Of a stretch of DNA of 64,000 nucleotides, positions 1 to 64,000 are shown one piece after another. The DNA lies in contig NZ_PGDQ01000014.1 of the NCBI RefSeq assembly GCF_003073135.1, positions 1 through 64,000 on the forward strand, read 5' to 3'. Positions within the stretch are counted from its first letter, which is position 1, and every line of letters starts with the position of its first letter. The notes under the pieces are model-generated. The model did not search any database and was not told where the DNA came from. It saw nothing but the letters and a program-made list of their open reading frames with translations. The stretch is from Euzebya rosea. Its GTDB lineage: Bacteria > Actinomycetota > Nitriliruptoria > Euzebyales > Euzebyaceae. The position numbers and the translations under genes were made by a program.

Positions 1-442
1 CCAGGTACATCGCCTCGAGCAGGTCACGGCAGGGTCCATCCAGGGCGAGCACGGCCTCGACGACCCAGTTGCGCTGGTTCCAGGCGTCGATGAAGTCGCC
101 GAGGGGTTCCAGGCGGTCGGCCAGCTCGGCCGCCTGCTGGTCTCGCACGGTCCGTTCGATCGCGCGCCAGGTGAGCCGTCGAGCCACGGTGGCGAGCCAC
201 GCGCCCAGCCGGTCGCCGTCCCGGACGGTGTCGAGGTTGGCGAGCAGCTCGGTGAACGTCGACTGCATGACGTCGGCTGCCCGCTCACGGTCCAGGCCGT
301 AGTTGAGCGGGATCGAGAACACCAGGCGTTCGTACCGGTTCAGCAGCCGTTCCCATGCCGCCTGGTCGCCGGCGCGGCATCGGTCCAGGAGCGAACTGCC
401 GTGCACCCGGTCCGGTGTGGGCCGGGCCCCCTCGGCCCCCAT
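1..442 (-). CDS. ECF-type RNA polymerase sigma factor, N-terminal part (runs off the left edge)
   Basis: Reading the minus strand from ATG at 442 gives 147 codons with no stop before the window edge. The protein has a sigma-70 region 2 pattern: a helical start with RCRAGDQAAWERLLNRY, then ERAADVMQSTFTELL and LGAWLATVARRLTWRAIER, the usual ECF core and promoter-melting segment. It then enters the linker and the first residues leading to region 4 (VEAVLALDGPCRDLLEAMYL). Region 4 is outside the window. A GTGGAG ribosome site sits just upstream of the ATG. The gene is divergent from the glycan operon at 599, so it may control envelope functions; that link is inference. The family call is firm; the regulon is unknown. 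Confidence 0.8.
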   Translation of the reverse strand, partial: MGAEGARPTPDRVHGSSLLDRCRAGDQAAWERLLNRYERLVFSIPLNYGLDRERAADVMQSTFTELLANLDTVRDGDRLGAWLATVARRLTWRAIERTVRDQQAAELADRLEPLGDFIDAWNQRNWVVEAVLALDGPCRDLLEAMYL

Positions 443-462
443 CGCTCCACTCACAGTCAGTG

Positions 463-492
463 ACACTACGCTGAAGCGATTGCACGTTGCAA
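463..492 (-). promoter_or_regulatory. Candidate promoter of the sigma factor gene
   Basis: On the minus strand TTGCAA (487-492) and TAGTGT (463-468) are separated by 18 bases, with the -10 about 20 bases before the ATG at 442. TAGTGT fits the actinobacterial TANNNT pattern. It is a by-eye match only. The remaining bases up to 598 hold no gene; the promoter of the glycan operon must also lie here but I could not pick it out. Confidence 0.35.
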
Positions 493-598
493 GAAGTTAT
501 GTACCTGTCGTGACCGCCCGACGCACTCCTCTACAGAACCGCAACCTCGTGGACTGTCCCGCCCGCGGCGACGGTCAGCATGACGGACAGGACGTCGG

Positions 599-1399
599 AT
601 GTTCCAGCCACGCCCCCCAGACGCGCAGTCCCCGCATCCCGGCGAGTGGCCGACGATCTCGGTCGTCGTGCCCACGGTGAACGAGGCCGCCAACCTGCCG
701 TACGTGCTGCCGCGGATCCCCGACTGGGTCCACGAGGTCATCCTCGTCGACGGGGAGTCGACGGACGGCACCGTGGACGTCGCACGGGTACTCCTGCCAT
801 CACTGCGAGTGATCGAGCAGCCGCGGAACGGCAAGGGGCAGGCGCTCATAGCGGGGATCACCGCCTCGACCGGCGAGGTGGTCGTCACCCTCGACGCCGA
901 CGGGTCCGCTGACCCTGCGGAGATCCCGGCGTTCGTGGGGGCGCTGCTGTCGGGCGCGGACTTCGCCAAGGGCACGCGGTTCGTCCAGGGCGGCGGGACG
1001 ACCGACATGGAGTGGTACCGCAGCACCGGCAACCACGGGCTCAAGCTGCTGGCCCGCGCGCTGTTCGGCGTCCGGTTCAGCGACCTGTGCTACGGCTACA
1101 ACGCCTTCTGGCGTGACCGTGTGCACCAGCTGGCGCTGGACTGCGACGGGTTCGAGATCGAGACGCTGATGGCGCTTCGCGCGGTCAAGGCACACCATCG
1201 CATCACCGAGGTGGCGTCGTTCGAGTCGCCCAGGGTCCACGGCCGCAGCAACCTGCGGACCTTCCGGGACGGGTTCCGGGTCCTGCGGACGATCGTGCGG
1301 GAGTGGCGGCTGGACATGCCCGTCCCGCCTGCAACCGTCGCGACGGAGCCCGACAGGGTCATCGTGCTCGACGACGTCACGCTGTCGGCGGCGTCGTGA
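599..1399 (+). CDS. GT2 glycosyltransferase, polyprenyl-phosphate sugar transferase-like
   Basis: The 266-residue protein is a family-2 glycosyltransferase. It begins with the nucleotide-binding strand ISVVVPTVNEAANL (about residues 20-33), has VDGESTDGT, and the metal-binding LDADGSADP (about 99-107). The overall pattern resembles dolichol/undecaprenyl-phosphate mannosyl- or glucosyltransferases, which load a lipid carrier with one sugar on the cytoplasmic membrane face. It has no C-terminal membrane helices, so it is the soluble type. It is the first gene of a tightly coupled operon; its stop overlaps the GTG of the next gene. Donor sugar and acceptor cannot be read from sequence. Family call firm, lipid-carrier role likely. 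Confidence 0.82.
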   Translation: MFQPRPPDAQSPHPGEWPTISVVVPTVNEAANLPYVLPRIPDWVHEVILVDGESTDGTVDVARVLLPSLRVIEQPRNGKGQALIAGITASTGEVVVTLDADGSADPAEIPAFVGALLSGADFAKGTRFVQGGGTTDMEWYRSTGNHGLKLLARALFGVRFSDLCYGYNAFWRDRVHQLALDCDGFEIETLMALRAVKAHHRITEVASFESPRVHGRSNLRTFRDGFRVLRTIVREWRLDMPVPPATVATEPDRVIVLDDVTLSAAS

Positions 1400-2358
1400 G
1401 GACGCCGTCTGCCACCGTCGTGGTGTGCGCCCACACGACCGAGCGCATCGGCGTGCTGGGCCAGGCCCTCCGCTCCCTCGACGCCCAGACCCGACCGCCT
1501 GATCAGGTCGTCCTGGTCATCGACCACAACGAGGCGTTGATGACCTACGCCCGGTTGGCGTGGCCGGCCCTCGACATCGTGGCTGCCGACGATCCGGCAG
1601 GACTGTCCGCGGCCCGCAACACGGGGCTCGCAGTGGCACGACACGACATCGTGGCGTTCCTCGACGACGACGCCGAGGCCGACCCCGCCTGGCTGCAGCG
1701 GATCGGCGCCGCGTTCGCCGACCCGACCGTGCAGGCGGTCGGAGGGCGTGCGGTACCGCAGTGGCCCGGGGAGCGGCCACGCTGGTTCCACCCCACGTTC
1801 GACTGGGTCGTGGGCTGCACCCACGAGGGTTCCCCCACCACCCCGGCCAGGGTACGCAACGTCATCGGCTGCTCGATGGCGTTCCGGGCCAGCGCACTGG
1901 CCGCGCTGGGCGGGTTCGACACCGGGGTCGGCCGGGGCGCCGCGGATGCCCTCGGGGCGGAGGAGACCGAGCTCTGCATCAGGCTGAGGCGACTCCTCGG
2001 ACCCGACTCGGTGCTGTTCGACCCGACGATCCAGGTCCGGCACCACGTCGACGGCGACCGCGCGCGGATGCGCTACTACCTGCGCCGCTGCCACGGTGAG
2101 GGGCGGTCCAAGGCACGCGTGGCGTCCACCCAGGGGCCCGACGATGCCCTGTCCAGCGAACGTGCCCACCTCCGGGCCACGCTGCCCGCAGCACTCGGAC
2201 GGTGTCTGGGCACGCCCGCCGGGTTGCGCAACGGCGGGCCGGCCCAGGCCGCCGCCATCGTCGCGGGGGTGCTCGCCGCAGCGGCGGGCTACGCCACCGA
2301 ACACCAGCGCCTCGCCAGGCAGGACCGGCTGCCGCGACACGAGGAGGCGATCGCATGA
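1396..2358 (+). CDS. GT2 glycosyltransferase
   Basis: Start is GTG at 1396, overlapping the previous stop as GTGA; upstream in-frame ATGs lie inside the preceding gene. The 320-residue product has a GT-A fold pattern: ATVVVCAHTTER at the N-terminus, GLSAARNTG, and AFLDDDAEADP as the DXD-type metal site (about residues 85-95). A later GAEETELCIRLRR segment matches the catalytic-base region of GT2 enzymes that read E-D/E-x-E. The C-terminal third is alanine-rich and may be a membrane-surface helix. It probably adds one sugar to the operon's glycan. Stop overlaps the ATG of the next gene (ATGA). Specificity unknown. Confidence 0.8.
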   Translation: MRTPSATVVVCAHTTERIGVLGQALRSLDAQTRPPDQVVLVIDHNEALMTYARLAWPALDIVAADDPAGLSAARNTGLAVARHDIVAFLDDDAEADPAWLQRIGAAFADPTVQAVGGRAVPQWPGERPRWFHPTFDWVVGCTHEGSPTTPARVRNVIGCSMAFRASALAALGGFDTGVGRGAADALGAEETELCIRLRRLLGPDSVLFDPTIQVRHHVDGDRARMRYYLRRCHGEGRSKARVASTQGPDDALSSERAHLRATLPAALGRCLGTPAGLRNGGPAQAAAIVAGVLAAAAGYATEHQRLARQDRLPRHEEAIA

Positions 2359-3596
2359 CCTTCAGGCCGGTGCAGCTCGTCGACGTCGACGTCGCAGATC
2401 CACCCGCCCGGATCGCCACAGGGACCACCCCCGATGGCCATCCCTACGAACGGGTCCAGATGTTGCTGCGGGACCGTGGCCGACCCGTCGGTGTCGCCGT
2501 GGTCGACGCACCCGGCGGCGTCGTCGACCGCGTCGAGATCACCGAGGCGATCGCCGGGATCGAGATGCCCTCGGGCCATGCGACGTCGTTCGCGGACCGA
2601 GGTCCGCTCGTCACCGTGCTGATCGCCACCCGGGACCGACCGGACTCCCTCAGGCGATGCCTCGCGTCCCTGTCCCGCCTTCGCTACCGACCCTTCACCG
2701 TGCTCGTGGTCGACAACGCCGTCACGGGGGAGGACACCCAGCGCGTCGTGCGGGAGGCGTGTCGAGACGGCCTGGACGTGACGTGGGTGCGCGAGCCGCT
2801 GGCCGGCCTGTCCACCGCACACAACGCGGGGCTCGGGCTGGTCGACACCTCGATCGTCGCCATCACCGACGACGACGTCGAGGTCGACCCCGACTGGTTG
2901 TCCGCCCTGGTCGACACCTTCGAGCGCAACCCCGACGCCGGCGCGGTCACCGGCCTGATCTACCCGGCCCGGCTGGACACCGTGACCCAGGCGCGGGCCG
3001 AGGGCAACGGCCTCGGGAAGGGGTTCAGCGAACGACGCTTCGACCTGGACCGCGACCGACCGTCGGACCGGCTGTTCCCGCTGCTGGTCGGCGAGTGCGG
3101 CTCCGGCGCCAACATCGCCATCCGACGCGACGCCCTGCAGGAGCTCGGCGGCTTCGACCTCGCACTGGGCGCCGGCAGCCCGAGCGCCGGAGGGGACGAC
3201 CTCGCGGTGATGCACGACCTGCTCGTCCGGGGCATGGCCATCGTCTACCAGCCCGCAGCCGTCGTCCGCCACCACCATCCCGACGATCCGCGGGCCCTGG
3301 CTCGCCAGGCCAAGGGGTACGGCCGCGGCCTGGGTGCCTACCTCGTCCGATGCGCCCTGGAGGACCCCGACGGGGCAACGATCCTGCGCCGCGCCATCCC
3401 GGCGGGCATGGCCCGCCTGGTCAGCCAGTCGGCGAGGGTCGCACCGGGAGCAGGACGTCGGCGGGGCCACAGCATGGTCCACCTGGTCGGACTGCTGTCC
3501 GGGCCGTGGGCCTACATGGCCGGACGACGCCGAGCGGAGCGGATCCGACCGCACGTCGGCGTCGGACTGACCGGCTCGGCGGAGGACGACCGGTGA
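2355..3596 (+). CDS. GT2 glycosyltransferase with N-terminal extension
   Basis: The 413-residue product starts at ATG 2355 (4-base overlap). Residues 1-80 form an extension rich in beta-strand-like sequence, seen in some actinobacterial GT2 proteins and of unknown role. The catalytic domain follows: LVTVLIATRDRPDSLRRCL, VLVVDNA, GLSTAHNAGLG and AITDDDVEVDPDWL, which is the metal-binding DDD site. SPSAGGDDLAVMHDLL is the usual second acidic site. It is a paralogue of the preceding gene (shared D-D-D context, shared GGFD segment). The two probably act in sequence on one growing glycan. Its stop overlaps the GTG of the deacetylase gene. Confidence 0.8.
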   Translation: MTFRPVQLVDVDVADPPARIATGTTPDGHPYERVQMLLRDRGRPVGVAVVDAPGGVVDRVEITEAIAGIEMPSGHATSFADRGPLVTVLIATRDRPDSLRRCLASLSRLRYRPFTVLVVDNAVTGEDTQRVVREACRDGLDVTWVREPLAGLSTAHNAGLGLVDTSIVAITDDDVEVDPDWLSALVDTFERNPDAGAVTGLIYPARLDTVTQARAEGNGLGKGFSERRFDLDRDRPSDRLFPLLVGECGSGANIAIRRDALQELGGFDLALGAGSPSAGGDDLAVMHDLLVRGMAIVYQPAAVVRHHHPDDPRALARQAKGYGRGLGAYLVRCALEDPDGATILRRAIPAGMARLVSQSARVAPGAGRRRGHSMVHLVGLLSGPWAYMAGRRRAERIRPHVGVGLTGSAEDDR

Positions 3597-4390
3597 GCAT
3601 CCCGATCCTGATGCTGCACAGCATCGCCCCGACCGGACCCGAGGGCCTGTCGCGCTGGCGGACGACCCCGTGGCGGCTGGCGGCCCACCTCGTGGCGCTC
3701 GTGGAGGAGGGGTACACGCCCGTGTCGCTGCGGCAGGTCGTGGCCGCTCGGGACGGTGCGCCGCTGCCCAGACGGCCCTACGCGGTCACCGTCGACGACG
3801 GCTTCGCCGACTTCGCCCACGAGGCCCTCCCCGTGCTGGAGCTGCTGGACGTCCCGAGCACCGTGCTGGTCACGACGGGCTACCTCGGCGGCCGCGCCGA
3901 GTGGCTGGCGCCGCAGGGCGCAGGCGATGTGGCCATGATGTCTGCCGCTGACATCGCCGCCCTGCCGGACCACGTCGAGGTCGGGGCACACGGGCACACC
4001 CACGCCATGATGGACCTGCTCGACGTCGGTCGGGCCCGGGACGAGCTGGCCACCGGCCGGGCGACCCTCGAGGCCATCCTCGGGCGTCCGGTCACGACCG
4101 TGGCCTATCCCCACGGCTACTCCACCAGGGCCGTCAGGCACGCCGCGGCAGCCCTCGGCTACCGCACAGGACTGGCCGTCGCGGACCGCCTCCACGGCCA
4201 CGACGACGACCCGTTCGCCATCGCCCGCGTCGAGGTCAGGGGCGACATGGAGCCCGACGACCTGCTCCGCCACCTTCACGCCTGCAGCACCCGTGACCCG
4301 CTGATGGCCCCCGTGGCACGCCGGGCCTGGCGTGCGGTCCGGCGAGGGACGGTCGGCCGGCAACAACGCCAGCTGGCAGGTGTCGGATGA
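3593..4390 (+). CDS. Polysaccharide deacetylase (NodB/CE4 family)
   Basis: GTG at 3593 overlaps the previous stop; 265 residues. The N-terminus IPILMLHSIA is the usual first strand of CE4 proteins. The NodB motif 1 reads TVDDGFADF (the catalytic/metal Asp pair). Motif 2 reads VGAHGHTHAMMD, giving the two zinc-binding histidines. VAYPHGY with a following LGYRTGLAV completes the fold. The enzyme is expected to remove N-acetyl (or O-acetyl) groups from a polymer. No signal peptide is visible, so it either acts in the cytoplasm on a lipid-linked intermediate or leaves by another route. Gene order puts it in glycan assembly. The family call is firm. Confidence 0.85.
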   Translation: MSIPILMLHSIAPTGPEGLSRWRTTPWRLAAHLVALVEEGYTPVSLRQVVAARDGAPLPRRPYAVTVDDGFADFAHEALPVLELLDVPSTVLVTTGYLGGRAEWLAPQGAGDVAMMSAADIAALPDHVEVGAHGHTHAMMDLLDVGRARDELATGRATLEAILGRPVTTVAYPHGYSTRAVRHAAAALGYRTGLAVADRLHGHDDDPFAIARVEVRGDMEPDDLLRHLHACSTRDPLMAPVARRAWRAVRRGTVGRQQRQLAGVG

Positions 4391-5472
4391 CCGGCATCCG
4401 GCTGCGGGAGGTCGTGGCGCCGGCGCCCCCGGCGGAGTGGTCGGCCGTCGCCGCCACGGACCCACACACCCTCGTGTCCCAGACGCCGGCGGCCAGCCGT
4501 GCCGCCGCCCGGTCGTGGGGCGCTGCGGACGGGAGCCGCCTCTACACGTTCGCCGACGGCACCCGCGCCGTCCTGCCGGGTGTCCGGATCGGGGTCGGGT
4601 CCGCCGCACGGCTGGCCTCGCAGCCGGGCGCGTGGGGGTTCGGTGGCCTGATCGCCGACCAGCCGCTGCGGCCGTCCCACGTCGCCGCCGTGCTGGACGA
4701 TCTCCGCCGCCGGGGTCCCGCACAGGTTCACCTGCGACCCAACCCGCTGGACGCCGCCGTGTGGCATGACGCCGGCCGGGGGGCACCCGTCGTCCGTCCG
4801 GCCTCCGCCGGGGTGCTGGACCTGCGAGGAGGATGGGACCGGGTGCAGGACGAGGGCTTCAGCAAGAGCACCCGTCGGCTGGTCCGACGCGCACAGCGCG
4901 AGGGGATCGAGGTTCGCTGCTCGAGGACCGACGGGGACATCGACGCCTTCCTCCAGCTGCTCGCCATGTCCGTCACCCGCTGGGCCCGCCGCGACGGCGA
5001 GATCCCGGCAGTCGCCCACCTCCGCAAGCGCATCCGGGATCCCCGCCGGCGGCTGCGGCGCCTCCGCGACGCGATCGGGCCGTCCTTCCGGCTCTACCTG
5101 GCCCTCCTCGACGGCCATCCGATCAGCGGCGCGCTCGTGCTGCAGGGGGGCAACGCCCACTACACACGTGGTGCCATGGACATCGACGCCGTCGGCCAGA
5201 CGGGCGCCACGCACCTGCTGCAGGCCACGGCCATCCGGGCCGCCGCCGAGGCGGGCTGCGCGCACTACCACATGGGTGACAGCGCCCCCGGGAGCGGGCT
5301 GGAGTCGTACAAGCAACGGTTCGGCGCCGTCCCCGTGCCCTACGCGTCCTACCGGCTGGAGCGCCTGCCGTTCACCCGCTGGGAGACCGTCGCACGTGGA
5401 ACCGCCAGGGCAGTCCTGGTGCGGACGCCCGCGCCGGACGGTGCCGTCTCCGAGGCAGGTGCCCGTGCCTGA
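4387..5472 (+). CDS. FemAB/GNAT-like transferase
   Basis: The 361-residue product starts at ATG 4387 with a 4-base overlap. It has the layout of the GNAT-fold FemAB/BioF2-like proteins of polysaccharide operons: an N-terminal half around LVSQTP, a basic segment SKSTRRLVRRAQREGIEV in the middle, and a C-terminal GNAT half with LYLALLDGHPISGALVL followed by GATHLLQATAIRAAAEAGCAHYHMGD. Known relatives transfer aminoacyl or acyl groups onto peptidoglycan or exopolysaccharide intermediates. Here the neighbours suggest decoration of the glycan built by the operon, possibly on amino groups freed by the deacetylase just upstream. That coupling is inference. Confidence 0.65.
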   Translation: MTGIRLREVVAPAPPAEWSAVAATDPHTLVSQTPAASRAAARSWGAADGSRLYTFADGTRAVLPGVRIGVGSAARLASQPGAWGFGGLIADQPLRPSHVAAVLDDLRRRGPAQVHLRPNPLDAAVWHDAGRGAPVVRPASAGVLDLRGGWDRVQDEGFSKSTRRLVRRAQREGIEVRCSRTDGDIDAFLQLLAMSVTRWARRDGEIPAVAHLRKRIRDPRRRLRRLRDAIGPSFRLYLALLDGHPISGALVLQGGNAHYTRGAMDIDAVGQTGATHLLQATAIRAAAEAGCAHYHMGDSAPGSGLESYKQRFGAVPVPYASYRLERLPFTRWETVARGTARAVLVRTPAPDGAVSEAGARA

Positions 5473-6334
5473 GGGCCTCCGAGGATGGGTCGGCCCACGG
5501 CGCCTGGTCGTGCTGGTGGTGGCGCTGCTCGCCGTGGCGATGGTCCTCTCCGGCGTGGCCAGCGGGGCCTGCGAGAGCCTGGAGTTCTACCGTCGACGCG
5601 ACCCCGGTGGCCCGTCGGTCGTCGACCGGTTCGACGGGACCGAGCTGGACGATGCGCGGTGGACCCGCTGCTACTGGTGGGACGACGATGGCTGCACCAA
5701 CCTCGGCAACGCCGAGCTGCAGTGGTACCTGCCCGACCAGGTCCAGGTCGCCGACGGCGTGGTTCGGCTGGTGGCCGACGACCGGCCCCACACCACCGAC
5801 GACGGCACCCGCTGGAGCCACCGGTCGGGGATGATCACGACCGGACCGCCGACGCACGACGGCGAACCGCGGTTGGCGTTCACCTACGGCGAGGTCGAGG
5901 TCCGCGCGCGGGTCCCCGCCGGCAGCGGCCTGTGGCCGGCCATCTGGATGCTGCCCGCCACGACGGAGTCCCGGCCCGAGATCGACCTGATGGAGGTGCT
6001 CGGCGACTCCACCGACATCCTGCGCATGCACGTGCACTACGTCGACGGCGACGGGGAGCGCCAGTCGCTGGGCCAGGACGTGGACGTCGAGGACCTCGCC
6101 GAGGACTTCCACACCTACGGCCTGCGGTGGGCACCCGACCGGCTGGAGTTCCTGCTCGACGGCCGGACGGTCTGGGAGGTCACCGAACCCGACGCGATCC
6201 CCCACGAACCGATGTACCTGCTGGTGAACCTCGCTGTCGGCGGCGAGTGGCCGGGCCCGCCCGGCCCGGACACCTCGTTCCCGACGTCCTTCGACATCGA
6301 CGAGGTCGTGATCCGTCCCCGGTGCGGCTCGTGA
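5465..6334 (+). CDS. Membrane-anchored or secreted GH16 glycoside hydrolase
   Basis: GTG 5465 is chosen because GAGG lies nine bases upstream; GTG 5459 is the alternative. The 289-residue product has an N-terminal hydrophobic segment (about residues 13-34), so it is exported or anchored. The rest is a beta-jellyroll GH16 domain with the catalytic EIDLME at residues 172-177: first Glu as nucleophile, last Glu as acid/base. Flanking WPAIWMLP and the later EFLLDGRTVWEV segment are typical of laminarinase/lichenase-like members. In glycan operons such enzymes trim, release or remodel the polymer outside the cell. Substrate linkage (beta-1,3 or 1,4) cannot be told. Confidence 0.85.
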   Translation: MPEGLRGWVGPRRLVVLVVALLAVAMVLSGVASGACESLEFYRRRDPGGPSVVDRFDGTELDDARWTRCYWWDDDGCTNLGNAELQWYLPDQVQVADGVVRLVADDRPHTTDDGTRWSHRSGMITTGPPTHDGEPRLAFTYGEVEVRARVPAGSGLWPAIWMLPATTESRPEIDLMEVLGDSTDILRMHVHYVDGDGERQSLGQDVDVEDLAEDFHTYGLRWAPDRLEFLLDGRTVWEVTEPDAIPHEPMYLLVNLAVGGEWPGPPGPDTSFPTSFDIDEVVIRPRCGS

Positions 6335-8697
6335 CACAGGTCGAGGAGGCCACGACCCGGTCGGGCGGCACACGGGCCCGCACGGCGGCGACGGTGCGCG
6401 CCCTCGTCGAGGATCCGCTGGCGCGCCACGGGTACGTCATCGGCCTGTCCTCCCTCGCCACCTCGGTCCTCGGCGTGGCCTTCTGGACCGTCGCCGCCCG
6501 ACGGTTCGACGCCGCGACGGTCGGGATCGGCGCCGCGCTGGTCGCCGTGCTCGCGCTGCTGGGCAACATCGCCCAGCTCGGGTTGGTCAACGGGTTCAAC
6601 CGGTACCTGCCCGTGGCCGGTGGCCGGGCACGATGGTTCCTGCGCACCGGCGGGACGACCGCAGCGCTCGCTGGATGGCTGGCGGGTGCGATGTTCCTGC
6701 TGGGCCTGTCGTGGTGGGCACCGGACCTCGTGCCCGCACTGGAGGGCACCAGCGCGTGGTGGTGGTTCCCGGCCGTGGCTGCCTGCTGGACCCTGTTCGT
6801 CGTGCAGGACGGCGTCCTGGCCGGGTTGCGGCGCAGCTCCGTGCTGCTGGCCTCCAACCTCGGCTACGCCGTCGCCAAGCTCGTCGTGCTCCTGGTGCTG
6901 CCCGTGACCGCGGCGCTGGCCGTCTTCTGGGCGTGGATCGCGGCGTTGCCGCTCGTCGTCGCCACGGTCTGGGCCGGCGTCGCCCGATCGCTCCCGCCGT
7001 CGTCTCCCGGGCCCGATACGGCGCCCGAGGACCTGACGCTCGGGGGTGTCGGACGGTTCCTGACCGTCGACCACGTTGCCTCGCTGCTGTACACCGCGTC
7101 GCAGGGACTGCTGCCGGTGCTGCTCCTCGCCCACGTGGGCCCGGCCGGCACCGCCTACTTCTCGCTGACCTGGTCGACGGCGTACGTGCCGTACCTCCTG
7201 GGACGGGGTCTCGGTATGTCGTTGCTGACCGAGGCCGCCGCCGCGCCGCACGACGCCACCCGCCTGGCGCTGCGATCCCTCCGTCGCGGGGCCGTGGTCC
7301 TGGTGCCGGCGGCGGTCGTCGGCGTGGTCGCCGCGCCGCTGTTGCTGTCGCTGTTCGGGCCGGAGTACCGCGCCGCCGGCACGACCCTCCTTCGCCTGCT
7401 GGTGGTGGCCACCCTCCCCGGGCTGGTGGTGACCACCGGGATGGCCGTGCTGCGCGCCACCGGACGGTACCGGCGGCTGCTGCTGGTCTCGGCCGGGGTG
7501 TCGGTGGGTGTGCTGGGCGGCGCCGGGCCGGCCGTGGAACGGGCAGGGATCACCGGCGTCGGCTGGCTGTGGCTCGGCCTGAGCCTCCTGGCAGCCCTCG
7601 CCCTGAACGACACACTCCGCGAATCCCCCATCCGAGCGATCCTCACCAGCCTGTGGCTGCACCTGCGCGGGATGCGTGTCGTCGGGGGAGGGCCCGGACC
7701 GGCCCCCGACCCGCTGTCGACCTTCCCTGCGCTCCGGGGACGTCCACTGGACCTCGAGGCCCTGCCCGGTGGGGGCGAGGTGGCGATCAGCGCCGTGACC
7801 GACCCGGGGTCCGGGGACCGGCTCGTCGTGCGAACCGCGTCGACACCGCACGGGACCGCGGCGATCCTCGCTGCCGGCGACGCCCTGCGCAGGCGCACCA
7901 CGCGGCGGCTGGACGGCCTGGTCGGGCGCCCCACCCTGATCGACCTGACCACCGAGCCGTTCGCCGCCAGCGTCGAGACGCGGCTGGCCGGCGTCCGCGC
8001 GGACCACCTCGTCGGCAACGGCCTGTCGCGCCGCGAGGCCACGGAGATCGCCGCTCGGACGCTGCAGCACCTGCACCGGGACACCACGTCCCCCACGACG
8101 CCCGCCACACGGCAGCGATGGGTGGAGGAGACCAGCCGCCCGCTGGTCGAGGCGCTCTCCGGGTCGGGTCGTGTGGCCGCGCTCGAGCGGCTCCGGGAGG
8201 TCCTCGACCCGCTCACGGCCCGGCTGGCGTTCGCGGCCATCGACCACGCGGTCGTCCACGGCGACGCCTGGCTGGGCAACGTGGTGATCGATCCGGCGCG
8301 GCTGGGCGAGCTCCGGCCCGGCTCGGCGTGGTGGGAGGGCCGCACAGCGGGCCCCCACGCGCCGGTCGGACTGGTCGACTGGGAGGCGTCCGCCCTCGGC
8401 AACCCGCTCGTCGACCTCTCGACCCTCGTGCTCAGCAGCCGGCTGGCCACGCACGGTGGCCAGCTCGGCCCACATGTCGTCGGGCTTCGGGCCGGCGGCG
8501 GCCTGGAGCCGTGGGAGCAGGCGATCCTCACCGCCGCGGGAGCCGGGGCGACCGACCCCACCGCCGGCCTGCCGACCCTCGAGGACGCCGTGTTCCTCGG
8601 CTGGCTGGGCCTGGTCACGGCAACGATCCCCACGTCCCCCCGATACCAGCCGGGCACCCGCTGGTTCGCGCTCAATGTTGATCTCGTCCTCCGCTGA
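6331..8697 (+). CDS. Polysaccharide flippase fused to an aminoglycoside-phosphotransferase-like kinase
   Basis: GTG 6331 overlaps the previous stop. The 788-residue protein has two parts. Residues about 20-440 form around twelve hydrophobic segments of the Wzx/MVF flippase type (start RHGYVIGLSSLATSVLG), which move lipid-linked sugars across the membrane. After a proline-rich link, residues about 470-780 form a kinase-like fold. It has HGDAWLGN (catalytic Asp645, metal Asn650) and LVDWEAS (Asp683), the Brenner and DFG-equivalent motifs of APH-type small-molecule kinases. No stop or frameshift separates the parts. The kinase half should face the cytoplasm and could phosphorylate the cargo or its lipid carrier; that is inference. 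An assembly artefact is unlikely because both frames are continuous. Confidence 0.78.
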   Translation: MTQVEEATTRSGGTRARTAATVRALVEDPLARHGYVIGLSSLATSVLGVAFWTVAARRFDAATVGIGAALVAVLALLGNIAQLGLVNGFNRYLPVAGGRARWFLRTGGTTAALAGWLAGAMFLLGLSWWAPDLVPALEGTSAWWWFPAVAACWTLFVVQDGVLAGLRRSSVLLASNLGYAVAKLVVLLVLPVTAALAVFWAWIAALPLVVATVWAGVARSLPPSSPGPDTAPEDLTLGGVGRFLTVDHVASLLYTASQGLLPVLLLAHVGPAGTAYFSLTWSTAYVPYLLGRGLGMSLLTEAAAAPHDATRLALRSLRRGAVVLVPAAVVGVVAAPLLLSLFGPEYRAAGTTLLRLLVVATLPGLVVTTGMAVLRATGRYRRLLLVSAGVSVGVLGGAGPAVERAGITGVGWLWLGLSLLAALALNDTLRESPIRAILTSLWLHLRGMRVVGGGPGPAPDPLSTFPALRGRPLDLEALPGGGEVAISAVTDPGSGDRLVVRTASTPHGTAAILAAGDALRRRTTRRLDGLVGRPTLIDLTTEPFAASVETRLAGVRADHLVGNGLSRREATEIAARTLQHLHRDTTSPTTPATRQRWVEETSRPLVEALSGSGRVAALERLREVLDPLTARLAFAAIDHAVVHGDAWLGNVVIDPARLGELRPGSAWWEGRTAGPHAPVGLVDWEASALGNPLVDLSTLVLSSRLATHGGQLGPHVVGLRAGGGLEPWEQAILTAAGAGATDPTAGLPTLEDAVFLGWLGLVTATIPTSPRYQPGTRWFALNVDLVLR

Positions 8698-10540
8698 ACC
8701 GGCCGTCGGCCGTCGCGAACGGCTCGACGCGCTGGCCCTGCTCATCGGTGGGGTGGCCCTGTGGGGCGTCGGGGTCCTCGGCGGCATCCGCTGGCAGGAG
8801 ATGTCCGACCTGGGGTTCGTCAGCGTCCTGCCGGTGACGTGCCTGGTCGGCCTGGGCTTCCTCGTCGCCGGCTTCGTCCGTGCGCTGGCGATGCCCGTGG
8901 TCGTGCCGGGGGTCCTGCAGGCACACGTCGTGGCGTTGGTCGCCGTGCTGCACGCCACACCGACGCTGGTGTACGGGACGATGCGGTATCCGTGGGCGTG
9001 GAAGCACGTCGGGGTCATCGACTTCATCACCCGCAACGGTGTTGTCGACCCCTCGATCGACACGTTGGGGGCCTATCACGGCTGGCCCGGCTTCTTCGCC
9101 CTGGGCGCGATGATCGCGGAGACCACCGGGATGGACCCGGCGTCGATGGGCCGGTGGTGGCCCCTGGCGGTGAACCTGCTGGTCGTCTGGTTGCTGTCGG
9201 TCCTGTTCGCCGTCTGCACCTCCGACCGACGGGTGGGGCCCGTGGCCTGCTGGACCTACGTCCTCGGCTCGTGGGTCGGGCAGGACTACTTCAGCCCGCA
9301 GGCGATGGCCTTCGTCATGTACCTGACCGCGGTCGTGGTGCTGGTCTGCCTGACCGGGGCGCGGCGTCCCGTCTCGCTGCGGCTGCCGAACCGGACCACC
9401 CCTGTGCTGGGCCGCCTCGGTGCCGCCAGCAGCAGGGCGCTGTCACGGGTGGGGCGTGGGGTGCGTCGCCTGGGCCCGGCCTCGGTGCGCAAGCGGCTGG
9501 GGGTCGTGCCACGGGAGGTCTACGTCCTCGCGATCGCGATCGCCTGCAGCCATCAGCTGACCCCGGTGATGCTGGCCCTGACCTGCACGGTGCTGGTCGT
9601 CGGCGCCTGGGCCGGGACCCCATGGCTGGCGACCGTCGTCGTCGGTGTGGGTGCGGCGTGGGCCGTGGCGTTCGCGGCACCCCTGCTGGTGGACAACGCC
9701 GACGAGCTGGCCACCGTCGGGTCGGTCGGCAGCAACCTGGACGGGACCGTGGTGGACCTGGCTGCCGTCAGCAGCGGCCAGGCGGTGGTGGCCGGCTCGG
9801 CCCGGGTGCTCACGCTGCTGGTGATCGGGGTGGCGTTGACCGGACTGCTGCGGGAGTGGCGTCGCGGCCGCACCCACGGCCTGATGGCGGTGCTGGCCGG
9901 GTTGCCCGTGCTGCTGGTGGGGCTGAGCAGCTACGGCGGCGAGGTCCTGTTCCGTGTGGTGCTGTTCGCCCTTCCCGCCCTGGCCTTCCTCGCCGCCACG
10001 CTGCTGGTGGCCGATCGGTCGCGACGCGGCGGCGCGGCCCTCGTGGCGATCGCCAGCGCCGTGCTGCTGCCGCTGTTCCTGCTGGCCCACCTCGGCAACG
10101 AACGGCAGTACGCCTTCGGCACCGACGAGGTCGAGCTGGTGCAGGACCTGTACGCCACCGCGCCACCCGGCTCGTTGCTGGTCGAGGGGTCGCGCAACTA
10201 CCCGACGCAGTCGCTGCGGTACGAGGCCTTCACCTACGTCCCCATCGACCGCGAACCCGTCGACGGTCGCCGTCGGGTGCTCGCCGATCCGGCGGAGGTC
10301 CTCGGTGAATGGCTGGACAACGAGGCCTACACCGCCACCTACCTGCTGCTGACCCGCAGCATGGTCGCGGCCACCGAGGCGTCGGGGTCACTGCCGCCCG
10401 GGAGCATCAACGCCATGGACGCGGCGCTCGCGGCCGACCCCCGGTTCGTGGAGGTCGCCCGCAACGCGGCGGGTGTGGTGTGGGGCCGTGCCGCCGACCA
10501 TACGGCGGTCGCGGGCGACGGCGGGGCGGGCGCGCGATGA
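8675..10540 (+). CDS. Multi-pass membrane protein, glycosyltransferase or polymerase candidate
   Basis: ATG 8675 lies 23 bases inside the end of the preceding gene. The 621-residue protein has around twelve hydrophobic segments and a soluble C-terminal part (from about residue 470) ending in an alanine-rich tail. A loop after the second or third helix carries a cluster of aromatic and acidic residues (TRNGVVDPS, DTLGAYHGWPGFF). Such loops occur in GT-C glycosyltransferases and O-antigen-polymerase-type proteins. I see no decisive motif, so the call rests on topology and position between flippase and epimerase. It could be the polymerase or the membrane transferase of the pathway. Confidence 0.55.
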   Translation: MLISSSAEPAVGRRERLDALALLIGGVALWGVGVLGGIRWQEMSDLGFVSVLPVTCLVGLGFLVAGFVRALAMPVVVPGVLQAHVVALVAVLHATPTLVYGTMRYPWAWKHVGVIDFITRNGVVDPSIDTLGAYHGWPGFFALGAMIAETTGMDPASMGRWWPLAVNLLVVWLLSVLFAVCTSDRRVGPVACWTYVLGSWVGQDYFSPQAMAFVMYLTAVVVLVCLTGARRPVSLRLPNRTTPVLGRLGAASSRALSRVGRGVRRLGPASVRKRLGVVPREVYVLAIAIACSHQLTPVMLALTCTVLVVGAWAGTPWLATVVVGVGAAWAVAFAAPLLVDNADELATVGSVGSNLDGTVVDLAAVSSGQAVVAGSARVLTLLVIGVALTGLLREWRRGRTHGLMAVLAGLPVLLVGLSSYGGEVLFRVVLFALPALAFLAATLLVADRSRRGGAALVAIASAVLLPLFLLAHLGNERQYAFGTDEVELVQDLYATAPPGSLLVEGSRNYPTQSLRYEAFTYVPIDREPVDGRRRVLADPAEVLGEWLDNEAYTATYLLLTRSMVAATEASGSLPPGSINAMDAALAADPRFVEVARNAAGVVWGRAADHTAVAGDGGAGAR

Positions 10541-10923
10541 CCGACTCGCCCGCCACCCTCACCACGTCGACCGGCCTCGCAGGTGCGACCGGCCGGGTGC
10601 GTCGGGGGCGTGTCGGTGCCCTGGCGCTGTCGGCCCTCGCGCTGGTGGTGACCGTCGTCCCCATGCCCGTGGCCGTCCGGGGGGCGGTGGTCCTGATGTT
10701 CGTGGCGTTGGGGCCGGGGCTGGCCCTCGTCGGGCAGGACGTGCGCCGGCTGGGCGCGGGCGTCGTCGTCGTGGTGTCGGTGGCCGTTTCGGTCGTCGTC
10801 AGCACGGCGGTCCTGCTGATCGGCCCGTGGTCGGGACCACGCGCACTCCAGATCCTCGTGGGGGTGACGGCCGTCGTGGCGACGGCCGGCCTGCTCCCGC
10901 GCACACGAAAGGTGTCGGGATGA
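10537..10923 (+). CDS. Small membrane protein of the glycan operon
   Basis: ATG 10537 overlaps the previous stop (ATGA). The 128-residue product has four hydrophobic stretches of roughly 20 residues each, separated by short basic loops (VRRGRVG, QDVRRLG, GPRALQ), and a basic end. I recognise no family. Its place between two glycan genes with 4-base overlaps on both sides suggests it is made in fixed ratio with them, perhaps as a subunit of the 621-residue membrane protein before it. Function unknown. Confidence 0.7.
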   Translation: MTDSPATLTTSTGLAGATGRVRRGRVGALALSALALVVTVVPMPVAVRGAVVLMFVALGPGLALVGQDVRRLGAGVVVVVSVAVSVVVSTAVLLIGPWSGPRALQILVGVTAVVATAGLLPRTRKVSG

Positions 10924-11945
10924 CCCGCTCCACGCTGCAACGACCACGCCGCATCCTCGTCACGGGTGGTGCCGGCTTCATCGGCGCCAACCTCGTCCGT
11001 CGGTTGCTGGCCCAGGACGACGTCGACTGGGTCCGGGTGATCGACGATCGCTCCGCGGGGGACCACGACACCCTCCGCGGCCTGCCCGTGACCGACATCG
11101 ACGCCTCGATCCTGGACTGGACCGCACTTCGGTCCGCGGCGGACGGGTGCGACGGGATCGTGCACCTCGCGGCGATGGCGTCGGTCGCGGCGTCGGTCGC
11201 CGACCCCCTCCTCTGCCACGAGGTCAACGCGACCGGGACCCTGCGGGTGCTGGACGCGGCGCGCGTCGCCGGCAACGTCCCGGTGGTGCTGGCCTCGTCC
11301 TCTGCGGTGTACGGCGAGCACCCGGCGGAGCAGAAGCACGAGGGGCTGCCGTCGGATCCGCTCAGCCCCTACGCCGCCAGCAAGCTGGCCGCGGAGGGGT
11401 ACGCCCTGTCGTACGGGCGCAGCTACGGACTCCCGGTGCTGCCGTTGCGCTTCTTCAACGTCTACGGGCCGCACCAGCCGGCCGGCCACGCCTACGCGGC
11501 CGTGATCCCTGCCTTCCTCGAGGCGGCCCTCGACGGACGGCCGCTCGTGGTCAACGGTGACGGTGGGCAGACCCGCGACTTCGTCTTCGTCGACACCGTG
11601 ACCGACGTCATCTCGACCGCCCTGCGCCGCGGGCTCACCAGCCGGACAGGGGTGAACGTCGCGTCGGGTGTGCCGACCTCGCTGGACCAGCTGGTCGATG
11701 CCGTCTGCCGCGTCGTGGGGCATCCCCTCGTCGTCCACCACGGCCCCGAGCGGGCCGGCGACATCCGCCACAGCCGAGCCGCCGTCGACCGCCTTCGTGC
11801 CCTCGTGCCCGACGTGGCGTCCGTGTCCCTGGAGGAAGGACTCCAGCGGACAGTCGCGTGGACGCGCGGGAGGATGGCAGCGCGGATCGCGCTCGAGGGC
11901 GTTGCCGAGGGCCGGGACCTTCCCAGCATGGACCGCGTGTCCTGA
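10920..11945 (+). CDS. NAD-dependent sugar epimerase/dehydratase (extended SDR)
   Basis: ATG 10920 overlaps the previous stop. The 341-residue product has the Rossmann NAD site RILVTGGAGFIGANL at its N-terminus, a SSSAVYG segment with the catalytic Ser, and PYAASKLAAE giving the catalytic Tyr and Lys. RFFNVYGPHQ follows. This is the pattern of UDP-glucose 4-epimerase-like enzymes, which make a nucleotide sugar for glycan synthesis. The exact sugar cannot be assigned; UDP-glucose/galactose or a uronic acid are typical. It is the last gene of the operon; a convergent minus-strand gene ends only 15 bases downstream. Confidence 0.83.
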   Translation: MTRSTLQRPRRILVTGGAGFIGANLVRRLLAQDDVDWVRVIDDRSAGDHDTLRGLPVTDIDASILDWTALRSAADGCDGIVHLAAMASVAASVADPLLCHEVNATGTLRVLDAARVAGNVPVVLASSSAVYGEHPAEQKHEGLPSDPLSPYAASKLAAEGYALSYGRSYGLPVLPLRFFNVYGPHQPAGHAYAAVIPAFLEAALDGRPLVVNGDGGQTRDFVFVDTVTDVISTALRRGLTSRTGVNVASGVPTSLDQLVDAVCRVVGHPLVVHHGPERAGDIRHSRAAVDRLRALVPDVASVSLEEGLQRTVAWTRGRMAARIALEGVAEGRDLPSMDRVS

Positions 11946-11960
11946 CCCCCGGGCTCGACG

Positions 11961-12518
11961 TCAGGACGCGCCACCTCGGACGGTGATCACCAGCGCCTCG
12001 TCCCAGGAGTCGTCCATGGCATCGCGGCTGGATGGGCTGTACCGGATCTCGTGGCGCGCGTGGAGCCATCCCACGTCGTACTCGTCGGCTGGTTGCTGCC
12101 GGTCGGTTCGATGGGTGGTCGGCGAACCCAGCGCGGCGGCCAGGTGCGCGCGGACCTGTGGCGACAGCCCGACCGCCGGGACGTCCGGCCACGCCCAGTG
12201 CGCCAAGCGGTGGCACTCCAGCCCGACCAGCACGCCGGCGTCGTCGAAGCGTGCACCGAAGCGGACCGGTCGGCCCATGAACGGACCGTCCACGAGCAGG
12301 ACCTCGGTCGCGGTCTCGGCCGTGCCCGGGTACACCACCTCCGGCGGGACGTCGCCGCGGACAACCGTCCAGGGGAGGTAGTCGCGACGTTCGACCAGCG
12401 GCAGGCCGTGCTCGATCCGCCAGCCCGGGGGAGCGCCCCACGGGTTGGCGCCCACGATCGGTGGCACGTCGATCGGCACGGGCGGCGGGGCCTCGCGTCC
12501 GTCGTAGCGGTCGGTCAT
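11961..12518 (-). CDS. Protein of unknown function linked to the FHA/pseudokinase genes
   Basis: The 185-residue product begins at ATG 12518. It is soluble, proline-rich at the start and otherwise unremarkable. Segments such as WTVVRGDVPPEVVYPGTA and RLAHWAWPDVPAVGLSP do not match any family I know. It follows the two paralogous genes upstream on the same strand and shares their short junction sequence (TGA stop followed by CGTCGAGCC against CGTCCAGCC). It is therefore probably the third gene of the same operon. The spacing to the upstream stop is 25 bases with GAGGAG as ribosome site. Function unknown. Confidence 0.65.
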   Translation of the reverse strand: MTDRYDGREAPPPVPIDVPPIVGANPWGAPPGWRIEHGLPLVERRDYLPWTVVRGDVPPEVVYPGTAETATEVLLVDGPFMGRPVRFGARFDDAGVLVGLECHRLAHWAWPDVPAVGLSPQVRAHLAAALGSPTTHRTDRQQPADEYDVGWLHARHEIRYSPSSRDAMDDSWDEALVITVRGGAS

Positions 12519-12567
12519 GTGGTCTCCTCGCTCAGGCTGGACGTCAGGTCACCATGTGGAAGTCACC
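12513..12567. repeat. Duplicated gene-junction sequence, copy A
   Basis: These 55 bases span the end of the FHA-like gene and the start of the 185-residue gene. They match 13579-13633 with about seven differences (same start-codon context, GAGGAG ribosome site and TGA-CGTCCAGCC). Inside the genes, a stretch of more than 35 bases from about 12643 is also identical to one from about 13708. The pattern indicates a tandem duplication of one gene end plus its junction. Confidence 0.7.
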
Positions 12568-13584
12568 ACGCACCAGCGGGGGACGCGTCCGCCAGAGCAG
12601 CGCCTCGTGCGTGGCGTCGTCAGCAGGCCCAGCGTCGGGGAGGCCGTGCCGCTGCCGGAGGTCCGCGGTGTGGGCCGCCCGCGCCTGCTGCCAGACGTCG
12701 GGGGCAGCTGCCCGCCACGCCGTCGCCGCCGCACCGAGAAGCGCGGTTCCCATGGTTGGCCCTCCCCCGAGCGCTGCCCACTCGATCCGCCCGGAGTCGC
12801 TGAGGATCTCGAACTGCTGGTTGACGTCCCCTGTCCCGTACCGGAGCCGGCGGACACGTTCCCAGGGCACCGGGCGCCTGTGCTCCAGCGGTACGGACAC
12901 ACCGCGGGGGCCGACCACGACCACGCTGGCCCGCTCGACGGAAAGGTCCTGGACGATGGAGGCCGCTCGCAGTTCCCACTCCGCCGGCGCGTCATCGGTC
13001 ACATCCCGAAGGCCGACGTCCACCGCGGCGACGGGGCCGCGTGTACGCGGGGCGGCGACCAACAGCGCGCTGACGAACGGCTGGCGGTACAGACCGGACG
13101 CAGCAGCGACAACGGTCAGCTCGTCCTCCGGCGGGGGAATCTGTTCGTCCGGCATGGTCGCCTGGGCTGTCCAGCGCAGCCGCACCGGCCCGAGGTGAAG
13201 GATGTCCCCGTCGTCCAGGCCAGTCAGGGACTGTCCGTCCAGCATCCGGGGTGGCTGGCCGTTCGACACGATGGCGGCGGGAAGCCGGTGCTCCTTGACC
13301 ACGAGGCCGGTCCCGACTGGAAGCAGGCACGCGTGTGTTGGGTGGAGCCCCTCGACACGGTGACGGCGCTCCTGCGCTCCCGCCTCGGATGGGGCGCTGC
13401 CGAGCCAAGTGAGCCCGTGGAGCGGCAGGATCTCTCCTCGGTCACTGACCAGCCAACCCACCGGACCGCCTCCGAGGCTTCGCGGGGGTGGGGCCACCGG
13501 GACGTCGACTGGCGTCGGCACGGACGCAGGAGCCGCTCGTTCGTGCAGCTGCTGGGCCTCGCGTTGGTCATGGTGGCTGGTCAT
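12544..13584 (-). CDS. FHA-like domain protein, partial paralogue of the adjacent pseudokinase
   Basis: The 346-residue product starts at ATG 13584. Residues about 40-150 look like a degenerate forkhead-associated (FHA) module: a self-contained beta pattern with GWLVSDRGEILPL, VVKEHRLPAAIVSNGQP and LDDGDILHLGPVRLRW. The following 200 residues are a shared domain also found at the end of the neighbouring 617-residue protein. The two share a near-identical C-terminal stretch (RAAHTADLRQRHGLP, GPADDA). FHA modules bind phosphothreonine, so a role as a partner of a Ser/Thr kinase system is plausible, but the usual FHA serine/arginine pair is not obvious. It appears to be a truncated tandem copy lacking the kinase part. 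Confidence 0.6.
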   Translation of the reverse strand: MTSHHDQREAQQLHERAAPASVPTPVDVPVAPPPRSLGGGPVGWLVSDRGEILPLHGLTWLGSAPSEAGAQERRHRVEGLHPTHACLLPVGTGLVVKEHRLPAAIVSNGQPPRMLDGQSLTGLDDGDILHLGPVRLRWTAQATMPDEQIPPPEDELTVVAAASGLYRQPFVSALLVAAPRTRGPVAAVDVGLRDVTDDAPAEWELRAASIVQDLSVERASVVVVGPRGVSVPLEHRRPVPWERVRRLRYGTGDVNQQFEILSDSGRIEWAALGGGPTMGTALLGAAATAWRAAAPDVWQQARAAHTADLRQRHGLPDAGPADDATHEALLWRTRPPLVRGDFHMVT

Positions 13585-13633
13585 GTGGTCTCCTCGCGAG
13601 GGCTGGACGTCAGGTCACCAGGTGGGAGTCCCC
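13579..13633. repeat. Duplicated gene-junction sequence, copy B
   Basis: Counterpart of 12513-12567, lying between the pseudokinase stop and the FHA-like gene start. A weaker third copy of the stop-plus-CGTCGAGCC element closes the 185-residue gene near 11953-11972. That suggests repeated rounds of duplication in this operon. Confidence 0.7.
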
Positions 13634-15463
13634 GCCCACCCGCGGTGGGAGGATGCGACGACGCAGCTCGTCGTGCTCGGCGTCGTCAGCAGGTCCCGTG
13701 TCGGGGAGTCCGTGCCGCTGCCGGAGGTCCGCGGTGTGGGCCGCCCGTGCCTGCCGCCAGACCTCGGGTGCGGCGGCGCGCCAGATCCCGGCCACGGCCT
13801 TCAGGAAGCCGGACCCGGTGGAGGGCCACCCCAGGGGCGGTGACCAGCTGATCCGTCCGTCCGCGTGCACGATGGCGAACTCCTGCTGGTTGGCCCCCCA
13901 GACGCTGTACCTGAGCTCCCGGACACGATCCCACGCCACCACCCGTCGGCCCTCGAGCGGCACGGCCACCCCGTCGGGCCCGGCCGTCACGACCCGCGCC
14001 CGTCCGACCGGGAGGTCCAGCCCGACCCGGTCCCCGCTGGCCACCCACGGGACCGGGGCCAGGTCCGCCGCGCTACGCAGCCCGACGTCGACCGCAACCA
14101 CCGCCGTCCGGCACCGCTTCGCCGCGGCCAGGAGGGCACCGACGTACGGCTCGGTGTAGAGGCCGGTGCACGCGGCCGCCGCCGTCAGTGCATGCGAAGG
14201 CGCCGGCACGTGCAGGGGGGCCTCCACGAAGGCGCGCCACCGCAGGCGTTGCCCACCGATGTGGACGGCGTCACCCTCCTGCAGGAACGTGGCCGAGGGG
14301 CAGGCGACCCGGTGCGGAGGTTGCCCGTCCGACGCGAGGAGGGTGCCCTCGTCGCGGTTCTCCAGCACGACGCCCGTGCCCATCGGACGCACGGTCGTGT
14401 CGGTCCCGATCCTGACCTCGCGGGCGACCGGCCAGTGGTCCCCTCCGTCGGTCACCAGCCACCCCGCAACGGACGGACGCGGGATCGGCCGCGGGGCGGG
14501 CGCATGTGGGGCCGGCTGGGGGGAGGGCGACGGCGGGACCGAGAGACGTTCGCGGTCCGGGCCCTTCCCCCCGACCGCCACAGCCTGCGGGGGTGGGGAC
14601 CACGATCCGACCTCGGTGACGGGCTGTCCGAGCTGCGCCTGGACCGCACGGATCATCGCACCGGCGTCGGTGGGGTCCGGCCGGTCCGCCGGATCGAGCG
14701 CGGTCAGCGTGCGGATCAGCGCGGCGACGGGCTGCGGGAACCCCTCCGTGGCGAGGTCCGGCACGTCACCGGTCCTCACGCGCGTCATCAGCTGCACGAT
14801 CGACTCCTCGTCCTGCCCGATGTCGGCGAGTGCCCGCCCGCGCAGCGCATGGGCCAGCACGGCCCCGAGTCCGTAGACCTCCGTTGCCACCGTGGGACCC
14901 CCTCCCTCGAACCACTCGGGGGCTGCGTACATGCTGGGCACGCGACGGCTGTCCCCGTCCCGCAGCAGCAGGTCGACCCCCACACCGCACCACGTCGGCT
15001 GGCCCCACGCATCCGTCCGGACGCTGTCCGGTGCGACCCAGCCGATGAGTGACCCGCAGGCGTGGACCGCGGCCATGCCCGCCGCCAGGCGCACACCGAG
15101 GGCCAGCGTGGCCGCCACGTCGAGCGGTCCTTCCTCCAGCTTGGTGCGCAGGCTGCCGCCGGCCCGGATCTCCTCCACCAGGTAGCCAGCGCCCGCGTCG
15201 GTCACACCGGCTGCCCAGACCGCCGATACGTGCGGGTGGGCTCGCGTGGTCAGCAGCCCCGCGGTCCTGCGGAGGCCGTCGAGCTCTGCAGGGTCGCCGC
15301 CGAAGGGCGACACCACGCGCACGGCAACGTCGTGGCCGGTCGGCATGGTCGCCCTGTGGACCGCCCCCCGGTCGCCCTCGCCGATCAGCCTCCCCGGTCC
15401 GAGGTCGGGGATGCCGAGGTCGACGGGCGTCGGCTCGGATGCAGGAGTCGATGGATCACGCAA
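13610..15463 (-). CDS. Ser/Thr pseudokinase with C-terminal FHA-like and shared domain
   Basis: Start TTG 15463 has GGAG three bases upstream; no ATG or GTG is in frame. The 617-residue protein has a protein-kinase-fold N-terminus (about residues 20-280) with a glycine loop GEGDRGAVHRA and an APEW motif (residues 181-184). The catalytic residues are missing. The VAIK lysine is Arg49. The HRDLKPEN region reads IGWVAPDSV (Trp142 for Asp, Ala144 for Lys, Ser147 for Asn). The DFG region reads GVG (Gly160 for Asp). A proline-rich linker leads to an FHA-like module and a domain shared with the downstream gene. It is therefore probably a binding or scaffold protein. First gene of a three-gene minus-strand operon, divergent from the diguanylate cyclase gene. 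Confidence 0.75.
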   Translation of the reverse strand: MRDPSTPASEPTPVDLGIPDLGPGRLIGEGDRGAVHRATMPTGHDVAVRVVSPFGGDPAELDGLRRTAGLLTTRAHPHVSAVWAAGVTDAGAGYLVEEIRAGGSLRTKLEEGPLDVAATLALGVRLAAGMAAVHACGSLIGWVAPDSVRTDAWGQPTWCGVGVDLLLRDGDSRRVPSMYAAPEWFEGGGPTVATEVYGLGAVLAHALRGRALADIGQDEESIVQLMTRVRTGDVPDLATEGFPQPVAALIRTLTALDPADRPDPTDAGAMIRAVQAQLGQPVTEVGSWSPPPQAVAVGGKGPDRERLSVPPSPSPQPAPHAPAPRPIPRPSVAGWLVTDGGDHWPVAREVRIGTDTTVRPMGTGVVLENRDEGTLLASDGQPPHRVACPSATFLQEGDAVHIGGQRLRWRAFVEAPLHVPAPSHALTAAAACTGLYTEPYVGALLAAAKRCRTAVVAVDVGLRSAADLAPVPWVASGDRVGLDLPVGRARVVTAGPDGVAVPLEGRRVVAWDRVRELRYSVWGANQQEFAIVHADGRISWSPPLGWPSTGSGFLKAVAGIWRAAAPEVWRQARAAHTADLRQRHGLPDTGPADDAEHDELRRRILPPRVGGDSHLVT

Positions 15464-15547
15464 CTGCTCCGGTTTCTATCCCACGGCGTCCGGGCGGTCC
15501 ATCCCGATTTCGCTCACCCACACGGCACCACCGCCGATGTGAACGGG

Positions 15548-16561
15548 ATGGCGACCCCACTGACCCCGTCCCGGTTCGGGCGTCGGGCGTTCCTGGGGAT
15601 CGTCCACGTCGCCGCTGCCATGATCGCCCTCACCTGGTTCGACGACCTCCATCCCGTCCTCCGCGCCACCCTGCCGGCACGCGCGGCGGCGGTTGCCAGC
15701 CTCGGTGCGGCCGTGCACCTCGGCGTGCTGGACCAGTCACCGGCCGAACGGATCATGTTCTGGCTCGGCCTCGGGATGGCGGTCACCCGGGTGTGGTTCC
15801 TCGGCGACGCCTCGGTCGAACGCGCAGCCCTGGTCGTCATCGCCGCGATCGCCTTGATGTTGCCCCTTGCCCTGCTGCTGGCGCCACGCCGCCAACGGCT
15901 GCCGTGGGGGGCGGCGACGGTCCTGCTCTGCCTGGCGGCCGGTGGACGATCCATCCTGCCGACGGCCCCCGGTGGGTTCGTCGCGCTCAGCGCCTTCGTC
16001 GCGATGTTCTGGACGTTGCTCAGCGTCCTCGAACGGCACGCCCGCTCGGCCGACGAGGCGTGGGGCATCGCCCACACCGACCAGCTCACCGGCCTGGCCA
16101 ACCGCCGTGCGGTGATGCTGCAGCTGGAGGAGCAGATCGGCAGGGGCTCCGACGAGGGGCCGTCGTGCCTGCTGATGGTCGACCTCGACCGGTTCAAGGC
16201 GCTCAACGACGCCTCCGGCCATGCGGCCGGCGACGAGGCCCTTCGCCTGGTGGCCGGGGCGCTGCCCGATGTCGTCACCGACTGGTCGTCGGTGGGTCGG
16301 TGGGGCGGTGAGGAGTTCGTGCTGCTCCTCCGTGGTCCCGACGCCGTGGACGCCGTGGATGTCGCCGAGCGGGTTCGCGTCGCGATCGCGGCCACGTCCG
16401 CCGTCACGGCCTCGGTCGGTGTCGCCCGACTGCGTCCCGATGACGACGTCCTCAGCTGGATGGGCCGGGCCGACGCGGCGTTGTACCGGGCCAAGGCCGC
16501 GGGCAGGAACCGCGTCGAGGTCGCGCCCGCCGATGACCACCGTGTCCCCGACGCCTGCTGA
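15548..16561 (+). CDS. Membrane-bound diguanylate cyclase (GGDEF)
   Basis: ATG 15548 is taken as start; GTG 15539 is the alternative and neither has a strong ribosome site. The 337-residue protein has five or six hydrophobic segments (about residues 12-165). A GGDEF domain follows, starting at AHTDQLTGLANRRAVM, with LMVDLDRFKALND (metal and base contacts) and the active-site loop GGEEF at 253-257. The residues five before the loop are not RxxD, so the c-di-GMP feedback site is missing and the enzyme is probably not product-inhibited there. It makes c-di-GMP from GTP; the membrane part is the likely sensor. guaB, needed for GTP synthesis, lies directly downstream. Confidence 0.88.
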   Translation: MATPLTPSRFGRRAFLGIVHVAAAMIALTWFDDLHPVLRATLPARAAAVASLGAAVHLGVLDQSPAERIMFWLGLGMAVTRVWFLGDASVERAALVVIAAIALMLPLALLLAPRRQRLPWGAATVLLCLAAGGRSILPTAPGGFVALSAFVAMFWTLLSVLERHARSADEAWGIAHTDQLTGLANRRAVMLQLEEQIGRGSDEGPSCLLMVDLDRFKALNDASGHAAGDEALRLVAGALPDVVTDWSSVGRWGGEEFVLLLRGPDAVDAVDVAERVRVAIAATSAVTASVGVARLRPDDDVLSWMGRADAALYRAKAAGRNRVEVAPADDHRVPDAC

Positions 16562-16601
16562 ACTGCGTGGCCCCGCGCCGTCCGGGCCGGTCCCGTCCGG
16601 T

Positions 16602-16615
16602 CGCGCACGTGCGCG
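16602..16615. promoter_or_regulatory. Perfect 14-base palindrome upstream of guaB
   Basis: CGCGCAC is followed directly by its exact complement GTGCGCG, 59 bases before the guaB start. It has no loop, so it is not a terminator. Position and symmetry suit a repressor or activator site for guaB, but the GC-rich background makes chance palindromes more common. I found no clear -35/-10 pair next to it. Confidence 0.35.
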
Positions 16616-16673
16616 TTCCGGGGTCGAGTGGGACCATGGGCGCTCCGCTCCTCCCCCAAGCAAGGATCCGACA

Positions 16674-18143
16674 GTGGTGGCTGACATCCCCCAGGCGCTC
16701 GCCTACGACGACGTGCTCCTCCTCCCCGGACCCTCCTCGGTCCTCCCGCGCGACGTCGACGTGGCGGTCGAGCTGGCGCCGGGTGTGCCGCTGCGCGTCC
16801 CGCTGCTGTCGGCGGCGATGGACAAGGTCACCGAGGGGGAGATGGCGGTGGCCGTTGCCCGACAGGGCGGCATCGGCGTCATCCACAAGAACTGCACCGT
16901 GGAGGAGCAGGCCTCCATGGTCGAGCGCGTCAAGCGGTCGGAGTCCGGCTTCATCTCCGGCCCCGTGACCCTCGGCCCCGACGACCCGGTGTCCCGCTCC
17001 CACGAGCTGATGCGTCGGTATCGCATCTCGGGTTTCCCCGTCGTGGGTCCCGACGGCCGACTGCTCGGCGTGGTGACCAACCGGGACCTGCGCGACGACG
17101 CTGACCCGGCCAAGCCGGTCTCCACCTACATGACCTCCGAAGGCCTCGTGACCGCGGCCGTCGGCACGGACCTCGAGACGGCCCGCAAGCTGATGCAGAC
17201 CCATCGGGTGGAGAAGCTGCCCATCGTCGACGAGGACGGCCGGCTGGTCGGCATGTTCACGTTCAAGGACATCGAGAAGATCCGGGCGTACCCCAACTCC
17301 GCCAAGGACCTGAAGGGTCGGCTGCTGTCGGCCGCCGCGATCGGGGTCGGGGACGGCATGCTCGACCGGGCCGCCGCGCTGGTCGACGCCGGTGTCGACC
17401 TGCTGGCGATCGACTCCGCCCACGGCCACTCCACCGGGATCCTGGAGTTCGCCGCCAAGGTCAAGGCCAGCCACCCCGAGACCGCGCTGATGGTCGGCAA
17501 CGTCGCCACCGCCGACGCCGTCCGTGCCTGCGTCGACCACGGCGCCGATGTCGTCAAGGTCGGGGTCGGCCCCGGCTCGATCTGCACCACCCGCATCGTC
17601 ACCGGCGTCGGTGTGCCCCAGCTGACGGCCGTGATGGAGGCCGCCGAGGCAGCAGCCGACCTGGACGTGTCCACCGTCGCCGACGGCGGCATCCGCTTCT
17701 CCGGCGACATGGTCAAGGCGCTGGCCGCCGGCGCGACCGCGATCATGGTCGGCAACCTGCTGGCCGGCACCGACGAGTCCCCCGGCGAGCTGGTCCTCGC
17801 GGGCGGCCGTCGCTACAAGGAGTACCGCGGCATGGGTTCGCTGGACGCCATGCGCGCCGGGTCGGCCGACCGGTACTTCCAGGACTCCGGCAGCAAGCCC
17901 GAGAAGATGGTCCCGGAAGGGGTGTCGGGCCTGCTGCCCTACCGCGGCCCCGTCGCCGACGTCACCAGCCAGCTGATCGGTGGGCTCCGGTCCGGCATGG
18001 GTTACGTCGGTGCGCAGAACCTGGCCGAGCTCGCCGAGAAGGCGCGCTTCGTCCGCCAGACGGCCGCCGGATCCCGCGAGAGCCACGTGCACGACCTCGA
18101 CGTCGTCCACGAGGCCCCCAACTACCAGCCCGGCGAGCGCTGA
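16674..18143 (+). CDS. guaB: IMP dehydrogenase
   Basis: GTG 16674 has AAGGA seven bases upstream; GTG 16677 is equally possible. The 489-residue protein has the full IMPDH layout: an N-terminal TIM-barrel strand set ([12 protein letters not shown]), an inserted pair of CBS domains (about 95-210, including [12 protein letters not shown] and [12 protein letters not shown]), then the barrel with the catalytic loop GPGSICTTR (Cys304). The GMGSLDAM and YKEYRGMG flap follow. It oxidises IMP to XMP with NAD, the committed step to GMP. It is a single-copy-type housekeeping gene, followed by a strong hairpin. Confidence 0.96.
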
Positions 18144-18196
18144 CCCACCCGAGGTGTGTCGCACCACCGGCGCGCGGCACCGACGAGACGACAACA

Positions 18197-18218
18197 GCCG
18201 GCCCGATGAGGGGCCGGC
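18197..18218. terminator. Bidirectional terminator hairpin after guaB
   Basis: An 8-base perfect stem GCCGGCCC/GGGCCGGC encloses a 6-base loop, extended by an outer ACGAC/GTCGT pairing. It lies between convergent genes (guaB and the secreted-protein gene), so it can serve both. Confidence 0.7.
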
Positions 18219-18251
18219 CGTCGTGTGGCGGAAGCAGCTGGAGGGGTGGTC

Positions 18252-18965
18252 CTACGGGCAGCCCACCGTGCAGGGGACGTCCACCGGGCGGTCCGACCCG
18301 ATCACGAAGGTCGTCCCGGCGCCCGTGAGGTCGATGGCCGGGGCCGTCAGCACGCCGATCTGCGTGCGGACCTCGGCGGCCGTCGTCACCACGGCACGGC
18401 CAGCGGAGAAGTTGGTCCTGTCGGCCCCGGACAGGCCGCTCAGCGGCATGTGGAACACGAGGGTGTTGCCGGTGACCGAGGCGTACCAGCCGGACGGCCG
18501 GATCGTGGCGTCGGCCGCGCATCCACGGCTGGCGAACTGGCGGAACTCCAGCGTCGACCCGTCGGTGGGGGCGCTGGCCGGCCCGTTCAGGTAGTACTGC
18601 ACGAAGCCGCCGCAGGTACCCACCTCGACGTTCAGGCGGTAGATGAGGGTCGGGCCGGCGCTGGTGGCCGGGGCGGCCGTGGTGATGTGGGCCTCGAGGC
18701 CCTGCTGCACGTAGGTCAGACCGTCACCGCCGACGGGCAGGGCCTTGTAGCTGGTGGCGTAGCGGACGCTCAACAGGTCGGCGGGGGCGTAGCCGACGGG
18801 GGTCGACGTGCCCTGCGCGGCACCGCCGGTCACGAAGCCCTGGCCGTTGATGGCGTTGGCGTCACCGGCAGGGTCGGTCAGGTGGGGAGTGGGCTCGACT
18901 GCGCCGGCCGGCAGCCCGATGGCTGCGATCAGGACGAGGGCAACGACGCCGATGGCAACTCGCAT
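18252..18965 (-). CDS. Secreted protein of unknown function
   Basis: The 237-residue product starts at ATG 18965 with AAGGAG nine bases upstream. It has a clear signal peptide (MRVAIGVVALVLIAAIGLPAGA, cut after about residue 22). The mature part is about 215 residues of beta-rich sequence starting HLTDPAGDANAINGQG, a segment common in actinobacterial exported proteins whose fold is not assigned. Three or four cysteines (CGGF, RGCAAD, PCTVGC) could form disulfides. No catalytic motif is visible. It stands alone, with convergent guaB on one side and 134 bases without a gene on the other (18966-19099), where I see no further feature. Confidence 0.75.
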   Translation of the reverse strand: MRVAIGVVALVLIAAIGLPAGAVEPTPHLTDPAGDANAINGQGFVTGGAAQGTSTPVGYAPADLLSVRYATSYKALPVGGDGLTYVQQGLEAHITTAAPATSAGPTLIYRLNVEVGTCGGFVQYYLNGPASAPTDGSTLEFRQFASRGCAADATIRPSGWYASVTGNTLVFHMPLSGLSGADRTNFSAGRAVVTTAAEVRTQIGVLTAPAIDLTGAGTTFVIGSDRPVDVPCTVGCP

Positions 18966-19099
18966 GGACGCTCCTTGGGAAGGGACCGGGATCGGTCCTC
19001 GGTCAGGGCAGGGTCATTCGCCGAATGGACGGCGTTCACCTCTCCCGGGCCCTACCGGTGGGCGGGTATTGACTTCAGCCGAGTCCCCGGATTCCGAGT

Positions 19100-19654
19100 T
19101 CAGGAGGGGTCGAGGCCCAGCAGGCCGTCGGTCTCCGCGTGGAGCGTTGCGGACAGGTCCTCCCGGGAGAGGAGGGTCCACGACTCGTCGAGGTCATCCA
19201 GCGCCCGATCCCCTTGGGCGTGGTCCAGGTCGAGGGTGATCACCAGGCAGGCGTCGCCGAGGCCCTGGGTGATCCAACCGCCGATGCCGCCGCTGTCGGT
19301 TCGTTCGAGATGCTGCTCCAGATGCCCGCGCTCCGGCGTGGACACCGGGGCCTCCTCCTCGTCCAGCACACAGGTGTCGCCGATGGACAGCACAGCAGCG
19401 TCGAGGCCGACCACGGCGTGGCTGAGGGCGATCTCGGCGTGGCCCGACTCGACGTCGAACGTCGTCGTGCGGTAGCCGTAGGGCATCTCGGGGAAGCACG
19501 GGATCGACTCGGCGTCGGGGACGGCCTGTGCGATCAGCACCAGCGCGTTGGTGTCGGCGCACATGGCGGTTGCCGAGGGCAGGTCCTGCCCGCAGCCGCC
19601 GACGGCCAGGGCCGCGAGGACGACCGCGACCATCCGTCCGGCGGGGCCGCTCAC
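19100..19654 (-). CDS. Small lipoprotein of the PAP2-kinase operon
   Basis: GTG 19654 overlaps the upstream stop (GTGA); an internal ATG seven codons later (19633) is an alternative. The 184-residue product has a short hydrophobic start and a lipobox ending AVGGC, so it is probably lipid-anchored outside the membrane. The mature region is acidic, with four further cysteines (MCADTN, IPCFPEMP, DTCVLDEE, DACLVI) that may pair. I recognise no family. Its coupling to the PAP2-kinase gene suggests an extracytoplasmic partner of that protein. Confidence 0.65.
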   Translation of the reverse strand: MSGPAGRMVAVVLAALAVGGCGQDLPSATAMCADTNALVLIAQAVPDAESIPCFPEMPYGYRTTTFDVESGHAEIALSHAVVGLDAAVLSIGDTCVLDEEEAPVSTPERGHLEQHLERTDSGGIGGWITQGLGDACLVITLDLDHAQGDRALDDLDESWTLLSREDLSATLHAETDGLLGLDPS

Positions 19655-21384
19655 AGCAGCCCCACCGTGTCGAACGCGACCCACGTTCCCAGCGCGGCGG
19701 CGAGGACGACGGCGACCGTGGCGACCGCAGCCACGATCCGGCGACGGTCCCACCGGTGGATGCGGATCGGCTCGCGGTCCGGGGCGAGCTCGCGCAGCCG
19801 GTCCCGGACGGCCCACCCGTCGTCGTCCAGGAGGCCACGGAGCTGGGAGGGGATCGCGAACCCGTCCGTGGCCGCGAGCGCCTCGGCGATCTCCTCCGGC
19901 TCGAACAGGCGGAGCGCCCGGCGGTGGACCCGATCGGGACCTGCGGCCAGGCCGAGCATCAGCACCATCGCGCCCAGGTCGACCGCCTGCCGCCAGGGGG
20001 TCGGTCGCAGCTGGGCGAAGGCCACGTCGATGAGGGTGACGCGGTCCCCGTCGACCAGCAGGTTGCCCGGCTTGATGTCGCGGTGGGCGATGCCCGCGGT
20101 CCACAGCTGGTCGACCACGGACAGGCAGGCGTCGATGAGCTCGTCGGACACCTCCTCCTCGACGTCGAAGTCGTGGCCGGCGGTGAAGGAGAAGGTGATC
20201 AGGTACTCCTGCTCGGGGGTGATCTCCACGATGCCGTGGGGCGCAGGGACCGCGACGCCGGCATCGCGCAGCACCCGGGTCAGGTGGTCCTCGTACTGGA
20301 CGAGCTGCCGGACGCTGGCGAACGGCGTCTCGTTCTCCAGCCGTCCGTACATCAGCAACCGGACGAGCTTGTAGAGCCGGTCGGACCGCAGGTGCTGACG
20401 GGTGTACAGCTTCGCGAAGAGGGTCCGTGGGCCGTCGGGCCCGTCGACCTCGAGCCGCAGCGGCGTGGATCCGGCGGACCCCTCCTCGCCGTGCAGGTCC
20501 ACCCCGCTGACCGTCAGGCCGAGCTGGTCGGCGATGCCCGTCCGGATCGCCTCGACGCGACGCGGCGAGAGGGTGACGTGCGCGTGTTGCCCCCGCCGGT
20601 ACTCCACCGGGAACCGTGAGTGCGGCACGACGAGCCGGGTGAGGGCGAAGACGACGCCGGCGGCGATCGCGCAGGCGACCACGACATCGCTGATGTGGTC
20701 GACGCCGAGGACGACCCGGGCCAAGCCGATCAGCACCGCGACCCCACCGACGGCCAACGCGCCGTACCGACGGATCGGTCCGTGCGGGGCGAGGACCCGG
20801 AGGGAGCCCAGCACGGTGACCATGAGCGCCGCCATGGGGCGCGAGGGGTGGGAGAACCCGTCCCAACCGGCCACGATGTCGACCATCGGCCGTGGCCGTT
20901 GGATCGCGAAGTTCATGGCCTGCGCGGCCCACTCCACCAGCAGCAGGGCGGCGACGAAGACCGCCAGGTGACGCAGCCGACGCACGGCCAGCAGCACCGC
21001 GATGGTGCCCCAGCGCAGCACGGCCACGAACACCTCGTCGGTCAGGCCGTTCAGCACCCGGGCCACGGCGGTGGCGGCGTCGGTCCGCTGGGCCACCATC
21101 CACCGGCCCGCCAGCACGTCCACCCGCTGCACCCAGTCCGGCTGCAGGTAGACGAACGACAGCAGGGAGAAGGTCACGCCGACCACGACGACCAGCGCCC
21201 AGCGCACCCCCGCCCACCACTGCTCGGGCGGCAGGGGTGGGGGTTCGCCGGTCGGGCGGCGGCGACGTCCGCCGCGACGCAGGGGCGAGTGGCCGGTGCC
21301 CTCGTCGGTGACGCCATCGTCGACCCGGTCCAGCGACGGCCGCTCCGCGCTGGACTCCGCGCCAGCCAGCTCCTGGGCGCTCAC
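19651..21384 (-). CDS. PAP2-type membrane domain fused to a protein-kinase-like domain
   Basis: GTG 21384 overlaps the upstream stop. The 577-residue protein has five or six hydrophobic segments in residues 60-275 with a PAP2 (lipid phosphatase) pattern: QRPRPMV, SHPSRPMAA and LGVDHISD. The second motif lacks the usual PSGH histidine, so phosphatase activity is doubtful. A cytoplasmic kinase-like domain follows (about 290-540). It has LFAKLY (ATP lysine), AHRDIKPGNLL (Asp436) and LIDVAFAQL in place of DFG, so the catalytic core is largely kept. One C-terminal hydrophobic segment ends the protein. A second such fusion lies divergent at 22557. Possible role: lipid or prenyl-phosphate handling with phosphorylation; substrate unknown. 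Confidence 0.75.
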   Translation of the reverse strand: MSAQELAGAESSAERPSLDRVDDGVTDEGTGHSPLRRGGRRRRPTGEPPPLPPEQWWAGVRWALVVVVGVTFSLLSFVYLQPDWVQRVDVLAGRWMVAQRTDAATAVARVLNGLTDEVFVAVLRWGTIAVLLAVRRLRHLAVFVAALLLVEWAAQAMNFAIQRPRPMVDIVAGWDGFSHPSRPMAALMVTVLGSLRVLAPHGPIRRYGALAVGGVAVLIGLARVVLGVDHISDVVVACAIAAGVVFALTRLVVPHSRFPVEYRRGQHAHVTLSPRRVEAIRTGIADQLGLTVSGVDLHGEEGSAGSTPLRLEVDGPDGPRTLFAKLYTRQHLRSDRLYKLVRLLMYGRLENETPFASVRQLVQYEDHLTRVLRDAGVAVPAPHGIVEITPEQEYLITFSFTAGHDFDVEEEVSDELIDACLSVVDQLWTAGIAHRDIKPGNLLVDGDRVTLIDVAFAQLRPTPWRQAVDLGAMVLMLGLAAGPDRVHRRALRLFEPEEIAEALAATDGFAIPSQLRGLLDDDGWAVRDRLRELAPDREPIRIHRWDRRRIVAAVATVAVVLAAALGTWVAFDTVGLL

Positions 21385-22514
21385 GAGTCTGCCGTGGCCC
21401 GGGCCGAGGGCCGTGGGTCGGGGGACGGCGGCGATGACGCCTCGTCCTCTCGCTCCCAGTCGTCGTTGCGGGCCCACAGCAGGTAGGCCAGCCCCCCGAG
21501 CGGGATGGGCAGCAGGTAGCTGATCATGCGGAAGACCAGCACGCCGGCGACCACGGCGTTCTTGTCCGCACCGAACTGGGTGAACACCCCGACGTAGCCG
21601 AGCTCGATGAGCCCGACCCCGCCCGGCGTGATCGGCACGGCGGTGATCAGCCTGGCGAAGGAGAACCCGGCCAGCGCCTCGATCCAGGTCAGGTCGTCGG
21701 ACTCGATGCCGATGGCGCGGAGGGTGGCGAGCAGGACGAGGAACAGCGACGTGTGGCCCACCACGGTGGCGAGGGTCAACCAGTGCCACCGGTTCGACAG
21801 CAGCTCGCGGGAGTCCTCACGGAACGCCGCAGCCCGGTCGGCGAGGTGCGTCGGCGGGGTCCGGGAGAACAGCCGCATGACCCGGGTGGCTGCCGACTGG
21901 ACGGTTCGGCCGATCCAGCGCGCCACCCCCTCGCTGCGCAGCAGCCCGATCAGGCCGGCGATGCTGACGGCCAGGACGACGAGTCCCATCACGGCGGTCA
22001 GGACCAGTCGCTGGTTGGCGTCGCCGGTGAAGGCCAGCAGAGCCAGCGCCACGACGGGCATGCCCAGCTTCACGAAGTTGTTCCAGATCCCGGTGACCAC
22101 GACGTACCGGCCGATCTCGGCCGCCGAGAAGCCCCACGACCCGAGGATCGTCGCCGACAGGCCCACGCCGACGCCACCACCGGCGGGGACGGTGTTGGCC
22201 ACCGCGGTGGACGCCAGGTTCATCACCGCGGCCTTGCCCAGCGTCAGGCCGGGCAGCGCCGCGACGGCCACCAGCCAGTAGGTGATCTGGTTCCAGACGG
22301 TCGCGGCCAGCAGCACGGCGATCGCGGTCCCGCTGAGGCCACGGATGGTGTCCCACACCTCCGCCATGTCCGAGACCTGGGGGAGGATGACGACGAACAC
22401 ACCGAGGACGACGGCAGCTGCCAGCCCGAAGGACAACCAGCGCCGCCACGTGGGCGGGCCGTCGTCCGTCGCTCGGTCGTCGGCGGCGGACCGGCGCGTC
22501 TCCTCGGTGCTCAC
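21381..22514 (-). CDS. UPF0104/LPG-synthase-type transmembrane protein
   Basis: GTG 22514 has GGAGG upstream. The 377-residue protein has about eight hydrophobic segments with the two signature stretches of the lysylphosphatidylglycerol-synthase transmembrane family (PF03706): NTVPAGGGVGVG and PITPGGVGLIELG. Members lacking the aminoacyl domain are thought to move lipids or lipid-linked compounds across the membrane. This one has no extra domain. It is the first gene of a three-gene coupled operon (then the PAP2-kinase fusion, then the lipoprotein) and lies only 42 bases from the divergent second PAP2-kinase gene, so the two are likely co-regulated. Confidence 0.8.
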   Translation of the reverse strand: MSTEETRRSAADDRATDDGPPTWRRWLSFGLAAAVVLGVFVVILPQVSDMAEVWDTIRGLSGTAIAVLLAATVWNQITYWLVAVAALPGLTLGKAAVMNLASTAVANTVPAGGGVGVGLSATILGSWGFSAAEIGRYVVVTGIWNNFVKLGMPVVALALLAFTGDANQRLVLTAVMGLVVLAVSIAGLIGLLRSEGVARWIGRTVQSAATRVMRLFSRTPPTHLADRAAAFREDSRELLSNRWHWLTLATVVGHTSLFLVLLATLRAIGIESDDLTWIEALAGFSFARLITAVPITPGGVGLIELGYVGVFTQFGADKNAVVAGVLVFRMISYLLPIPLGGLAYLLWARNDDWEREDEASSPPSPDPRPSARATADS

Positions 22515-22556
22515 CTGGTGCCTCCGGGCGTGTTCGAGAACGCCGTGCAGTGGGGC

Positions 22557-23807
22557 ATGTTGCGTCCCATGACCACGCGATCAGGTGCGATGACGCAGGC
22601 CCGGCGACGACACGGGTCCGATGTCGTCCGGGTGGTGCTCGGGTTGGCCACGCTCGTCCTCGCCTCCCTGCCGGTCAGGCCCGACTCGATCGGTCGGGTG
22701 GAAACGGGCGCGTTCGACCTCGTGAACGGCCTGCCCGACCACCTGTACCCAGTCCTGTGGGGACCGATGCAGCTCGGTTCGCTGGTCGCGGTGCCGCTGG
22801 TCGTCGGTGCGGCGCTGATCACGCGTCGCCGGGGACTCGCGCTGGAGGCCGCGGTCGCAGGGACCACCGCCTGGACGCTGGCCAAGGTCGTGAAGGACGC
22901 CTACGGCCGTCCGCGACCGGGGGGCCTGCTGGAGGAGGTGGCGTTCCGCGGCGGCGAGCCGGTCGGCTTCGGCTTCGTGAGCGGCCACACCAGCGTGGCC
23001 TTCGCCCTGGCGACGGCCGCCACCCTGTACGTCCCCCGGCGGTGGCGGGGAAGGCTGTTCGCGATCGCCGCCCTGGTCGGCCTGTCCCGGATGTTCGTGG
23101 GCGCACACCTCCCCCTCGACGTCGTGGGTGGGGCCGGGATGGGCTGGGCCATCGCCGCGGCCGTGCGGCTGGTGCTGGGTGCGCCGACCGGACGACCGTC
23201 GGTCGACCGCGTCCGGACGGGCCTGGCCGGGCTGGGCATCACCGCCGCGGCCATCGAGCCCGTGGACGTCCCCGCCGCCACGTCGGCGGTCTACCGGGTG
23301 ACCGGCACGGACCACGGGGACCTGTTCGCCAAGGTCGTCGGCGACCGGCCGCAGGACCGGGACCTGCTGTACCGGTGGTGGCTACGGCTCCGCGGTGTGC
23401 CCAGGGGCGCCCAGCGCTTCGCCTCACCGAACCTGCAGGTCGAGTTCGAGGCCACCCGGACGCTGGCCGCTGCCGCCGCCGGCGTGGCCGTTCCCGAGGT
23501 GCGCTACGCCGGCCCGCTGGACCCCGAGCACGCGGTGCTGCTGACCGGTTGGGTCGACGGCACCCCGATCGACCGGCTCGAGGCCGTCGACCCCGCGACC
23601 GTCACCGAACTCCAGCGGCAGGTCGAGCGGCTGCACGCGGCCGGGCTGTCCCACGGGGACCTCGTCGGCGCCAACGTACTGGCCCACCGGCACGGCGTGA
23701 CGCTGGTCGACTTCGGTGACGCGGCGATGCTCGCGAGCGACGCGACGCTGGCGGCTGACCGCACACAGGCCGACCGGCTGCTGGACGACGTCGCCTCGCG
23801 CCGCTGA
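22557..23807 (+). CDS. PAP2 phosphatase-type domain fused to a kinase-like domain (second copy)
   Basis: ATG 22557 is taken; ATG 22569 or 22590 are possible. The 416-residue protein has a canonical PAP2 domain (about residues 20-205): KDAYGRPRPGG, VSGHTSVAF and SRMFVGAHLPLDVVGG, all catalytic residues present. It should hydrolyse a phosphate monoester or pyrophosphate on a lipid. A cytoplasmic kinase-like domain follows (about 215-410) with LFAKVV, SHGDLVGANVL (Asp368) and LVDFGDA. This resembles RIO/Bud32- or KdkA-type small kinases. Compared with the 577-residue fusion, this copy keeps PSGH-type catalysis and a true DFG but is shorter. A terminator follows. Confidence 0.8.
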   Translation: MLRPMTTRSGAMTQARRRHGSDVVRVVLGLATLVLASLPVRPDSIGRVETGAFDLVNGLPDHLYPVLWGPMQLGSLVAVPLVVGAALITRRRGLALEAAVAGTTAWTLAKVVKDAYGRPRPGGLLEEVAFRGGEPVGFGFVSGHTSVAFALATAATLYVPRRWRGRLFAIAALVGLSRMFVGAHLPLDVVGGAGMGWAIAAAVRLVLGAPTGRPSVDRVRTGLAGLGITAAAIEPVDVPAATSAVYRVTGTDHGDLFAKVVGDRPQDRDLLYRWWLRLRGVPRGAQRFASPNLQVEFEATRTLAAAAAGVAVPEVRYAGPLDPEHAVLLTGWVDGTPIDRLEAVDPATVTELQRQVERLHAAGLSHGDLVGANVLAHRHGVTLVDFGDAAMLASDATLAADRTQADRLLDDVASRR

Positions 23808-23808
23808 G

Positions 23809-23833
23809 CCGACACACCCCACGGGTGCGTCGG
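23809..23833. terminator. Bidirectional terminator hairpin
   Basis: CCGACACACCC pairs with GGGTGCGTCGG (one mismatch) around a 3-base loop. It begins two bases after the PAP2-kinase stop and serves the convergent gene ending at 23872 as well. Confidence 0.65.
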
Positions 23834-23871
23834 ACCACCGGCCGCCGGCGCCGACCGGGCGACACGCGGGG

Positions 23872-24888
23872 TCAGGCCGTGGCCCGGCGGAGCTCCTCGG
23901 CCAGCACGAGCGCTTGGGAAGCCCGCAGCAGGACCTGCTGGGTGTCGTGGCTGGTCGTCCGCTGCCTGACGGGCTTGGCGGGCGAGGCGTCGACGTCGAC
24001 GGCCATGTCGATCAACGCCACGGCCAGCGCGTCCAGCACCTCGGGGTCCCGGGTGCGCAGGACGAGGGAGTCCCGGCGGCCCGGCTCCATGCCCTCGACC
24101 GCGGCCAGCCGGTCCGTCGCGCCCGGGACGTGCCGGTCGAGGATGACCCCCACCTCACGGCGTGGCAGGCGGAGCTCGCCGACGTCGTCGAACACGAACC
24201 GGGCGGCCGTGGCGTCGCGGTTGTGCCGGGCCCGCTGGCCCGTCGCCCACATGGCGTGGCCGGCCGCGATGGCCTCCAGCCCCGCCGGGGTCGTCACGAC
24301 GGCGAAGCGCTCCAGCAACGTCGCCGCCCGGTCCCCCGCAGCGGCGGCGTCCAGCAGCGGAGCCTCCGCCTGCGGGTCCTCCACGACCTCGGCGAACCCC
24401 GGTGGGACCACCCCGGTGCGCAGGGGCCGGACGTCCAGCCGCCAGGCCGGGTGGGCCAGCGGCTGGTGCACCCCGGACGTGCGCGCCTCGGCCCGGTCGG
24501 CGCACATGGCCCGGTCGGCCTCGAGCAGGTCCGGCAGGTCCCCGAGCCTGCCGTCGCCGACGGCGATCGCCTCGATCGCACGGTCACGCGCGGACCGGAC
24601 CGCCTCGTGGACGACGAGGTCGACCGGGATCCCCAGCTCGTTCAGCAGCGGGTGCCCCGAACGGATGGCGTGGGCGATCTCCTCCTGCTCGACGTAGCTG
24701 GCGACGTCCCCGACCTCGACGGCCTCGTGGAGCACCACCCGTCGGAAGTCCTTGGCGTGCCCACGAGCGTGCCGGACGAACGTCGGTCGGGGTGCCATCG
24801 ACTGTCCGATGTAGCGGATGACCGGCGATCGCGCTTCGAGCAGCGCGACGATGGACGTGGTCTCCGGTGACATGGGGCGGTCGGGCAT
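23872..24888 (-). CDS. Protein of unknown function
   Basis: The 338-residue product starts at ATG 24888 (a second ATG lies five codons in). It is soluble, alanine- and charge-rich, with no signal peptide or membrane segment. Segments such as RRVVLHEAVEVGDVASYVEQEEIAHAI and ILDRHVPGATDRLAAVEGM are mainly helical. I could not match it to a family or find a catalytic motif. It stands alone, divergent from the YnfA-type gene with 40 bases between the starts, and convergent with the PAP2-kinase gene. Codon use matches the neighbours, so it is probably a real gene. Confidence 0.6.
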   Translation of the reverse strand: MPDRPMSPETTSIVALLEARSPVIRYIGQSMAPRPTFVRHARGHAKDFRRVVLHEAVEVGDVASYVEQEEIAHAIRSGHPLLNELGIPVDLVVHEAVRSARDRAIEAIAVGDGRLGDLPDLLEADRAMCADRAEARTSGVHQPLAHPAWRLDVRPLRTGVVPPGFAEVVEDPQAEAPLLDAAAAGDRAATLLERFAVVTTPAGLEAIAAGHAMWATGQRARHNRDATAARFVFDDVGELRLPRREVGVILDRHVPGATDRLAAVEGMEPGRRDSLVLRTRDPEVLDALAVALIDMAVDVDASPAKPVRQRTTSHDTQQVLLRASQALVLAEELRRATA

Positions 24889-24928
24889 CGGATGACAGTA
24901 GCCGTGGCGCTGCTGCTACGTTCCCGCC

Positions 24929-25267
24929 GTGCCCGATGCCGTTCGTTCGATCCTGCTGTTCCTGGCCGCCGCCGTCCTGGAGATCGGCGGGGCGTGGCTG
25001 GTCTGGCAGGGCGTCCGCCAGAACCGCGGCCTCGTGTGGATGGGGCTCGGCGTCCTCGCCCTGGCCGGCTACGGCTTCGTCGCCACGCTGCAGCCCGACA
25101 ACACCTTCGGCCGGGTCCTCGCGGCCTACGGCGGGGTGTTCGTCGCTGGCTCGCTGCTGTGGGGTGTCGTGGCCGACGGGTTCAGGCCCGATCGGTACGA
25201 CCTGCTCGGCGCCGCGGTCTGCCTGGTCGGCGTCGCGATGATCATGTACGCCCCCCGGTCGGCCTGA
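24929..25267 (+). CDS. ynfA: YnfA/UPF0060 small membrane protein
   Basis: GTG 24929; 112 residues, close to the 108 of Escherichia coli YnfA. Four hydrophobic segments are visible, with the family pieces [35 protein letters not shown] and [15 protein letters not shown]. YnfA-type proteins resemble small multidrug transporters in topology; their physiological substrate is not settled. A -10-like TACGTT (24917-24922) ends seven bases before the GTG, so the transcript may be leaderless. A perfect hairpin overlaps its stop codon. Confidence 0.88.
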
Positions 25268-25277
25268 CCGACCGGGG
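25253..25277. terminator. Bidirectional terminator hairpin overlapping the ynfA stop
   Basis: A perfect 10-base stem CCCCGGTCGG/CCGACCGGGG encloses the 5-base loop CCTGA, which contains the ynfA TGA. It lies between the convergent ynfA and ThDP-enzyme genes. Confidence 0.75.
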
Positions 25278-25288
25278 ACGTCCTGCAC

Positions 25289-26926
25289 CTAGTGGCCGCG
25301 GAACGCCTCCTCCAGCCACCACGACGCCTGGCTGATGACCTTGGCGTCGATCAGCAGCGGCCGGTCCCTCGGCCCGTCCAGCCACGCGCCGACCGGGCCG
25401 AGGTCGCCGGCGGTGCGGACGGTGATGGCCTCGAAGCCGAAGCCGCGGGCGATCGCGGCGATGTCGGTCGGCGGGAACTCCACGGTGTCCAGGACGTGCC
25501 CGTGCGGCCCGAAGTGGTGGACCTCCGCGCCGTAGGCCTCGTCGTCGTAGACCACCACGACCATCGGCAGGCCCAGGCGGGCCACGGTCTCGAGCTCCGC
25601 CACCCCCATGAGCAGTCCCCCGTCGCCGACCGCGGCGACCGGCAGCCGGTTGGGTTGGGCCAGCGCTGCGCCGATGGCCGTGGCCAGTCCCAGGCCGATC
25701 GACTGGAAGGCCTGGGTGAAGCAGAAGCCGTGCTCGTCGGGGACGGACAGGAACATGCTGGGGTGGCCCATGAAGTTGCCGGAGTCGATGGCGAGGATGC
25801 GCTCGGCCGGCAGCAGGTCGTCCAGGGCGATCGTCAGGGTCCGCGGGTCGATCCGGTCATCGGTGCCCTCGTCGTCGTAGGGCACGTCGCGCCACCGGAC
25901 CTCCGCGGCGATGCGGTCCCTGACCTCCGGACTGCGGTAGCCGTCGGCGGCCGTGGCGTCGACGAGCGCCCGTTCGGCCGTGACTCGCACGTCCCCGATG
26001 ACGCCCTCGGCGCGGTCCTGCCACGCGCCGATGGCGCTGCGCTCGAGGTCGACCTGGAACACGCGGGTGTCCTCGCCGACCAGGCGGCCGTGGCGGGTGG
26101 TCCACATGTTGAGCGCGCAGCCCCACCCGACGATCAGGTCGGCGCCGTGGATCAGCTCGGCTGCCAGCGGCGAGGAGAACCCGCCGGAGACGTCCAGGGA
26201 CCACGGGTTGCCGTTGAACAGGCCCTTGGCCACCGCCGACGTGGCGACCAGCGCGCCGACCCGGTCGGCCAGCGCCTCCAGCGCCTCCCGGCACCCCGGG
26301 CCCCGTGCCCCGCGCCCGGCGACGAAGACCGGCCGGTCTGCGTCGCGCAGCGCCGCGACAAGCCGCGCGACGTCCTCGTCGGTCGGCGCCACCGGCTCGT
26401 CCGCCACGTGGGCGTCGACGTTTCGGCTGGTCGACCCGTGCCCGGCCTCCATGGCCTGGACCGGCAGCGGCAGGTTGAGGATGACGGTGCGGCGGTCGTC
26501 CCGGGCCCGCCGGAACGCCGCCACGCCCTGCTCGACGGCGGTGTCGGCGGAGGTGATCCGGGCGGAGACCGCACCGACGGACTCGGCCAGGGCGGTCTGG
26601 TCCACCCAGAAGTTGGACTGGCGGTTGGTGACCTCGGCGGCGAGGACGAGCAGCGGCGTGCGGCTCTTCGCGGCCTCGGCGATGCCGGTCATGGCGTTGG
26701 TCAGCCCGCAGCCCTGGTGGACGCTCAGCAGCGCCACCCCGCCGCCCATCCTGCTGTAGGCGTCCGCCATGGTCGCCGCACCGCCCTCGTGGCGGGCAGC
26801 GACGAAGCGCCCACCGGCCTCGACGATCGCGTTGGTGATGTGGAAGTTGCCCGAACCGACGACGCCGAAGACCTGCGCGGCCCCCTCCGCGACCAGCGCC
26901 CGTCCCAGCGCCTCGGCGACGTTCAC
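25289..26926 (-). CDS. Thiamine-diphosphate-dependent enzyme (acetolactate synthase/benzoylformate decarboxylase-like)
   Basis: GTG 26926 overlaps the stop of the cyclase gene. The 545-residue protein has the three-domain ThDP layout: an N-terminal Pyr domain with the activating Glu in ARHEGGAATMADAY, a central Rossmann-like part (DRPVFVAGRGARG), and a C-terminal PP domain with GDGGLLMGVAEL. The Mg-binding position that is normally Asn reads DDEAYG. Enzymes of this superfamily decarboxylate 2-keto acids. The coupled gene encodes a cyclase-family hydrolase that could be an isatin hydrolase. Isatinate is 2-aminobenzoylformate, so a decarboxylase acting on it would fit. That assignment is inference; acetolactate synthase or another keto-acid lyase is possible. 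Confidence 0.8.
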   Translation of the reverse strand: MNVAEALGRALVAEGAAQVFGVVGSGNFHITNAIVEAGGRFVAARHEGGAATMADAYSRMGGGVALLSVHQGCGLTNAMTGIAEAAKSRTPLLVLAAEVTNRQSNFWVDQTALAESVGAVSARITSADTAVEQGVAAFRRARDDRRTVILNLPLPVQAMEAGHGSTSRNVDAHVADEPVAPTDEDVARLVAALRDADRPVFVAGRGARGPGCREALEALADRVGALVATSAVAKGLFNGNPWSLDVSGGFSSPLAAELIHGADLIVGWGCALNMWTTRHGRLVGEDTRVFQVDLERSAIGAWQDRAEGVIGDVRVTAERALVDATAADGYRSPEVRDRIAAEVRWRDVPYDDEGTDDRIDPRTLTIALDDLLPAERILAIDSGNFMGHPSMFLSVPDEHGFCFTQAFQSIGLGLATAIGAALAQPNRLPVAAVGDGGLLMGVAELETVARLGLPMVVVVYDDEAYGAEVHHFGPHGHVLDTVEFPPTDIAAIARGFGFEAITVRTAGDLGPVGAWLDGPRDRPLLIDAKVISQASWWLEEAFRGH

Positions 26927-27696
26927 GACCGTTCGACGAGGGCGAGCACGCGGACCGGCGAGCCCGATCCACCGACGATCTTCAGGGGCGGGGCGATGAC
27001 CACCGCACCGGTCGCCGGCAGCCGGTCGAGGTTCTGCAGCTGCGCCAGCCCGTACTTGTCGTTGCCCAGCAGGAAGGAGTGGCAGGGGAAGGCCGGGTCG
27101 AAGGAGTGGGCCGCACCGGCGTCGGTGCCGACGGTCTCCACGCCGATGCCCTGCAGCACCGACTCCTCGGCCACCCAGCGCGCGCACCCCGGGCTCATCC
27201 CGGGTGAGGACGGCCCGACCTCGGTGTTGTTGAGCATCTCCTCCTGGGTGGTGCGGGACGACCAGCCGGTCCGACACAGCAGCCAGCCGCCGTCGGGGAA
27301 CGCACCGTGTTCCTCCTGGAAGGCATCCAGGTGGGACCGCTCGACGAGGAAGTGCGGGTCCTGCTCGACCTCGGCGGTGACGTCGAGGACGACGGCGGGG
27401 GCCACGAACGCCGACGGGGTGACCGAGCCGATGTCGGCGAGGTCCTTGCCCGTGACCCAGTGGTTGGGGGCGTCGAAGTGGGTACCGGTGTGCTCGCCGG
27501 TGCGGAAGTTGTTCCAGTACCAGGCCGGGCCGCGGTCGTCGTAGCGGCTGATCTCCTCCAGCTCGAACCGTGCGGTCTGCCCGAACTCCGGCGGCAGCTC
27601 GAGGATCGGTGTCTCCGACGACAGCGGGGCGGTGAGGTCCACGACCTCGATCGATCCGTTGCCGAGCGCGTCGACCAGGCTCGCGAGTACGGACAT
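26923..27696 (-). CDS. Cyclase-family metallohydrolase (isatin hydrolase/kynurenine formamidase type)
   Basis: ATG 27696 is chosen because AAGGAG lies six bases upstream; an ATG ten codons earlier lacks one. The 257-residue protein carries the family metal motif HTGTHFDAPNH, with three His and one Asp in the H-x3-H-x-D-x3-H spacing that binds Mn or Zn. DLTAPLSSETPILELPPEF is the usual N-terminal strand. Known members cleave the amide ring of isatin (giving isatinate) or deformylate N-formylkynurenine; both routes lead to anthranilate. No kynureninase gene is in the window, and the partner is a ThDP enzyme, which favours the isatin route. First gene of a two-gene operon with its own promoter and palindromic operator. 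Confidence 0.82.
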   Translation of the reverse strand: MSVLASLVDALGNGSIEVVDLTAPLSSETPILELPPEFGQTARFELEEISRYDDRGPAWYWNNFRTGEHTGTHFDAPNHWVTGKDLADIGSVTPSAFVAPAVVLDVTAEVEQDPHFLVERSHLDAFQEEHGAFPDGGWLLCRTGWSSRTTQEEMLNNTEVGPSSPGMSPGCARWVAEESVLQGIGVETVGTDAGAAHSFDPAFPCHSFLLGNDKYGLAQLQNLDRLPATGAVVIAPPLKIVGGSGSPVRVLALVERS

Positions 27697-27715
27697 GGCA
27701 GCTCCTTCGGTTGTG

Positions 27716-27774
27716 CTGTTCGTCACGAACAGGCGGCGAGGCGCACCCTAGTGCCCGCACCGGCCGCCTGTCAG
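27716..27774 (-). promoter_or_regulatory. Promoter and palindromic operator of the cyclase/ThDP operon
   Basis: On the minus strand CTGACA (27769-27774) and TAGGGT (27745-27750) are 18 bases apart. Just downstream lies a perfect inverted repeat, CTGTTCGT/ACGAACAG with one base between (27716-27732), ending 20 bases before the ATG at 27696. A repressor bound there would block transcription. The regulator is not identified; the MarR protein at 31840-32313 is one candidate. Confidence 0.55.
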
Positions 27775-27851
27775 TGCATCTCGTCGACACGCCGGCGGCC
27801 CCTCGACACGGACGTGCCGACGGATCCGCCTGTGGGCGTGCGAACCGTCGC

Positions 27852-28259
27852 TCAGGCGTTCGGGATGACGGCCGTCGCCTCGATCTCGACCCGGGCCCGG
27901 TCCTCAAGCAGGGCGACGACCTGGACCAGCGTCATCGCGGGGTAGTGGTCGCCCAGCACCTCCCGGTAGGCAACGCCCAGCTCGCGGACGCCGGCGAGGT
28001 ACTCGGCCTTGTCCACGACGAACCAGGTCAGCCGGACCAGGTGCTGGGGACCTGCCCCTGCCTCGGCGAGCACGGCGACGATGTTCTGCATGGCCTGGCG
28101 GGCCTGGCCGACGAAGTCGTCGGTCTCGAAGACCTGGTCGCCCGTCCAGCCGATCTGTCCGGCGACGTGGACCTGCCGTCCCTCGGCGACCATGCCGTTG
28201 GCGTAGCCGACCGCACGCCGCCACCCGGCGGGATGCAGGGGCTCGGGGAGGGTGGTCAA
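27852..28259 (-). CDS. RidA/YjgF family enamine/imine deaminase
   Basis: TTG 28259 is chosen: it has GAGGAG seven bases upstream and overlaps the ligase stop as TTGA. The 135-residue protein has the RidA fold pattern: GRQVHVAGQIGWTGD, QARQAMQNIVAVLAEAGA, and ARVEIEATAVI with the conserved substrate-binding Arg. RidA proteins hydrolyse reactive enamines or imines. The monooxygenase/reductase upstream in this operon would make a ring-opened or dearomatised 2-amino-cyclohexene CoA thioester with an enamine nitrogen. A deaminating role in the same pathway is therefore plausible; that is inference. Last gene of the seven-gene operon. Confidence 0.83.
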   Translation of the reverse strand: MTTLPEPLHPAGWRRAVGYANGMVAEGRQVHVAGQIGWTGDQVFETDDFVGQARQAMQNIVAVLAEAGAGPQHLVRLTWFVVDKAEYLAGVRELGVAYREVLGDHYPAMTLVQVVALLEDRARVEIEATAVIPNA

Positions 28260-29878
28260 CGGGTCTCTCCTCGCAGCCGGAAGCGCTGGATCTTGCCGGT
28301 CTGGGTCTTGGGCAGGGCGTCGTGGAACGTCACCGACCGGGGGTACTTGTAGGGGGCGATGGTGGCCTTGACGTGCTCCTGCAGCCGCAGCACGCAGGCG
28401 TCGCCGCCGGCGACTCCCTCGGCCAGGACGACGTGGGCCTGCACGATGTGGCCCCGGTCCTCGTCGGGCACGCCGACCACCGCGCACTCCGCGACGTCGG
28501 GATGGCCCAGCAGGGCCGCCTCGACCTCGGGTCCGGCGATGTTGTAGCCGGCGGAGATGATCATGTCGTCGTTGCGGGCGGCGAAGTGGAACCGGCCCTC
28601 CTCGTCGACGCTGAAGGAGTCGCCGGTCAGGTTCCACCCGTCGCGGACGTAGCCGGCCTGCCGGTCGTCGGCCAGGTACCGGCACCCGGTCGGCCCTCGC
28701 ACCGCGAGCCGACCGACCTCACCCGGTGGCAGCTCCACCATGTCGTCGTCCACGACCTTGGCCTCGTACCCCCGCACCGGTCGTCCGGTGCAGGCGGGGG
28801 TGGCGTCGTCCAGCCGGTTGGAGACGAAGATGTGCAACATCTCGGTGGTGCCGATGCCGTCGAGGAGCGGCTTGCCGGTTCGCTGCACCCACTCCTCGAA
28901 CACGGGTGAGGGGAGGGTCTCGCCAGCCGACACCGCGCACCGCAGCGACGACAGGTCCGCCCCCTCCTCCATCGCCCGCAGCATCACCCGGTAGGCCGTC
29001 GGGGCGGTGAAGGAGATCGTCGCGCCGTACGTCTCGATGATCTCGATCATGTTGGGCGGGGCGGCGTTCTCCAGCAGCGTCGCGGTCGCCCCGAAGCGCA
29101 GCGGGAAGATGGCCAACCCCCCGAGGCCGAAGGTGAACGCCAGCGGCGGCGACCCGACGAAGACGTCCTCGGGTGTCACCTGCAGGACCTCGGCGGCGTA
29201 GCCGTCGGCGATGGCCAGCAGGTCGCGATGGAAGTGCATCGTGGCCTTCGGCGTGCCGGTCGTGCCCGACGTGAAGCCGAGCAACGCCACGTCGTCACGG
29301 CCGGTCCGGACCGACTGGTACCGCACGTCCTTGCCGAGGGCGATGCGGTCCAGCTCGGCATCGTGGTTGGCCGTCCCGTCGAAGCCGATGACCTTGCGCA
29401 GGTAGCGGCTGTCCTTCGCGCAGGCGGTCAGCTCGTCCATCATCCGCGTGTCGCACAGGGCGAAGGCGATCTCGGCCTTGTCCACGATCGCGGTCAGCTC
29501 GGTGGCGCGCAGCAGCGGCATGGTGTTGACGGCGACCGCGCCGGCCTTGGTGACGGCCAGCCAGCAGGCCACCATCGCCGGGTTGTTGGCCGAGCGCAGC
29601 AGCACCCGGTTGCCGGGCTGGACGCCGTAGTCCTCGACCAGGGCGTGGGCCAGCCGGTTCGTCCAGTCCGACAGCTCCTTGTAGGTGCGGCGGCGGCCGT
29701 TGCCGATCAGGGCGGTGTGGTCACCGAAGCCACGCTCGACCATGCGGTCGGTGAGCTCGACGGCCGCGTTGAGGTGCTCGGGGTAGTCCAGGTGGTCCAG
29801 CAGGAAGTCCGGCCACTGGTCGGGCGGTGGCAGGTTGTCCCGTGTGAACGTGTCGACGTGTGCGGTGGCTCCGAGCAT
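28256..29878 (-). CDS. Aryl-CoA ligase, probably 2-aminobenzoate (anthranilate)-CoA ligase
   Basis: ATG 29878 with GGAGGG upstream; 540 residues. It is an ANL-family adenylate-forming enzyme: the P-loop FTSGTTGTPKATMH, the GIGTTEML motif, TGDSFSVDEEGRF and the C-terminal lysine segment LPKTQTGKIQRF. It lacks a targeting or membrane segment. The layout resembles benzoate- and 2-aminobenzoate-CoA ligases, which activate the acid with ATP and CoA. The operon also encodes a 2-aminobenzoyl-CoA monooxygenase/reductase, which makes 2-aminobenzoate the best guess for substrate. Benzoate, salicylate or another aromatic acid cannot be excluded. Confidence 0.85.
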   Translation of the reverse strand: MLGATAHVDTFTRDNLPPPDQWPDFLLDHLDYPEHLNAAVELTDRMVERGFGDHTALIGNGRRRTYKELSDWTNRLAHALVEDYGVQPGNRVLLRSANNPAMVACWLAVTKAGAVAVNTMPLLRATELTAIVDKAEIAFALCDTRMMDELTACAKDSRYLRKVIGFDGTANHDAELDRIALGKDVRYQSVRTGRDDVALLGFTSGTTGTPKATMHFHRDLLAIADGYAAEVLQVTPEDVFVGSPPLAFTFGLGGLAIFPLRFGATATLLENAAPPNMIEIIETYGATISFTAPTAYRVMLRAMEEGADLSSLRCAVSAGETLPSPVFEEWVQRTGKPLLDGIGTTEMLHIFVSNRLDDATPACTGRPVRGYEAKVVDDDMVELPPGEVGRLAVRGPTGCRYLADDRQAGYVRDGWNLTGDSFSVDEEGRFHFAARNDDMIISAGYNIAGPEVEAALLGHPDVAECAVVGVPDEDRGHIVQAHVVLAEGVAGGDACVLRLQEHVKATIAPYKYPRSVTFHDALPKTQTGKIQRFRLRGETR

Positions 29879-29881
29879 CCC

Positions 29882-31024
29882 TCACCCTCCTGCCAGGACC
29901 TGCCTGGCGATGACGACCTTCTGGACATCGCTTGCACCCTCGTAGATCCGCAGCGCGCGGATCTCGCGGTAGAGGTGTTCCACGACCGACCCGACGCGGA
30001 CGCCGTCGCCGCCGTGCAGCTGGACGGCGGCGTCGATGACCTTCTGGGCCTCGTCGGTGGCGAACAGCTTGGCCATGGCGGCCTCCCGGGTGACCCGGGC
30101 GGCGCCGGAGTCCTTGGTCCAGGCAGCGCGGTAGACCAGCAACGCGGCGGCGTCGACGGACAGGGCCATGTCGGCGAGGTGTCCCTGGACCATCTGCAGG
30201 TCGGACAGCGGCGCCCCGAACAGCACCCGGTCCCCGGCCCGGGTCACCGACTCCTCGAGCGCACGTCGGGCGAACCCGAGCGCGGCCGCACCGACGCTGG
30301 AGCGGAACACGTCCAGCACCGACATGGCGATGCGGAAGCCACCGCCGGCGTCGCCGATCAGCGCGTCGGCGGGCACGACGACACCGTCGAACCGCAGGCG
30401 GGCGAGGGGATGGGGCGCCATCGTCTCGAGACGTTCCACGACCTCAAGCCCCTCGACGTCGTCGGGCACGACGAAGGCCGACAGGCCACGGGCTCCCGGT
30501 GCCTCGCCGGTCCGGGCGAAGACGACGTGGAGGTCGGCGATGCCCCCGTTGGAGATCCAGGTCTTCTCCCCGTCCAGCCGCCAGCCGTCGGGGGTCCGTG
30601 TGGCCGTCGTCTCGATGCCGGCGACGTCGGAGCCCGACCGGGGTTCGCTGAGCGCGAACGCCGCGATGGCGCGCCCCGCCCGGGTCTCGTCCAGCCATGC
30701 GCGCTGGGCCCCCGTGCCGAACAGCGTGATGGCCCCCGCGCCCAACCCCTGCATGGCGAACGCGAAGTCGGCGAGCCCGTCGTGGCGGGCCAACGTCTCG
30801 CGGATCAGGCAGAGCGTGCGCACGTCGAGGCGTCCGTCGGCGTCGGCGGCGGTGTGGCTCAGCCAGCCGTCGTCGCCGAGGCGGCGGACCAGGTCACGGC
30901 ACGCGGCGTCGACGTCGGTGTGGTCGACCGGCAGGGTGGCGGCACACCACCCCTCCAGCCGAGCGGCCAGCTCGCGGTGGTGGTCGTCGAAGAACGGCCA
31001 GGACAGGAACGTCGTGTCGGCCAT
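29882..31024 (-). CDS. Acyl-CoA dehydrogenase
   Basis: ATG 31024; 380 residues, the normal length. Family signatures are present: [19 protein letters not shown] (FAD and substrate contacts), [31 protein letters not shown] with the catalytic Glu in the YEG context, and a final helix. It oxidises a CoA thioester to the 2,3-enoyl form, passing electrons to an electron-transfer flavoprotein. In the operon it probably acts on the alicyclic or ring-opened product of the monooxygenase/reductase. Six bases separate it from the upstream hydratase gene. Confidence 0.92.
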
Positions 31025-31030
31025 CGCGGA

Positions 31031-31840
31031 TCAGTTCCCCTCGAAGACGGGGCGCTGCTTGTCGACGAACGCGTGGTAGGCCCGCTCGAAGTCGCGGGTC
31101 TGCATGCAGATGGCCTGCGCCTGCGCCTCGGCCTCGATGGCCTGCTCCAGCCCCATCGACCATTCCTGGTTCAGCTGGGTCTTGGTGATGCCGTGGGCGA
31201 ACGTCGGGCCGGCCGCGAGCCCACTGGCAAGCTCCATGGCTGCGCCGTCGAGCTGGTCGGCGTCCACGAGCCGGTTCCAGAACCCCCATCGTTCGCCCTC
31301 GTCCGCGGTCATCGTGCGGCCGGTGTACAGCAGCTCGGCGGCGCGGCCCTGGCCGATGATCCGGGGGAGGATGGCGCAGGCGCCCATGTCACAGCCGGCC
31401 AGGCCGACCCTGGTGAACAGGAACGCCGTGCGGGCCGCGGGGGTTGCCAGCCGCATGTCGGCGGCCATCGCGAGGATCGCGCCGGCGCCGACGCACGTCC
31501 CGTCGACGGCAGCGATGACCGGCTTGCCGCAGCCGATGATGGCCTTGACGAGGTCGCCGGTCATGCGGGTGAACGCCAGCAGTCCGGCCATGTCCATGCC
31601 CACGAGCGGGCCGATGATGTCGTGCACGTCCCCGCCGGAGCAGAAGTTGGCGCCGTTGGAGGCCAGGACGACGACGTCGATGTCGGTGGCGTAGACGAGG
31701 TCGCGGAAGGTGTCGCGCAGCTCGGCGTAGCTGTCGAAGGTCAGGGGGTTCTTGCGTTCCGGACGGTCGAGCCGGATCACGGCGACGCGCCCGTCGACGT
31801 CCCACAGGAAGTGCTCGGGGGCGAGGTCGGCCATCTGCAT
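31031..31840 (-). CDS. Enoyl-CoA hydratase/isomerase family protein
   Basis: ATG 31840 shares a base with the MarR stop (TGATG), with AAGGAG upstream. The 269-residue protein has the crotonase-fold signatures: [26 protein letters not shown] (oxyanion hole), [17 protein letters not shown]. The residue after GL in [16 protein letters not shown] replaces the second catalytic Glu of classical hydratases by Gly/Cys, so it may be an isomerase or thioesterase-type member or act on an unusual ring. Crotonases in aromatic CoA pathways often carry such changes. It belongs to the beta-oxidation part of the operon. Confidence 0.88.
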
Positions 31841-32313
31841 CAGCGGGACTCCTTGTCGTGCAACAGCTTCTCGAGCGCCGCGATCATCACGGCCACCTCG
31901 TCGGTGGAGAGGTCCTCGAAGATCTCGTCGATCCACTCGCGGTGGGTGGGCGCCTGCGCCTCGAACGTGGCCCGCCCGGCGTCGGTCAGGTGGACCCGTG
32001 TGGCGCGGCGGTCCCCCTCGATGGCCGCGCGGGCCACGAGGCCGTCGGCGGCAAGGCGGTCGACGAGGCCGGTGACGTTGCCGTTGGAGACCATCAGCCG
32101 CTTGGACAGCTCGGTCATGCGCATCCCGTCGGGTTCGCGGTGGAGGGCGGCCAGGACGTCGAACCGCGGCAGGGTCGTGTCGTGGGCGTCCCGGAGCCGT
32201 TCGCGGAGGTCGGACTCGACCCGTCGGGTGGCGCGGAGCATGCGGAGCCACAGCCGTACCCGCTGGGTGTCCGACGGGGGTGGCGTGTCGGCGCTGGGCC
32301 AGGTGCCGGTCAT
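31840..32313 (-). CDS. MarR-family transcriptional regulator
   Basis: ATG 32313 overlaps the SDR stop (ATGA). The 157-residue protein has a winged helix-turn-helix of the MarR type: [50 protein letters not shown] with [13 protein letters not shown] as the wing. MarR proteins usually repress genes for degradation of an aromatic compound and release DNA when that compound or its CoA ester binds. Its place inside the operon suggests self-control together with the catabolic genes. Possible sites are the repeats at 35422-35443 and 27716-27732; not tested. Confidence 0.9.
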
Positions 32314-33086
32314 GTCTCGCCCCCGTCGACGGCGATCGCCTGTCCGGTGACCATGTCCGAGCCCGGGCCGCACAGCCACAGCGCCGTGGCCGCGACCTCC
32401 TCGGGACGCACGAGCCGTCCGGTCGGGTTGCCCTGCAGCAGCCCGGCGAGGGCATCGTCGGTGGAGCGGCCCGTCGCCTCGGTGATGCGGTCGAGGCTTC
32501 GTTCGACCAGCGGCGTGTCGGTGTAGCCGGGACAGATCGCGTTGACGGTGACGCCGCTGCCGGCCACCTCCTTGGCCAGCGCACGCACCAGGCCGACCGT
32601 CCCGTGCTTGGCGGCGCAGTACGCGGCGACGTAGGGGTAGCCGACCAGCCCGGCAGTGGAGGCGATCGCGAGCAGTCGTCCCCAGCCCGTCGACGGCTGG
32701 CGGAGGGCCTCGCGGAGGGTCAGGAACGTGCCGGTCAGGTTGACCTCGATCAGCCGGTCCCACCGGTCGAGGCTGGTCCGGGTCGCCGGGGCGCTCTCGA
32801 CCGCGCCGGCGTTGGCGACGACGATGTCGAAGGGGCCGCGGTCGGCGAACAGCGTGGTGACGGCGTGTTCGTCGGTCACGTCCAGCGTGGCTGCCGTGAT
32901 CGCGTCGGTTCCCTCGGCCACGTCCGCGAGGGGGTCGGGACGGCGTCCGGCGACGGTGACGACCGCCCCGGCCCCGGCGAAGGTCCGTGCGATGGCGGCA
33001 CCGATGCCGGTCCCGCCGCCGGTCACCAGGACCGTCCGTCCGTCGAGGGTGCCCGTCGTGGTGGCTGCCGGCGAAGGAGCGCCCAT
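32310..33086 (-). CDS. Short-chain dehydrogenase/reductase, probable 3-hydroxyacyl-CoA dehydrogenase
   Basis: ATG 33086; upstream in-frame codons are not starts. The 258-residue protein has the SDR signatures: [15 protein letters not shown] (NAD), [10 protein letters not shown], catalytic Ser in [16 protein letters not shown] (Tyr and Lys), and [11 protein letters not shown]. The Asp-type acidic residue after strand two favours NAD over NADP, but I would not insist. In the pathway it would oxidise a hydroxyacyl-CoA formed by the hydratase. The gene sits 13 bases after the monooxygenase/reductase stop and overlaps the MarR start. Confidence 0.87.
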
Positions 33087-33099
33087 CAGCGTGCACCCA

Positions 33100-35394
33100 T
33101 CAGACAGTCGTCCCGAGGGTCTCGCCACGTTCGGCCAGCCGGTACAGCTGGTCGCGGCCGGGCAGGTAGGGCAACGGCCATGTGACGCCCCGGTCGCCCA
33201 GCCGGGCGGCGGCGTGAAGCGTCCAGTACGGGTCGGCCAGGTGGGGCCTCGCGAGGCAGACCAGGTCGGCACGGCCGGCCATGAGGATGGAGTTGACGTG
33301 GTCGGGTTCGTAGATGTTGCCGACGGCCATCGTGGGCATGCCCGTCTCGTTGCGGATGCGGTCGGAGAACGGCGTCTGGAACATGCGGCCGTACACGGGG
33401 CTCGCGTCGGTCGAGGTCTGCCCGGCCGAGACGTTGACGATGTCGACCCCGGCCTGCTGGAGGGCCCGGGCGACCTGCACGGCGTCCTCGGGGGTGATGC
33501 CGTCCTCCCCCACCCAGTCGTTGGCCGAGATGCGGACCGAGATCGGTCGGTCGTCGGGCCAGGCGGCACGGACCGCGTGGAAGACCTCCAGCGGGAACCG
33601 CATCCGGTTGTCCAGCGACCCGCCGTAGGCGTCGGTGCGTCGGTTGGTGACCGGGGTGATGAAGCTGCTCAGCAGGTAGCCGTGGGCCATGTGCAGCTCG
33701 ACCATGTCGAACCCGCAGCGCAGCGCCATCTCGGTGGCGGCGACGAACTGGTCGCGGACCAGGTCCATGTCGTCGCGGTCCATGGCCTTCGGGACGTCGT
33801 TGGCGTTCGACCACGGCACCGCCGAGGCGGCCATCAGCGGCCAGGTGTCGACGGGCAGCGGGGCGTCGGCGTCCTCCCAGCCGAGCTGGGTGGCGCCCTT
33901 GGCGCCCGAGTGGCCGATCTGCGCGGCGATCATGGCGGGGCTCTCGGCGTGGACGAAGTCGACGATCCGGCGCCACGCTGCCTCGTGCTCGGGGGCGTAG
34001 AACCCGGCGCAGCCGGGGGTGATCCGCCCCTCGGGGCTGACGCAGGTCATCTCGGTCATGACCAGCCCGGCACCGCCCTTGGCCCGCTCGCCGTAGTGGA
34101 CCAGGTGCCAGTCGGTCGGGCAGCCGTCGACGGCCCGGTACTGCGCCATCGGCGAGACGACGACGCGGTTGACCAACGCCATGTCCCGCAGCCGGTAGGG
34201 CGCGAACATCGGCGGTCGATCGAGGGCCGACTCGTCGGCGTCGGCCCGGCGCTGGAACCAGGCCTCGGCCCTGCCCAGCCAGCCGGGGTCGCGCAGCCGC
34301 AGGTTCTCGTGGCTGATCCGCTGGGAGCGGGTCAGCAGGGAGTAGGTGAACTGGATCGGGTCGAGGTGCAGGTAGCGCTCGACGTCCTCGAACCACTCCG
34401 TGGAGTTCCGGGCCGCCGACTGCAGCCGCAGGACCTCGGTCCGGCGTTCGTCCTCGTAGCGCCGGAACGCGGCGTCCATGTCGGGTTCGTCGTGCAGGTA
34501 GTCGGCCAGCGCGACGGCGCTCTCCAGGGCCAGCTTCGTCCCCGATCCGATCGAGAAGTGGGCGGTGGCAGCGGCGTCCCCCATCAGGACGAGGTTGCGG
34601 TGGCTCCAGCTGCCGCAGAGGACCCGCTGGAAGTTGATCCAGGCCGACCCCCGGGGGTGCCGCACGTTGCTGAGCAGCGAGTGTCCGTCGAGGTGGTCGG
34701 CGAAGATCGCCTCGCAGGTCGCGATGGACTCCGCCTGCGTCATCTCGTCGAACCCGAAGCGTCGCCAGGTGTCCTCGCTGCACTCCACGATGAACGTCGC
34801 GGTGTCGGCGTCGAACTGGTAGGCGTGCGCCCAGACCCAGCCGTGCGGGGTCTCGGTGAACACGAAGGTGAAGGCGTCGTCGAACGTCTGGCGGGTGCCG
34901 AGCCAGACGAACTTGCACGCCCGGACGTCGATGTCGGGCTGGAACACCTCGGCGAAGGCGGTGCGTGCCCTGGAGTTGACCCCGTCGGCGGCGACGACCA
35001 GGTCGTGGTCGGCCATGAGCGGGGCCGGGTCGGTTACCTCGCACTCGAACCGCAGGTCGACCCCGAGCTCGCGCGCCCGGTCCTGGAGGATCTCCAGCAG
35101 CTTGCGGCGGCCGATGCCGCAGAAGCCGTGGCCGGTGGACAGGGTGCGGGTGCCGCGGTGATGCACGGCGATGTCGTCCCAGTAGGCGAAGTGCGACCGG
35201 ATGGCGGCGGCGCTGATCGGGTCGTTGGCGGTCAGGTTGTCGAGCGTCTCGACCGACAGCACGACACCCCAGCCGAAGGCGTCGTCGGCCCGGTTGCGTT
35301 CCAGCACCACGACCTCGTGGTCGGGGTCGCGCAGCTTCGCGCTGATGGCGAAGTACAGGCCGGCCGGGCCACCACCGAGACAGGCGATCCTCAT
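33100..35394 (-). CDS. 2-Aminobenzoyl-CoA monooxygenase/reductase-like two-domain flavoprotein
   Basis: ATG 35394; 764 residues. Residues 1-385 form an FAD monooxygenase of the salicylate-hydroxylase type: [36 protein letters not shown] and [22 protein letters not shown]. Residues 395-750 form an old-yellow-enzyme barrel: [53 protein letters not shown]. This pairing matches the 2-aminobenzoyl-CoA monooxygenase/reductase known from Azoarcus evansii, which hydroxylates and then reduces the ring with NADH and oxygen. Salicylyl-CoA 5-hydroxylase is related but has only the first domain. First gene of the seven-gene operon; no strong ribosome site. Confidence 0.87.
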
Positions 35395-35421
35395 GTGGTC
35401 AGTTCAACCACAGTCCTTCGC

Positions 35422-35443
35422 ACTTGTAAAGTTCATGTGTGAA
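35422..35443. promoter_or_regulatory. Two small inverted repeats upstream of the monooxygenase/reductase gene
   Basis: ACTT-gta-AAGT (35422-35432) is followed directly by TTCA-tgtg-TGAA (35432-35443), which overlaps the last codon of the LuxR gene. On the minus strand TTTACA (35426-35431 complement region) and TTGAAC lie 17 bases apart and end next to the ATG at 35394, a weak promoter-like pair. The repeats would suit the operon's MarR regulator; this is inference. Confidence 0.3.
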
Positions 35444-38240
35444 GTACATCGTCCGTTGAGGGTGCGGCCGTGGCTCCGAGGGCCGCACCCAGCTGGGCGC
35501 GTGAGCGGATGCCGAGCTTGCGGTAGATGTGCGTGATGTGGGCCTCGACGGTCTTCGGGCTCGTGTGCAGCCTGAGCGCTGCCTCCTTGACCGTCGCGCC
35601 AGCGAGCAGGGCATCCGCGACGCGCTGTTCTCCTGCGGTCAACGATCCTCCCCGGGACCGTCCGGCGCTGCCTGCCGTTTCCCCCTCCACCCGCGCCACC
35701 CAGCCCCGCGCGCCGATGGCCGCGAAGCCGTCCCTCGCCTGCTGGAACGCTGTCGCCGCCTGTCCCCGCTGTCGTCGCCGTCGCTGTACCTGGCCGAGGA
35801 CCAGCATGGTCCTCGCCTCGTCGAACGGGAACGGTTGTCGGGCGTGGTGCCGTCGCGCCTCCTCGAGCAGGTCGAGGGCGTCATCGAGCCGCCCGTCGGC
35901 AGCGGCGATCTGGGCACGGAGTCGCCGACAGACCGCCTGGGTCGGTGCGGTGTGGAGCGCATCCGCGGCATCGGCGAGGTCATCGACCAGGGCGGCGGCC
36001 GCCGTCAGGTCCCCGACCTCGACCAGTGCGTCGGCCAGCAGCTGGGCCCCACGCCTGAGCACCGGGTTGCGGAGGCCGATTCGCTCCTCGAGCTCCACGG
36101 CGGCCCGCAGGTGGCCGAGCGCCGCGGCCGGCCTGCCGCGGGACAGCTCGACGAACCCCATCGTCGACAACGCCTGCCGCACGATCCACGGGTCCTCGCC
36201 TGCCACGGCAGCGACTCGGCACTCCTCGGCCTCGCGGGCGGCGCGATCGAGATCGCCGAGGTGGGCGTCGACGAGCGCGAGCATCCACAGGGCCTGACAA
36301 CGCTGGTAGTCCTGTGCGGTCGCCTCGGCGGCCTCGAGTACCTGTTCGGCGACCGCACGGGCCTCGGCCAGCTCGCCCAGCCGGAGGAGGGTGAGCGGCA
36401 GGTGGGACAGGGCGTAGGGGACGCTGGACTCGTCGCCTTCGTCGCGGGCCGTCTGCAGCGTGCCCTCCAGCGCCTCCTTCGCCCCGTGCACGTCGTCGGT
36501 CCACGCCAGCCACGCCCCGAGGGCGGCGCTCGGTCGGTCGGCCACGCGGGGTGCGGGTGCCTTTCCCTCCAGGAGGATCGCCCGTTCCACGTCCTCCATG
36601 ACCAGGCCGTGACCACGGGCGAGTGTGGCAGCGATCCGTCCCTGCAACGCCATGCATTCGGTCGCCGGGTCGGGTTCGTCGATGTCGGCCAGCAGCGTCA
36701 TCGCCCGGTCGGCATGCACCAGTGCGAGCGCCAGGTCATGGGTGGCGACCGCGGCGACCCGGGCGTGGAGACGTGCCTGCAGCTCCACGTCGTCGGTGAC
36801 CAGCTGCAGCCCCGTCAGGCAGTGCCGAACCGCGATCTCGCTGAGGCCGTTCTCGAACTCCACCTCTGCCAGCAACAGCAGTGCCCGCGCGTGCATGGCA
36901 TCCGTGGTCGGGCTGCTGAGGACCGCCTTCCCGAGCCCGATGGCGTCGTCGGTGTCGCCGAGGCGGAAGCACAACGCGGCGAGCCCCAGCCGGCGCCGCG
37001 CACGGGCATCGTGGTCGGACTCGGGTGTCCGGGCCACGGCCAGCGCGGCCAGCTCCGCCGCCGCGCTCGGCGCCCCTCGGGCCGCGGTGGCGGCGGCCGC
37101 TCGTTCCAGCGCGTCAGCGACCGTGCGGTCCGGGCGGCTGTCGGCGAGCGCCATGTGCCTGGCGCGCTGCTCGAGCTCGGGCACGAGGGTGGCCAGGGCC
37201 GCGTGAGTGGCTCGGCGTTCGGGGCCCGTCGCGCCCTCGCGCACTGCGACCGCCAGCAGCTGGTTGGCCAGCTTGACCACCCCTCGGTCGACGGTGGTGA
37301 AGCCGGCGCCTTCCCATGCGTCGAGGGTCGCCGCACCCCCGGGCCGTTGCGTGATCAGGTCGACCGTCGGACGAGAGGCGAACGCCACGAGCTGGAGCAG
37401 GGCGCGGTCGGATTCCCCCAGGCCCTCGACGCGGGCCGCGACGAGGTCCCGCAGACGAGCCGACAGCGGCAGGGGTTCGTCCGGCCGGGGAGGATGGTCG
37501 AGCATGCGAACGCCACGGGCCAGCTCGAGCGCGAACAGGGGGTGTCCACCCGCGGCGTCGACGACACGTTCGACGAGGGTGCGGGGCAACGACGGCCCAT
37601 CGAGCTCGCCCAGGATGCGGCGCATGCTGACGGCGTCCAGCGGACCGAGGGCCCGCTCCTGCAGGCGGGTGCCGAACGCGTCGACCAGCGCCTGCCTCAC
37701 ACGTCCGGGCGGGCCGGTCACGGGCGCGGTCAGCACCACCCGTACGGCGTGCTGGTCGATGCGGCGCAGCGCGAAGGAGAGGGCGTCGGCAGTCGGCCTG
37801 TCGAGCCAGGGTTCGTCGTCGATGGCGACGAGGACCGGCCCGTCGGCGCCCAGCAGGCGCAGGACCGTGGAGAGCGCGGTGCCGACCGTTCGTGGCTCGA
37901 CATCCAGGGAGGGATGGATCCGCAGGGTGACGCCGTCGACTGCCCGTCGCTGGGGTGGGGGGAGGCGGCTCAGGACGTCGTCGTCCACCCCGTCCAGCAG
38001 GTCGGCCAGCCCGGCGAAGGCCAGCAGCTCGTCGGCCGCGGACGCCCGGACACGCAGGACCGGGCGACCCGTCGCCTCGGCCATGTCGACCGCGGCCCAG
38101 TACAGGGCGGTCCTGCCGATGCCGGCATCACCGCACAGCACCATCCCCCTCGGGTGGGCGGCGTCATCGTGGAGGAGGTCGTGCAACGCATCGAACTCCT
38201 CGGCCCGGCCCCAGAGCCGGCGCAGCGCAACGGGCTCCAC
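35433..38240 (-). CDS. Large ATP-binding LuxR-type regulator (LAL family)
   Basis: GTG 38240; 935 residues. The N-terminal third is a STAND-type AAA ATPase: CGDAGIGRTALYWA, then VLVAIDDEPWLDR as Walker B. The Walker A lysine is replaced by Arg43 (GxGRT), unusual for LAL proteins. A long helical-repeat (TPR-like) middle follows. The C-terminal 65 residues are a GerE/LuxR DNA-binding domain: LTAGEQRVADALLAGATVKEAALRLHTS with PKTVEAHITHIYRKLGIRSR. LAL proteins activate genes in response to a ligand, usually in an ATP-dependent manner. It ends 39 bases upstream of the catabolic operon on the same strand, so it may activate that operon. Confidence 0.88.
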   Translation of the reverse strand: MEPVALRRLWGRAEEFDALHDLLHDDAAHPRGMVLCGDAGIGRTALYWAAVDMAEATGRPVLRVRASAADELLAFAGLADLLDGVDDDVLSRLPPPQRRAVDGVTLRIHPSLDVEPRTVGTALSTVLRLLGADGPVLVAIDDEPWLDRPTADALSFALRRIDQHAVRVVLTAPVTGPPGRVRQALVDAFGTRLQERALGPLDAVSMRRILGELDGPSLPRTLVERVVDAAGGHPLFALELARGVRMLDHPPRPDEPLPLSARLRDLVAARVEGLGESDRALLQLVAFASRPTVDLITQRPGGAATLDAWEGAGFTTVDRGVVKLANQLLAVAVREGATGPERRATHAALATLVPELEQRARHMALADSRPDRTVADALERAAAATAARGAPSAAAELAALAVARTPESDHDARARRRLGLAALCFRLGDTDDAIGLGKAVLSSPTTDAMHARALLLLAEVEFENGLSEIAVRHCLTGLQLVTDDVELQARLHARVAAVATHDLALALVHADRAMTLLADIDEPDPATECMALQGRIAATLARGHGLVMEDVERAILLEGKAPAPRVADRPSAALGAWLAWTDDVHGAKEALEGTLQTARDEGDESSVPYALSHLPLTLLRLGELAEARAVAEQVLEAAEATAQDYQRCQALWMLALVDAHLGDLDRAAREAEECRVAAVAGEDPWIVRQALSTMGFVELSRGRPAAALGHLRAAVELEERIGLRNPVLRRGAQLLADALVEVGDLTAAAALVDDLADAADALHTAPTQAVCRRLRAQIAAADGRLDDALDLLEEARRHHARQPFPFDEARTMLVLGQVQRRRRQRGQAATAFQQARDGFAAIGARGWVARVEGETAGSAGRSRGGSLTAGEQRVADALLAGATVKEAALRLHTSPKTVEAHITHIYRKLGIRSRAQLGAALGATAAPSTDDVLHT

Positions 38241-38418
38241 TGCTCCCCGATCCTCGACCGGGGTCTGAGCTGGGCCCCGGATCCTCGATCGTCAGGATAC
38301 GCGGAATCGGCACTGCAGGGCAGACGGCGCGTGTCGAGCAGGTGTAGCGTTCCGGCGTCCGCCTGCGCGTCCAGTCGAGCCGTCGGCGTCGACCGCTCGG
38401 GCAGAATCGAGGGTTGTC

Positions 38419-38964
38419 GTGCGTGCTTCACCCTTCATTCGGTCGATGGTGCTCGTGCTCGCCGGGCTCGCCACCGCCGCCTGCAGCAGTGGTTCCGAGG
38501 CAGCACCCCTCGGCACTGCGCAGCCCGTGGTCCACACCGACTACGACACCGACGCGTCCACCGAGCTGGAGGTCACCGTGCTCGCCGTTCGCCGGGGGAC
38601 CGTCGCAGAGCTCGAGGCAGCAGGCCTGCAGTTCGACCCCGAGGAAGCGGACCTCGTGCCGCACTACGTCGACGTCCGGTTCACCAACACGGGGACCGAG
38701 ACCGTGCCGCGCACCATGCGGGTGTCACTGGAGGACAGCAACGACTCCCTGATCTCCCCGACGATCGTCTTCGACTTCTCCGGCGGGCAGACAACGCCGG
38801 AGGGGCCCTGCATCGATGTCAAGGATGGTGAACTCCCACCAGGGGAGTCCTTCGAGGACTGCACCCTGTTCCTCGTCGACCCCGCAACAGACGTTGCCGC
38901 GGTCACCTTCCTGTCGGCGCCCGGGAGCAGCGAGTCCGCGTTCGTGGACTGGGCGCTGGAGTAG
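38419..38964 (+). CDS. Lipoprotein of unknown function
   Basis: GTG 38419; 181 residues. A basic start, a hydrophobic helix and the lipobox LATAAC (cysteine about residue 22) mark it as a lipoprotein. The mature part starts with a Ser/Gly linker, then forms an immunoglobulin-like beta pattern (TELEVTVLAVRRGTVAEL, HYVDVRFTNTGTETVPRTM), resembling extracellular domains such as DUF4352-type folds in actinobacteria. Two cysteines (PCIDVK, EDCTLF) may pair. It is convergent with the large subtilase gene, only three bases from its end, and divergent from the LuxR regulator with 178 bases between; I see no clear promoter in that gap. Confidence 0.72.
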   Translation: MRASPFIRSMVLVLAGLATAACSSGSEAAPLGTAQPVVHTDYDTDASTELEVTVLAVRRGTVAELEAAGLQFDPEEADLVPHYVDVRFTNTGTETVPRTMRVSLEDSNDSLISPTIVFDFSGGQTTPEGPCIDVKDGELPPGESFEDCTLFLVDPATDVAAVTFLSAPGSSESAFVDWALE

Positions 38965-38967
38965 GAA

Positions 38968-41900
38968 CTACTCCAGCGCGAACACGGCCAGCCCGAGTGG
39001 CGTGACGCCCGTCAGCACCGTCCTGCCGTCAGGGGTGATGCCGACGAGCCGGACTCGGTCGACCCTGGAGTAGTCGATCACGCTCCCGTCGGCACCGACG
39101 TGGACCGAGCCCTCTCCGCGCAACCGGAACGACCAGCGGGTCGTGCCCGTTGGCGTCACCGAGTCCACCGCCTCGGCGAACTGTCCAGCGACCACGGCGT
39201 TGCCGGCGGCATCGACGAGGAGGCTGCCGTAGTCGGGCGCGTCGAAGCTCCCCGCGGACGTGCGCCACAGCTGCCCGAGGGCTGTCGGCTCGATGCCCAG
39301 CAGCCCTGCGATGCTCGTGTGCCCGTACAGCTGTCCGGTGGATGACACCCCGATGGTCATCGGACGGTCCCGCAACGCCCCGGACGCGGTCGGGGTGGCG
39401 TCCTCGCTGAGCCGACGCGCCTGCTCCGACAGGGTGATGCCGTCGTCGTGGATACGGAACATGCGTCCGCTCGTGCGACCACCGTCGGTGGGGAACCGGT
39501 GGCGACCCGAGAGTGTCTCCTCACCCGAGACGACGATGTCGTTGCCGACGACGGCCCAGGCACCGATGTCGATGGCCCCGACGGGAAGGCGAATCGATCG
39601 GTCGACGATGCCGGGATCGGTGAGGTCGGCCGTTCTGGGCAGTCCCACGAGGTCGATGGCATGCACCCACCACTCGTCGTCGGTGATGTCGTCGGGGTCG
39701 TTGCCGGCGTCGCGCTGCATGACGTAGGCGGTGTGTCGGTCAGCGGCGACCCGCAGGTCCTCGACCCAGGCCTTGTCGCGGTTGAAGTCCGACGCCGCAC
39801 CACCCGGCACGGTTGGCTCCATGCGGATCGTGGTGGTCTCGACGACGTCCGGCAGGGTGATGTCGAGCAGCCTGAGGGAGCTGGAGCGGACGTAGTCCAC
39901 GGCCTCTCCCTGCCAGACCAGCAGCCGGGTGCCGTCCGGGGAGAGCCGAAGGGGATGGCCGTCGCAGTCACGCAGGGGATCTGCCCCGTCGAACCCCCCT
40001 CCGGTGGCGTGTCGAGGGGTGGAGAACGTGCGGCTGGCCCGGCCGGTCGCTGGGTCGATGCGCAGCAGGACGAACTCCCACTCCAGGACGTTCGTCTGGT
40101 CGTACCCGCGGATGGCCCAGACGCGTCCGTCGCGGTCGACCACCGGCGGGCAGGTTCCTTCGATGTCGCTGATGGACCAGCGGATCCCACCCGTCCCGAG
40201 GTCGATGCCGAACAGGGAGATCTCGTTGGCCGTTCGTCGCTCGTCCCGGGTGTCGACCGCCGGGACCACCAGCACGTCGCCGGCGATCAGGGGGGTGCCG
40301 GCCCACGGCGCGTCGGACCAGTAGGCGGTTCCGGGAAGCGTGCCGAACCACCCCACCGCTGGAGTGGCCGCTGGTGTCGTGCCGTCGCCGCGCAGGGTCC
40401 CCTGATCGGTGCTGAGGGCGCTGCTGAATCCCGCTGCGGGTACCGGATCAACGGGGAAGGGGGACGGCGTGCGGTTGGCGCCGATCACCGTGCGTGCGTC
40501 GGGTCCGAGCGCCTCCAGCACCGCGCCGTAGGCGTTGACGACCCGACCGACCTGGGGGTGGGGTGAGGAGTGGGCGGTGACGTTCAGCAGGTGGATCAGC
40601 TGCAGCGCGTGCAGGTGGGGGTTGGCTGCCCGCATCAGGGCGAAGACACCCGCGACGTACGGCGCGGAGAAGCTCGTGCCGTTCACCGGTCGCAACGGGT
40701 TGCCCGTGTTGTCGGGATCCGCGCCGACCAGCACGGTGAACGGTGCGAACATCTTCACCGCACAGACCGGGTTCTCGCAGGCCTCGAACCCGAAGTTCGA
40801 GCCCGGAGCCCTGTCCCGGGTACCGGTGGCCAGGCCGCCGACGCAGTAGACGCCATCCAGCTCGCAGGGGTAGGTACCCGATCGTTCCCAGCACACGCCG
40901 AAGGGGAGGCAGTCGGTCCGGTTGAGGTCCAGCCCGTCGTTGCCGGCCGACGCCACGATGACGGCATCGCCGAGGATCTGCAGCCCCCGGGTCACGTCCT
41001 CGAGGGGACGCACCATGGGCGTGAGCGCGGCAGGCACGGTCGCCCCGAAGCTCGTGTTGATCACCTCCGGCACCCCCTCCCCGGCCATCGTGGCCAGCGC
41101 CGCGATCATCGATCCGATGGTGGTCCCCAGCAGCCCGTACTGGCGGATCCGGCCGACCGGACCGGCTGCACCCACCGACCCGAACCGGTTGTCGATCTGG
41201 CCAGCGGCCGCGACCGAGACGTTGGTGCCGTGCCACGGACACGGCCGACCACCGCACGGGGTCGTGTTGCGGATGCCGTCCCTCCCGAGGGTGCCCTCGG
41301 GGTAGTCCCCGTTGTCCTCCGCAAACCCCGAATCCACGATGCCGATGGTGACCTCGACGTCCGCCCGACCGTTGGCCACGAGCAGGCGCCAGGCCTCGGC
41401 CGTCCCTGTCCCCGGCAGGCCGTCACGCGCGAACTGTGGCCAGGTGAACGGGTTGGCGAACTCCACCACCCCGTCGATGTTGGGCGACTCCTCCACCTCG
41501 CCGTCGATGAGCTCGTCGGGCTCCGCGACGACGTTGAGTCCCACCGTCATGCCATCCCGGACGGCTGCCACCGCGGTCGCCACGGTGGACAGGGCGGTGT
41601 CGCTCGTGACGATGTGATGTCCCGTGGCGATGCCGTTGATCAGCTGCAGGTCCGCACCGAGCCGCTGGGCGTCCGCGCGGGAGAACGAGCTGCCGGAGGG
41701 TGGCACTCGAACGACCCACGTCGGCGGGATGATGTCCGAGCCCGGTATGGACTGCAGCACCTGCCCGTCGACGTCCTGCAGCCACGTGCCGAAGGTCTCC
41801 TCGTCGCGTGCGGACACCACCAGCTCGTCCTCGACCACACGGGTCGAGGCACCCTCGTCGTCCAGGATCTCCGCGACCGGGCGGGGGCCGAGGTCGTCGA

Positions 41901-43017
41901 TCTCGGGCTCCATGGCGACCGGCTCGGCTGGTCGTACCTCGAAGGTGGGCGGCGGTGGAAGCGTCTCGCAGACATCCTGCGCCGCTGCCGCCTCCGACAC
42001 GGCGGCCACGCCGCCGAGGACGGTGATCCGGTCGGGCGACAGCCGGGCGATCTCGTCGCGGACCACGTAGGGCACGCAGTCGCGGCTGGTCAGCAGCAGC
42101 GCACCGCCGGCGGCGACGACCGCCGGGGTGGCCGCCATGGCGTCCGGGAAGTTCTCCGCGGTCGCGATCCAGACGTCGTCGACGTCCAGTCCGGACGGGT
42201 TGGCCGTGGCGCTGACCTCGACGGCGGTATCGATGCGCGTCGCACCGCCGAGGCGCCCGAGCACCGCATCCGTGACCTCGTCGACCTGCAGGGTGACGCC
42301 GTCGCTGATGGCCGCGATGCCGCCGAGGAGCCGCACGTGGGACGGGTCGAGCTGTCGGAGGGCTGCCGCGGTCTCGGGCGGCAGGTGGTCGCGCTGGGTC
42401 AGCAGGATCGGGGCGTCGTCCATGGCCGCGGCGACCCCGCCCGCAAGGGCATCGGGGAAGTCCCGGGCGGTTGCCAGGTACACCGTGTCGGCACCTTCGG
42501 GCCAGCCGTCCAGGGCGATGCGTGCGACGGTGTCGACCACGTTGTCGCCGGCGATGCGACGGACTGGCCCGAAGCTCGCCAGGGTCGCCGCTGCGGCTTC
42601 GGGGACGACGTCGACGCCGCCGAGCACGACGATCTCGGTGGGGCGCAGCCGCTGCAGCTCCTGGACCGTGTCGTCCGGCACGGTGCCACCGTCGGTCAGG
42701 AGGATCGGTGCGGCGGCACGGTGCGCGCGGGGTCCACCGGCGAGGGCGAAGGCGAACGTCCCGCCGGGGGCGACGTAGACGGTGTCGGCCCGATCGAACA
42801 CCGACCGGGCGACGGCGGCCGCGGTGCCGAACCGGCTGTCACCCTGCAGGCGCTCGGTCGGGAGGGCCGGGCCGGGCGTGGCGACGTCCTGGGCACCGGC
42901 AGGCTGCAGCAGCCCGAGGAGGAGGGCGAGGACCACGAGGACGGCCGTCCGGTGCAGGCGCACCGGGCCGGGGGTCGGGGCCGGGCAGTGGGAAGTTGCC
43001 ATTGGTGTGCGTGCCAT
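38968..43017 (-). CDS. Cell-wall-anchored subtilase with CWB2 repeats and C-terminal propeller
   Basis: ATG 43017 with AAGGAG 11 bases upstream; 1,349 residues. A signal peptide ends around residue 43. Three cell-wall-binding type 2 (CWB2) repeats cover about 57-355, each with a RxxGxxRxxTA-like and PILLT/VLLGG core; these bind the cell wall. A subtilase (S8) domain covers about 550-830. Its triad is seen in IVDSGF (Asp about 561), WHGTNVS (His about 596) and [12 protein letters not shown] (Ser about 782). The last 500 residues are beta-rich with repeating [17 protein letters not shown] and ATGRASRT segments, like a propeller. It is coupled to the collagen-like gene upstream, 23 bases away. 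Likely a surface protease; substrate unknown. Confidence 0.85.
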
Positions 43018-43040
43018 CGGTCGTGTGCTCCTTCCGCGGC

Positions 43041-44213
43041 TCAGAAGAAGCCGCCGACCTCGAAGACGGTCACCATCCCGGCCACCGCACCCACCGAGTC
43101 AGCAGCCACCCGGCACTGCGCGCTGACCGACCCACCAGCCGGCGGAATGACCGTTCCGCCGGCGAAGGTCACCGAGGTCGTGGCGATGAACGACCCGGCG
43201 TGGAAGCTCGAGGAGAGCGCTGCCATGAAGCTGGTCCCCTGGACGAGTCGACACTCGAGAAGTCCGCCCAGCGCGCTGTCCTCGGTATCGGCCGTCGCCT
43301 GTGCCGCCACCGACACGACGAAGTTCCCGGCGGGCAGGCTGGTGGTGGCCACGGTCGTCATGGCGTTGGGGATGTTGCCGACGTCGAACGGGACGAACCT
43401 GACCCGCGAGACGCCGGCGGGGCCAGCAGGACCAGCAGGACCCGTGGAGCCCATCGCCCCTGCAGGGCCTGCAGGGCCAGCAGGACCGACAGGACCCGTC
43501 GGACCGATCGGACCGGCTGGCCCGTCGGCCCCCGCGGGGCCAGCAGGTCCCACGGGGCCAACGTCCCCGGTCGCACCGCGGCTGCCAGCGGGCCCGACTG
43601 GGCCTGCGACGCCCGTCGGGCCGGCCGGCCCGGGAGCACCCCTGGGGCCGGGTGCGCCCGGCGCCCCCGCAGCTCCCCTCGGGCCGGTCCGTCCACGAAG
43701 CTCATCGGCGTCGAGCCCGTCCACGGTATCGGCGTCCAGCCCCGGGACCGTGTCGGTCGTGACCGCCGCGGCGCTGAGGACGGGACGTCCGTAGCCGAGG
43801 TCCGCGGCGAACCGGGCCAGCTCCTCGGCCGTCCTGGTCCGGTCGGTCCCGGCGATGCGTCGGGTGGCCAGGCCCATGGCCATCACGTCGTCCTCGACCT
43901 GCTGGCCGAGCACGGCGGGGCCACCGACCAGGACGACCAGGTCCGGCTCGCGCTTGGCCAGGACCAGCGCGGCCGCCTCGCCCAGTGCGTCCGCGGGCGT
44001 CAGCAGCAGCGGCGCCCCGAGCGTCCCGGCAACGGCGCTTGCAGGCAGGGCGTCCGCGACGCTGTCGGCGGCGACCAGGAACACGACCGACGGCACCAGG
44101 TCCGTGGGCGGCGGCGCCTGTGCACCAGCGAAACCGACGCCGAGGGTCGCAGTGGCGACCAGCATCAGCAGGGCGACGAATCCGGGCGGGCGGGCGGAAG
44201 GCGACTGTGACAC
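43041..44213 (-). CDS. CWB2-type surface protein with a collagen-like stalk
   Basis: GTG 44213 with GAGGGGAG seven bases upstream; 390 residues. A signal peptide ends about residue 31. Residues about 35-150 are a partial CWB2-like region ([33 protein letters not shown]), which should bind the wall. [14 protein letters not shown] spacer leads to an unbroken Gly-X-Y stretch from Gly174 to Gly267 (32 triplets), rich in GPA and GPV. The final 120 residues are a beta-rich head with a C1q/TNF-like or jellyroll look ([22 protein letters not shown]). Collagen-like bacterial proteins form trimeric stalks at the surface. It is co-transcribed with the large subtilase. Confidence 0.85.
43407..43694 (-). 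repeat. Coding region of the Gly-X-Y collagen-like repeat
   Basis: Thirty-two continuous Gly-X-Y triplets (96 residues). Pro is common at X, and Ala or Val at Y, with charged residues near the ends (GPR, GSR, GDV, GAD). The DNA is repetitive but not an exact tandem array, so it was not produced by recent slippage of a single unit. Confidence 0.85.
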
Positions 44214-44236
44214 GAGACTGCTCCCCTCGAGCGGGC

Positions 44237-44252
44237 CCGTCCGGTCGGACGG
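44237..44252. promoter_or_regulatory. Palindrome in the leader of the collagen-like gene
   Basis: CCGTCCG-GT-CGGACGG is a perfect 7-2-7 inverted repeat 24 bases before the GTG at 44213. It could be an operator, or a leader hairpin. The remaining bases to 44375, between divergent genes, show no further feature I can support. Confidence 0.35.
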
Positions 44253-44375
44253 ATCTGCATGGCACGGTAGGCCCCGCCGCCGCCGCCCGAATCAGGGGTT
44301 CCCCTACACCTCGCATCGTCGTCCCCGAGTGGTCCTCGGCACCTCCCCGGGGGCCAGCAGGAACTGACCGCGGTC

Positions 44376-46175
44376 ATGTCGAACTCCCGTGACATGAGCC
44401 GTCGAACGTTGGTCAGCGTCCTGTCCGTCCTGCTCGTCCTGGGCCTGCTGCCGGCAGCCCTGTCCGCGGAGGAGGTCGTGGCCTGGGAGGCCTACGACCG
44501 CGATGCCGAGTACGGGGTGGTCAGCGAGACCGACATCCCGGTCACGATGCGGGACGGCATCCGCCTTCGCGCCGACGTGCACCGTCCGGACGCGCCGGGC
44601 CGGTTCCCCGTGATCCTCACCCAGACGCCCTACTCCAAGGGCGGGGTCGGGCTCGGCGGAGCCAACCACTACTTCGTCGAGCGTGGCTACGTGCACGTCG
44701 TCGTCGACGTGCGTGGCACAGGGGGGTCGGAGGGCCAGTGGGACTCCTTCGGCGAGTCCGAGCAGCGCGACGGGTACGAGCTGGTGGAGTGGGCTGCGGC
44801 CCAGGAGTGGTCCGACGGCAACGTCGGCCTGTGGGGTGCCTCCTACCTGGCGATCAACCAGCTGTTCACCGCCGCCCTGCAGCCACCGTCGTTGCGGGCG
44901 ATCTTCCCGATCGTCCCGTCGGCGGACACCTACCGCGACATCGTCATGGCCGGCGGCCAGGTCAACACCGCGTTCATCCCGCTGTGGCTGGGGTTGGTGA
45001 CCGGGACCGGCGCGCAGCCGCCGACCTACACCGCACGGGATCCCCTCGGGGCCGCCGGCGCCGTCGGCAGCCACGTCGGCAACGTGCCGGCGTTCCAGGG
45101 GCGCACGGTCGTGGACAGCGTGACCGGCGGCGACAACGCCTACGACGGCCCGTTCCACCGGCTGCGTTCCCCCATCGAGGTCATCGATCGGGTCGAGGTC
45201 CCGGCGTTCGTCGTCGGCGGGCTGCGCGACATCTTCCAGCGGGGCGAGCCGTTGGTCTACGAAGCGCTGGCCGAGGGGCTGCCGCACGACACCAAGCTGC
45301 TGATGGGTGACTGGACACATGGCGACTTCGGCGAGGGCCTGCCGACCGCGGAGCTGCCGGTCACCCTCGACACGATCGCGTTGCGCTGGTTCGACAACTA
45401 CCTCAAGGGCGACAACACCCACATCAACCGCATCCCGGCGGTGACCCAGTGGGTCCGCGGCGCGGAGGTCTTCGCACCGCAGGCGGACTGGCCCAACCCG
45501 GCGATGGCGCCCGAGCGCTTCTACCTCCGTGGCGAGGGTGGCCTGTCCACCGACGCGCCCGACACCGACGAACCGGCCGACAGCTACCGGATGATGCCGA
45601 TCTCGGGAGCCTGCACCGGGTCGACCACCCAGTGGCTCATCGGCGTGACGGAGGACTCGCCGTGTACCACCGACAACCGGCTGAACAACGAGCTGGAGGT
45701 CGTCTACACCACCGAGCCCCTGGAGGAGGACCTGCGGCTGGACGGACCGATCGGCGCGCGGATGTGGATCCGGACCGACCGCGAGGACGCCGTCGTCGTC
45801 GTGCGTGTCCAGGACGTCGCCCCCGACGGCACCTCCACGGAGCTGTCCACCGGGCTGATGGCGGCGTCGCACCGCCGGCTGAACGTCGACCGCACCCGCG
45901 TCGTCGACGGGCACATGATGATGCCGTACCACGACTTCACCCGAGCGGCGCAGATGCCCGTGCCCGCCGGTGAGGCCATCCCGGTCAACGTCGAGGTGTT
46001 CCCCACCAACGCCGTCATCAAGGCGGGGCACGCGCTGCGGATCAGCGTCGGCCCGTCCGACGTGCCGCACGCGATGTCACCGCTCCCGATGCTGGGCAAC
46101 AGCCTGGGCGGGACGGTGGAGATCCTGCACGACACCGCCCATGCGTCGTACGTGAACATCCCCGTCCTGCGCTGA
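44376..46175 (+). CDS. Secreted CocE/NonD-family hydrolase
   Basis: ATG 44376 (ATG 44394 possible); 599 residues with a signal peptide ending about residue 31. It has an alpha/beta-hydrolase domain of the X-Pro dipeptidyl-peptidase S15 type. The nucleophile is Ser156 in GLWGASYLA, an Asp lies in GGLRDIFQRG and a His in GDWTHGDFG. The C-terminal 200 residues form the jellyroll domain of this family (LRLDGPIGARMWIRTD, GHALRISVGPSDVP). Members are cocaine-esterase-like esterases or X-Pro peptidases. The N-terminal DIPVTMRDGIRLRADV is diagnostic. It should act outside the cell; its natural substrate is unknown. Confidence 0.88.
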   Translation: MSNSRDMSRRTLVSVLSVLLVLGLLPAALSAEEVVAWEAYDRDAEYGVVSETDIPVTMRDGIRLRADVHRPDAPGRFPVILTQTPYSKGGVGLGGANHYFVERGYVHVVVDVRGTGGSEGQWDSFGESEQRDGYELVEWAAAQEWSDGNVGLWGASYLAINQLFTAALQPPSLRAIFPIVPSADTYRDIVMAGGQVNTAFIPLWLGLVTGTGAQPPTYTARDPLGAAGAVGSHVGNVPAFQGRTVVDSVTGGDNAYDGPFHRLRSPIEVIDRVEVPAFVVGGLRDIFQRGEPLVYEALAEGLPHDTKLLMGDWTHGDFGEGLPTAELPVTLDTIALRWFDNYLKGDNTHINRIPAVTQWVRGAEVFAPQADWPNPAMAPERFYLRGEGGLSTDAPDTDEPADSYRMMPISGACTGSTTQWLIGVTEDSPCTTDNRLNNELEVVYTTEPLEEDLRLDGPIGARMWIRTDREDAVVVVRVQDVAPDGTSTELSTGLMAASHRRLNVDRTRVVDGHMMMPYHDFTRAAQMPVPAGEAIPVNVEVFPTNAVIKAGHALRISVGPSDVPHAMSPLPMLGNSLGGTVEILHDTAHASYVNIPVLR

Positions 46176-46180
46176 GGGCG

Positions 46181-46194
46181 GCCGCGCTTGCGGC
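46181..46194. terminator. Weak terminator hairpin after the CocE/NonD gene
   Basis: GCCGC/GCGGC with a 4-base GCTT loop, six bases after the stop codon. The stem is short, so the call is tentative. Confidence 0.4.
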
Positions 46195-46244
46195 GGCACC
46201 GCGACGGTAGATTGCGCACCCCCAGTCCAGATCGTGGAGGACCC

Positions 46245-46427
46245 ATGCCAATCGCCGCACTCGTCCCGGTCGTCGTCGCTGCGATCGCGTGGATCGCCTT
46301 CTGCGAGTGGGACCTCTCGCGCTCCGAGGTGCAGCACATGCCCCGGTGGGCATGGGCGCTCGTGATCGTGGCCTCCGTGCCCCTGGGTGGGATCCTCTGG
46401 CTGACCGTCGGCAGGGCCGACGAGTGA
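46245..46427 (+). CDS. Small membrane protein (PLDc_N type) of an ABC exporter operon
   Basis: ATG 46245 has GGAGG five bases upstream. The 60-residue product has two hydrophobic segments separated by a Trp/Asp-rich loop (CEWDLSRSEVQHMPRWAWALV). That is the pattern of the phospholipase-D nuclease N-terminal (PLDc_N) domain seen alone in small actinobacterial proteins, often beside ABC transporters. Its TGA overlaps the GTG of the ATPase gene. Role unknown; perhaps a regulatory or chaperone subunit. Confidence 0.75.
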   Translation: MPIAALVPVVVAAIAWIAFCEWDLSRSEVQHMPRWAWALVIVASVPLGGILWLTVGRADE

Positions 46428-47323
46428 GCACCGAGGGCCTGGCCGTGTCGACCCGTGGCCTGGCCAAGGACTACGGCCCGACGGCCGCGCTGGTCGACGT
46501 CGACCTGGCCATACCCACAGGGACCACCTATGGCCTGGTCGGACCCAACGGGGCGGGGAAGTCGACGTTGCTGGGCATCCTCGCCGGCCTTCGTCGGCCG
46601 AGCTCCGGAACGATCACGATGGAGGTGGCGCGCCAGCGCATCGCCTTCCTGCCGGACACGCCGCGGTGGGATCGCTGGTTGACCGCGTTCGAGGTGGTCG
46701 ACCTGGCTCGAACCCTCACTGCGCCGCACCTGCCCGTGGACCGGGTGATGGACACGCTCGAGGTCGCCGGCCTCGCGAGCGCAGCGCACCGCCGCAACGG
46801 CGGCTTCTCGCGGGGGATGCTCCAGCGGCTGGGCATCGCCGCCACCCTGGTCGGCTCCCCGGAGATCGTCCTCCTCGACGAGCCGTCCTCCGCCCTCGAC
46901 CCCGTCGGCAGGCGCGAGGTGCTCGACCTGATCACGAGCATGCGCGGCACCGCGACCGTGGTGTTCTCCAGCCACGTCCTGGGCGACGTACAGGAGATCT
47001 GCACCCACATCGGCATCCTGAGCCGCGGTCGCTTGATCGCCCAGGGACCCATCGTCGACCTCCTCGCCGGCCGGGCGGCCTCCGCGACGCAGGTGACGCT
47101 TGAGAACCCTGCGGACGCGCTGATCGTCAGCGACCGTCTCGAGCAGCAGCCGTGGGTCCTGCATGCCGTCGCCGACGGGACAACCGTCACGGTCACGAGC
47201 GACGACCTCGTCACGGTGAGGCGGTCGCTTCCGGCGGTGCTGGCGGACGCAGGCGTGCCGATCGTCGCCATGGCCCCGGCCGACGTCACCCTCGAGGACG
47301 TGTTCCTGGAGCTGACCCGATGA
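46424..47323 (+). CDS. ABC transporter ATP-binding protein
   Basis: GTG 46424 overlaps the small-protein stop; 299 residues. All ABC ATPase motifs are present: Walker A GPNGAGKST, a signature FSRGMLQRL (Arg for the second Gly of the usual LSGGQ), Walker B IVLLDEPSS, D-loop ALDP and the H-loop SSHVLGD. The C-terminal 80 residues are an added domain common in ABC-2 exporters of the DrrA/CcmA type. It should energise the permease at 47320. Substrate unknown: antibiotic, lipid or peptide are all possible. Confidence 0.92.
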   Translation: MSTEGLAVSTRGLAKDYGPTAALVDVDLAIPTGTTYGLVGPNGAGKSTLLGILAGLRRPSSGTITMEVARQRIAFLPDTPRWDRWLTAFEVVDLARTLTAPHLPVDRVMDTLEVAGLASAAHRRNGGFSRGMLQRLGIAATLVGSPEIVLLDEPSSALDPVGRREVLDLITSMRGTATVVFSSHVLGDVQEICTHIGILSRGRLIAQGPIVDLLAGRAASATQVTLENPADALIVSDRLEQQPWVLHAVADGTTVTVTSDDLVTVRRSLPAVLADAGVPIVAMAPADVTLEDVFLELTR

Positions 47324-48105
47324 CCGATCGACCAGCACCCGGGCGACGGTCCGCGCGCCCCATGACGCTCTGGCGGCTCGAGTGGCTGCGGATGGCCAGG
47401 ACCCGGCGCTGGATCGCCCCCGTCGCCGTCCACGCGCTGTTCGGCCTCCTGGGGCCCGTCACCGAGCGCTACCTCGCGGAGATCATCGCCGGTCTCGGCG
47501 GCATCGAGGTCGTCCTCCCCGACCCGACGCCAGCGGGTGGCTTCACCCAGTACGTGTCCAACGTGTCGCAGCTCGGGGTCCTGGCCGTGGTGGTGGTCTC
47601 GGCAAGCTCGTTGGCCGTCGACCAGCCCCCCGAGATGGGCATGTTCCTTCGCACCCGTGTCCGGTCCGCCGCCGACCTCGTCGTGCCCCGTGTCGTCGTC
47701 GTGTCCATCGTGTCGGTGGCAGCGTGGATCATCGGCGCGCTGGCCGCGTGGTACGAGACCGTGGTCCTGCTCGGCGAGGTGTCGCCCGCTGCCGTGATCG
47801 TGGGCACCACCTACGGCGCGGTCTACCTTGCGTTCGTCGTCGCGCTCCTCGCAGCCCTGGCAGCCCTCGGTCGCTCCACGGTCGCGACGGTGCTGGTGGG
47901 CGTGGGCGTCCTGGCCGTGCTGCCGATCATCGCACTCCTCCCGACTGTGGAACGATGGGTCCCCTCCGAGCTGGTCGGTGCCCTCGACAGCATGGTCGCC
48001 GGGGCGCCCCTCGACGGCCCCGTTCCCGCCGCGGCGACGGCCGTGGTGGCCGGCGGGGCGTTGATCGCGTTCGCCGTCCGCAGGGTGGCGGCACGCGAGG
48101 CCTGA
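47320..48105 (+). CDS. ABC-2-type transporter permease
   Basis: ATG 47320 overlaps the ATPase stop. The 261-residue protein begins with a cytoplasmic basic helix (LWRLEWLRMARTRRWIAP), then has six hydrophobic segments. An extracellular loop carries a GGIEVVLPDPTPAGGFTQYVSN stretch in its first half. No unusual domain. It forms the membrane part of the exporter with the preceding gene. After it, 180 bases (48106-48285) hold no gene or clear hairpin. Confidence 0.8.
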   Translation: MTDRPAPGRRSARPMTLWRLEWLRMARTRRWIAPVAVHALFGLLGPVTERYLAEIIAGLGGIEVVLPDPTPAGGFTQYVSNVSQLGVLAVVVVSASSLAVDQPPEMGMFLRTRVRSAADLVVPRVVVVSIVSVAAWIIGALAAWYETVVLLGEVSPAAVIVGTTYGAVYLAFVVALLAALAALGRSTVATVLVGVGVLAVLPIIALLPTVERWVPSELVGALDSMVAGAPLDGPVPAAATAVVAGGALIAFAVRRVAAREA

Positions 48106-48285
48106 TGCGACCAGCGTCGCCGGGCCCGCCCATCGCACAGCGGCCCGGACCGCCGGGACCGGGACGATCGGCCGCCCGGACCGTGACGTTGGACCCTTCT
48201 GCTGGAGCCTGCGGACGCGCAGTGTTCGAGGGCTGGCGGACATGGACAAGCCGTCCTCGCTGATCCCGCTGGCGAAGGAGCTGTG

Positions 48286-49326
48286 ATGAAGGCAGTTGTG
48301 TTCCACGGTGCCGGGAACAAGGCATGGGAGGACGTTCCCGACCCGACCCTCATCGATCCAACCGACGCCATCGTGCGCGTCGACGCCGTCACGATCTGCG
48401 GTACCGACCTGCACATCCTGAAGGGCGACGTCCCCGCTGTCACCGACGGACGGGTCCTCGGCCACGAGGCCGTGGGCACCGTCGAGCAGGTGGGCGCCGC
48501 CGTGACGGGCGTGGCCGCGAGCGACCGGGTGCTCGTGTCGTGCATCTCCTCCTGCGGACGCTGCCGCTTCTGTCGCGACGGCGCCTACGGGCAGTGCCTG
48601 AACGGTGGGGGCTGGATCCTCGGGCACCTCATCGACGGCACACAAGCGGAGAAGGTCCGGGTGCCGTTCGCCGACACCTCCCTGTACCACCTTCCCGATG
48701 GTGTGGACACCGAGGCCGCGTTGATGCTTGCTGACATCCTGCCGACCGGATTCGAGGTCGGCGTGCTCAACGGTGCGGTGCAGCCCGGCGACGTCGTCGC
48801 CGTGGTCGGCGCCGGACCCATCGGACTGGCGGCCATGCTGACCGCCCAGTTCTACTCCCCTGCCCACATCGTGGCGATCGACCTTGCCGACTCGCGGCTG
48901 GAGGCGGCGAAGCAGTTCGGCGCCACTGTCACCATCAACCCCTCGACCCACGACGCGGTCGCGGAGGTGCAGACGCTCACCGACGGCCTGGGCGCCGATG
49001 TCGCCATCGAGGCGGTCGGCGTGCCCGCAACCTTCGAGCAGTGCACCAGGCTCATCCGGCCGGGCGGTCGGGTCGCCAACGTCGGGGTGCACGGCGCACC
49101 CGCCACCCTCCACCTCGAGGACCTGTGGATCCGCAACGTCACGATCACCACGGGACTGGTCGACACCTACTCCACGCCGCGGTTGCTGAAGTTGCTCGCG
49201 GCCGGTCAGGTCGACGCCAGGAAGTTCGTCACGCACCATTTCGCGATGGACGAGTTCATGGCCGCCTACGACGTGTTCGAGCGGGCGGCCGACACCAGCG
49301 CGCTCAAGGTCGTCCTCACCCGCTGA
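48286..49326 (+). CDS. Zinc-dependent alcohol dehydrogenase (MDR family)
   Basis: ATG 48286 has AAGGAG five bases upstream; the GTG three bases earlier is too close to it. The 346-residue protein has catalytic zinc ligands in ICGTDLHI and GHEAVG. The structural zinc site is CGRCRFCRDGAYGQC, and the NAD fold is VAVVGAGPIGLAAM. IAIDLADSRLEAAKQFGA shows the acidic residue typical of NAD preference. It resembles the secondary-alcohol/threonine-dehydrogenase branch (Rhodococcus/Thermoanaerobacter type). Substrate cannot be told. A strong hairpin follows at 49343. Confidence 0.9.
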   Translation: MKAVVFHGAGNKAWEDVPDPTLIDPTDAIVRVDAVTICGTDLHILKGDVPAVTDGRVLGHEAVGTVEQVGAAVTGVAASDRVLVSCISSCGRCRFCRDGAYGQCLNGGGWILGHLIDGTQAEKVRVPFADTSLYHLPDGVDTEAALMLADILPTGFEVGVLNGAVQPGDVVAVVGAGPIGLAAMLTAQFYSPAHIVAIDLADSRLEAAKQFGATVTINPSTHDAVAEVQTLTDGLGADVAIEAVGVPATFEQCTRLIRPGGRVANVGVHGAPATLHLEDLWIRNVTITTGLVDTYSTPRLLKLLAAGQVDARKFVTHHFAMDEFMAAYDVFERAADTSALKVVLTR

Positions 49327-49342
49327 CCACGACCCTCGATCA

Positions 49343-49379
49343 CCCGCCGGCGAGGGCTTCCGCTGCCCTCGCCGCCGGG
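49343..49379 (+). terminator. Strong terminator after the alcohol dehydrogenase gene
   Basis: A 15-base stem with one mismatch (CCCGCCGGCGAGGGC against GCCCTCGCCGCCGGG) encloses a 7-base loop, 17 bases after the stop codon. Confidence 0.8.
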
Positions 49380-49440
49380 AGGACGGCTGGCCGGCGCCGT
49401 CGTGTGGGATCCTCGTGCAACGCTTGGGAGGATGCACGAC

Positions 49441-50205
49441 GTGACAGCCGACCCGGGACCGTTCGACGAGGTGGGGTTCCCCAGCTGGGTCATGGGACAC
49501 CGTGGCGCACGGGCCGTCGCACCCGAGAACTCCATCGAGGGGTTCACCTGGGCGATCGACAACGGCCTGGGCAGCGTGGAGTTCGACGTCCGCCTGACCG
49601 CCGACGGCGTGCTGGTCTGCGTGCACGACGAGTCCATGGCGGCCCACGGTGGACCGTCCGCGCTCGTCACCGAGCTCGACGCCGAGGCCGTGGACCGCGT
49701 CGTGCTGACCACCGGAGTGGGCGTCCCGCGACTGGAGGAGGTGCTGGACCTGGCGGAGGGTCGGCTGGCCCTCAACGTCGAGATCAAGAACGACCCGCGC
49801 GAACGCTCCTTCGACCCCCGACGTGCCGCTGCCGAGGTCCTGGCCGACCTGCTGGAGGACCGTGCGTCCCGAGGGCGAGCCGACGACGTCATCGCGGTGT
49901 CGTCGTTCGACGCGGGAACCGTCGGCCGGTTCGCCGAGGCGTCCAGCCGCTTCGGTCACACGGCTGCCCTGCTGACGTCACCGGGCACCACGACCCAGCG
50001 CATCATCGACGAGGGAACCGCGCTCGGGGTGTCGGCGGTCCACCCCCACTACTCCTCGCTGGTGTCGTCCAGCTCGTGCCGTCGCCTGCAGGAGGCGGGG
50101 TTCGTCGTCCGGACGTGGACGGTCAACAACCGCCTCGTCGCCCAGCGCCTGCGACGGTCGGGGGTCGCGATGATCGTGACCGACGACCCCCGCCGCATCG
50201 TCTGA
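49441..50205 (+). CDS. Glycerophosphodiester phosphodiesterase
   Basis: GTG 49441 is chosen: GGGAGG ends nine bases before it, but touches the ATG at 49432 with no gap. The 254-residue protein has the GDPD signatures: GHRGARAVAPENSIEGF with the catalytic His, EFDVRLTADGVLVCVHDE with metal ligands, LNVEIKN, and a C-terminal VRTWTVNNRL. The enzyme cleaves glycerophosphodiesters to glycerol-3-phosphate and an alcohol. No signal peptide, so cytoplasmic. It ends 10 bases from the convergent methyltransferase gene. Confidence 0.9.
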   Translation: MTADPGPFDEVGFPSWVMGHRGARAVAPENSIEGFTWAIDNGLGSVEFDVRLTADGVLVCVHDESMAAHGGPSALVTELDAEAVDRVVLTTGVGVPRLEEVLDLAEGRLALNVEIKNDPRERSFDPRRAAAEVLADLLEDRASRGRADDVIAVSSFDAGTVGRFAEASSRFGHTAALLTSPGTTTQRIIDEGTALGVSAVHPHYSSLVSSSSCRRLQEAGFVVRTWTVNNRLVAQRLRRSGVAMIVTDDPRRIV

Positions 50206-50215
50206 GCCGGGCTCC

Positions 50216-51064
50216 TCAGTCCTGCGGACCCGTGCCGCCTTCCGGCTTGAGGAGCGCGTAGTAGGCGTAGCGGTCGCCGATGATCTCCTCCCGGGGCTCG
50301 ATGGTCAGGAGCTGTGGGATCAGGTCGAGGCGCTGGCAGGTCTCCCAGAACTCGTCGAGGGGGTAGGCGGCCATGAAGGCGGTGTTCGCCCTGTAGAAGG
50401 CCCGTTTGGGCCGCGAGGCGGTGTCGTCGGTGGTGTAGCGGATCTGGACGAACGCCATGCCACCGGGGCGCAGGACATCGTGCGCCAGCCGCAGCATGCG
50501 CAGCCCGTAGGCGTTGCTGGGCAGCAGCTCCATCACGTTGATGCAGACGAACAGGTCGACGGGCGTGTCGAGTCGGTCCCGCGCCGCCTCGGGATCCTCG
50601 ACCGTGACGAGGATCGGCTCGAAGGGCACTCCCGTGCCGGCCAGCTCGGTGACGCTGCGGTCCAGCGACTCCGGGCTGATGTCGACGCCGACCAGCTGAT
50701 TGGCATGGGGCGCGAAGGCGCGGAGCAGGGCCCCACCCCCGCACCCCCATTCCAGGATCCGCAGGTCGGTGGTCGGGAAGTCCAGCGCTGCCGCGAAGCG
50801 ACGGAACCGTTCGACGTTGCGGGCCCCCATGCGGTCGTAGGCGTCGTCGGGTATCCCCTCGGGCCCCCGCCAGTGGAACATGTTCGGTGCGTGGAGCGCG
50901 TCCCGGGTCCAGTAGGCCTGCGCGTCGTGCTGGAGCTGCTCCTCCGACTGCCGCAGGCCCACACGGGCGATCAGCTGCATGGCGGTTCGCGCCACGCGCC
51001 TGATCGGCCCCCAGAGCGGGGTCCTCCGCAGTCGATCGACGATCGCGAGCTGCCGGGGGTCCAT
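50216..51064 (-). CDS. Class I SAM-dependent methyltransferase
   Basis: ATG 51064; 282 residues. A Rossmann methyltransferase core is clear: ILEWGCGGGALLRAF (SAM motif I, about residues 102-116), LVGVDISPESLDRSV (acidic residue for ribose), VDLFVCINVMELLP and LRPGGMAFVQI. An N-terminal 90-residue helical part precedes it. Many such proteins methylate lipids, glycans or small metabolites; the acceptor is not evident. It is isolated, with 202 bases of gene-free DNA upstream (51065-51266), where I see no clear motif. Confidence 0.82.
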   Translation of the reverse strand: MDPRQLAIVDRLRRTPLWGPIRRVARTAMQLIARVGLRQSEEQLQHDAQAYWTRDALHAPNMFHWRGPEGIPDDAYDRMGARNVERFRRFAAALDFPTTDLRILEWGCGGGALLRAFAPHANQLVGVDISPESLDRSVTELAGTGVPFEPILVTVEDPEAARDRLDTPVDLFVCINVMELLPSNAYGLRMLRLAHDVLRPGGMAFVQIRYTTDDTASRPKRAFYRANTAFMAAYPLDEFWETCQRLDLIPQLLTIEPREEIIGDRYAYYALLKPEGGTGPQD

Positions 51065-51266
51065 CAGCGGACCCTCCCGGCCGGGAACGGGCGGGTGGAT
51101 GACATGTCGATGTGGTCCTTCGTCGAGAGGCAGGACGCGGCGACCGCACGGTCGTCAGGACCGGTCGGGCAGGTCGCCAGCAGATGGGCAGCCGCGTCGG
51201 GCTGCCGCAGTCGTGGTCCCTGCTCGGTGCGATGCGAAGGACCCGACGGCAGTGCTCGACGTGCCT

Positions 51267-51638
51267 CTAGACGCGAAGGATCGACAGCACCGCGAGGCGC
51301 TGCCGTGGAACCCGATGGCGTGGCCTGCGACGGCCCTGGAGACGGTCATCCAGCTCCGGGCGGAGTCCAACGGCGCCGAGCAGGGCCATCGAGGCCGCGA
51401 GCAGGACGCCCGCCCCGACCGCACGGGCGGCGGTCGTGCCGTCCTCAGCAGACGGATGTGTGGTCTCGCTCGCCTGCGCGTCGTCGGCGTGACCCATGTG
51501 GTCGTGACCGTCCGCGACGAAGGCATGCGCATGCGCCCCGCCGTCCCCGACCCAGGGTGAGTGGTCGTGACGCCCCAGGACACCCACGCCCTGCACGACG
51601 GCGAGGGCACTCGCCAGCAGCAGGACCAGGAGACGCAT
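51267..51638 (-). CDS. Small histidine-rich membrane protein (DUF6153-like)
   Basis: ATG 51638 is chosen over GTG 51644 because a -10-like TACTCT (51647-51652) would start transcription about here, making the message leaderless. The 123-residue product has a signal-type hydrophobic start and a His-rich stretch (GRHDHSPW, HAHAFVADGHDHMGHADD). One further hydrophobic segment (about 75-95) precedes a basic tail. The His cluster suggests metal binding outside the membrane. It resembles small actinobacterial DUF6153 proteins in size and layout; that comparison is from memory. A perfect palindrome lies upstream. Confidence 0.6.
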   Translation of the reverse strand: MRLLVLLLASALAVVQGVGVLGRHDHSPWVGDGGAHAHAFVADGHDHMGHADDAQASETTHPSAEDGTTAARAVGAGVLLAASMALLGAVGLRPELDDRLQGRRRPRHRVPRQRLAVLSILRV

Positions 51639-51646
51639 CCCCACCG

Positions 51647-51679
51647 AGAGTAACGGAACGTGATTCCCGTGTACACGGG
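51647..51679 (-). promoter_or_regulatory. Promoter and 14-base palindrome of the His-rich protein gene
   Basis: On the minus strand TGTACA (51670-51675) and TACTCT (51647-51652) are 17 bases apart. The -35 lies inside a perfect palindrome, CCCGTGT/ACACGGG (51666-51679). A dimeric regulator bound there would block RNA polymerase. A metal-sensing repressor is a natural guess given the His-rich product, but no known box was matched. Confidence 0.5.
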
Positions 51680-51696
51680 TCGATGACCGAAAACCG

Positions 51697-51730
51697 CTGG
51701 TGGGGCGCCGCCGCAGCGACGCCCCACCAG
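51697..51730 (-). terminator. Terminator of the furA-katG operon
   Basis: CTGGTGGGGCG pairs perfectly with CGCCCCACCAG (11 bases) around a 12-base loop that can itself pair partly. It lies about 40 bases after the katG stop on the minus strand. Confidence 0.75.
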
Positions 51731-51770
51731 GGTGTGTGTGATCAGCCGGTCGGCTGTCGGGTGGTCCCGA

Positions 51771-53975
51771 TCAGCGCAGGTCGAACCGGTCGTTCTCCAT
51801 GACCTTGACCCAGCCGCGGACGAAGGCCTCGAGCATGAGCTCGTCGCCACCGGCGGCGGCGTACTCCTCGGCAAGGGCACGCAGCTGGCTGTTGGCACCG
51901 AAGACGAGGTCCACGCGGGTGGCCTTCCACTTCGGCTCGCCGGTCTCGCGGTCGACGCCCTCGAAGACGTCCTCGGCCTCGCCGATGGAGTGCCACTTGG
52001 TCCCCATGTCGACCAGGTTCACGAAGAAGTCGTTGGTCAGCTGGCCCGGACGGTCGGTGAGGACGCCGTAGCCCTCGTCGCCCACGTTCGCGCCGAGGAC
52101 GCGCATGCCGCCGACCAGGGCGGTCATCTCGGGGGCGGTCAGGTTCAGCATGAACGCCTTGTCGATCAGCAGGTGCTCGCTGGGGATGCCGCCCTGCTTC
52201 TGCTGGTAGTTGCGGAAGCCGTCGGCCTTCGGCTCGAGCCACTGGAAGGACTCGATGTCGGTGGACTCCTGGTCGGCGTCGGTGCGACCGGGCGTGAACG
52301 GCACGGTGAAGTCGTGGCCTGCAGCCCTGGCTGCGGCCTCGACGGCCGCGCTGCCACCGAGGACGATCAGGTCGGCGAGGGAGACCTGCGGGCCACCCTT
52401 GGCGTTGAAGGCCTGCTGGATCTCCTCCAGCTTCGCGATGACGGCGTTCACGCCGGAGGCCACGTTGGCGTCCCAGCCGGCCATCGGCTCCAGGCGGATA
52501 CGGGCACCGTTGGCCCCACCGCGGAAGTCGGTCGTGCGGTAGGTCGACGCCGACGCCCAGGCCGTCTTCACCAGCTGCGCCGTGGTCAGTCCGCTGTCGA
52601 GGATGGTGGACTTCAGCTCCGCGATCTCGGCGTCACCGATCATCGGCCCCTCGTGGGCGGGGACGTTGTCCTGCCAGACGAAGGTCGTCTCGGGCACCTG
52701 CGGGCCCTTGTAGCGGATGGCCGGGCCCATGTCGCGGTGGAGCAGCTTGAACCAGGCCTTGGCGAATGCGGTGGCAAGCTGGTCGGGGTTCTCGCGGAAG
52801 CGGGTGGCGATCTCCAGGTACGCGGGGTCGGCCAGCATCGCCATGTCGGCGGTGGACATGACCGGCTTGTTCTCGCGGCCCTCGACGTGGGCGTCGGGGA
52901 CCATGAAGCCCTCGCGCACCGACTTCGGCTCCCACTGCTTGGCGCCAGCAGGGGACTCCACGAGCTCCCACTCGTGGCTGAAGAGGGTCTCGAGGTAGCT
53001 GTTGTCCCACTTGATGGGTGTGGGGGTCCAGGCACCCTCGAGGCCGGAGGTCAGCGTGTACTCGCCGAACCCGGTCTCGTGGGAGTTGGCCCAGCCGAAG
53101 CCCTGGTCGGCAAGTCCGCCGGCCTCCGGCTCGGGGCCGTGGAAGTCGGGGCTCACCGCACCGTGCATCTTGCCGAAGGTGTGGCCACCGACGACCAGGG
53201 CGACGGTCTCCTCGTCGTTCATGGCCATGCGGCCGAACGTCTCACGGATGTCCTGCGCGGACTTCGCTGCGTCCGGCAGCCCGTTGGGACCCTCGGGGTT
53301 GACGTAGATCAGGCCCATCTGGACCGCGGCCAGCGGGTTGTCGAGCAGGCGGTTGCCATCCTCGAAGCTGCCGGTGTAGCGGTCGTCCTTGGCCGAGAGC
53401 CACTCGTTCTCGGGACCCCAGTAGATGTCGTCCTCGGGCGCCCAGATGTCCTCGCGCCCGAAGGCGAAGCCCGCGGTGCGGAAGCCCATGGTCTCCAGGG
53501 CCCGGTTGCCGGCGAAGACGAACAGGTCGGCCCACGAGATGGCCTTGCCGTACTTCTGCTTGATCGGCAGCAGCAGGCGGCGGGCCTTGTCGAGGTTGCC
53601 GTTGTCGGGCCAGGAGTTGAGGGGGGCGTAGCGCTGCGCGCCGGTGCCGCCGCCACCACGACCGTCGGAGACACGGTAGGTCCCGGCTGCGTGCCATGAC
53701 ATGCGGATGAAGAAGGGACCGTAGTGGCCCCAGTCGGCGGGCCACCACGACTTGGAGTCCGTCATCAGCGCGTCGACGTCCCTGGTGAGCTCGTCGATGT
53801 CGACGTTCTCCAGGTTCGCGCGGTAGTCGAAGTCGACGCCGAGGGGCGTGGAGTCCGGGTGGTGCTGGTGGAGGATGCGCAGGTTCAGCGCGTTGGGCCA
53901 CCACTTCTCGTTGGACTGGAACTCACCGGAGGTGAGCGAGCCCCACTCGGGGCTGTTCTTCTTGCTGTCCGTCAT
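51771..53975 (-). CDS. katG: Catalase-peroxidase
   Basis: ATG 53975 with GGAG upstream; 734 residues. The active site is complete: Arg91, Trp94 and His95 in [11 protein letters not shown], and proximal His265 in VVGGHTFGK. The cross-linked adduct residues Tyr224 ([12 protein letters not shown]) and Met250 (RMAMNDEE) are present together with Trp94, which the catalase activity needs. The N- and C-terminal peroxidase halves are both present. The enzyme destroys hydrogen peroxide and acts as a broad peroxidase. It follows furA by 53 bases on the same strand, the usual mycobacterial-type arrangement. Confidence 0.97.
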
Positions 53976-54028
53976 GACGTCTCCGTTGTGTTGCGGTGTC
54001 TCGTTGTCTGCAAGGGGTTGCGAACGGC

Positions 54029-54451
54029 TCAGCTCGCCGCGTCTCGACAGTCGCCACAGATCCCCCAGTAGACGACCTCGGCTTCGTCGAGCACGAAGCC
54101 GTTGTCGTCGTCGGGAGTCAGGCAGGGGGCCTCGCCGGCCGCGCAGTCGACGTCGACCACGCGGTCGCAGCGGCGACACACGAGGTGGTGGTGGTTGTCC
54201 CCGACGCGGCCCTCGTACCGTGTGGCGGACCCGGCCGGCTGGATGCGGCGGATCATGCCGTTGTCGACGAGCACCGAGAGGGTGTCGTACACCGACTGGC
54301 GAGAGATGCTCCCGATCTCGTCCCGCACGGCCTCTGCCACCCCGTGGGCGGTGATGTGCGGGCGGGAGTCGACCGCTCGGAGCACCGCCAGGCGTTGGGC
54401 AGTGACCTGGAGTCCATGCGTCCGGAGGGACGCGGTCGGGTCGCTGAGCAC
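54029..54451 (-). CDS. furA: Fur-family peroxide/iron regulator
   Basis: GTG 54451 is chosen: a longer frame to ATG 54541 would run through the promoter, and the GTG lies right at the expected transcription start. The 140-residue protein has the Fur winged helix ([39 protein letters not shown]), a metal-sensing HHH at 87-89, and two zinc cysteine pairs (Cys92/95 and Cys132/135). FurA represses itself and katG and is lifted by peroxide in mycobacteria and streptomycetes. The operator at 54466 suits this. Confidence 0.9.
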
Positions 54452-54458
54452 GGGCCAC

Positions 54459-54487
54459 AGTCTGCGTCCAAACTTGGACAGTGTCAA
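54459..54487 (-). promoter_or_regulatory. furA-katG promoter with palindromic operator
   Basis: On the minus strand a consensus TTGACA (54482-54487) is followed, 17 bases on, by CAGACT (54459-54464). A perfect inverted repeat, GTCCAA-ac-TTGGAC (54466-54479), fills the spacer. The predicted start of transcription is at or next to the GTG at 54451, so furA is probably leaderless, as reported for mycobacterial furA. Confidence 0.65.
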
Positions 54488-54513
54488 GAGTTCATCGACG
54501 GCCGAACGGACGA

Positions 54514-54539
54514 GGGGTGACCCCGTTCGGGGCCACCCC
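54514..54539 (-). terminator. Terminator of the DsrE operon
   Basis: GGGGTG-a-CCCC, loop GTTC, GGGG-c-CACCCC: a strong stem with one mismatch, 30 bases after the DsrE-like stop on the minus strand and just before the furA promoter. Confidence 0.7.
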
Positions 54540-54568
54540 ATCGGATGTGCTGGACTGATCGGCTGCCG

Positions 54569-55075
54569 TCAGATGAACAGCGTCTGAGCGCCTTCGGAGA
54601 TCTCCATGAAGTCCGAGGCGCTGATGATGCCCTCGACCCGGTCGTACAGGTCGTCCTCGGTGAGGTGCATCATGTCCGCCGACATGCGGCAGGCCCACAG
54701 GTGGCCGCCGGCGTCGGTGATCAGCTCCATGAACTCCGGCACAGTCGGCAGGTCGAGGCCCTCGATCTGCTTCTTCATCATGTGGGTCGCGAAGGCCTGC
54801 ATGCCGGGCAGGCCCATGATGGCGGTCGGCATGTGGGTGGCCGGGTTGCCGACCGGGTTGAAGGCCAGGTGTCCCATGGTCTTGGTGTTGATCATGTCGA
54901 ACCCCCAGAACGTGAAGAACAGGTGGGTCTCGATGCCCTCGCCAAGCGCGGCGTTGGCCAGCACCAGGCCCGGGTAGGCCATGTCCAGGGAACCCTTGGA
55001 GCAGATGATCACGAGCTTGCGACCCTCCTGCTCGACGTCGTCGAAGGACGGGACGGGGAGAACGCTGGTTGTCAC
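54569..55075 (-). CDS. DsrE/DsrF-like sulfur-relay protein
   Basis: GTG 55075 is chosen (GGAG eight bases upstream); GTG 55084 touches the ribosome site. The 168-residue protein has the DsrE2 pattern: KLVIICSKGSLDMAYPGLVLANAAL with a conserved Cys, THLFFTFWGFDMI, and GGHLWACRMSADMM with a second Cys. Such proteins carry persulfide sulfur between sulfur enzymes. Coupled to a TusE/DsrC-like protein and a sulfide:quinone-type oxidoreductase, it is probably the acceptor of sulfane sulfur. Fold and neighbours make this a good call; the exact partner is inferred. Confidence 0.82.
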   Translation of the reverse strand: MTTSVLPVPSFDDVEQEGRKLVIICSKGSLDMAYPGLVLANAALGEGIETHLFFTFWGFDMINTKTMGHLAFNPVGNPATHMPTAIMGLPGMQAFATHMMKKQIEGLDLPTVPEFMELITDAGGHLWACRMSADMMHLTEDDLYDRVEGIISASDFMEISEGAQTLFI

Positions 55076-55087
55076 GGTGCTCACTCC

Positions 55088-55402
55088 TCAGACGCAGCCG
55101 ACTGGCTTGGGGACACCGGCGATGTAGGACATCTTCTTGGCCGGCTTCTTGGGGAACAGGGTGAAGAGCTGCTTGGTCGGCACGCCGCCGACGTTGGTGA
55201 CGCGGCGCAGCGTGGGACTCTCGCCCTCGGCTTCGTAGTCCTGCCGGACGAACCGCAGGACATCCCAGTGGGCGTCGGTCAGCTCGATGCCGATGTTGGC
55301 GGCCAGCGCGCGAGCGACGTCCTCGGTCCATTCGGTGTGGTCGGTCATGAAACCCTCGTCGTTGACGTGGATCTCGCGGCCGACGATCGTTGCGGTGCTC
55401 AC
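55088..55402 (-). CDS. tusE: TusE/DsrC-family sulfur carrier
   Basis: GTG 55402 overlaps the oxidoreductase stop (GTGA). The 104-residue protein has the DsrC/TusE pattern: FMTDHTEWTEDVARALAAN, LTDAHWDVLRFVRQDYEAEG, and PTLRRVTNVGGVPTKQLFTLFP. The C-terminal arm ends GVPKPVGCV with the invariant penultimate Cys. The second cysteine of true DsrC, about ten residues earlier, is missing, so it is TusE-like rather than a dissimilatory-sulfite-reductase partner. It should carry sulfur as a persulfide. Second gene of the minus-strand sulfur operon. Confidence 0.85.
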   Translation of the reverse strand: MSTATIVGREIHVNDEGFMTDHTEWTEDVARALAANIGIELTDAHWDVLRFVRQDYEAEGESPTLRRVTNVGGVPTKQLFTLFPKKPAKKMSYIAGVPKPVGCV

Positions 55403-56688
55403 GGGGTGCGCTCCTTCTGGGGCTGGGCGAACGGCTCGCCGGTGGTCTGGGGTGTCTCGGGGGCGGCGACCTTGCCGCGCATCGACATGAGCGCCGGCAC
55501 GGGGAGGCGGCGACCGGGCAGCAGCACGTGCCAGTAGATCCATCGGAAGGCCAGCTTCCCGATGTGGTTCAGGCGGCTCTCCTTCAGCAGGGCGAAGGGG
55601 CCGACGCCGGCCAGGGGGTAGGTGCCGGGCAGGGGCTGGGTGTCGTAGTTGAAGTCGATCAGCAGGCCCTTGCGGTCACCGGACTCCACGAAGCAGTTGG
55701 CGTGCCCGTCGAAGGACTTCGCCATCGGTCGACCCGCGATGTGGTCCAGGAAGTTCTCGGTGAAGATCTCCGCGGCGAAGTGTGCGACCGACCCGGCCTT
55801 GGAGGCGGGGATGTTGGAGGCGTCGCCGAGCGCGAAGATGTTGTCGTGCCCGACGGCCTGCAGGGTGTGCTTGTCGACCTTGACGAAGCGCAGCTCGTCA
55901 CCCAGGCCGCTCCTGCTCACGAACGCCGCGCCCATGTGCAGCGGCACCGTGACCAGGAGGTCGAAGGGGATCTCGCGCTCGTCGTAGGAGACCAGCGCCT
56001 TAGTGTCGGTGTCGATCCGCTCGACCATGAAGTCGGTCTCGAGGTCGATGTGGCGTTCGCCCAGCATGTCGCCGAGATGGGTGGAGGCGACCGGCTTGGT
56101 GAACGCGCCGTCGAGGGGGGTGACGTAGGTGATGTCGACCGCGTCGCGGATACCACGCTTGGTGAAGTGGTCATCGGCGAGGAAGGCGAACTCCAGGGGG
56201 GCCACCGGGCACTTGATCGGCATCTCGGTGATGTGGACGACGAGTCGTCCGCCGGTGAAGGCCTTCAGGGCATCACGCAGGGCTGTCGCACCCTCGAGGG
56301 AGTAGAAGTCGAAGATCGACCGCTGCCACTCCTCCTCCATCATCCCGGGGGTCTCCTCGGGGTGGATGCCCGCACCGGTGGCGATGACCAGCTGGTCGTA
56401 GGGCAGCGTCTCGCCGCCCCGCATCTCCACGACGGAGCGTTCGGTGTCGACGCGGTCGACGGTGCCGAACCGCAGGTCGATGCCGTCGCCGATGAACCGC
56501 GAGCGGCGGCGCACGATCTGCGTCGGCGTGTACGTGCCGAAGGGCAGCAGGAGGTAGCCGGGCTGGTAGTGGTGCGTGTCGTCCTGGTCGACGATCGTGA
56601 TGGTCCAGTCGGCCGGGAGCTGCTGGCGCAGCTTGTTGGCCACCATCGTGCCGGCCGTGCCCGCACCGAGTACGAGGAGCTTGCCCAT
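55399..56688 (-). CDS. sqr: Sulfide:quinone oxidoreductase-type flavoprotein
   Basis: ATG 56688 with AAGGGA upstream; 429 residues. A two-dinucleotide-fold flavoprotein: LLVLGAGTAGTMVANKL (FAD), VIATGAGIHPEETPG, and DNIFALGDASNIPASKAGS. Cys160 (EMPIKCPVAP) and Cys332 (GHANCFVES) match the redox-active pair that holds sulfur in sulfide:quinone oxidoreductases; the third cysteine of type I enzymes is not seen. A C-terminal amphipathic stretch (LAFRWIYWHVLLPGR) is the usual membrane-anchoring helix. It should oxidise sulfide and pass electrons to quinone, handing sulfur to the two carriers encoded next. Confidence 0.85.
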   Translation of the reverse strand: MGKLLVLGAGTAGTMVANKLRQQLPADWTITIVDQDDTHHYQPGYLLLPFGTYTPTQIVRRRSRFIGDGIDLRFGTVDRVDTERSVVEMRGGETLPYDQLVIATGAGIHPEETPGMMEEEWQRSIFDFYSLEGATALRDALKAFTGGRLVVHITEMPIKCPVAPLEFAFLADDHFTKRGIRDAVDITYVTPLDGAFTKPVASTHLGDMLGERHIDLETDFMVERIDTDTKALVSYDEREIPFDLLVTVPLHMGAAFVSRSGLGDELRFVKVDKHTLQAVGHDNIFALGDASNIPASKAGSVAHFAAEIFTENFLDHIAGRPMAKSFDGHANCFVESGDRKGLLIDFNYDTQPLPGTYPLAGVGPFALLKESRLNHIGKLAFRWIYWHVLLPGRRLPVPALMSMRGKVAAPETPQTTGEPFAQPQKERTP

Positions 56689-56761
56689 CGCCGTGTCCCT
56701 TCGGAGGTCGAACCGAGGACGACCGTAGGTCTCGATGGGCATGGCCGGACGTGCCGGAGGT

Positions 56762-56790
56762 CCCGGGACCGTCCCGTCGAAGGTCCCGGG
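56762..56790 (-). terminator. Hairpin between the ferredoxin and oxidoreductase genes
   Basis: CCCGGGACC/GGTCCCGGG (9-base perfect stem, 11-base loop) lies 36 bases after the ferredoxin stop on the minus strand. It may end the ferredoxin transcript or act as an attenuator. The rest of 56689-56825 has no gene. Confidence 0.5.
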
Positions 56791-56825
56791 CTTGTCGGCC
56801 ACCCACGGGCCCACACCCTGTGGGG

Positions 56826-57194
56826 CTACTCCGGCGTCAGCGGGTTGGTGAGGAAGGCGGCGTCGTCGACCTGGTGTCCACCGACGAGGTGGTCGGCGAC
56901 GATGCGCTCGGCCAGGGCTTCGTCGACACCGGCGTACCAGGTCCCCTCCGGGTACACGACGACCGTCGCGCCGTCGCCCCGGCAGATCGACAGGCACTTG
57001 GTCTCCACGACCCCGACGCGGTCGCGGGCCCCGGCGAGGGCGACCCCATGCGACAGTGCCCTGGCGACGGTGCCGTCCGGCGAGCAGTCCGCCGCGGTGC
57101 ACACCAGCACGTGGCGCTGCATCGTGTCGACCTTCGCCTTCCTGGCGCGGGCCGCGAGGTCGTCGGCATCGTCGGGCGGCGGATCGCTGGGCAT
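56826..57194 (-). CDS. Thioredoxin-like 2Fe-2S ferredoxin
   Basis: ATG 57194; 122 residues. The four cluster cysteines are in the order HVLVCTAADCSPDG and VVETKCLSICRGDG, which is the spacing of the thioredoxin-fold 2Fe-2S proteins related to the NuoE C-terminal domain. VVVYPEGTWYAGVDEALAERIVADHLVGG is the usual end. It could accept electrons in the sulfur pathway. It lies divergent from the ArsR-type gene across a large palindromic operator. Confidence 0.85.
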   Translation of the reverse strand: MPSDPPPDDADDLAARARKAKVDTMQRHVLVCTAADCSPDGTVARALSHGVALAGARDRVGVVETKCLSICRGDGATVVVYPEGTWYAGVDEALAERIVADHLVGGHQVDDAAFLTNPLTPE

Positions 57195-57232
57195 GGCGGC
57201 CGAGTCTAGGACGGGCCTCGCACCTCCTCGAA

Positions 57233-57274
57233 GGCAAGTCAGAACTTGCATGCAAGTTCGTACTTGCCTATTGT
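57233..57274. promoter_or_regulatory. Nested 36-base palindrome with the ArsR-gene promoter
   Basis: A perfect 18-base inner palindrome (GAACTTGCA followed by TGCAAGTTC, 57242-57259) is flanked by GGCAAGT and ACTTGCC arms (57233-57239 and 57262-57268). The whole is symmetric except for a 2-base step on each side. On the plus strand TTGCAT (57246-57251) and TATTGT (57269-57274) are 17 bases apart, so transcription would start at the ATG of the ArsR gene (57282). A dimeric ArsR-type protein could bind two turns of the repeat and control both directions. Confidence 0.75.
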
Positions 57275-57281
57275 GCAGCAG

Positions 57282-57566
57282 ATGGACGACGTCTTCGACG
57301 CACTCGGCGCACCGGCACGGAGGACGATCCTCGACGTGCTGGCCGTTCGCGACGAGCAGACGCTGTTCGAGATCTGCGGCCGTCTCGCTGCTGACCACGG
57401 CATCGAGCTGACCCGCCAGGCCATCTCCCAGCACCTTGCCGTCCTGGAGGAGGCCGGGTTGGTCCGCTCCCGCAGGGAGGGTCGATACAAGTTCCACGCC
57501 ATCGAGCCGGCACCCCTCCGCCGCGCCATGTCCCGATGGCTAGGCGCCGAAGGAGTCCCCGAATGA
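57282..57566 (+). CDS. ArsR-family transcriptional regulator
   Basis: ATG 57282 is chosen because the predicted promoter places the transcript start there; TTG 57246 lies inside the operator. The 94-residue protein is a plain winged helix: VFDALGAPARRTILDVLA, ELTRQAISQHLAVLEEAGLVRSRREGRYKFHAIE. I see no metal-binding cysteine pair, so it may sense an organic or redox signal or need a partner. It overlaps the VOC gene by four bases (ATGA). It is the likely binder of the 36-base palindrome, by position. Confidence 0.88.
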   Translation: MDDVFDALGAPARRTILDVLAVRDEQTLFEICGRLAADHGIELTRQAISQHLAVLEEAGLVRSRREGRYKFHAIEPAPLRRAMSRWLGAEGVPE

Positions 57567-57952
57567 CCATCCGCATCCACCTGACGAGCGTTTTCGTCGA
57601 CGATCAGGAGAAGGCCCTGCGCTTCTACACCGACGTCCTGGGGTTCGAGCCGCGCACGGACATCCCGCTGGGCAACGGCGACCGCTGGCTGACCGTCGGA
57701 GCCCCGGGGCAGGAAGGCGTCGAGCTTCTGCTCGAGCCGGCCTCCCACCCTGCGGTGGGGCCCTACCGGGACGGCGTGACCGGCGACGGCATCCCGCTGG
57801 CCTCCTTCGCCGTGGACGACGTCGCGGCCGAGCACGAACGGCTCGTCAGTGCTGGCGTCACCTTCACCCAACCCCCGACCACCATGGGCCCGGTGGTCAC
57901 CGCGGTCCTGGACGACACCTGCGGCAACCTGATCCAGCTGAGCAGCATGTGA
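57563..57952 (+). CDS. VOC/glyoxalase-fold protein
   Basis: ATG 57563 overlaps the ArsR stop with AAGGAG upstream. The 129-residue protein has the paired beta-alpha-beta-beta-beta units of the vicinal-oxygen-chelate family: VFVDDQEKALRFYTDVLGF and FAVDDVAAEHERLVSAGVTF, with a final DTCGNLIQL. Such pairs of an ArsR regulator and a VOC enzyme are common in actinobacteria and often deal with reactive carbonyls, fosfomycin-like or bleomycin-like compounds. Substrate unknown. Confidence 0.87.
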   Translation: MTIRIHLTSVFVDDQEKALRFYTDVLGFEPRTDIPLGNGDRWLTVGAPGQEGVELLLEPASHPAVGPYRDGVTGDGIPLASFAVDDVAAEHERLVSAGVTFTQPPTTMGPVVTAVLDDTCGNLIQLSSM

Positions 57953-57958
57953 CGTGGT

Positions 57959-57985
57959 CGGGCAGGCCTGATCGAGGCCTGCCCG
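57959..57985. terminator. Bidirectional terminator hairpin
   Basis: CGGGCAGGCCT and AGGCCTGCCCG form a perfect 11-base stem around a 5-base loop. It lies between the convergent VOC and flagellin genes and can stop both. Confidence 0.8.
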
Positions 57986-58000
57986 GGCCTACCCGTTGGC

Positions 58001-58861
58001 CTATCCGAGGAGCGAGAGCACGCCCTGCGGGACGGCGTTGGCCTGCGACAGCATGGCGGTGCCGGCCTGGGACAGGATCTGGTTGCGGGTGAAGCTCGTC
58101 ATCTCCGCGGCCATGTCGACGTCCCTGATGCGGGACTCCGACGCCGACAGGTTCTCGCTGGCCACCTGCAGGTTGTTGAGCGTGTGCTCCAGCCGGTTCT
58201 GGGTGGCACCGAACGTGGCCCGCTGCGCCGAGACCTGCGCGATGGCCGCATCGACGATCGCGATCGCATCGCTCGCAGCGGTCGCGGAGGAGTCGAAGTC
58301 GGCGACTCCGCCGGACTTGAGGTCGGAGATCAGCTCGTTGGCGCCGATCCCGAGGAAGTTGACGTCCATGAACGTGGAGACGGACACGCTGAGCGTCTCG
58401 CCGCCGTTTGCGCCGACCTGAAAGGTGAACGTCCCCGCGTCGAGGACGTCGGCGCCGTTGAACTTCGTGGTGGCGTTGATCTGCTGGATCGCGTCGTGCA
58501 GCTGGTCGACCTCGGCCTGGGCAGCCGCCACCGAGGCTCCGCCCGACCCGCCGTTGGCACCGGTGTTGCTTGCCTGCACCGCGAGGTCGCGCATGCGCTG
58601 GAGCATGCCGTGCATCTCGTTGAGCGCCCCTTCGGCGGTCTGCACGAGGGAGATGCCGTCCTGGATGTTGCGGCTTGCGACCGCGAGGCCCCCGACCTGG
58701 CTGCGCAGGGACTCGCTGATCACCAACCCCGCGGCGTCGTCGCCGGCCCGGTTGATCCGCAGCCCCGACGACAGCTTCTCGAGGTTCTTCCCCAACGAGT
58801 TCTGTGTTCGTGAAAGGTTCCTGTGTGCGTTGGCGCTCATCACGTTGTTGTTGATGCGCAT
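58001..58861 (-). CDS. fliC: Flagellin
   Basis: ATG 58861 with GAGGAGGCGGGA upstream; 286 residues. The N-terminal D0/D1 helices (MRINNNVMSANAHRNLSRTQ, LEKLSSGLRINRAGDDAAGL) and C-terminal partner helices (RLEHTLNNLQVASENL, MAAEMTSFTRNQILSQAG) are complete. The middle is short, with one small hypervariable stretch (about 125-205) in place of D2/D3. It polymerises into the filament. No other flagellar gene is in the window, and the flagellin is followed only by a terminator, so it is an orphan copy. Confidence 0.95.
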   Translation of the reverse strand: MRINNNVMSANAHRNLSRTQNSLGKNLEKLSSGLRINRAGDDAAGLVISESLRSQVGGLAVASRNIQDGISLVQTAEGALNEMHGMLQRMRDLAVQASNTGANGGSGGASVAAAQAEVDQLHDAIQQINATTKFNGADVLDAGTFTFQVGANGGETLSVSVSTFMDVNFLGIGANELISDLKSGGVADFDSSATAASDAIAIVDAAIAQVSAQRATFGATQNRLEHTLNNLQVASENLSASESRIRDVDMAAEMTSFTRNQILSQAGTAMLSQANAVPQGVLSLLG

Positions 58862-58888
58862 TCCCGCCTCCTCCGTGAGTGGGTTCGC

Positions 58889-58908
58889 ACCACCCGTCCT
58901 TGGGTGGT
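58889..58908 (-). promoter_or_regulatory. Leader hairpin upstream of flagellin
   Basis: On the minus strand ACCACCC, loop AAGGAC, GGGTGGT form a 7-base stem ending 27 bases before the ATG. A direct repeat GGTTCGCAC (58882-58890 and 58906-58914) flanks it. The GGA in the loop and the GGA-rich ribosome site resemble the two-site CsrA arrangement in flagellin leaders; binding is inference. Confidence 0.4.
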
Positions 58909-58982
58909 TCGCACATCTCTGATCGGACGGCTGGCCCCCGAGCTGAGCTGCTGGGAGGTGGACCGCCGGGCCGGGCTCGGCT

Positions 58983-60119
58983 TCAGAAGGCGTAGCGGAT
59001 GCGGCAGCCGGGCAGGTGGCGGTCCACGAGGTCGCGGAACTGCCGTACCCACTGCCCCTTCCAGCCGGTGCGGTATCGCACGTTGACCTGGCCACTCCGG
59101 GACTGCTTCTCCTCCTGGATGTCGGGCCGCCACAACACCTCCTCGGCTCGGGGATGCCAGCGTGTGTTGACCTCGTGGAGCTCCGCGTTGTGGGTCAGCA
59201 TGATGACCTCGGCGGCCAGCTGCGCCCGGGCGGCGGGGGACAGCACGTCAGCCAGCTCGGTCAGCAACGGCACCCATTCCTGCCGCCAGCCCTCGTGGAG
59301 CACGACTGGCGAGAAGTTGAGGTGCACCTCCCACCCGGCGTCGACGAAGTCGTTGACCGCCGCGATGCGCTCGGCGATCGGGCTGGTTCGCAGGTCCAGC
59401 AGGCCGGCCATGCGTGCCGGCATCAGCGAGAACCGGATGCGTTGCTGCCGTGGGTCCCAGGCGAGCAGGTCGCGGTTGACGTACTTGGTCGCGAAGCTGG
59501 CCTTGGCGTGGGGGTGATCGCGCAACATCTCCACGGCCTGCCGAGTGGCGTCGGACAGCAGGGCGTCCACCGAGGCGTCGCTGTTCTCGCCCAGGTCGTA
59601 CACCCAGCGGTCCGGGTCGCACTGGTTGGGAGTGGCCTTTGGACCCTGCCGGTCAGCATGTCGGCTGAGCGTGGACAGGATGCGTTCGGTGTTGCAGTAC
59701 ACGGTGATCGGGTTGGCGTAGCCCTTGCGACGCGGCACGTAGCAGTAGGCGCACGCCATCGCGCAGCCGTTGGCAAGGGACGGGGCGATGAAGTCCGCCG
59801 ACCGGCCGTTGGGCCGCACCCTCGGCGAGGCCAGGACACCGAGGACGAGCGAGTGCCGCTTGACCGCCATCCACCGTTCGGCGTTTCCCTCGTTGCCGTG
59901 CAGCCCGGGAATGAGCTGGTGTCGGTCCACCTCGATCCGCTCCGCATCTGGGAAGCGGGCAAGGATCTGTCGGCCGGTCGGCATCGCCTCCACGCCCGGC
60001 TGGAGGTGGATCGTCCGAACGTCGAGCAGTCGACGGAGGTCGGCGTCGGACGAGACGGCGGGATCGTCTCCCATCCGATCCAGCGTAGCGAGGGAGTCTC
60101 GCCGCACGGCCAGCATCAC
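58983..60119 (-). CDS. splB: Spore photoproduct lyase-like radical SAM protein
   Basis: Start is uncertain: GTG 60119, ATG 60116 or ATG 60074, none with a clear ribosome site. The 378-residue protein carries the radical-SAM cluster motif in ANGCAMACAYCYVP (CxxxCxxC). It has the SplB pattern: LVLGVLASPRVRPNGRSADFI, NPITVYCNTERIL, FATKYVNRDLLAWDP, LNFSPVVLHEGWRQEW. SplB repairs the spore-specific thymine dimer in firmicutes. Non-spore-forming actinobacteria have homologues of unknown job, perhaps DNA photodamage repair. It stands alone. Confidence 0.85.
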   Translation of the reverse strand: MMLAVRRDSLATLDRMGDDPAVSSDADLRRLLDVRTIHLQPGVEAMPTGRQILARFPDAERIEVDRHQLIPGLHGNEGNAERWMAVKRHSLVLGVLASPRVRPNGRSADFIAPSLANGCAMACAYCYVPRRKGYANPITVYCNTERILSTLSRHADRQGPKATPNQCDPDRWVYDLGENSDASVDALLSDATRQAVEMLRDHPHAKASFATKYVNRDLLAWDPRQQRIRFSLMPARMAGLLDLRTSPIAERIAAVNDFVDAGWEVHLNFSPVVLHEGWRQEWVPLLTELADVLSPAARAQLAAEVIMLTHNAELHEVNTRWHPRAEEVLWRPDIQEEKQSRSGQVNVRYRTGWKGQWVRQFRDLVDRHLPGCRIRYAF

Positions 60120-60200
60120 GAACGCGGTTGGCAGCTGATGGGCAGGCGTGGTCCGCCGTGGAACAGGCGAATCACGACGCTGGCGTTCCGTTCAAGTGAA

Positions 60201-61496
60201 TCAACGGGTCGCGGGTGTCCAGCGTTCGACGACGTCCACCGGGCCCGAGAGGCCGAAGCCGCCGAGCAGCAGCAGCCCCTCCCCGTCCCAGGCCAGCTCG
60301 GCACGCACGCGTCCGGCGGTCGGCGAGGCCACACGCAGCTGTCCGGTCGGCAGGTCGACGGCCATCTGGACCGCCTCGGCGTAGCCGCCGAGCACCCACA
60401 CGGTGTCCTGTCCGTCCCACTCGGCGGTCCACCAGCAACAGCGGTCGTCGCGGGGCTGCTCGATCCGGGGCAGGACGAGGTCGACCGTGACCCCTGTCGC
60501 CAGGTCGTGGCCTGTCGCGGGGACCTCGGGGCCGACGTGCTGGCCGCCGATGATCATCAGCCAGCCTTCGGGGCCGGGATCCGGGGCCGCGCCGGGGAAG
60601 GCCGGGACCCACACCGCAGCTGCCCCCAGGAGGTCCGTCGCCGGCAGGTCCAGCACCACCCACCCATCCCGGGCCCAGTGCAGCCCCACCCCCTCGTACT
60701 CGAACGGGTCGATCGCACTCCCCGTGCCGCCCACGACGGTCGAGCCCAGGACCACGAAGCCGTCGGGCGTGTCGACGACCTGCGCGAACTGCACCGCGAC
60801 GGGTGGAGGGGGGAGCGCGGTCGGTTCTTCTGCGGTCACAACGGACTGCCACAGCGACATCTGCAACGCGTCCCCGTTGCGTGCGTACCGGGCGCTGATG
60901 ATGGCCCCGTCGGCAACGCCGAGCATCGCCACGTCGTCCGGGATCGAGGCGACCGGTGCCCAGTCATCGGCGGTCAGCGCCCACGCGGCCGAACGACCTG
61001 TCGGTGGCAGGACGTTCGAGGACGGCGACCGTCCGGATGCGGAGTCCGCGTTGACGACCACGGTCCCGTCGACCACGAGCCCCTGCCGATCGACCTCTCC
61101 AGTGTCGACCGACGGAGGGGCGGGGAGGCCGCGCCACTGGTCGACGGCGGGGTCGTAGGCCCAGGCGCTGGACGCATCGACGACGACCACCTCGGTCCCG
61201 TCCCAGAGCGCGACGCGCTCCTGCGTCGCATCCCAGCCCCCGGGCGGGAGGTGTTCGCGCCATCGACCCCGGGCCACGGGCAGCACGTCGTCCACCCCGA
61301 ACAGTCCTTCGGGCGCCTGCACCGTGGGCGACGGCGCGACCTCGGCAACGGTCGGCTCGGGAGTCGGGTCGACGTGCAACTCGCGCATCTCCGCCGGGCT
61401 GCGAACCAGCCAGCCGATCACGGCAGCCGCCAGCACCACCCAGCCGACGAGCCACCGGCGACGCGGCCGGTGCTCGTGGACTCCCTCCCACTCCAT
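60201..61496 (-). CDS. Membrane-anchored beta-propeller protein
   Basis: ATG 61496; 431 residues. A short basic start and one hydrophobic segment (about 15-31) anchor it. The rest is outside the membrane and is built from repeated strands typical of Kelch-like propellers: WDGTEVVVVDASSAWAYDP, DGWVVLDLPA, EWDGQDTVWVLGGYAEA, WDGEGLLLLGGFGLSG. No enzyme motif is visible. It probably binds a ligand or partner at the cell surface. The gene is followed by 80 bases without features before the splB start. Confidence 0.72.
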   Translation of the reverse strand: MEWEGVHEHRPRRRWLVGWVVLAAAVIGWLVRSPAEMRELHVDPTPEPTVAEVAPSPTVQAPEGLFGVDDVLPVARGRWREHLPPGGWDATQERVALWDGTEVVVVDASSAWAYDPAVDQWRGLPAPPSVDTGEVDRQGLVVDGTVVVNADSASGRSPSSNVLPPTGRSAAWALTADDWAPVASIPDDVAMLGVADGAIISARYARNGDALQMSLWQSVVTAEEPTALPPPPVAVQFAQVVDTPDGFVVLGSTVVGGTGSAIDPFEYEGVGLHWARDGWVVLDLPATDLLGAAAVWVPAFPGAAPDPGPEGWLMIIGGQHVGPEVPATGHDLATGVTVDLVLPRIEQPRDDRCCWWTAEWDGQDTVWVLGGYAEAVQMAVDLPTGQLRVASPTAGRVRAELAWDGEGLLLLGGFGLSGPVDVVERWTPATR

Positions 61497-61533
61497 GGGG
61501 CGACCCTAGGCCATCCGAGACCCCGAGGTCAGC

Positions 61534-62016
61534 TCACGGGGCGTTCGGCCCGATCAACGACCCGAGGAGCAGCACCGTGGCGAGGCTTCCGCCGAGGTAG
61601 GCGAGGTTGATGGTGGCCCGCCACCGCCAGGTGCTGCGCGAGAGGTCCATGCCGCGCAACCGCCCCACGTACGCCCCGATCCCGAGCAGGAGGAACCATG
61701 GCGTCATGACGTGGGTCGTCGACCCTCGGAGGAGCGTCACGGCACCGTCGTGCAGCGCTCCGGAGACGACGAAGGTGGCCAAGCCCGCCACGGCGGACGG
61801 GACGAACCGCCGGAGGGGGTCATGGACGAACCTCTTCAGGCCGTACCCCCAGATCGGATTCCAGTGCCGCCAGAACTCCGCGAACGATCCAGCCCCAAGG
61901 GACCGGGACACCATCTGCCGGATCGAACCGGCACCGCCGAGCGGTGAGCCGTTCCGATGCTGGACGTACTCGCCGAGCGTCATCCCGCGGACAGGCCGGT
62001 CGTTCCGGGGACTCAC
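61534..62016 (-). CDS. Miniature MBOAT-like membrane protein
   Basis: ATG 62016; 160 residues. After a 45-residue hydrophilic start it carries FAEFWRHWNPIWGYGL with Asn53 and VSGALHDG with His89. These are the two hallmark positions of membrane-bound O-acyltransferases. Only three or four hydrophobic segments follow, whereas full MBOAT enzymes have ten or more and about 400 residues. It may be a reduced enzyme, a subunit or a stable remnant. The frame is intact and has normal codon use. Confidence 0.6.
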   Translation of the reverse strand: MSPRNDRPVRGMTLGEYVQHRNGSPLGGAGSIRQMVSRSLGAGSFAEFWRHWNPIWGYGLKRFVHDPLRRFVPSAVAGLATFVVSGALHDGAVTLLRGSTTHVMTPWFLLLGIGAYVGRLRGMDLSRSTWRWRATINLAYLGGSLATVLLLGSLIGPNAP

Positions 62017-62068
62017 GTGGGACCTCCGCCGGTGGGCATGCCCGTCCGCGGGATGCCGAGTGGAGCGC

Positions 62069-62812
62069 CTACTCCCATCGGAACAGGCGCGTGGCGAGCC
62101 CCCCGGCTGCGGCCGCCGTCACGACGAGGACGAGCAGGCTGGTGGGGGTCGGCGCGGCGCCGGCCCAGGCGTCGCCGATGGCGTTGACGGCCGCACCCGC
62201 AGGGGTCCAGCCGCTGATGGTCCGAAGGCCCTCCGGCATGATCTCCAGCGGCAGGTAGATGCCGGCGAAGAACAGCATCGGGAAGTACAGCAGCATCCCG
62301 GTGCCGACCCCGGCCTGCGCCGTCGGGACCAACGCCCCGATCAGCACCCCGACCGCCAGCAGCGCCGCAGTCGACAGGGCGAACGCGATGACGAACCAGC
62401 CCGGGGCCTGCGGCAACGGCAGGTCGAAGGCGAACCGTCCGACGAGCGCCGCCCCGACGGTGGCGATCGTGACCGCGACGGCCTGCACGATCACATGCGC
62501 TGCCACCAGCAGACGGGGGTGGGCCGGCGTCACCGACAGCCGGCGGAGGATGCCCCGCTCGCGGTCCAGGCCGAGCGCCTGCGGCAGCATCGCGATGCCC
62601 AGGGTCAGCAGCGCCATCACCGCCGACGCCGGCGCGTAGATCTGCACCAGGCTCTTGTTGCCGAGCTCGGCGTTGACCTCGGTGGCGCCGGGGAAGACGC
62701 TGCCGATGACCAGCAGCAGGACCGCCGGGAAGATCAGGCCGAAGGCGACCACGGCGGGCTCGCGCAGGAAGACCCGGGTCTGGGTTCGGGTGAGGGTCAT
62801 GAACGCGGTCAT
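62069..62812 (-). CDS. ABC-2-type transporter permease
   Basis: ATG 62812 overlaps the ATPase stop (ATGA). The 247-residue protein begins TAFMTLTRTQTRVFLREPAVVAF, typical of ABC-2 permeases, and has six hydrophobic segments. The conserved RLSVTPAHPRLLVAAH loop and a final AAAGGLATRLFRWE are characteristic of the DrrB/multidrug branch. It is the membrane part of the exporter with the ATPase next to it. Confidence 0.85.
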   Translation of the reverse strand: MTAFMTLTRTQTRVFLREPAVVAFGLIFPAVLLLVIGSVFPGATEVNAELGNKSLVQIYAPASAVMALLTLGIAMLPQALGLDRERGILRRLSVTPAHPRLLVAAHVIVQAVAVTIATVGAALVGRFAFDLPLPQAPGWFVIAFALSTAALLAVGVLIGALVPTAQAGVGTGMLLYFPMLFFAGIYLPLEIMPEGLRTISGWTPAGAAVNAIGDAWAGAAPTPTSLLVLVVTAAAAGGLATRLFRWE

Positions 62813-63855
62813 CGCGTGTCCTCAAGGGTGGTGTCGATGGTGGTGTCGGCGTTGGTGACGAGCGGGCGGCCGGCGAGGGCGACGAACGCGTCGTCGAGCG
62901 TGGGTTGGTCGACCTGCAGCCGGCCGGGGACGATGTCGTGCGCCGCGAGCAGCGACACGACCGAGAAGACCATGCGCTCGTCGCCGGTCACGGTGTAGGT
63001 GTCGGCGTCGCGCGCCACGCCGGAGACCTCTGGCAGGCGACGGATCCAGTCCTCGTCGAGCTCGGCGGTCGTGGAGAAGCGCAGCCGCTGCTCGAGGTTG
63101 GCCAGGTCGATCAGGCCCTGCGGGGTGTCGAGGGCGACGAGCCTCCCGCGGTCGATCAGGGCCACGCGGTCGGCCAGTCGTTCGGCTTCCTCCATGAAGT
63201 GGGTGACCAGCAGCACGGTGACGCCGCGGTCGCGGAGGTCCTCCACGAGGATCCAGGTGTCGCGGCGGGACTGCGGATCGAGGCCGGTCGTCAGCTCGTC
63301 GAGGATGACGGCACGGGGCCGCCCGACGAGCGCCACGGCGATCGACACACGCTGCTGCTGGCCACCGGAGAGGTTCGCGTACCGGGTTCCGGCCGACGGG
63401 CCGAGACCGAGGGAATCCAGCAGCTCGTCGGTGCCGAGCGGGTCGGGGTACAGGCCCCGGTAGGTGTCGACGATCTCGCGAACCGTCAGCTTGTCCTGGA
63501 AGCTGCTCTCCTGCAGCTGGACGCCGAGGAGGCGGGCGACCTCGGTCCGGTCGACGATCGGGTCGTGCCCGAAGACGCGGACGGTGCCCGCGTCCGGGGT
63601 GCGGAGCCCGGCGACCGACTCGACGGTGGTGGTCTTGCCGGCGCCGTTGGGACCGAGTATGGCGAGGATCTCGCCCTCCTCGACCGTGAACGACACGTCG
63701 TCGACGACCGTCCGGCCGTCGTAGGACCTGGTGAGTCCGTCGACGGCGATGGCGGTGGCGGGTGGTGCGGCGCTGGTCATGGTCTGCCTGCTGGTCATGG
63801 TCTGCCTGCTGGTCGTGGTTTGCCTGGAGGTCCGGGTCGTCATGGTGGTGCTCAC
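62809..63855 (-). CDS. ABC transporter ATP-binding protein
   Basis: GTG 63855 overlaps the upstream stop (GTGA); ATG 63843 is an alternative. The 348-residue protein has Walker A GPNGAGKTT, signature LSGGQQQRV, Walker B AVILDELTTGLDP and H-loop VTHFMEE, all intact. The last 90 residues are the added domain of DrrA-like exporter ATPases. Its first 30 residues are unusual: several copies of a TSRQTM unit encoded by an 18-base tandem repeat. It works with the permease that follows; substrate unknown. Confidence 0.9.
   Translation of the reverse strand: MSTTMTTRTSRQTTTSRQTMTSRQTMTSAAPPATAIAVDGLTRSYDGRTVVDDVSFTVEEGEILAILGPNGAGKTTTVESVAGLRTPDAGTVRVFGHDPIVDRTEVARLLGVQLQESSFQDKLTVREIVDTYRGLYPDPLGTDELLDSLGLGPSAGTRYANLSGGQQQRVSIAVALVGRPRAVILDELTTGLDPQSRRDTWILVEDLRDRGVTVLLVTHFMEEAERLADRVALIDRGRLVALDTPQGLIDLANLEQRLRFSTTAELDEDWIRRLPEVSGVARDADTYTVTGDERMVFSVVSLLAAHDIVPGRLQVDQPTLDDAFVALAGRPLVTNADTTIDTTLEDTR
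63772..63834. repeat. 18-base tandem repeat in the ATPase N-terminus
   Basis: Units at 63781-63798, 63799-63816 and a diverged one at 63817-63834, preceded by a half copy (63772-63780). In the protein each codes for one copy of TSRQT(M/T). Number of units may vary between strains. Confidence 0.8.
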
Positions 63856-64000
63856 TCCTCCTTGTCCTCGGGGGCGGCCGACGGGCGAGTGCCGAGCGCG
63901 GCGATCCCGAGCACGACGAACACCGGACCCAGGCCGTCCGGGATCGTGCTCGACAGCACGAACAGCACACCGCACAGCGCGATGCCGATGCCGAGCACCG
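63852..64000 (-). CDS. C-terminal end of a membrane protein, cut by the right edge
   Basis: The minus-strand frame ends at TGA 63852-63854, overlapping the ATPase start. The visible 48 residues contain two hydrophobic stretches (GIGIALCGVLFVLSS and LGPVFVVLGIAALG) and an acidic tail ending EDKEE. The start lies outside the window. It is probably the first gene of the ABC-2 operon; the family cannot be told from this fragment. Confidence 0.7.
   Translation of the reverse strand, partial: VLGIGIALCGVLFVLSSTIPDGLGPVFVVLGIAALGTRPSAAPEDKEE

Follow-up and report, generated by a model that had tools for sequence, protein, structure and literature searches.

A recurring actinobacterial gene module encodes a predicted pseudo-phosphatase kinase together with a lipoprotein, a flippase-like membrane protein and a PAP2-kinase fusion in Euzebya rosea

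We analysed a 64,000-nucleotide stretch of the Euzebya rosea genome (contig NZ_PGDQ01000014.1, positions 1 to 64,000; hereafter the window), in which four genes, here called LIPO, A, F and B, lie side by side. The genes and their predicted features are as follows.

19100–19654, minus strand: LIPO, a lipoprotein of 184 aa with a lipobox and conserved cysteines, without a Pfam or NCBIfam match
19651–21384, minus strand: A, a polytopic protein of 577 aa with a basic N-terminal tail, a pseudo-PAP2 domain (6 TM), a RIO/Bud32/APH-like kinase domain and a C-terminal TM helix
19669–19731, minus strand: C-terminal membrane helix of A, with a basic stretch before it, predicted to lead outside to a separate or fused LIPO
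19870–20577, minus strand: kinase domain of A, with K325, E365, HRDIKPGN (434–441) and D453; catalytic residues invariant in relatives
20605–21207, minus strand: pseudo-PAP2 domain of A, with Pro183 in place of the general-acid His, Asp229 at the position of the nucleophile His, and Arg163/Arg165 kept
21244–21267, minus strand: conserved RRRRP[S/T]GE motif in the cytoplasmic N-terminal tail of A
21381–22514, minus strand: F, a PF03706/TIGR00374 (LPG_synthase_TM, AglD2/MprF-flippase-like) integral membrane protein of 377 aa
22515–22556: divergent F/B intergenic region of 42 bases
22557–23807, plus strand: B, a PAP2-kinase fusion of 416 aa with both catalytic sets present
22719–23201, plus strand: PAP2 domain of B, with KX6RP, VSGH and SRX5HX3D intact
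23229–23771, plus strand: kinase domain of B, with AK, E, HGDLVGAN and DFG all present

The minus-strand genes are ordered F, A, LIPO and overlap by 4 bases (GTGA) at both the F/A and the A/LIPO junctions, the start of LIPO lying within the stop codon of A; B begins 42 bases from F on the opposite strand. This agrees with the gene positions given in the original prediction, and its account of the contents also stands: A and B each have PAP2 and APH matches in Pfam, and they are accompanied by a PF03706-type membrane protein and a lipoprotein. The operons that it called facing are, however, divergent and lie back to back. It had further placed a flippase-kinase at position 6331 of the window; an APH-type kinase domain was identified there by Pfam, but PF03706 was not found in that protein.

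The 78 relatives of A come from a search with two peptide patterns. HRDIK forms part of one pattern, and 21 of the 78 match only the other. As a pattern-free check we used a set of 33 relatives retrieved by HMM, in which conservation was the same as in the pattern-based set. The Pfam PAP2 match of A is weak (2.3e-5, under the curated cut-off), and the assignment is secured by a profile of the A family, which matches Bacillus subtilis PgpB/YodM (5jki) at 8.7e-17, and by the alignment of the model of A to 5jki (Z 21.8, 2.6 Å rmsd, 196 residues). By its similarity to a solved PAP2 enzyme, A has a PAP2 fold. The catalytic histidines are another matter: the alignment contains neither in any of 70 relatives, and in the pattern-free set the nucleophile His is present in 0/33 and the general-acid His in 1/33, so that A would not qualify as an active PAP2 lipid phosphatase (PF01569). 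An active enzyme using Asp229 as the nucleophile appears unlikely, since Pro stands in for the general acid and the lysine of KX6RP is missing. AlphaFold pictures A as a PgpB-like pseudo-phosphatase, a RIO/Bud32-like kinase, a single helix and an outside domain; the A-LIPO model has a pLDDT of 88.8 and a pTM of 0.83, and its folds match PgpB and RIO/PRPK.

The kinase domain of A aligns best with RIO1 (Z 16.0) and PRPK/Bud32 (Z 15.2), followed by APH(3′)-Ia (Z 13.3) and WaaP (Z 12.0). Its Pfam APH match (3.3e-6) is over the cut-off, while RIO1 (PF01163) at 16.6 bits is under the cut-off of 22, and both A and B, at 33.6 and 42.1 bits, are under the curated Bud32 cut-off (TIGR03724, 125 bits). 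A does not classify as a PknB-type kinase, with Pkinase (PF00069) at 24 bits against 31.7 and no PASTA match in Pfam. The full set of kinase residues (β-3 Lys, α-C Glu, HxD...N and metal-binding Asp) is kept in 70/70 relatives and in 32–33/33 of those in the pattern-free set. Judged by these residues, A has a protein-kinase-like fold with an intact ATP site; B keeps its ATP-site residues as well, which argues against kinase domains unable to bind ATP.

Ahead of the PAP2 domain, the Ser/Thr of the tail motif is conserved in 68/68 aligned rows and in 29/33 of the pattern-free set, making it a candidate (auto)phosphorylation or docking site. At the other end of the protein, the C-terminal helix was found in 75 of 77 relatives, with a mean of 4.3 K/R before it versus 0.5 after it, which is consistent with the kinase lying inside and LIPO outside. 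LIPO itself begins with MSGPAGRMVAVVLAALAVGGC and has both a signal peptide and a lipobox Cys (AVGGC), as expected of a lipoprotein. Four further cysteines (C32, C53, C95 and C136) are invariant across 56 relatives. The LIPO model has a pLDDT of 88.6, and its resemblance to PDB structures is weak (best Foldseek E 9.4e-3; best Z 6.9 for RseB, then 6.1 for LpqN, under the clear range); comparison with the PDB gave nothing clear and we assign no fold.

F matches PF03706 over model positions 3–302 of 302 (4.5e-18, 66.2 bits versus a cut-off of 33.4) and TIGR00374 with 61.6 bits versus 43.2, placing it by profile in this flippase-like family, from which alone a lipid flippase activity may be assigned. 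It is not MprF: it scores 47.3 bits against 600 for the equivalog and corresponds to the flippase part only, with no C-terminal synthase domain. F is orthologous to the F genes found near A elsewhere (38–50% identity) and does not resemble the other four PF03706 proteins encoded in its genome, where five PF03706 genes occur in all.

B, as originally predicted and in contrast to A, keeps the PAP2 catalytic residues, and signature and profile (2.6e-20, 72.9 bits versus a cut-off of 27.2) together make it a member of the PAP2 lipid phosphatase family (PF01569). Its best solved relative is LpxE (6ebu, 5.1e-9), and its match to the undecaprenyl-diphosphatase model NF047884 is weak (36.8 bits versus a cut-off of 250). 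The kinase part matches APH (4.8e-7, over the cut-off) and RIO1 (9.9e-6; 25.7 bits, just over the cut-off of 22). A relative of B in genome G016 (42% identity) runs in frame into PF03706, and related genomes also contain single chains that combine PAP2, kinase and PF03706.

This locus represents a recurring actinobacterial module. Among the 78 relatives of A, 76 loci were testable; LIPO comes next after A in all but one of these, and in 20 of those 75 its domain is fused in frame behind the last membrane helix of A; supported branches force at least four switches between the separate and fused forms. Separate lipobox LIPO genes directly after A number 52, and 35 of them start exactly on the A stop codon. 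Among 34 fully flanked loci, an F orthologue lies within 5.5 kb of A in 27 and is absent nearby in seven, and another PAP2 is near A in 26. The expectation that the genes are conserved together is thus borne out, and Geodermatophilaceae have a four-gene order A-LIPO-F-PAP2. When all neighbours within 7 kb of A were clustered, only F, LIPO and PAP2 recurred beyond local synteny, and no glycosyltransferase, lipid-building, nuclease, toxin or mobile gene was regularly linked. Acyl-CoA dehydrogenases near A in Geodermatophilaceae reflect local synteny. Of 198 genomes sampled from the phylum, 16 carry A, with up to seven copies per genome, and three further genomes from the genus of E. rosea lack it, indicating that the module is accessory. 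We found no description of such a gene group in the open-licence PMC literature on PAP2-kinase and PF03706/UPF0104 proteins.

Across these proteins the active sites are divided: A always keeps the kinase only, and B-type chains nearly always the phosphatase only. The PAP2 neighbours of A keep their phosphatase residues, and the kinases fused to such PAP2s have mostly decayed, with kinase residues lost in all seven two-domain B-type chains other than the B of the window. Of the three-domain chains, most retain neither active site. Both residue sets survive in only four of the chains seen, namely B of the window and three three-domain relatives.

Taken together, the domains, the conserved linkage, the repeated A-LIPO fusion, the active-site split and the topology lead us to propose, tentatively, that A and LIPO form a receptor-like transmembrane kinase within an envelope-lipid module that includes F and B. 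LIPO, outside as a lipoprotein or as the last domain of A, and the dead PAP2, which retains the phosphate-contacting arginines and may bind such a ligand, would sense what state a phosphate-bearing lipid is in, at the membrane or outside it. The cytosolic RIO/Bud32-like kinase would signal this state, probably through protein phosphorylation, with the tail motif of A itself, F or an unlinked target as candidate substrates. Transfer of the lipid or of a lipid-linked substrate to the other side of the membrane would be the task of F; B, whose place is taken by a stand-alone PAP2 elsewhere, would take phosphate off the lipid outside, and the A/LIPO kinase would tune F and B. The lipid-phosphate theme of the original prediction is supported. 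Counting against this reading are the accessory distribution, the loci lacking a nearby F, the weak LIPO fold matches, which do not show ligand binding, and a kinase fold common to small-molecule kinases (APH, WaaP), which does not establish a protein substrate.

That same fold similarity, with weak Kdo/APH profile matches, would suit a biosynthetic role, in which the dead PAP2 of A docks a lipid-linked substrate, the kinase phosphorylates its head group as WaaP, KdkA or APH would, and F then flips the product, leaving the PAP2 enzyme to trim phosphate outside. The four-gene order in Geodermatophilaceae fits such a pathway, as does the finding of UPF0104 proteins with the lipid-modifying enzymes GpgSDF/HexSDF (PMC12713373). 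We nevertheless consider it rather unlikely: glycosyltransferases and other lipid-building genes are not regular neighbours, up to seven copies per genome would be odd for one biosynthetic step, and a single helix joining an outside domain to a kinase, with a conserved Ser/Thr in a basic cytosolic tail, suits a receptor better. It is improbable that the kinase and PAP2 parts of A and the three-domain chains are structural remnants, leaving only F (by flipping) and the stand-alone PAP2 active; the doubly inactive three-domain chains indicate that the architecture can persist without catalysis, but a scaffold would not be expected to keep every kinase residue, as the 70 and the 33 A proteins do.

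The original prediction had taken phosphatase and kinase in one chain to suggest a switch on a lipid phosphate carrier, or a sensor of its state. Such a switch would have the two domains act by turns on one lipid phosphate, with the undecaprenol/undecaprenyl-phosphate couple as an example. The four chains with both sites and the weak undecaprenyl-diphosphatase similarity of B are in its favour. PAP2 active sites of this type face outward, however, and a kinase that uses ATP has to face the cytosol, so the two sites lie on opposite membrane faces; one site is dead in almost every chain, and the kinase fold is not that of a known lipid-alcohol kinase. We regard such a switch as very improbable, and reject it as a general function. 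A defence or conflict system, to which patchy distribution, multiple copies and matches to PADLOC models might point, is scarcely credible, as those matches are weak generic kinase matches limited to the kinase core, and nuclease, toxin or mobile genes are not regularly linked.

The module resembles several known systems in part. The N-terminal domains of A and B share the fold of PgpB/YodM-type phosphatases, with the whole signature kept in B; unlike these enzymes, A has exchanged its histidines for Pro and Asp, and both proteins carry a kinase behind the PAP2. RIO, Bud32 (PRPK) and KdoK have been placed in one cluster of protein-kinase-like enzymes (PMC1821047), which A resembles in fold, catalytic residues and weak Bud32 and RIO1 profile matches; A and B differ in that they fall short of almost all family cut-offs, lie in the membrane and carry a fused PAP2. 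The PknB-type transmembrane Ser/Thr kinases of Actinobacteria would work alike, as they too join a cytosolic kinase through one membrane helix to a domain outside, but A has a RIO/Bud32/APH-type kinase preceded by a six-helix pseudo-phosphatase, and its domain outside is not of the PASTA kind. F shares the family of the MprF/AglD2/GpgF flippase-domain proteins (PF03706, COG0392), a domain found fused to PAP2-kinase chains in related genomes; unlike them, it has no lysyl-PG synthase or glycosyltransferase domain and is linked to a kinase, a phosphatase and a lipoprotein. B and F together resemble a split version of the three-domain PAP2-kinase-PF03706 proteins of Actinomycetota (~800 aa), for which we found no characterisation in the open-licence PMC literature; those seen differ in having no LIPO domain and, in most cases, no active site.

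The reuse of dead enzymes as sensors is well known among soluble signalling proteins, and we know of no documented case of an integral-membrane lipid phosphatase reused in this way. It is doubtful, though conceivable, that A represents a new class of bacterial receptor kinase, in which a polytopic pseudo-phosphatase has become a receptor for a lipid phosphate, and in which a RIO/Bud32-like kinase and an outside domain with disulphide bonds connect this receptor to a dedicated flippase and to a phosphatase partner. If A does read a lipid phosphate, Actinomycetota would have a second route, besides PknB-type kinases, tying the state of envelope lipids to phosphorylation, and a flippase and a phosphatase would belong to the same gene group as the lipid-sensing kinase. 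The presence of the module in culturable Geodermatophilus, Blastococcus and Virgisporangium makes this proposal testable.

The most economical reading of A and LIPO is that together they form a receptor-like kinase in which a dead lipid phosphatase serves as the lipid-phosphate reader. Their genes lie beside those of F and B in the following arrangement.

19100-19654, minus strand: LIPO, lipoprotein (184 aa) without a Pfam match
19651-21384, minus strand: A, 577 aa, PAP2 and kinase-type Pfam matches
21381-22514, minus strand: F, flippase-like membrane protein (377 aa), PF03706 match
22557-23807, plus strand: B, 416 aa, PAP2 and kinase-type Pfam matches

A GTGA overlap is found at both the F/A and A/LIPO junctions, and F and B are separated by 42 bases, the spacing given in the original prediction; the operons that it called 'facing' (F-A-LIPO and B) are divergent. 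As it had proposed, A and B are both PAP2-kinase fusions, accompanied by a UPF0104 membrane protein (F, covered over its full length by PF03706) and a lipoprotein (LIPO, which carries a lipobox). It had also assigned the complete set of PAP2 catalytic residues to one copy only, and KX6RP, VSGH and SRX5HX3D are indeed intact in B and not in A. Taken alone, the PAP2 match of A falls below the Pfam cut-off; a family profile matches 5jki (B. subtilis PgpB/YodM) at 8.7e-17.

For a fused A-LIPO chain (L100, 732 aa), the AlphaFold model (mean pLDDT 88.8, pTM 0.83) matched PgpB (5jki; Z 21.8, 2.6 Å rmsd over 196 residues), RIO1 (Z 16.0), PRPK/Bud32 (15.2), APH(3')-Ia (13.3) and WaaP (12.0) in VIA-align. 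Since APH and WaaP share the kinase fold of A, the main rival to the receptor-like reading is that A phosphorylates a head group as one step of a biosynthetic pathway. The last helix of A is flanked on average by 4.3 Lys/Arg residues before and 0.5 after, an asymmetry consistent with the kinase lying inside and LIPO outside; the lipobox present where LIPO is a gene of its own agrees with this. PAP2 enzymes of this type are known to have outward-facing active sites. The N-terminal tail of A, predicted to be cytosolic, contains RRRRP[S/T]GE, with Ser/Thr in 68/68 aligned rows and in 29 of 33 members of a second set of A proteins, collected by HMM search with no motif pattern. LIPO was modelled confidently (pLDDT 88.6) and has four Cys invariant among 56 relatives; its fold matches are weak (RseB Z 6.9, LpqN Z 6.1). 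Longer LIPO proteins (~270-290 aa versus ~190), with an extra ~90-residue stretch mid-protein, occur at L078, L085, L089, L095, L096, L098, L103, L105, L108, L127, L128, L141 and L152.

Among 70 A proteins no substitution occurs at the kinase Lys, Glu, HRD, Asn or metal-binding Asp, nor at either Arg of RPRP, and the PAP2 general-acid and nucleophile positions hold Pro (64/70) and Asp (65/70), with His in 0/70 at either. HRDIK is part of one of the two patterns used for retrieval, so the count was repeated on the 33 pattern-free proteins, with the same result. The full PAP2 signature is present in 17 of the 18 stand-alone PAP2 neighbours counted. In two-domain B-type chains the PAP2 site is intact in 8/8 and a kinase catalytic residue is lost in 7/8, the window's B alone having both sites; most three-domain chains have lost both, and three retain both. 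Thus, each module has one kinase and one phosphatase, usually in different proteins, which disfavours the one-chain phosphatase/kinase switch originally predicted. Two-domain B relatives adjoining A and F (L099:11362-12453 and L061:8160-9578) keep the PAP2 site and have lost the kinase Asp/Asn, so the kinase of B seems dispensable there. Both sites have decayed in the three-domain chains of L184-L187 and L197-L204.

The genes are conserved together in related genomes. LIPO follows A in 75/76 testable loci, a count for which part of the LIPO query set came from the same loci; a separate ORF-plus-lipobox search, independent of those queries, placed a lipoprotein gene immediately behind A in 52 loci, and 35 of these genes start exactly on the stop codon of A. 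A and LIPO occur both split and fused: 20 loci have the LIPO domain joined in frame behind the C-terminal membrane helix of A, and the A tree (70 rows) requires at least four fused/separate changes on supported branches. Where flanks are full, F lies within 5.5 kb of A in 27/34 loci and an extra PAP2 gene near A in 26/34. Gene orientation differs among genomes, which argues that the linkage is not merely inherited gene order; no other recurring neighbours were found beyond local synteny. The window's own genome (5.5 Mb) encodes just five PF03706 proteins; F is 38-50% identical to other F genes near A and has no meaningful similarity to the other four, and by sequence the F genes near A are assigned to one orthologous group. 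Related genomes also encode single PAP2-kinase-PF03706 chains of ~800 residues, and a B relative in another genome (G016, 42% identity) runs on in frame into PF03706; B and F therefore look like the split form of such a chain.

The GTDB genome scan yielded at least 146 relatives of A. Of these, 78 loci were retained, which come from, among others, Geodermatophilus, Blastococcus and Virgisporangium isolates and numerous Acidimicrobiia MAGs. A was found in 16/198 genomes of an even sample of the phylum. It is absent from all three of the other genomes sampled from the window's genus. Some genomes carry up to seven copies (G086, G099), and L110:3305-7767 and L081 hold two tandem A genes each, which suggests paralogues with different ligands or partners.

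Two further genes in the window encode kinase-type domains. The protein at 6331-8697 (plus strand, 788 aa), predicted to be a flippase-kinase, has a clear C-terminal APH-type kinase domain (residues 475-702, 1.6e-9); its hydrophobic N-terminal part matches no Pfam or NCBIfam model and is not PF03706. The protein at 13613-15463 (minus strand, 617 aa) has an N-terminal protein-kinase domain (PF00069, 1.8e-9) with a deviant HRD motif, VHACGSLIGWVAPDSV, and is therefore possibly a pseudokinase.

All parts belong to known superfamilies except LIPO, which had no match among the profiles searched. A flippase role has been proposed for all UPF0104/PF03706 members (PMC5898192), and such proteins accompany lipid-modifying enzymes in gpgSDF (PMC12713373). 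RIO, Bud32 and KdoK group loosely together as protein-kinase-like enzymes (PMC1821047). No description of this gene group was found in the open-licence papers searched, and the combination of A, LIPO, F and PAP2 appears undescribed. Computation establishes the domain make-up, the gene linkage, the fusions, the conserved residues and the topology prediction; ligand binding, the direction of signalling, a protein as the kinase substrate and the identity of the lipid are inferred. As a receptor-like kinase, A with LIPO would read a lipid phosphate through the dead PAP2 domain. It would either control a dedicated lipid-moving protein, F, together with a lipid phosphatase (B, or a PAP2 that stands alone), or be under their control.
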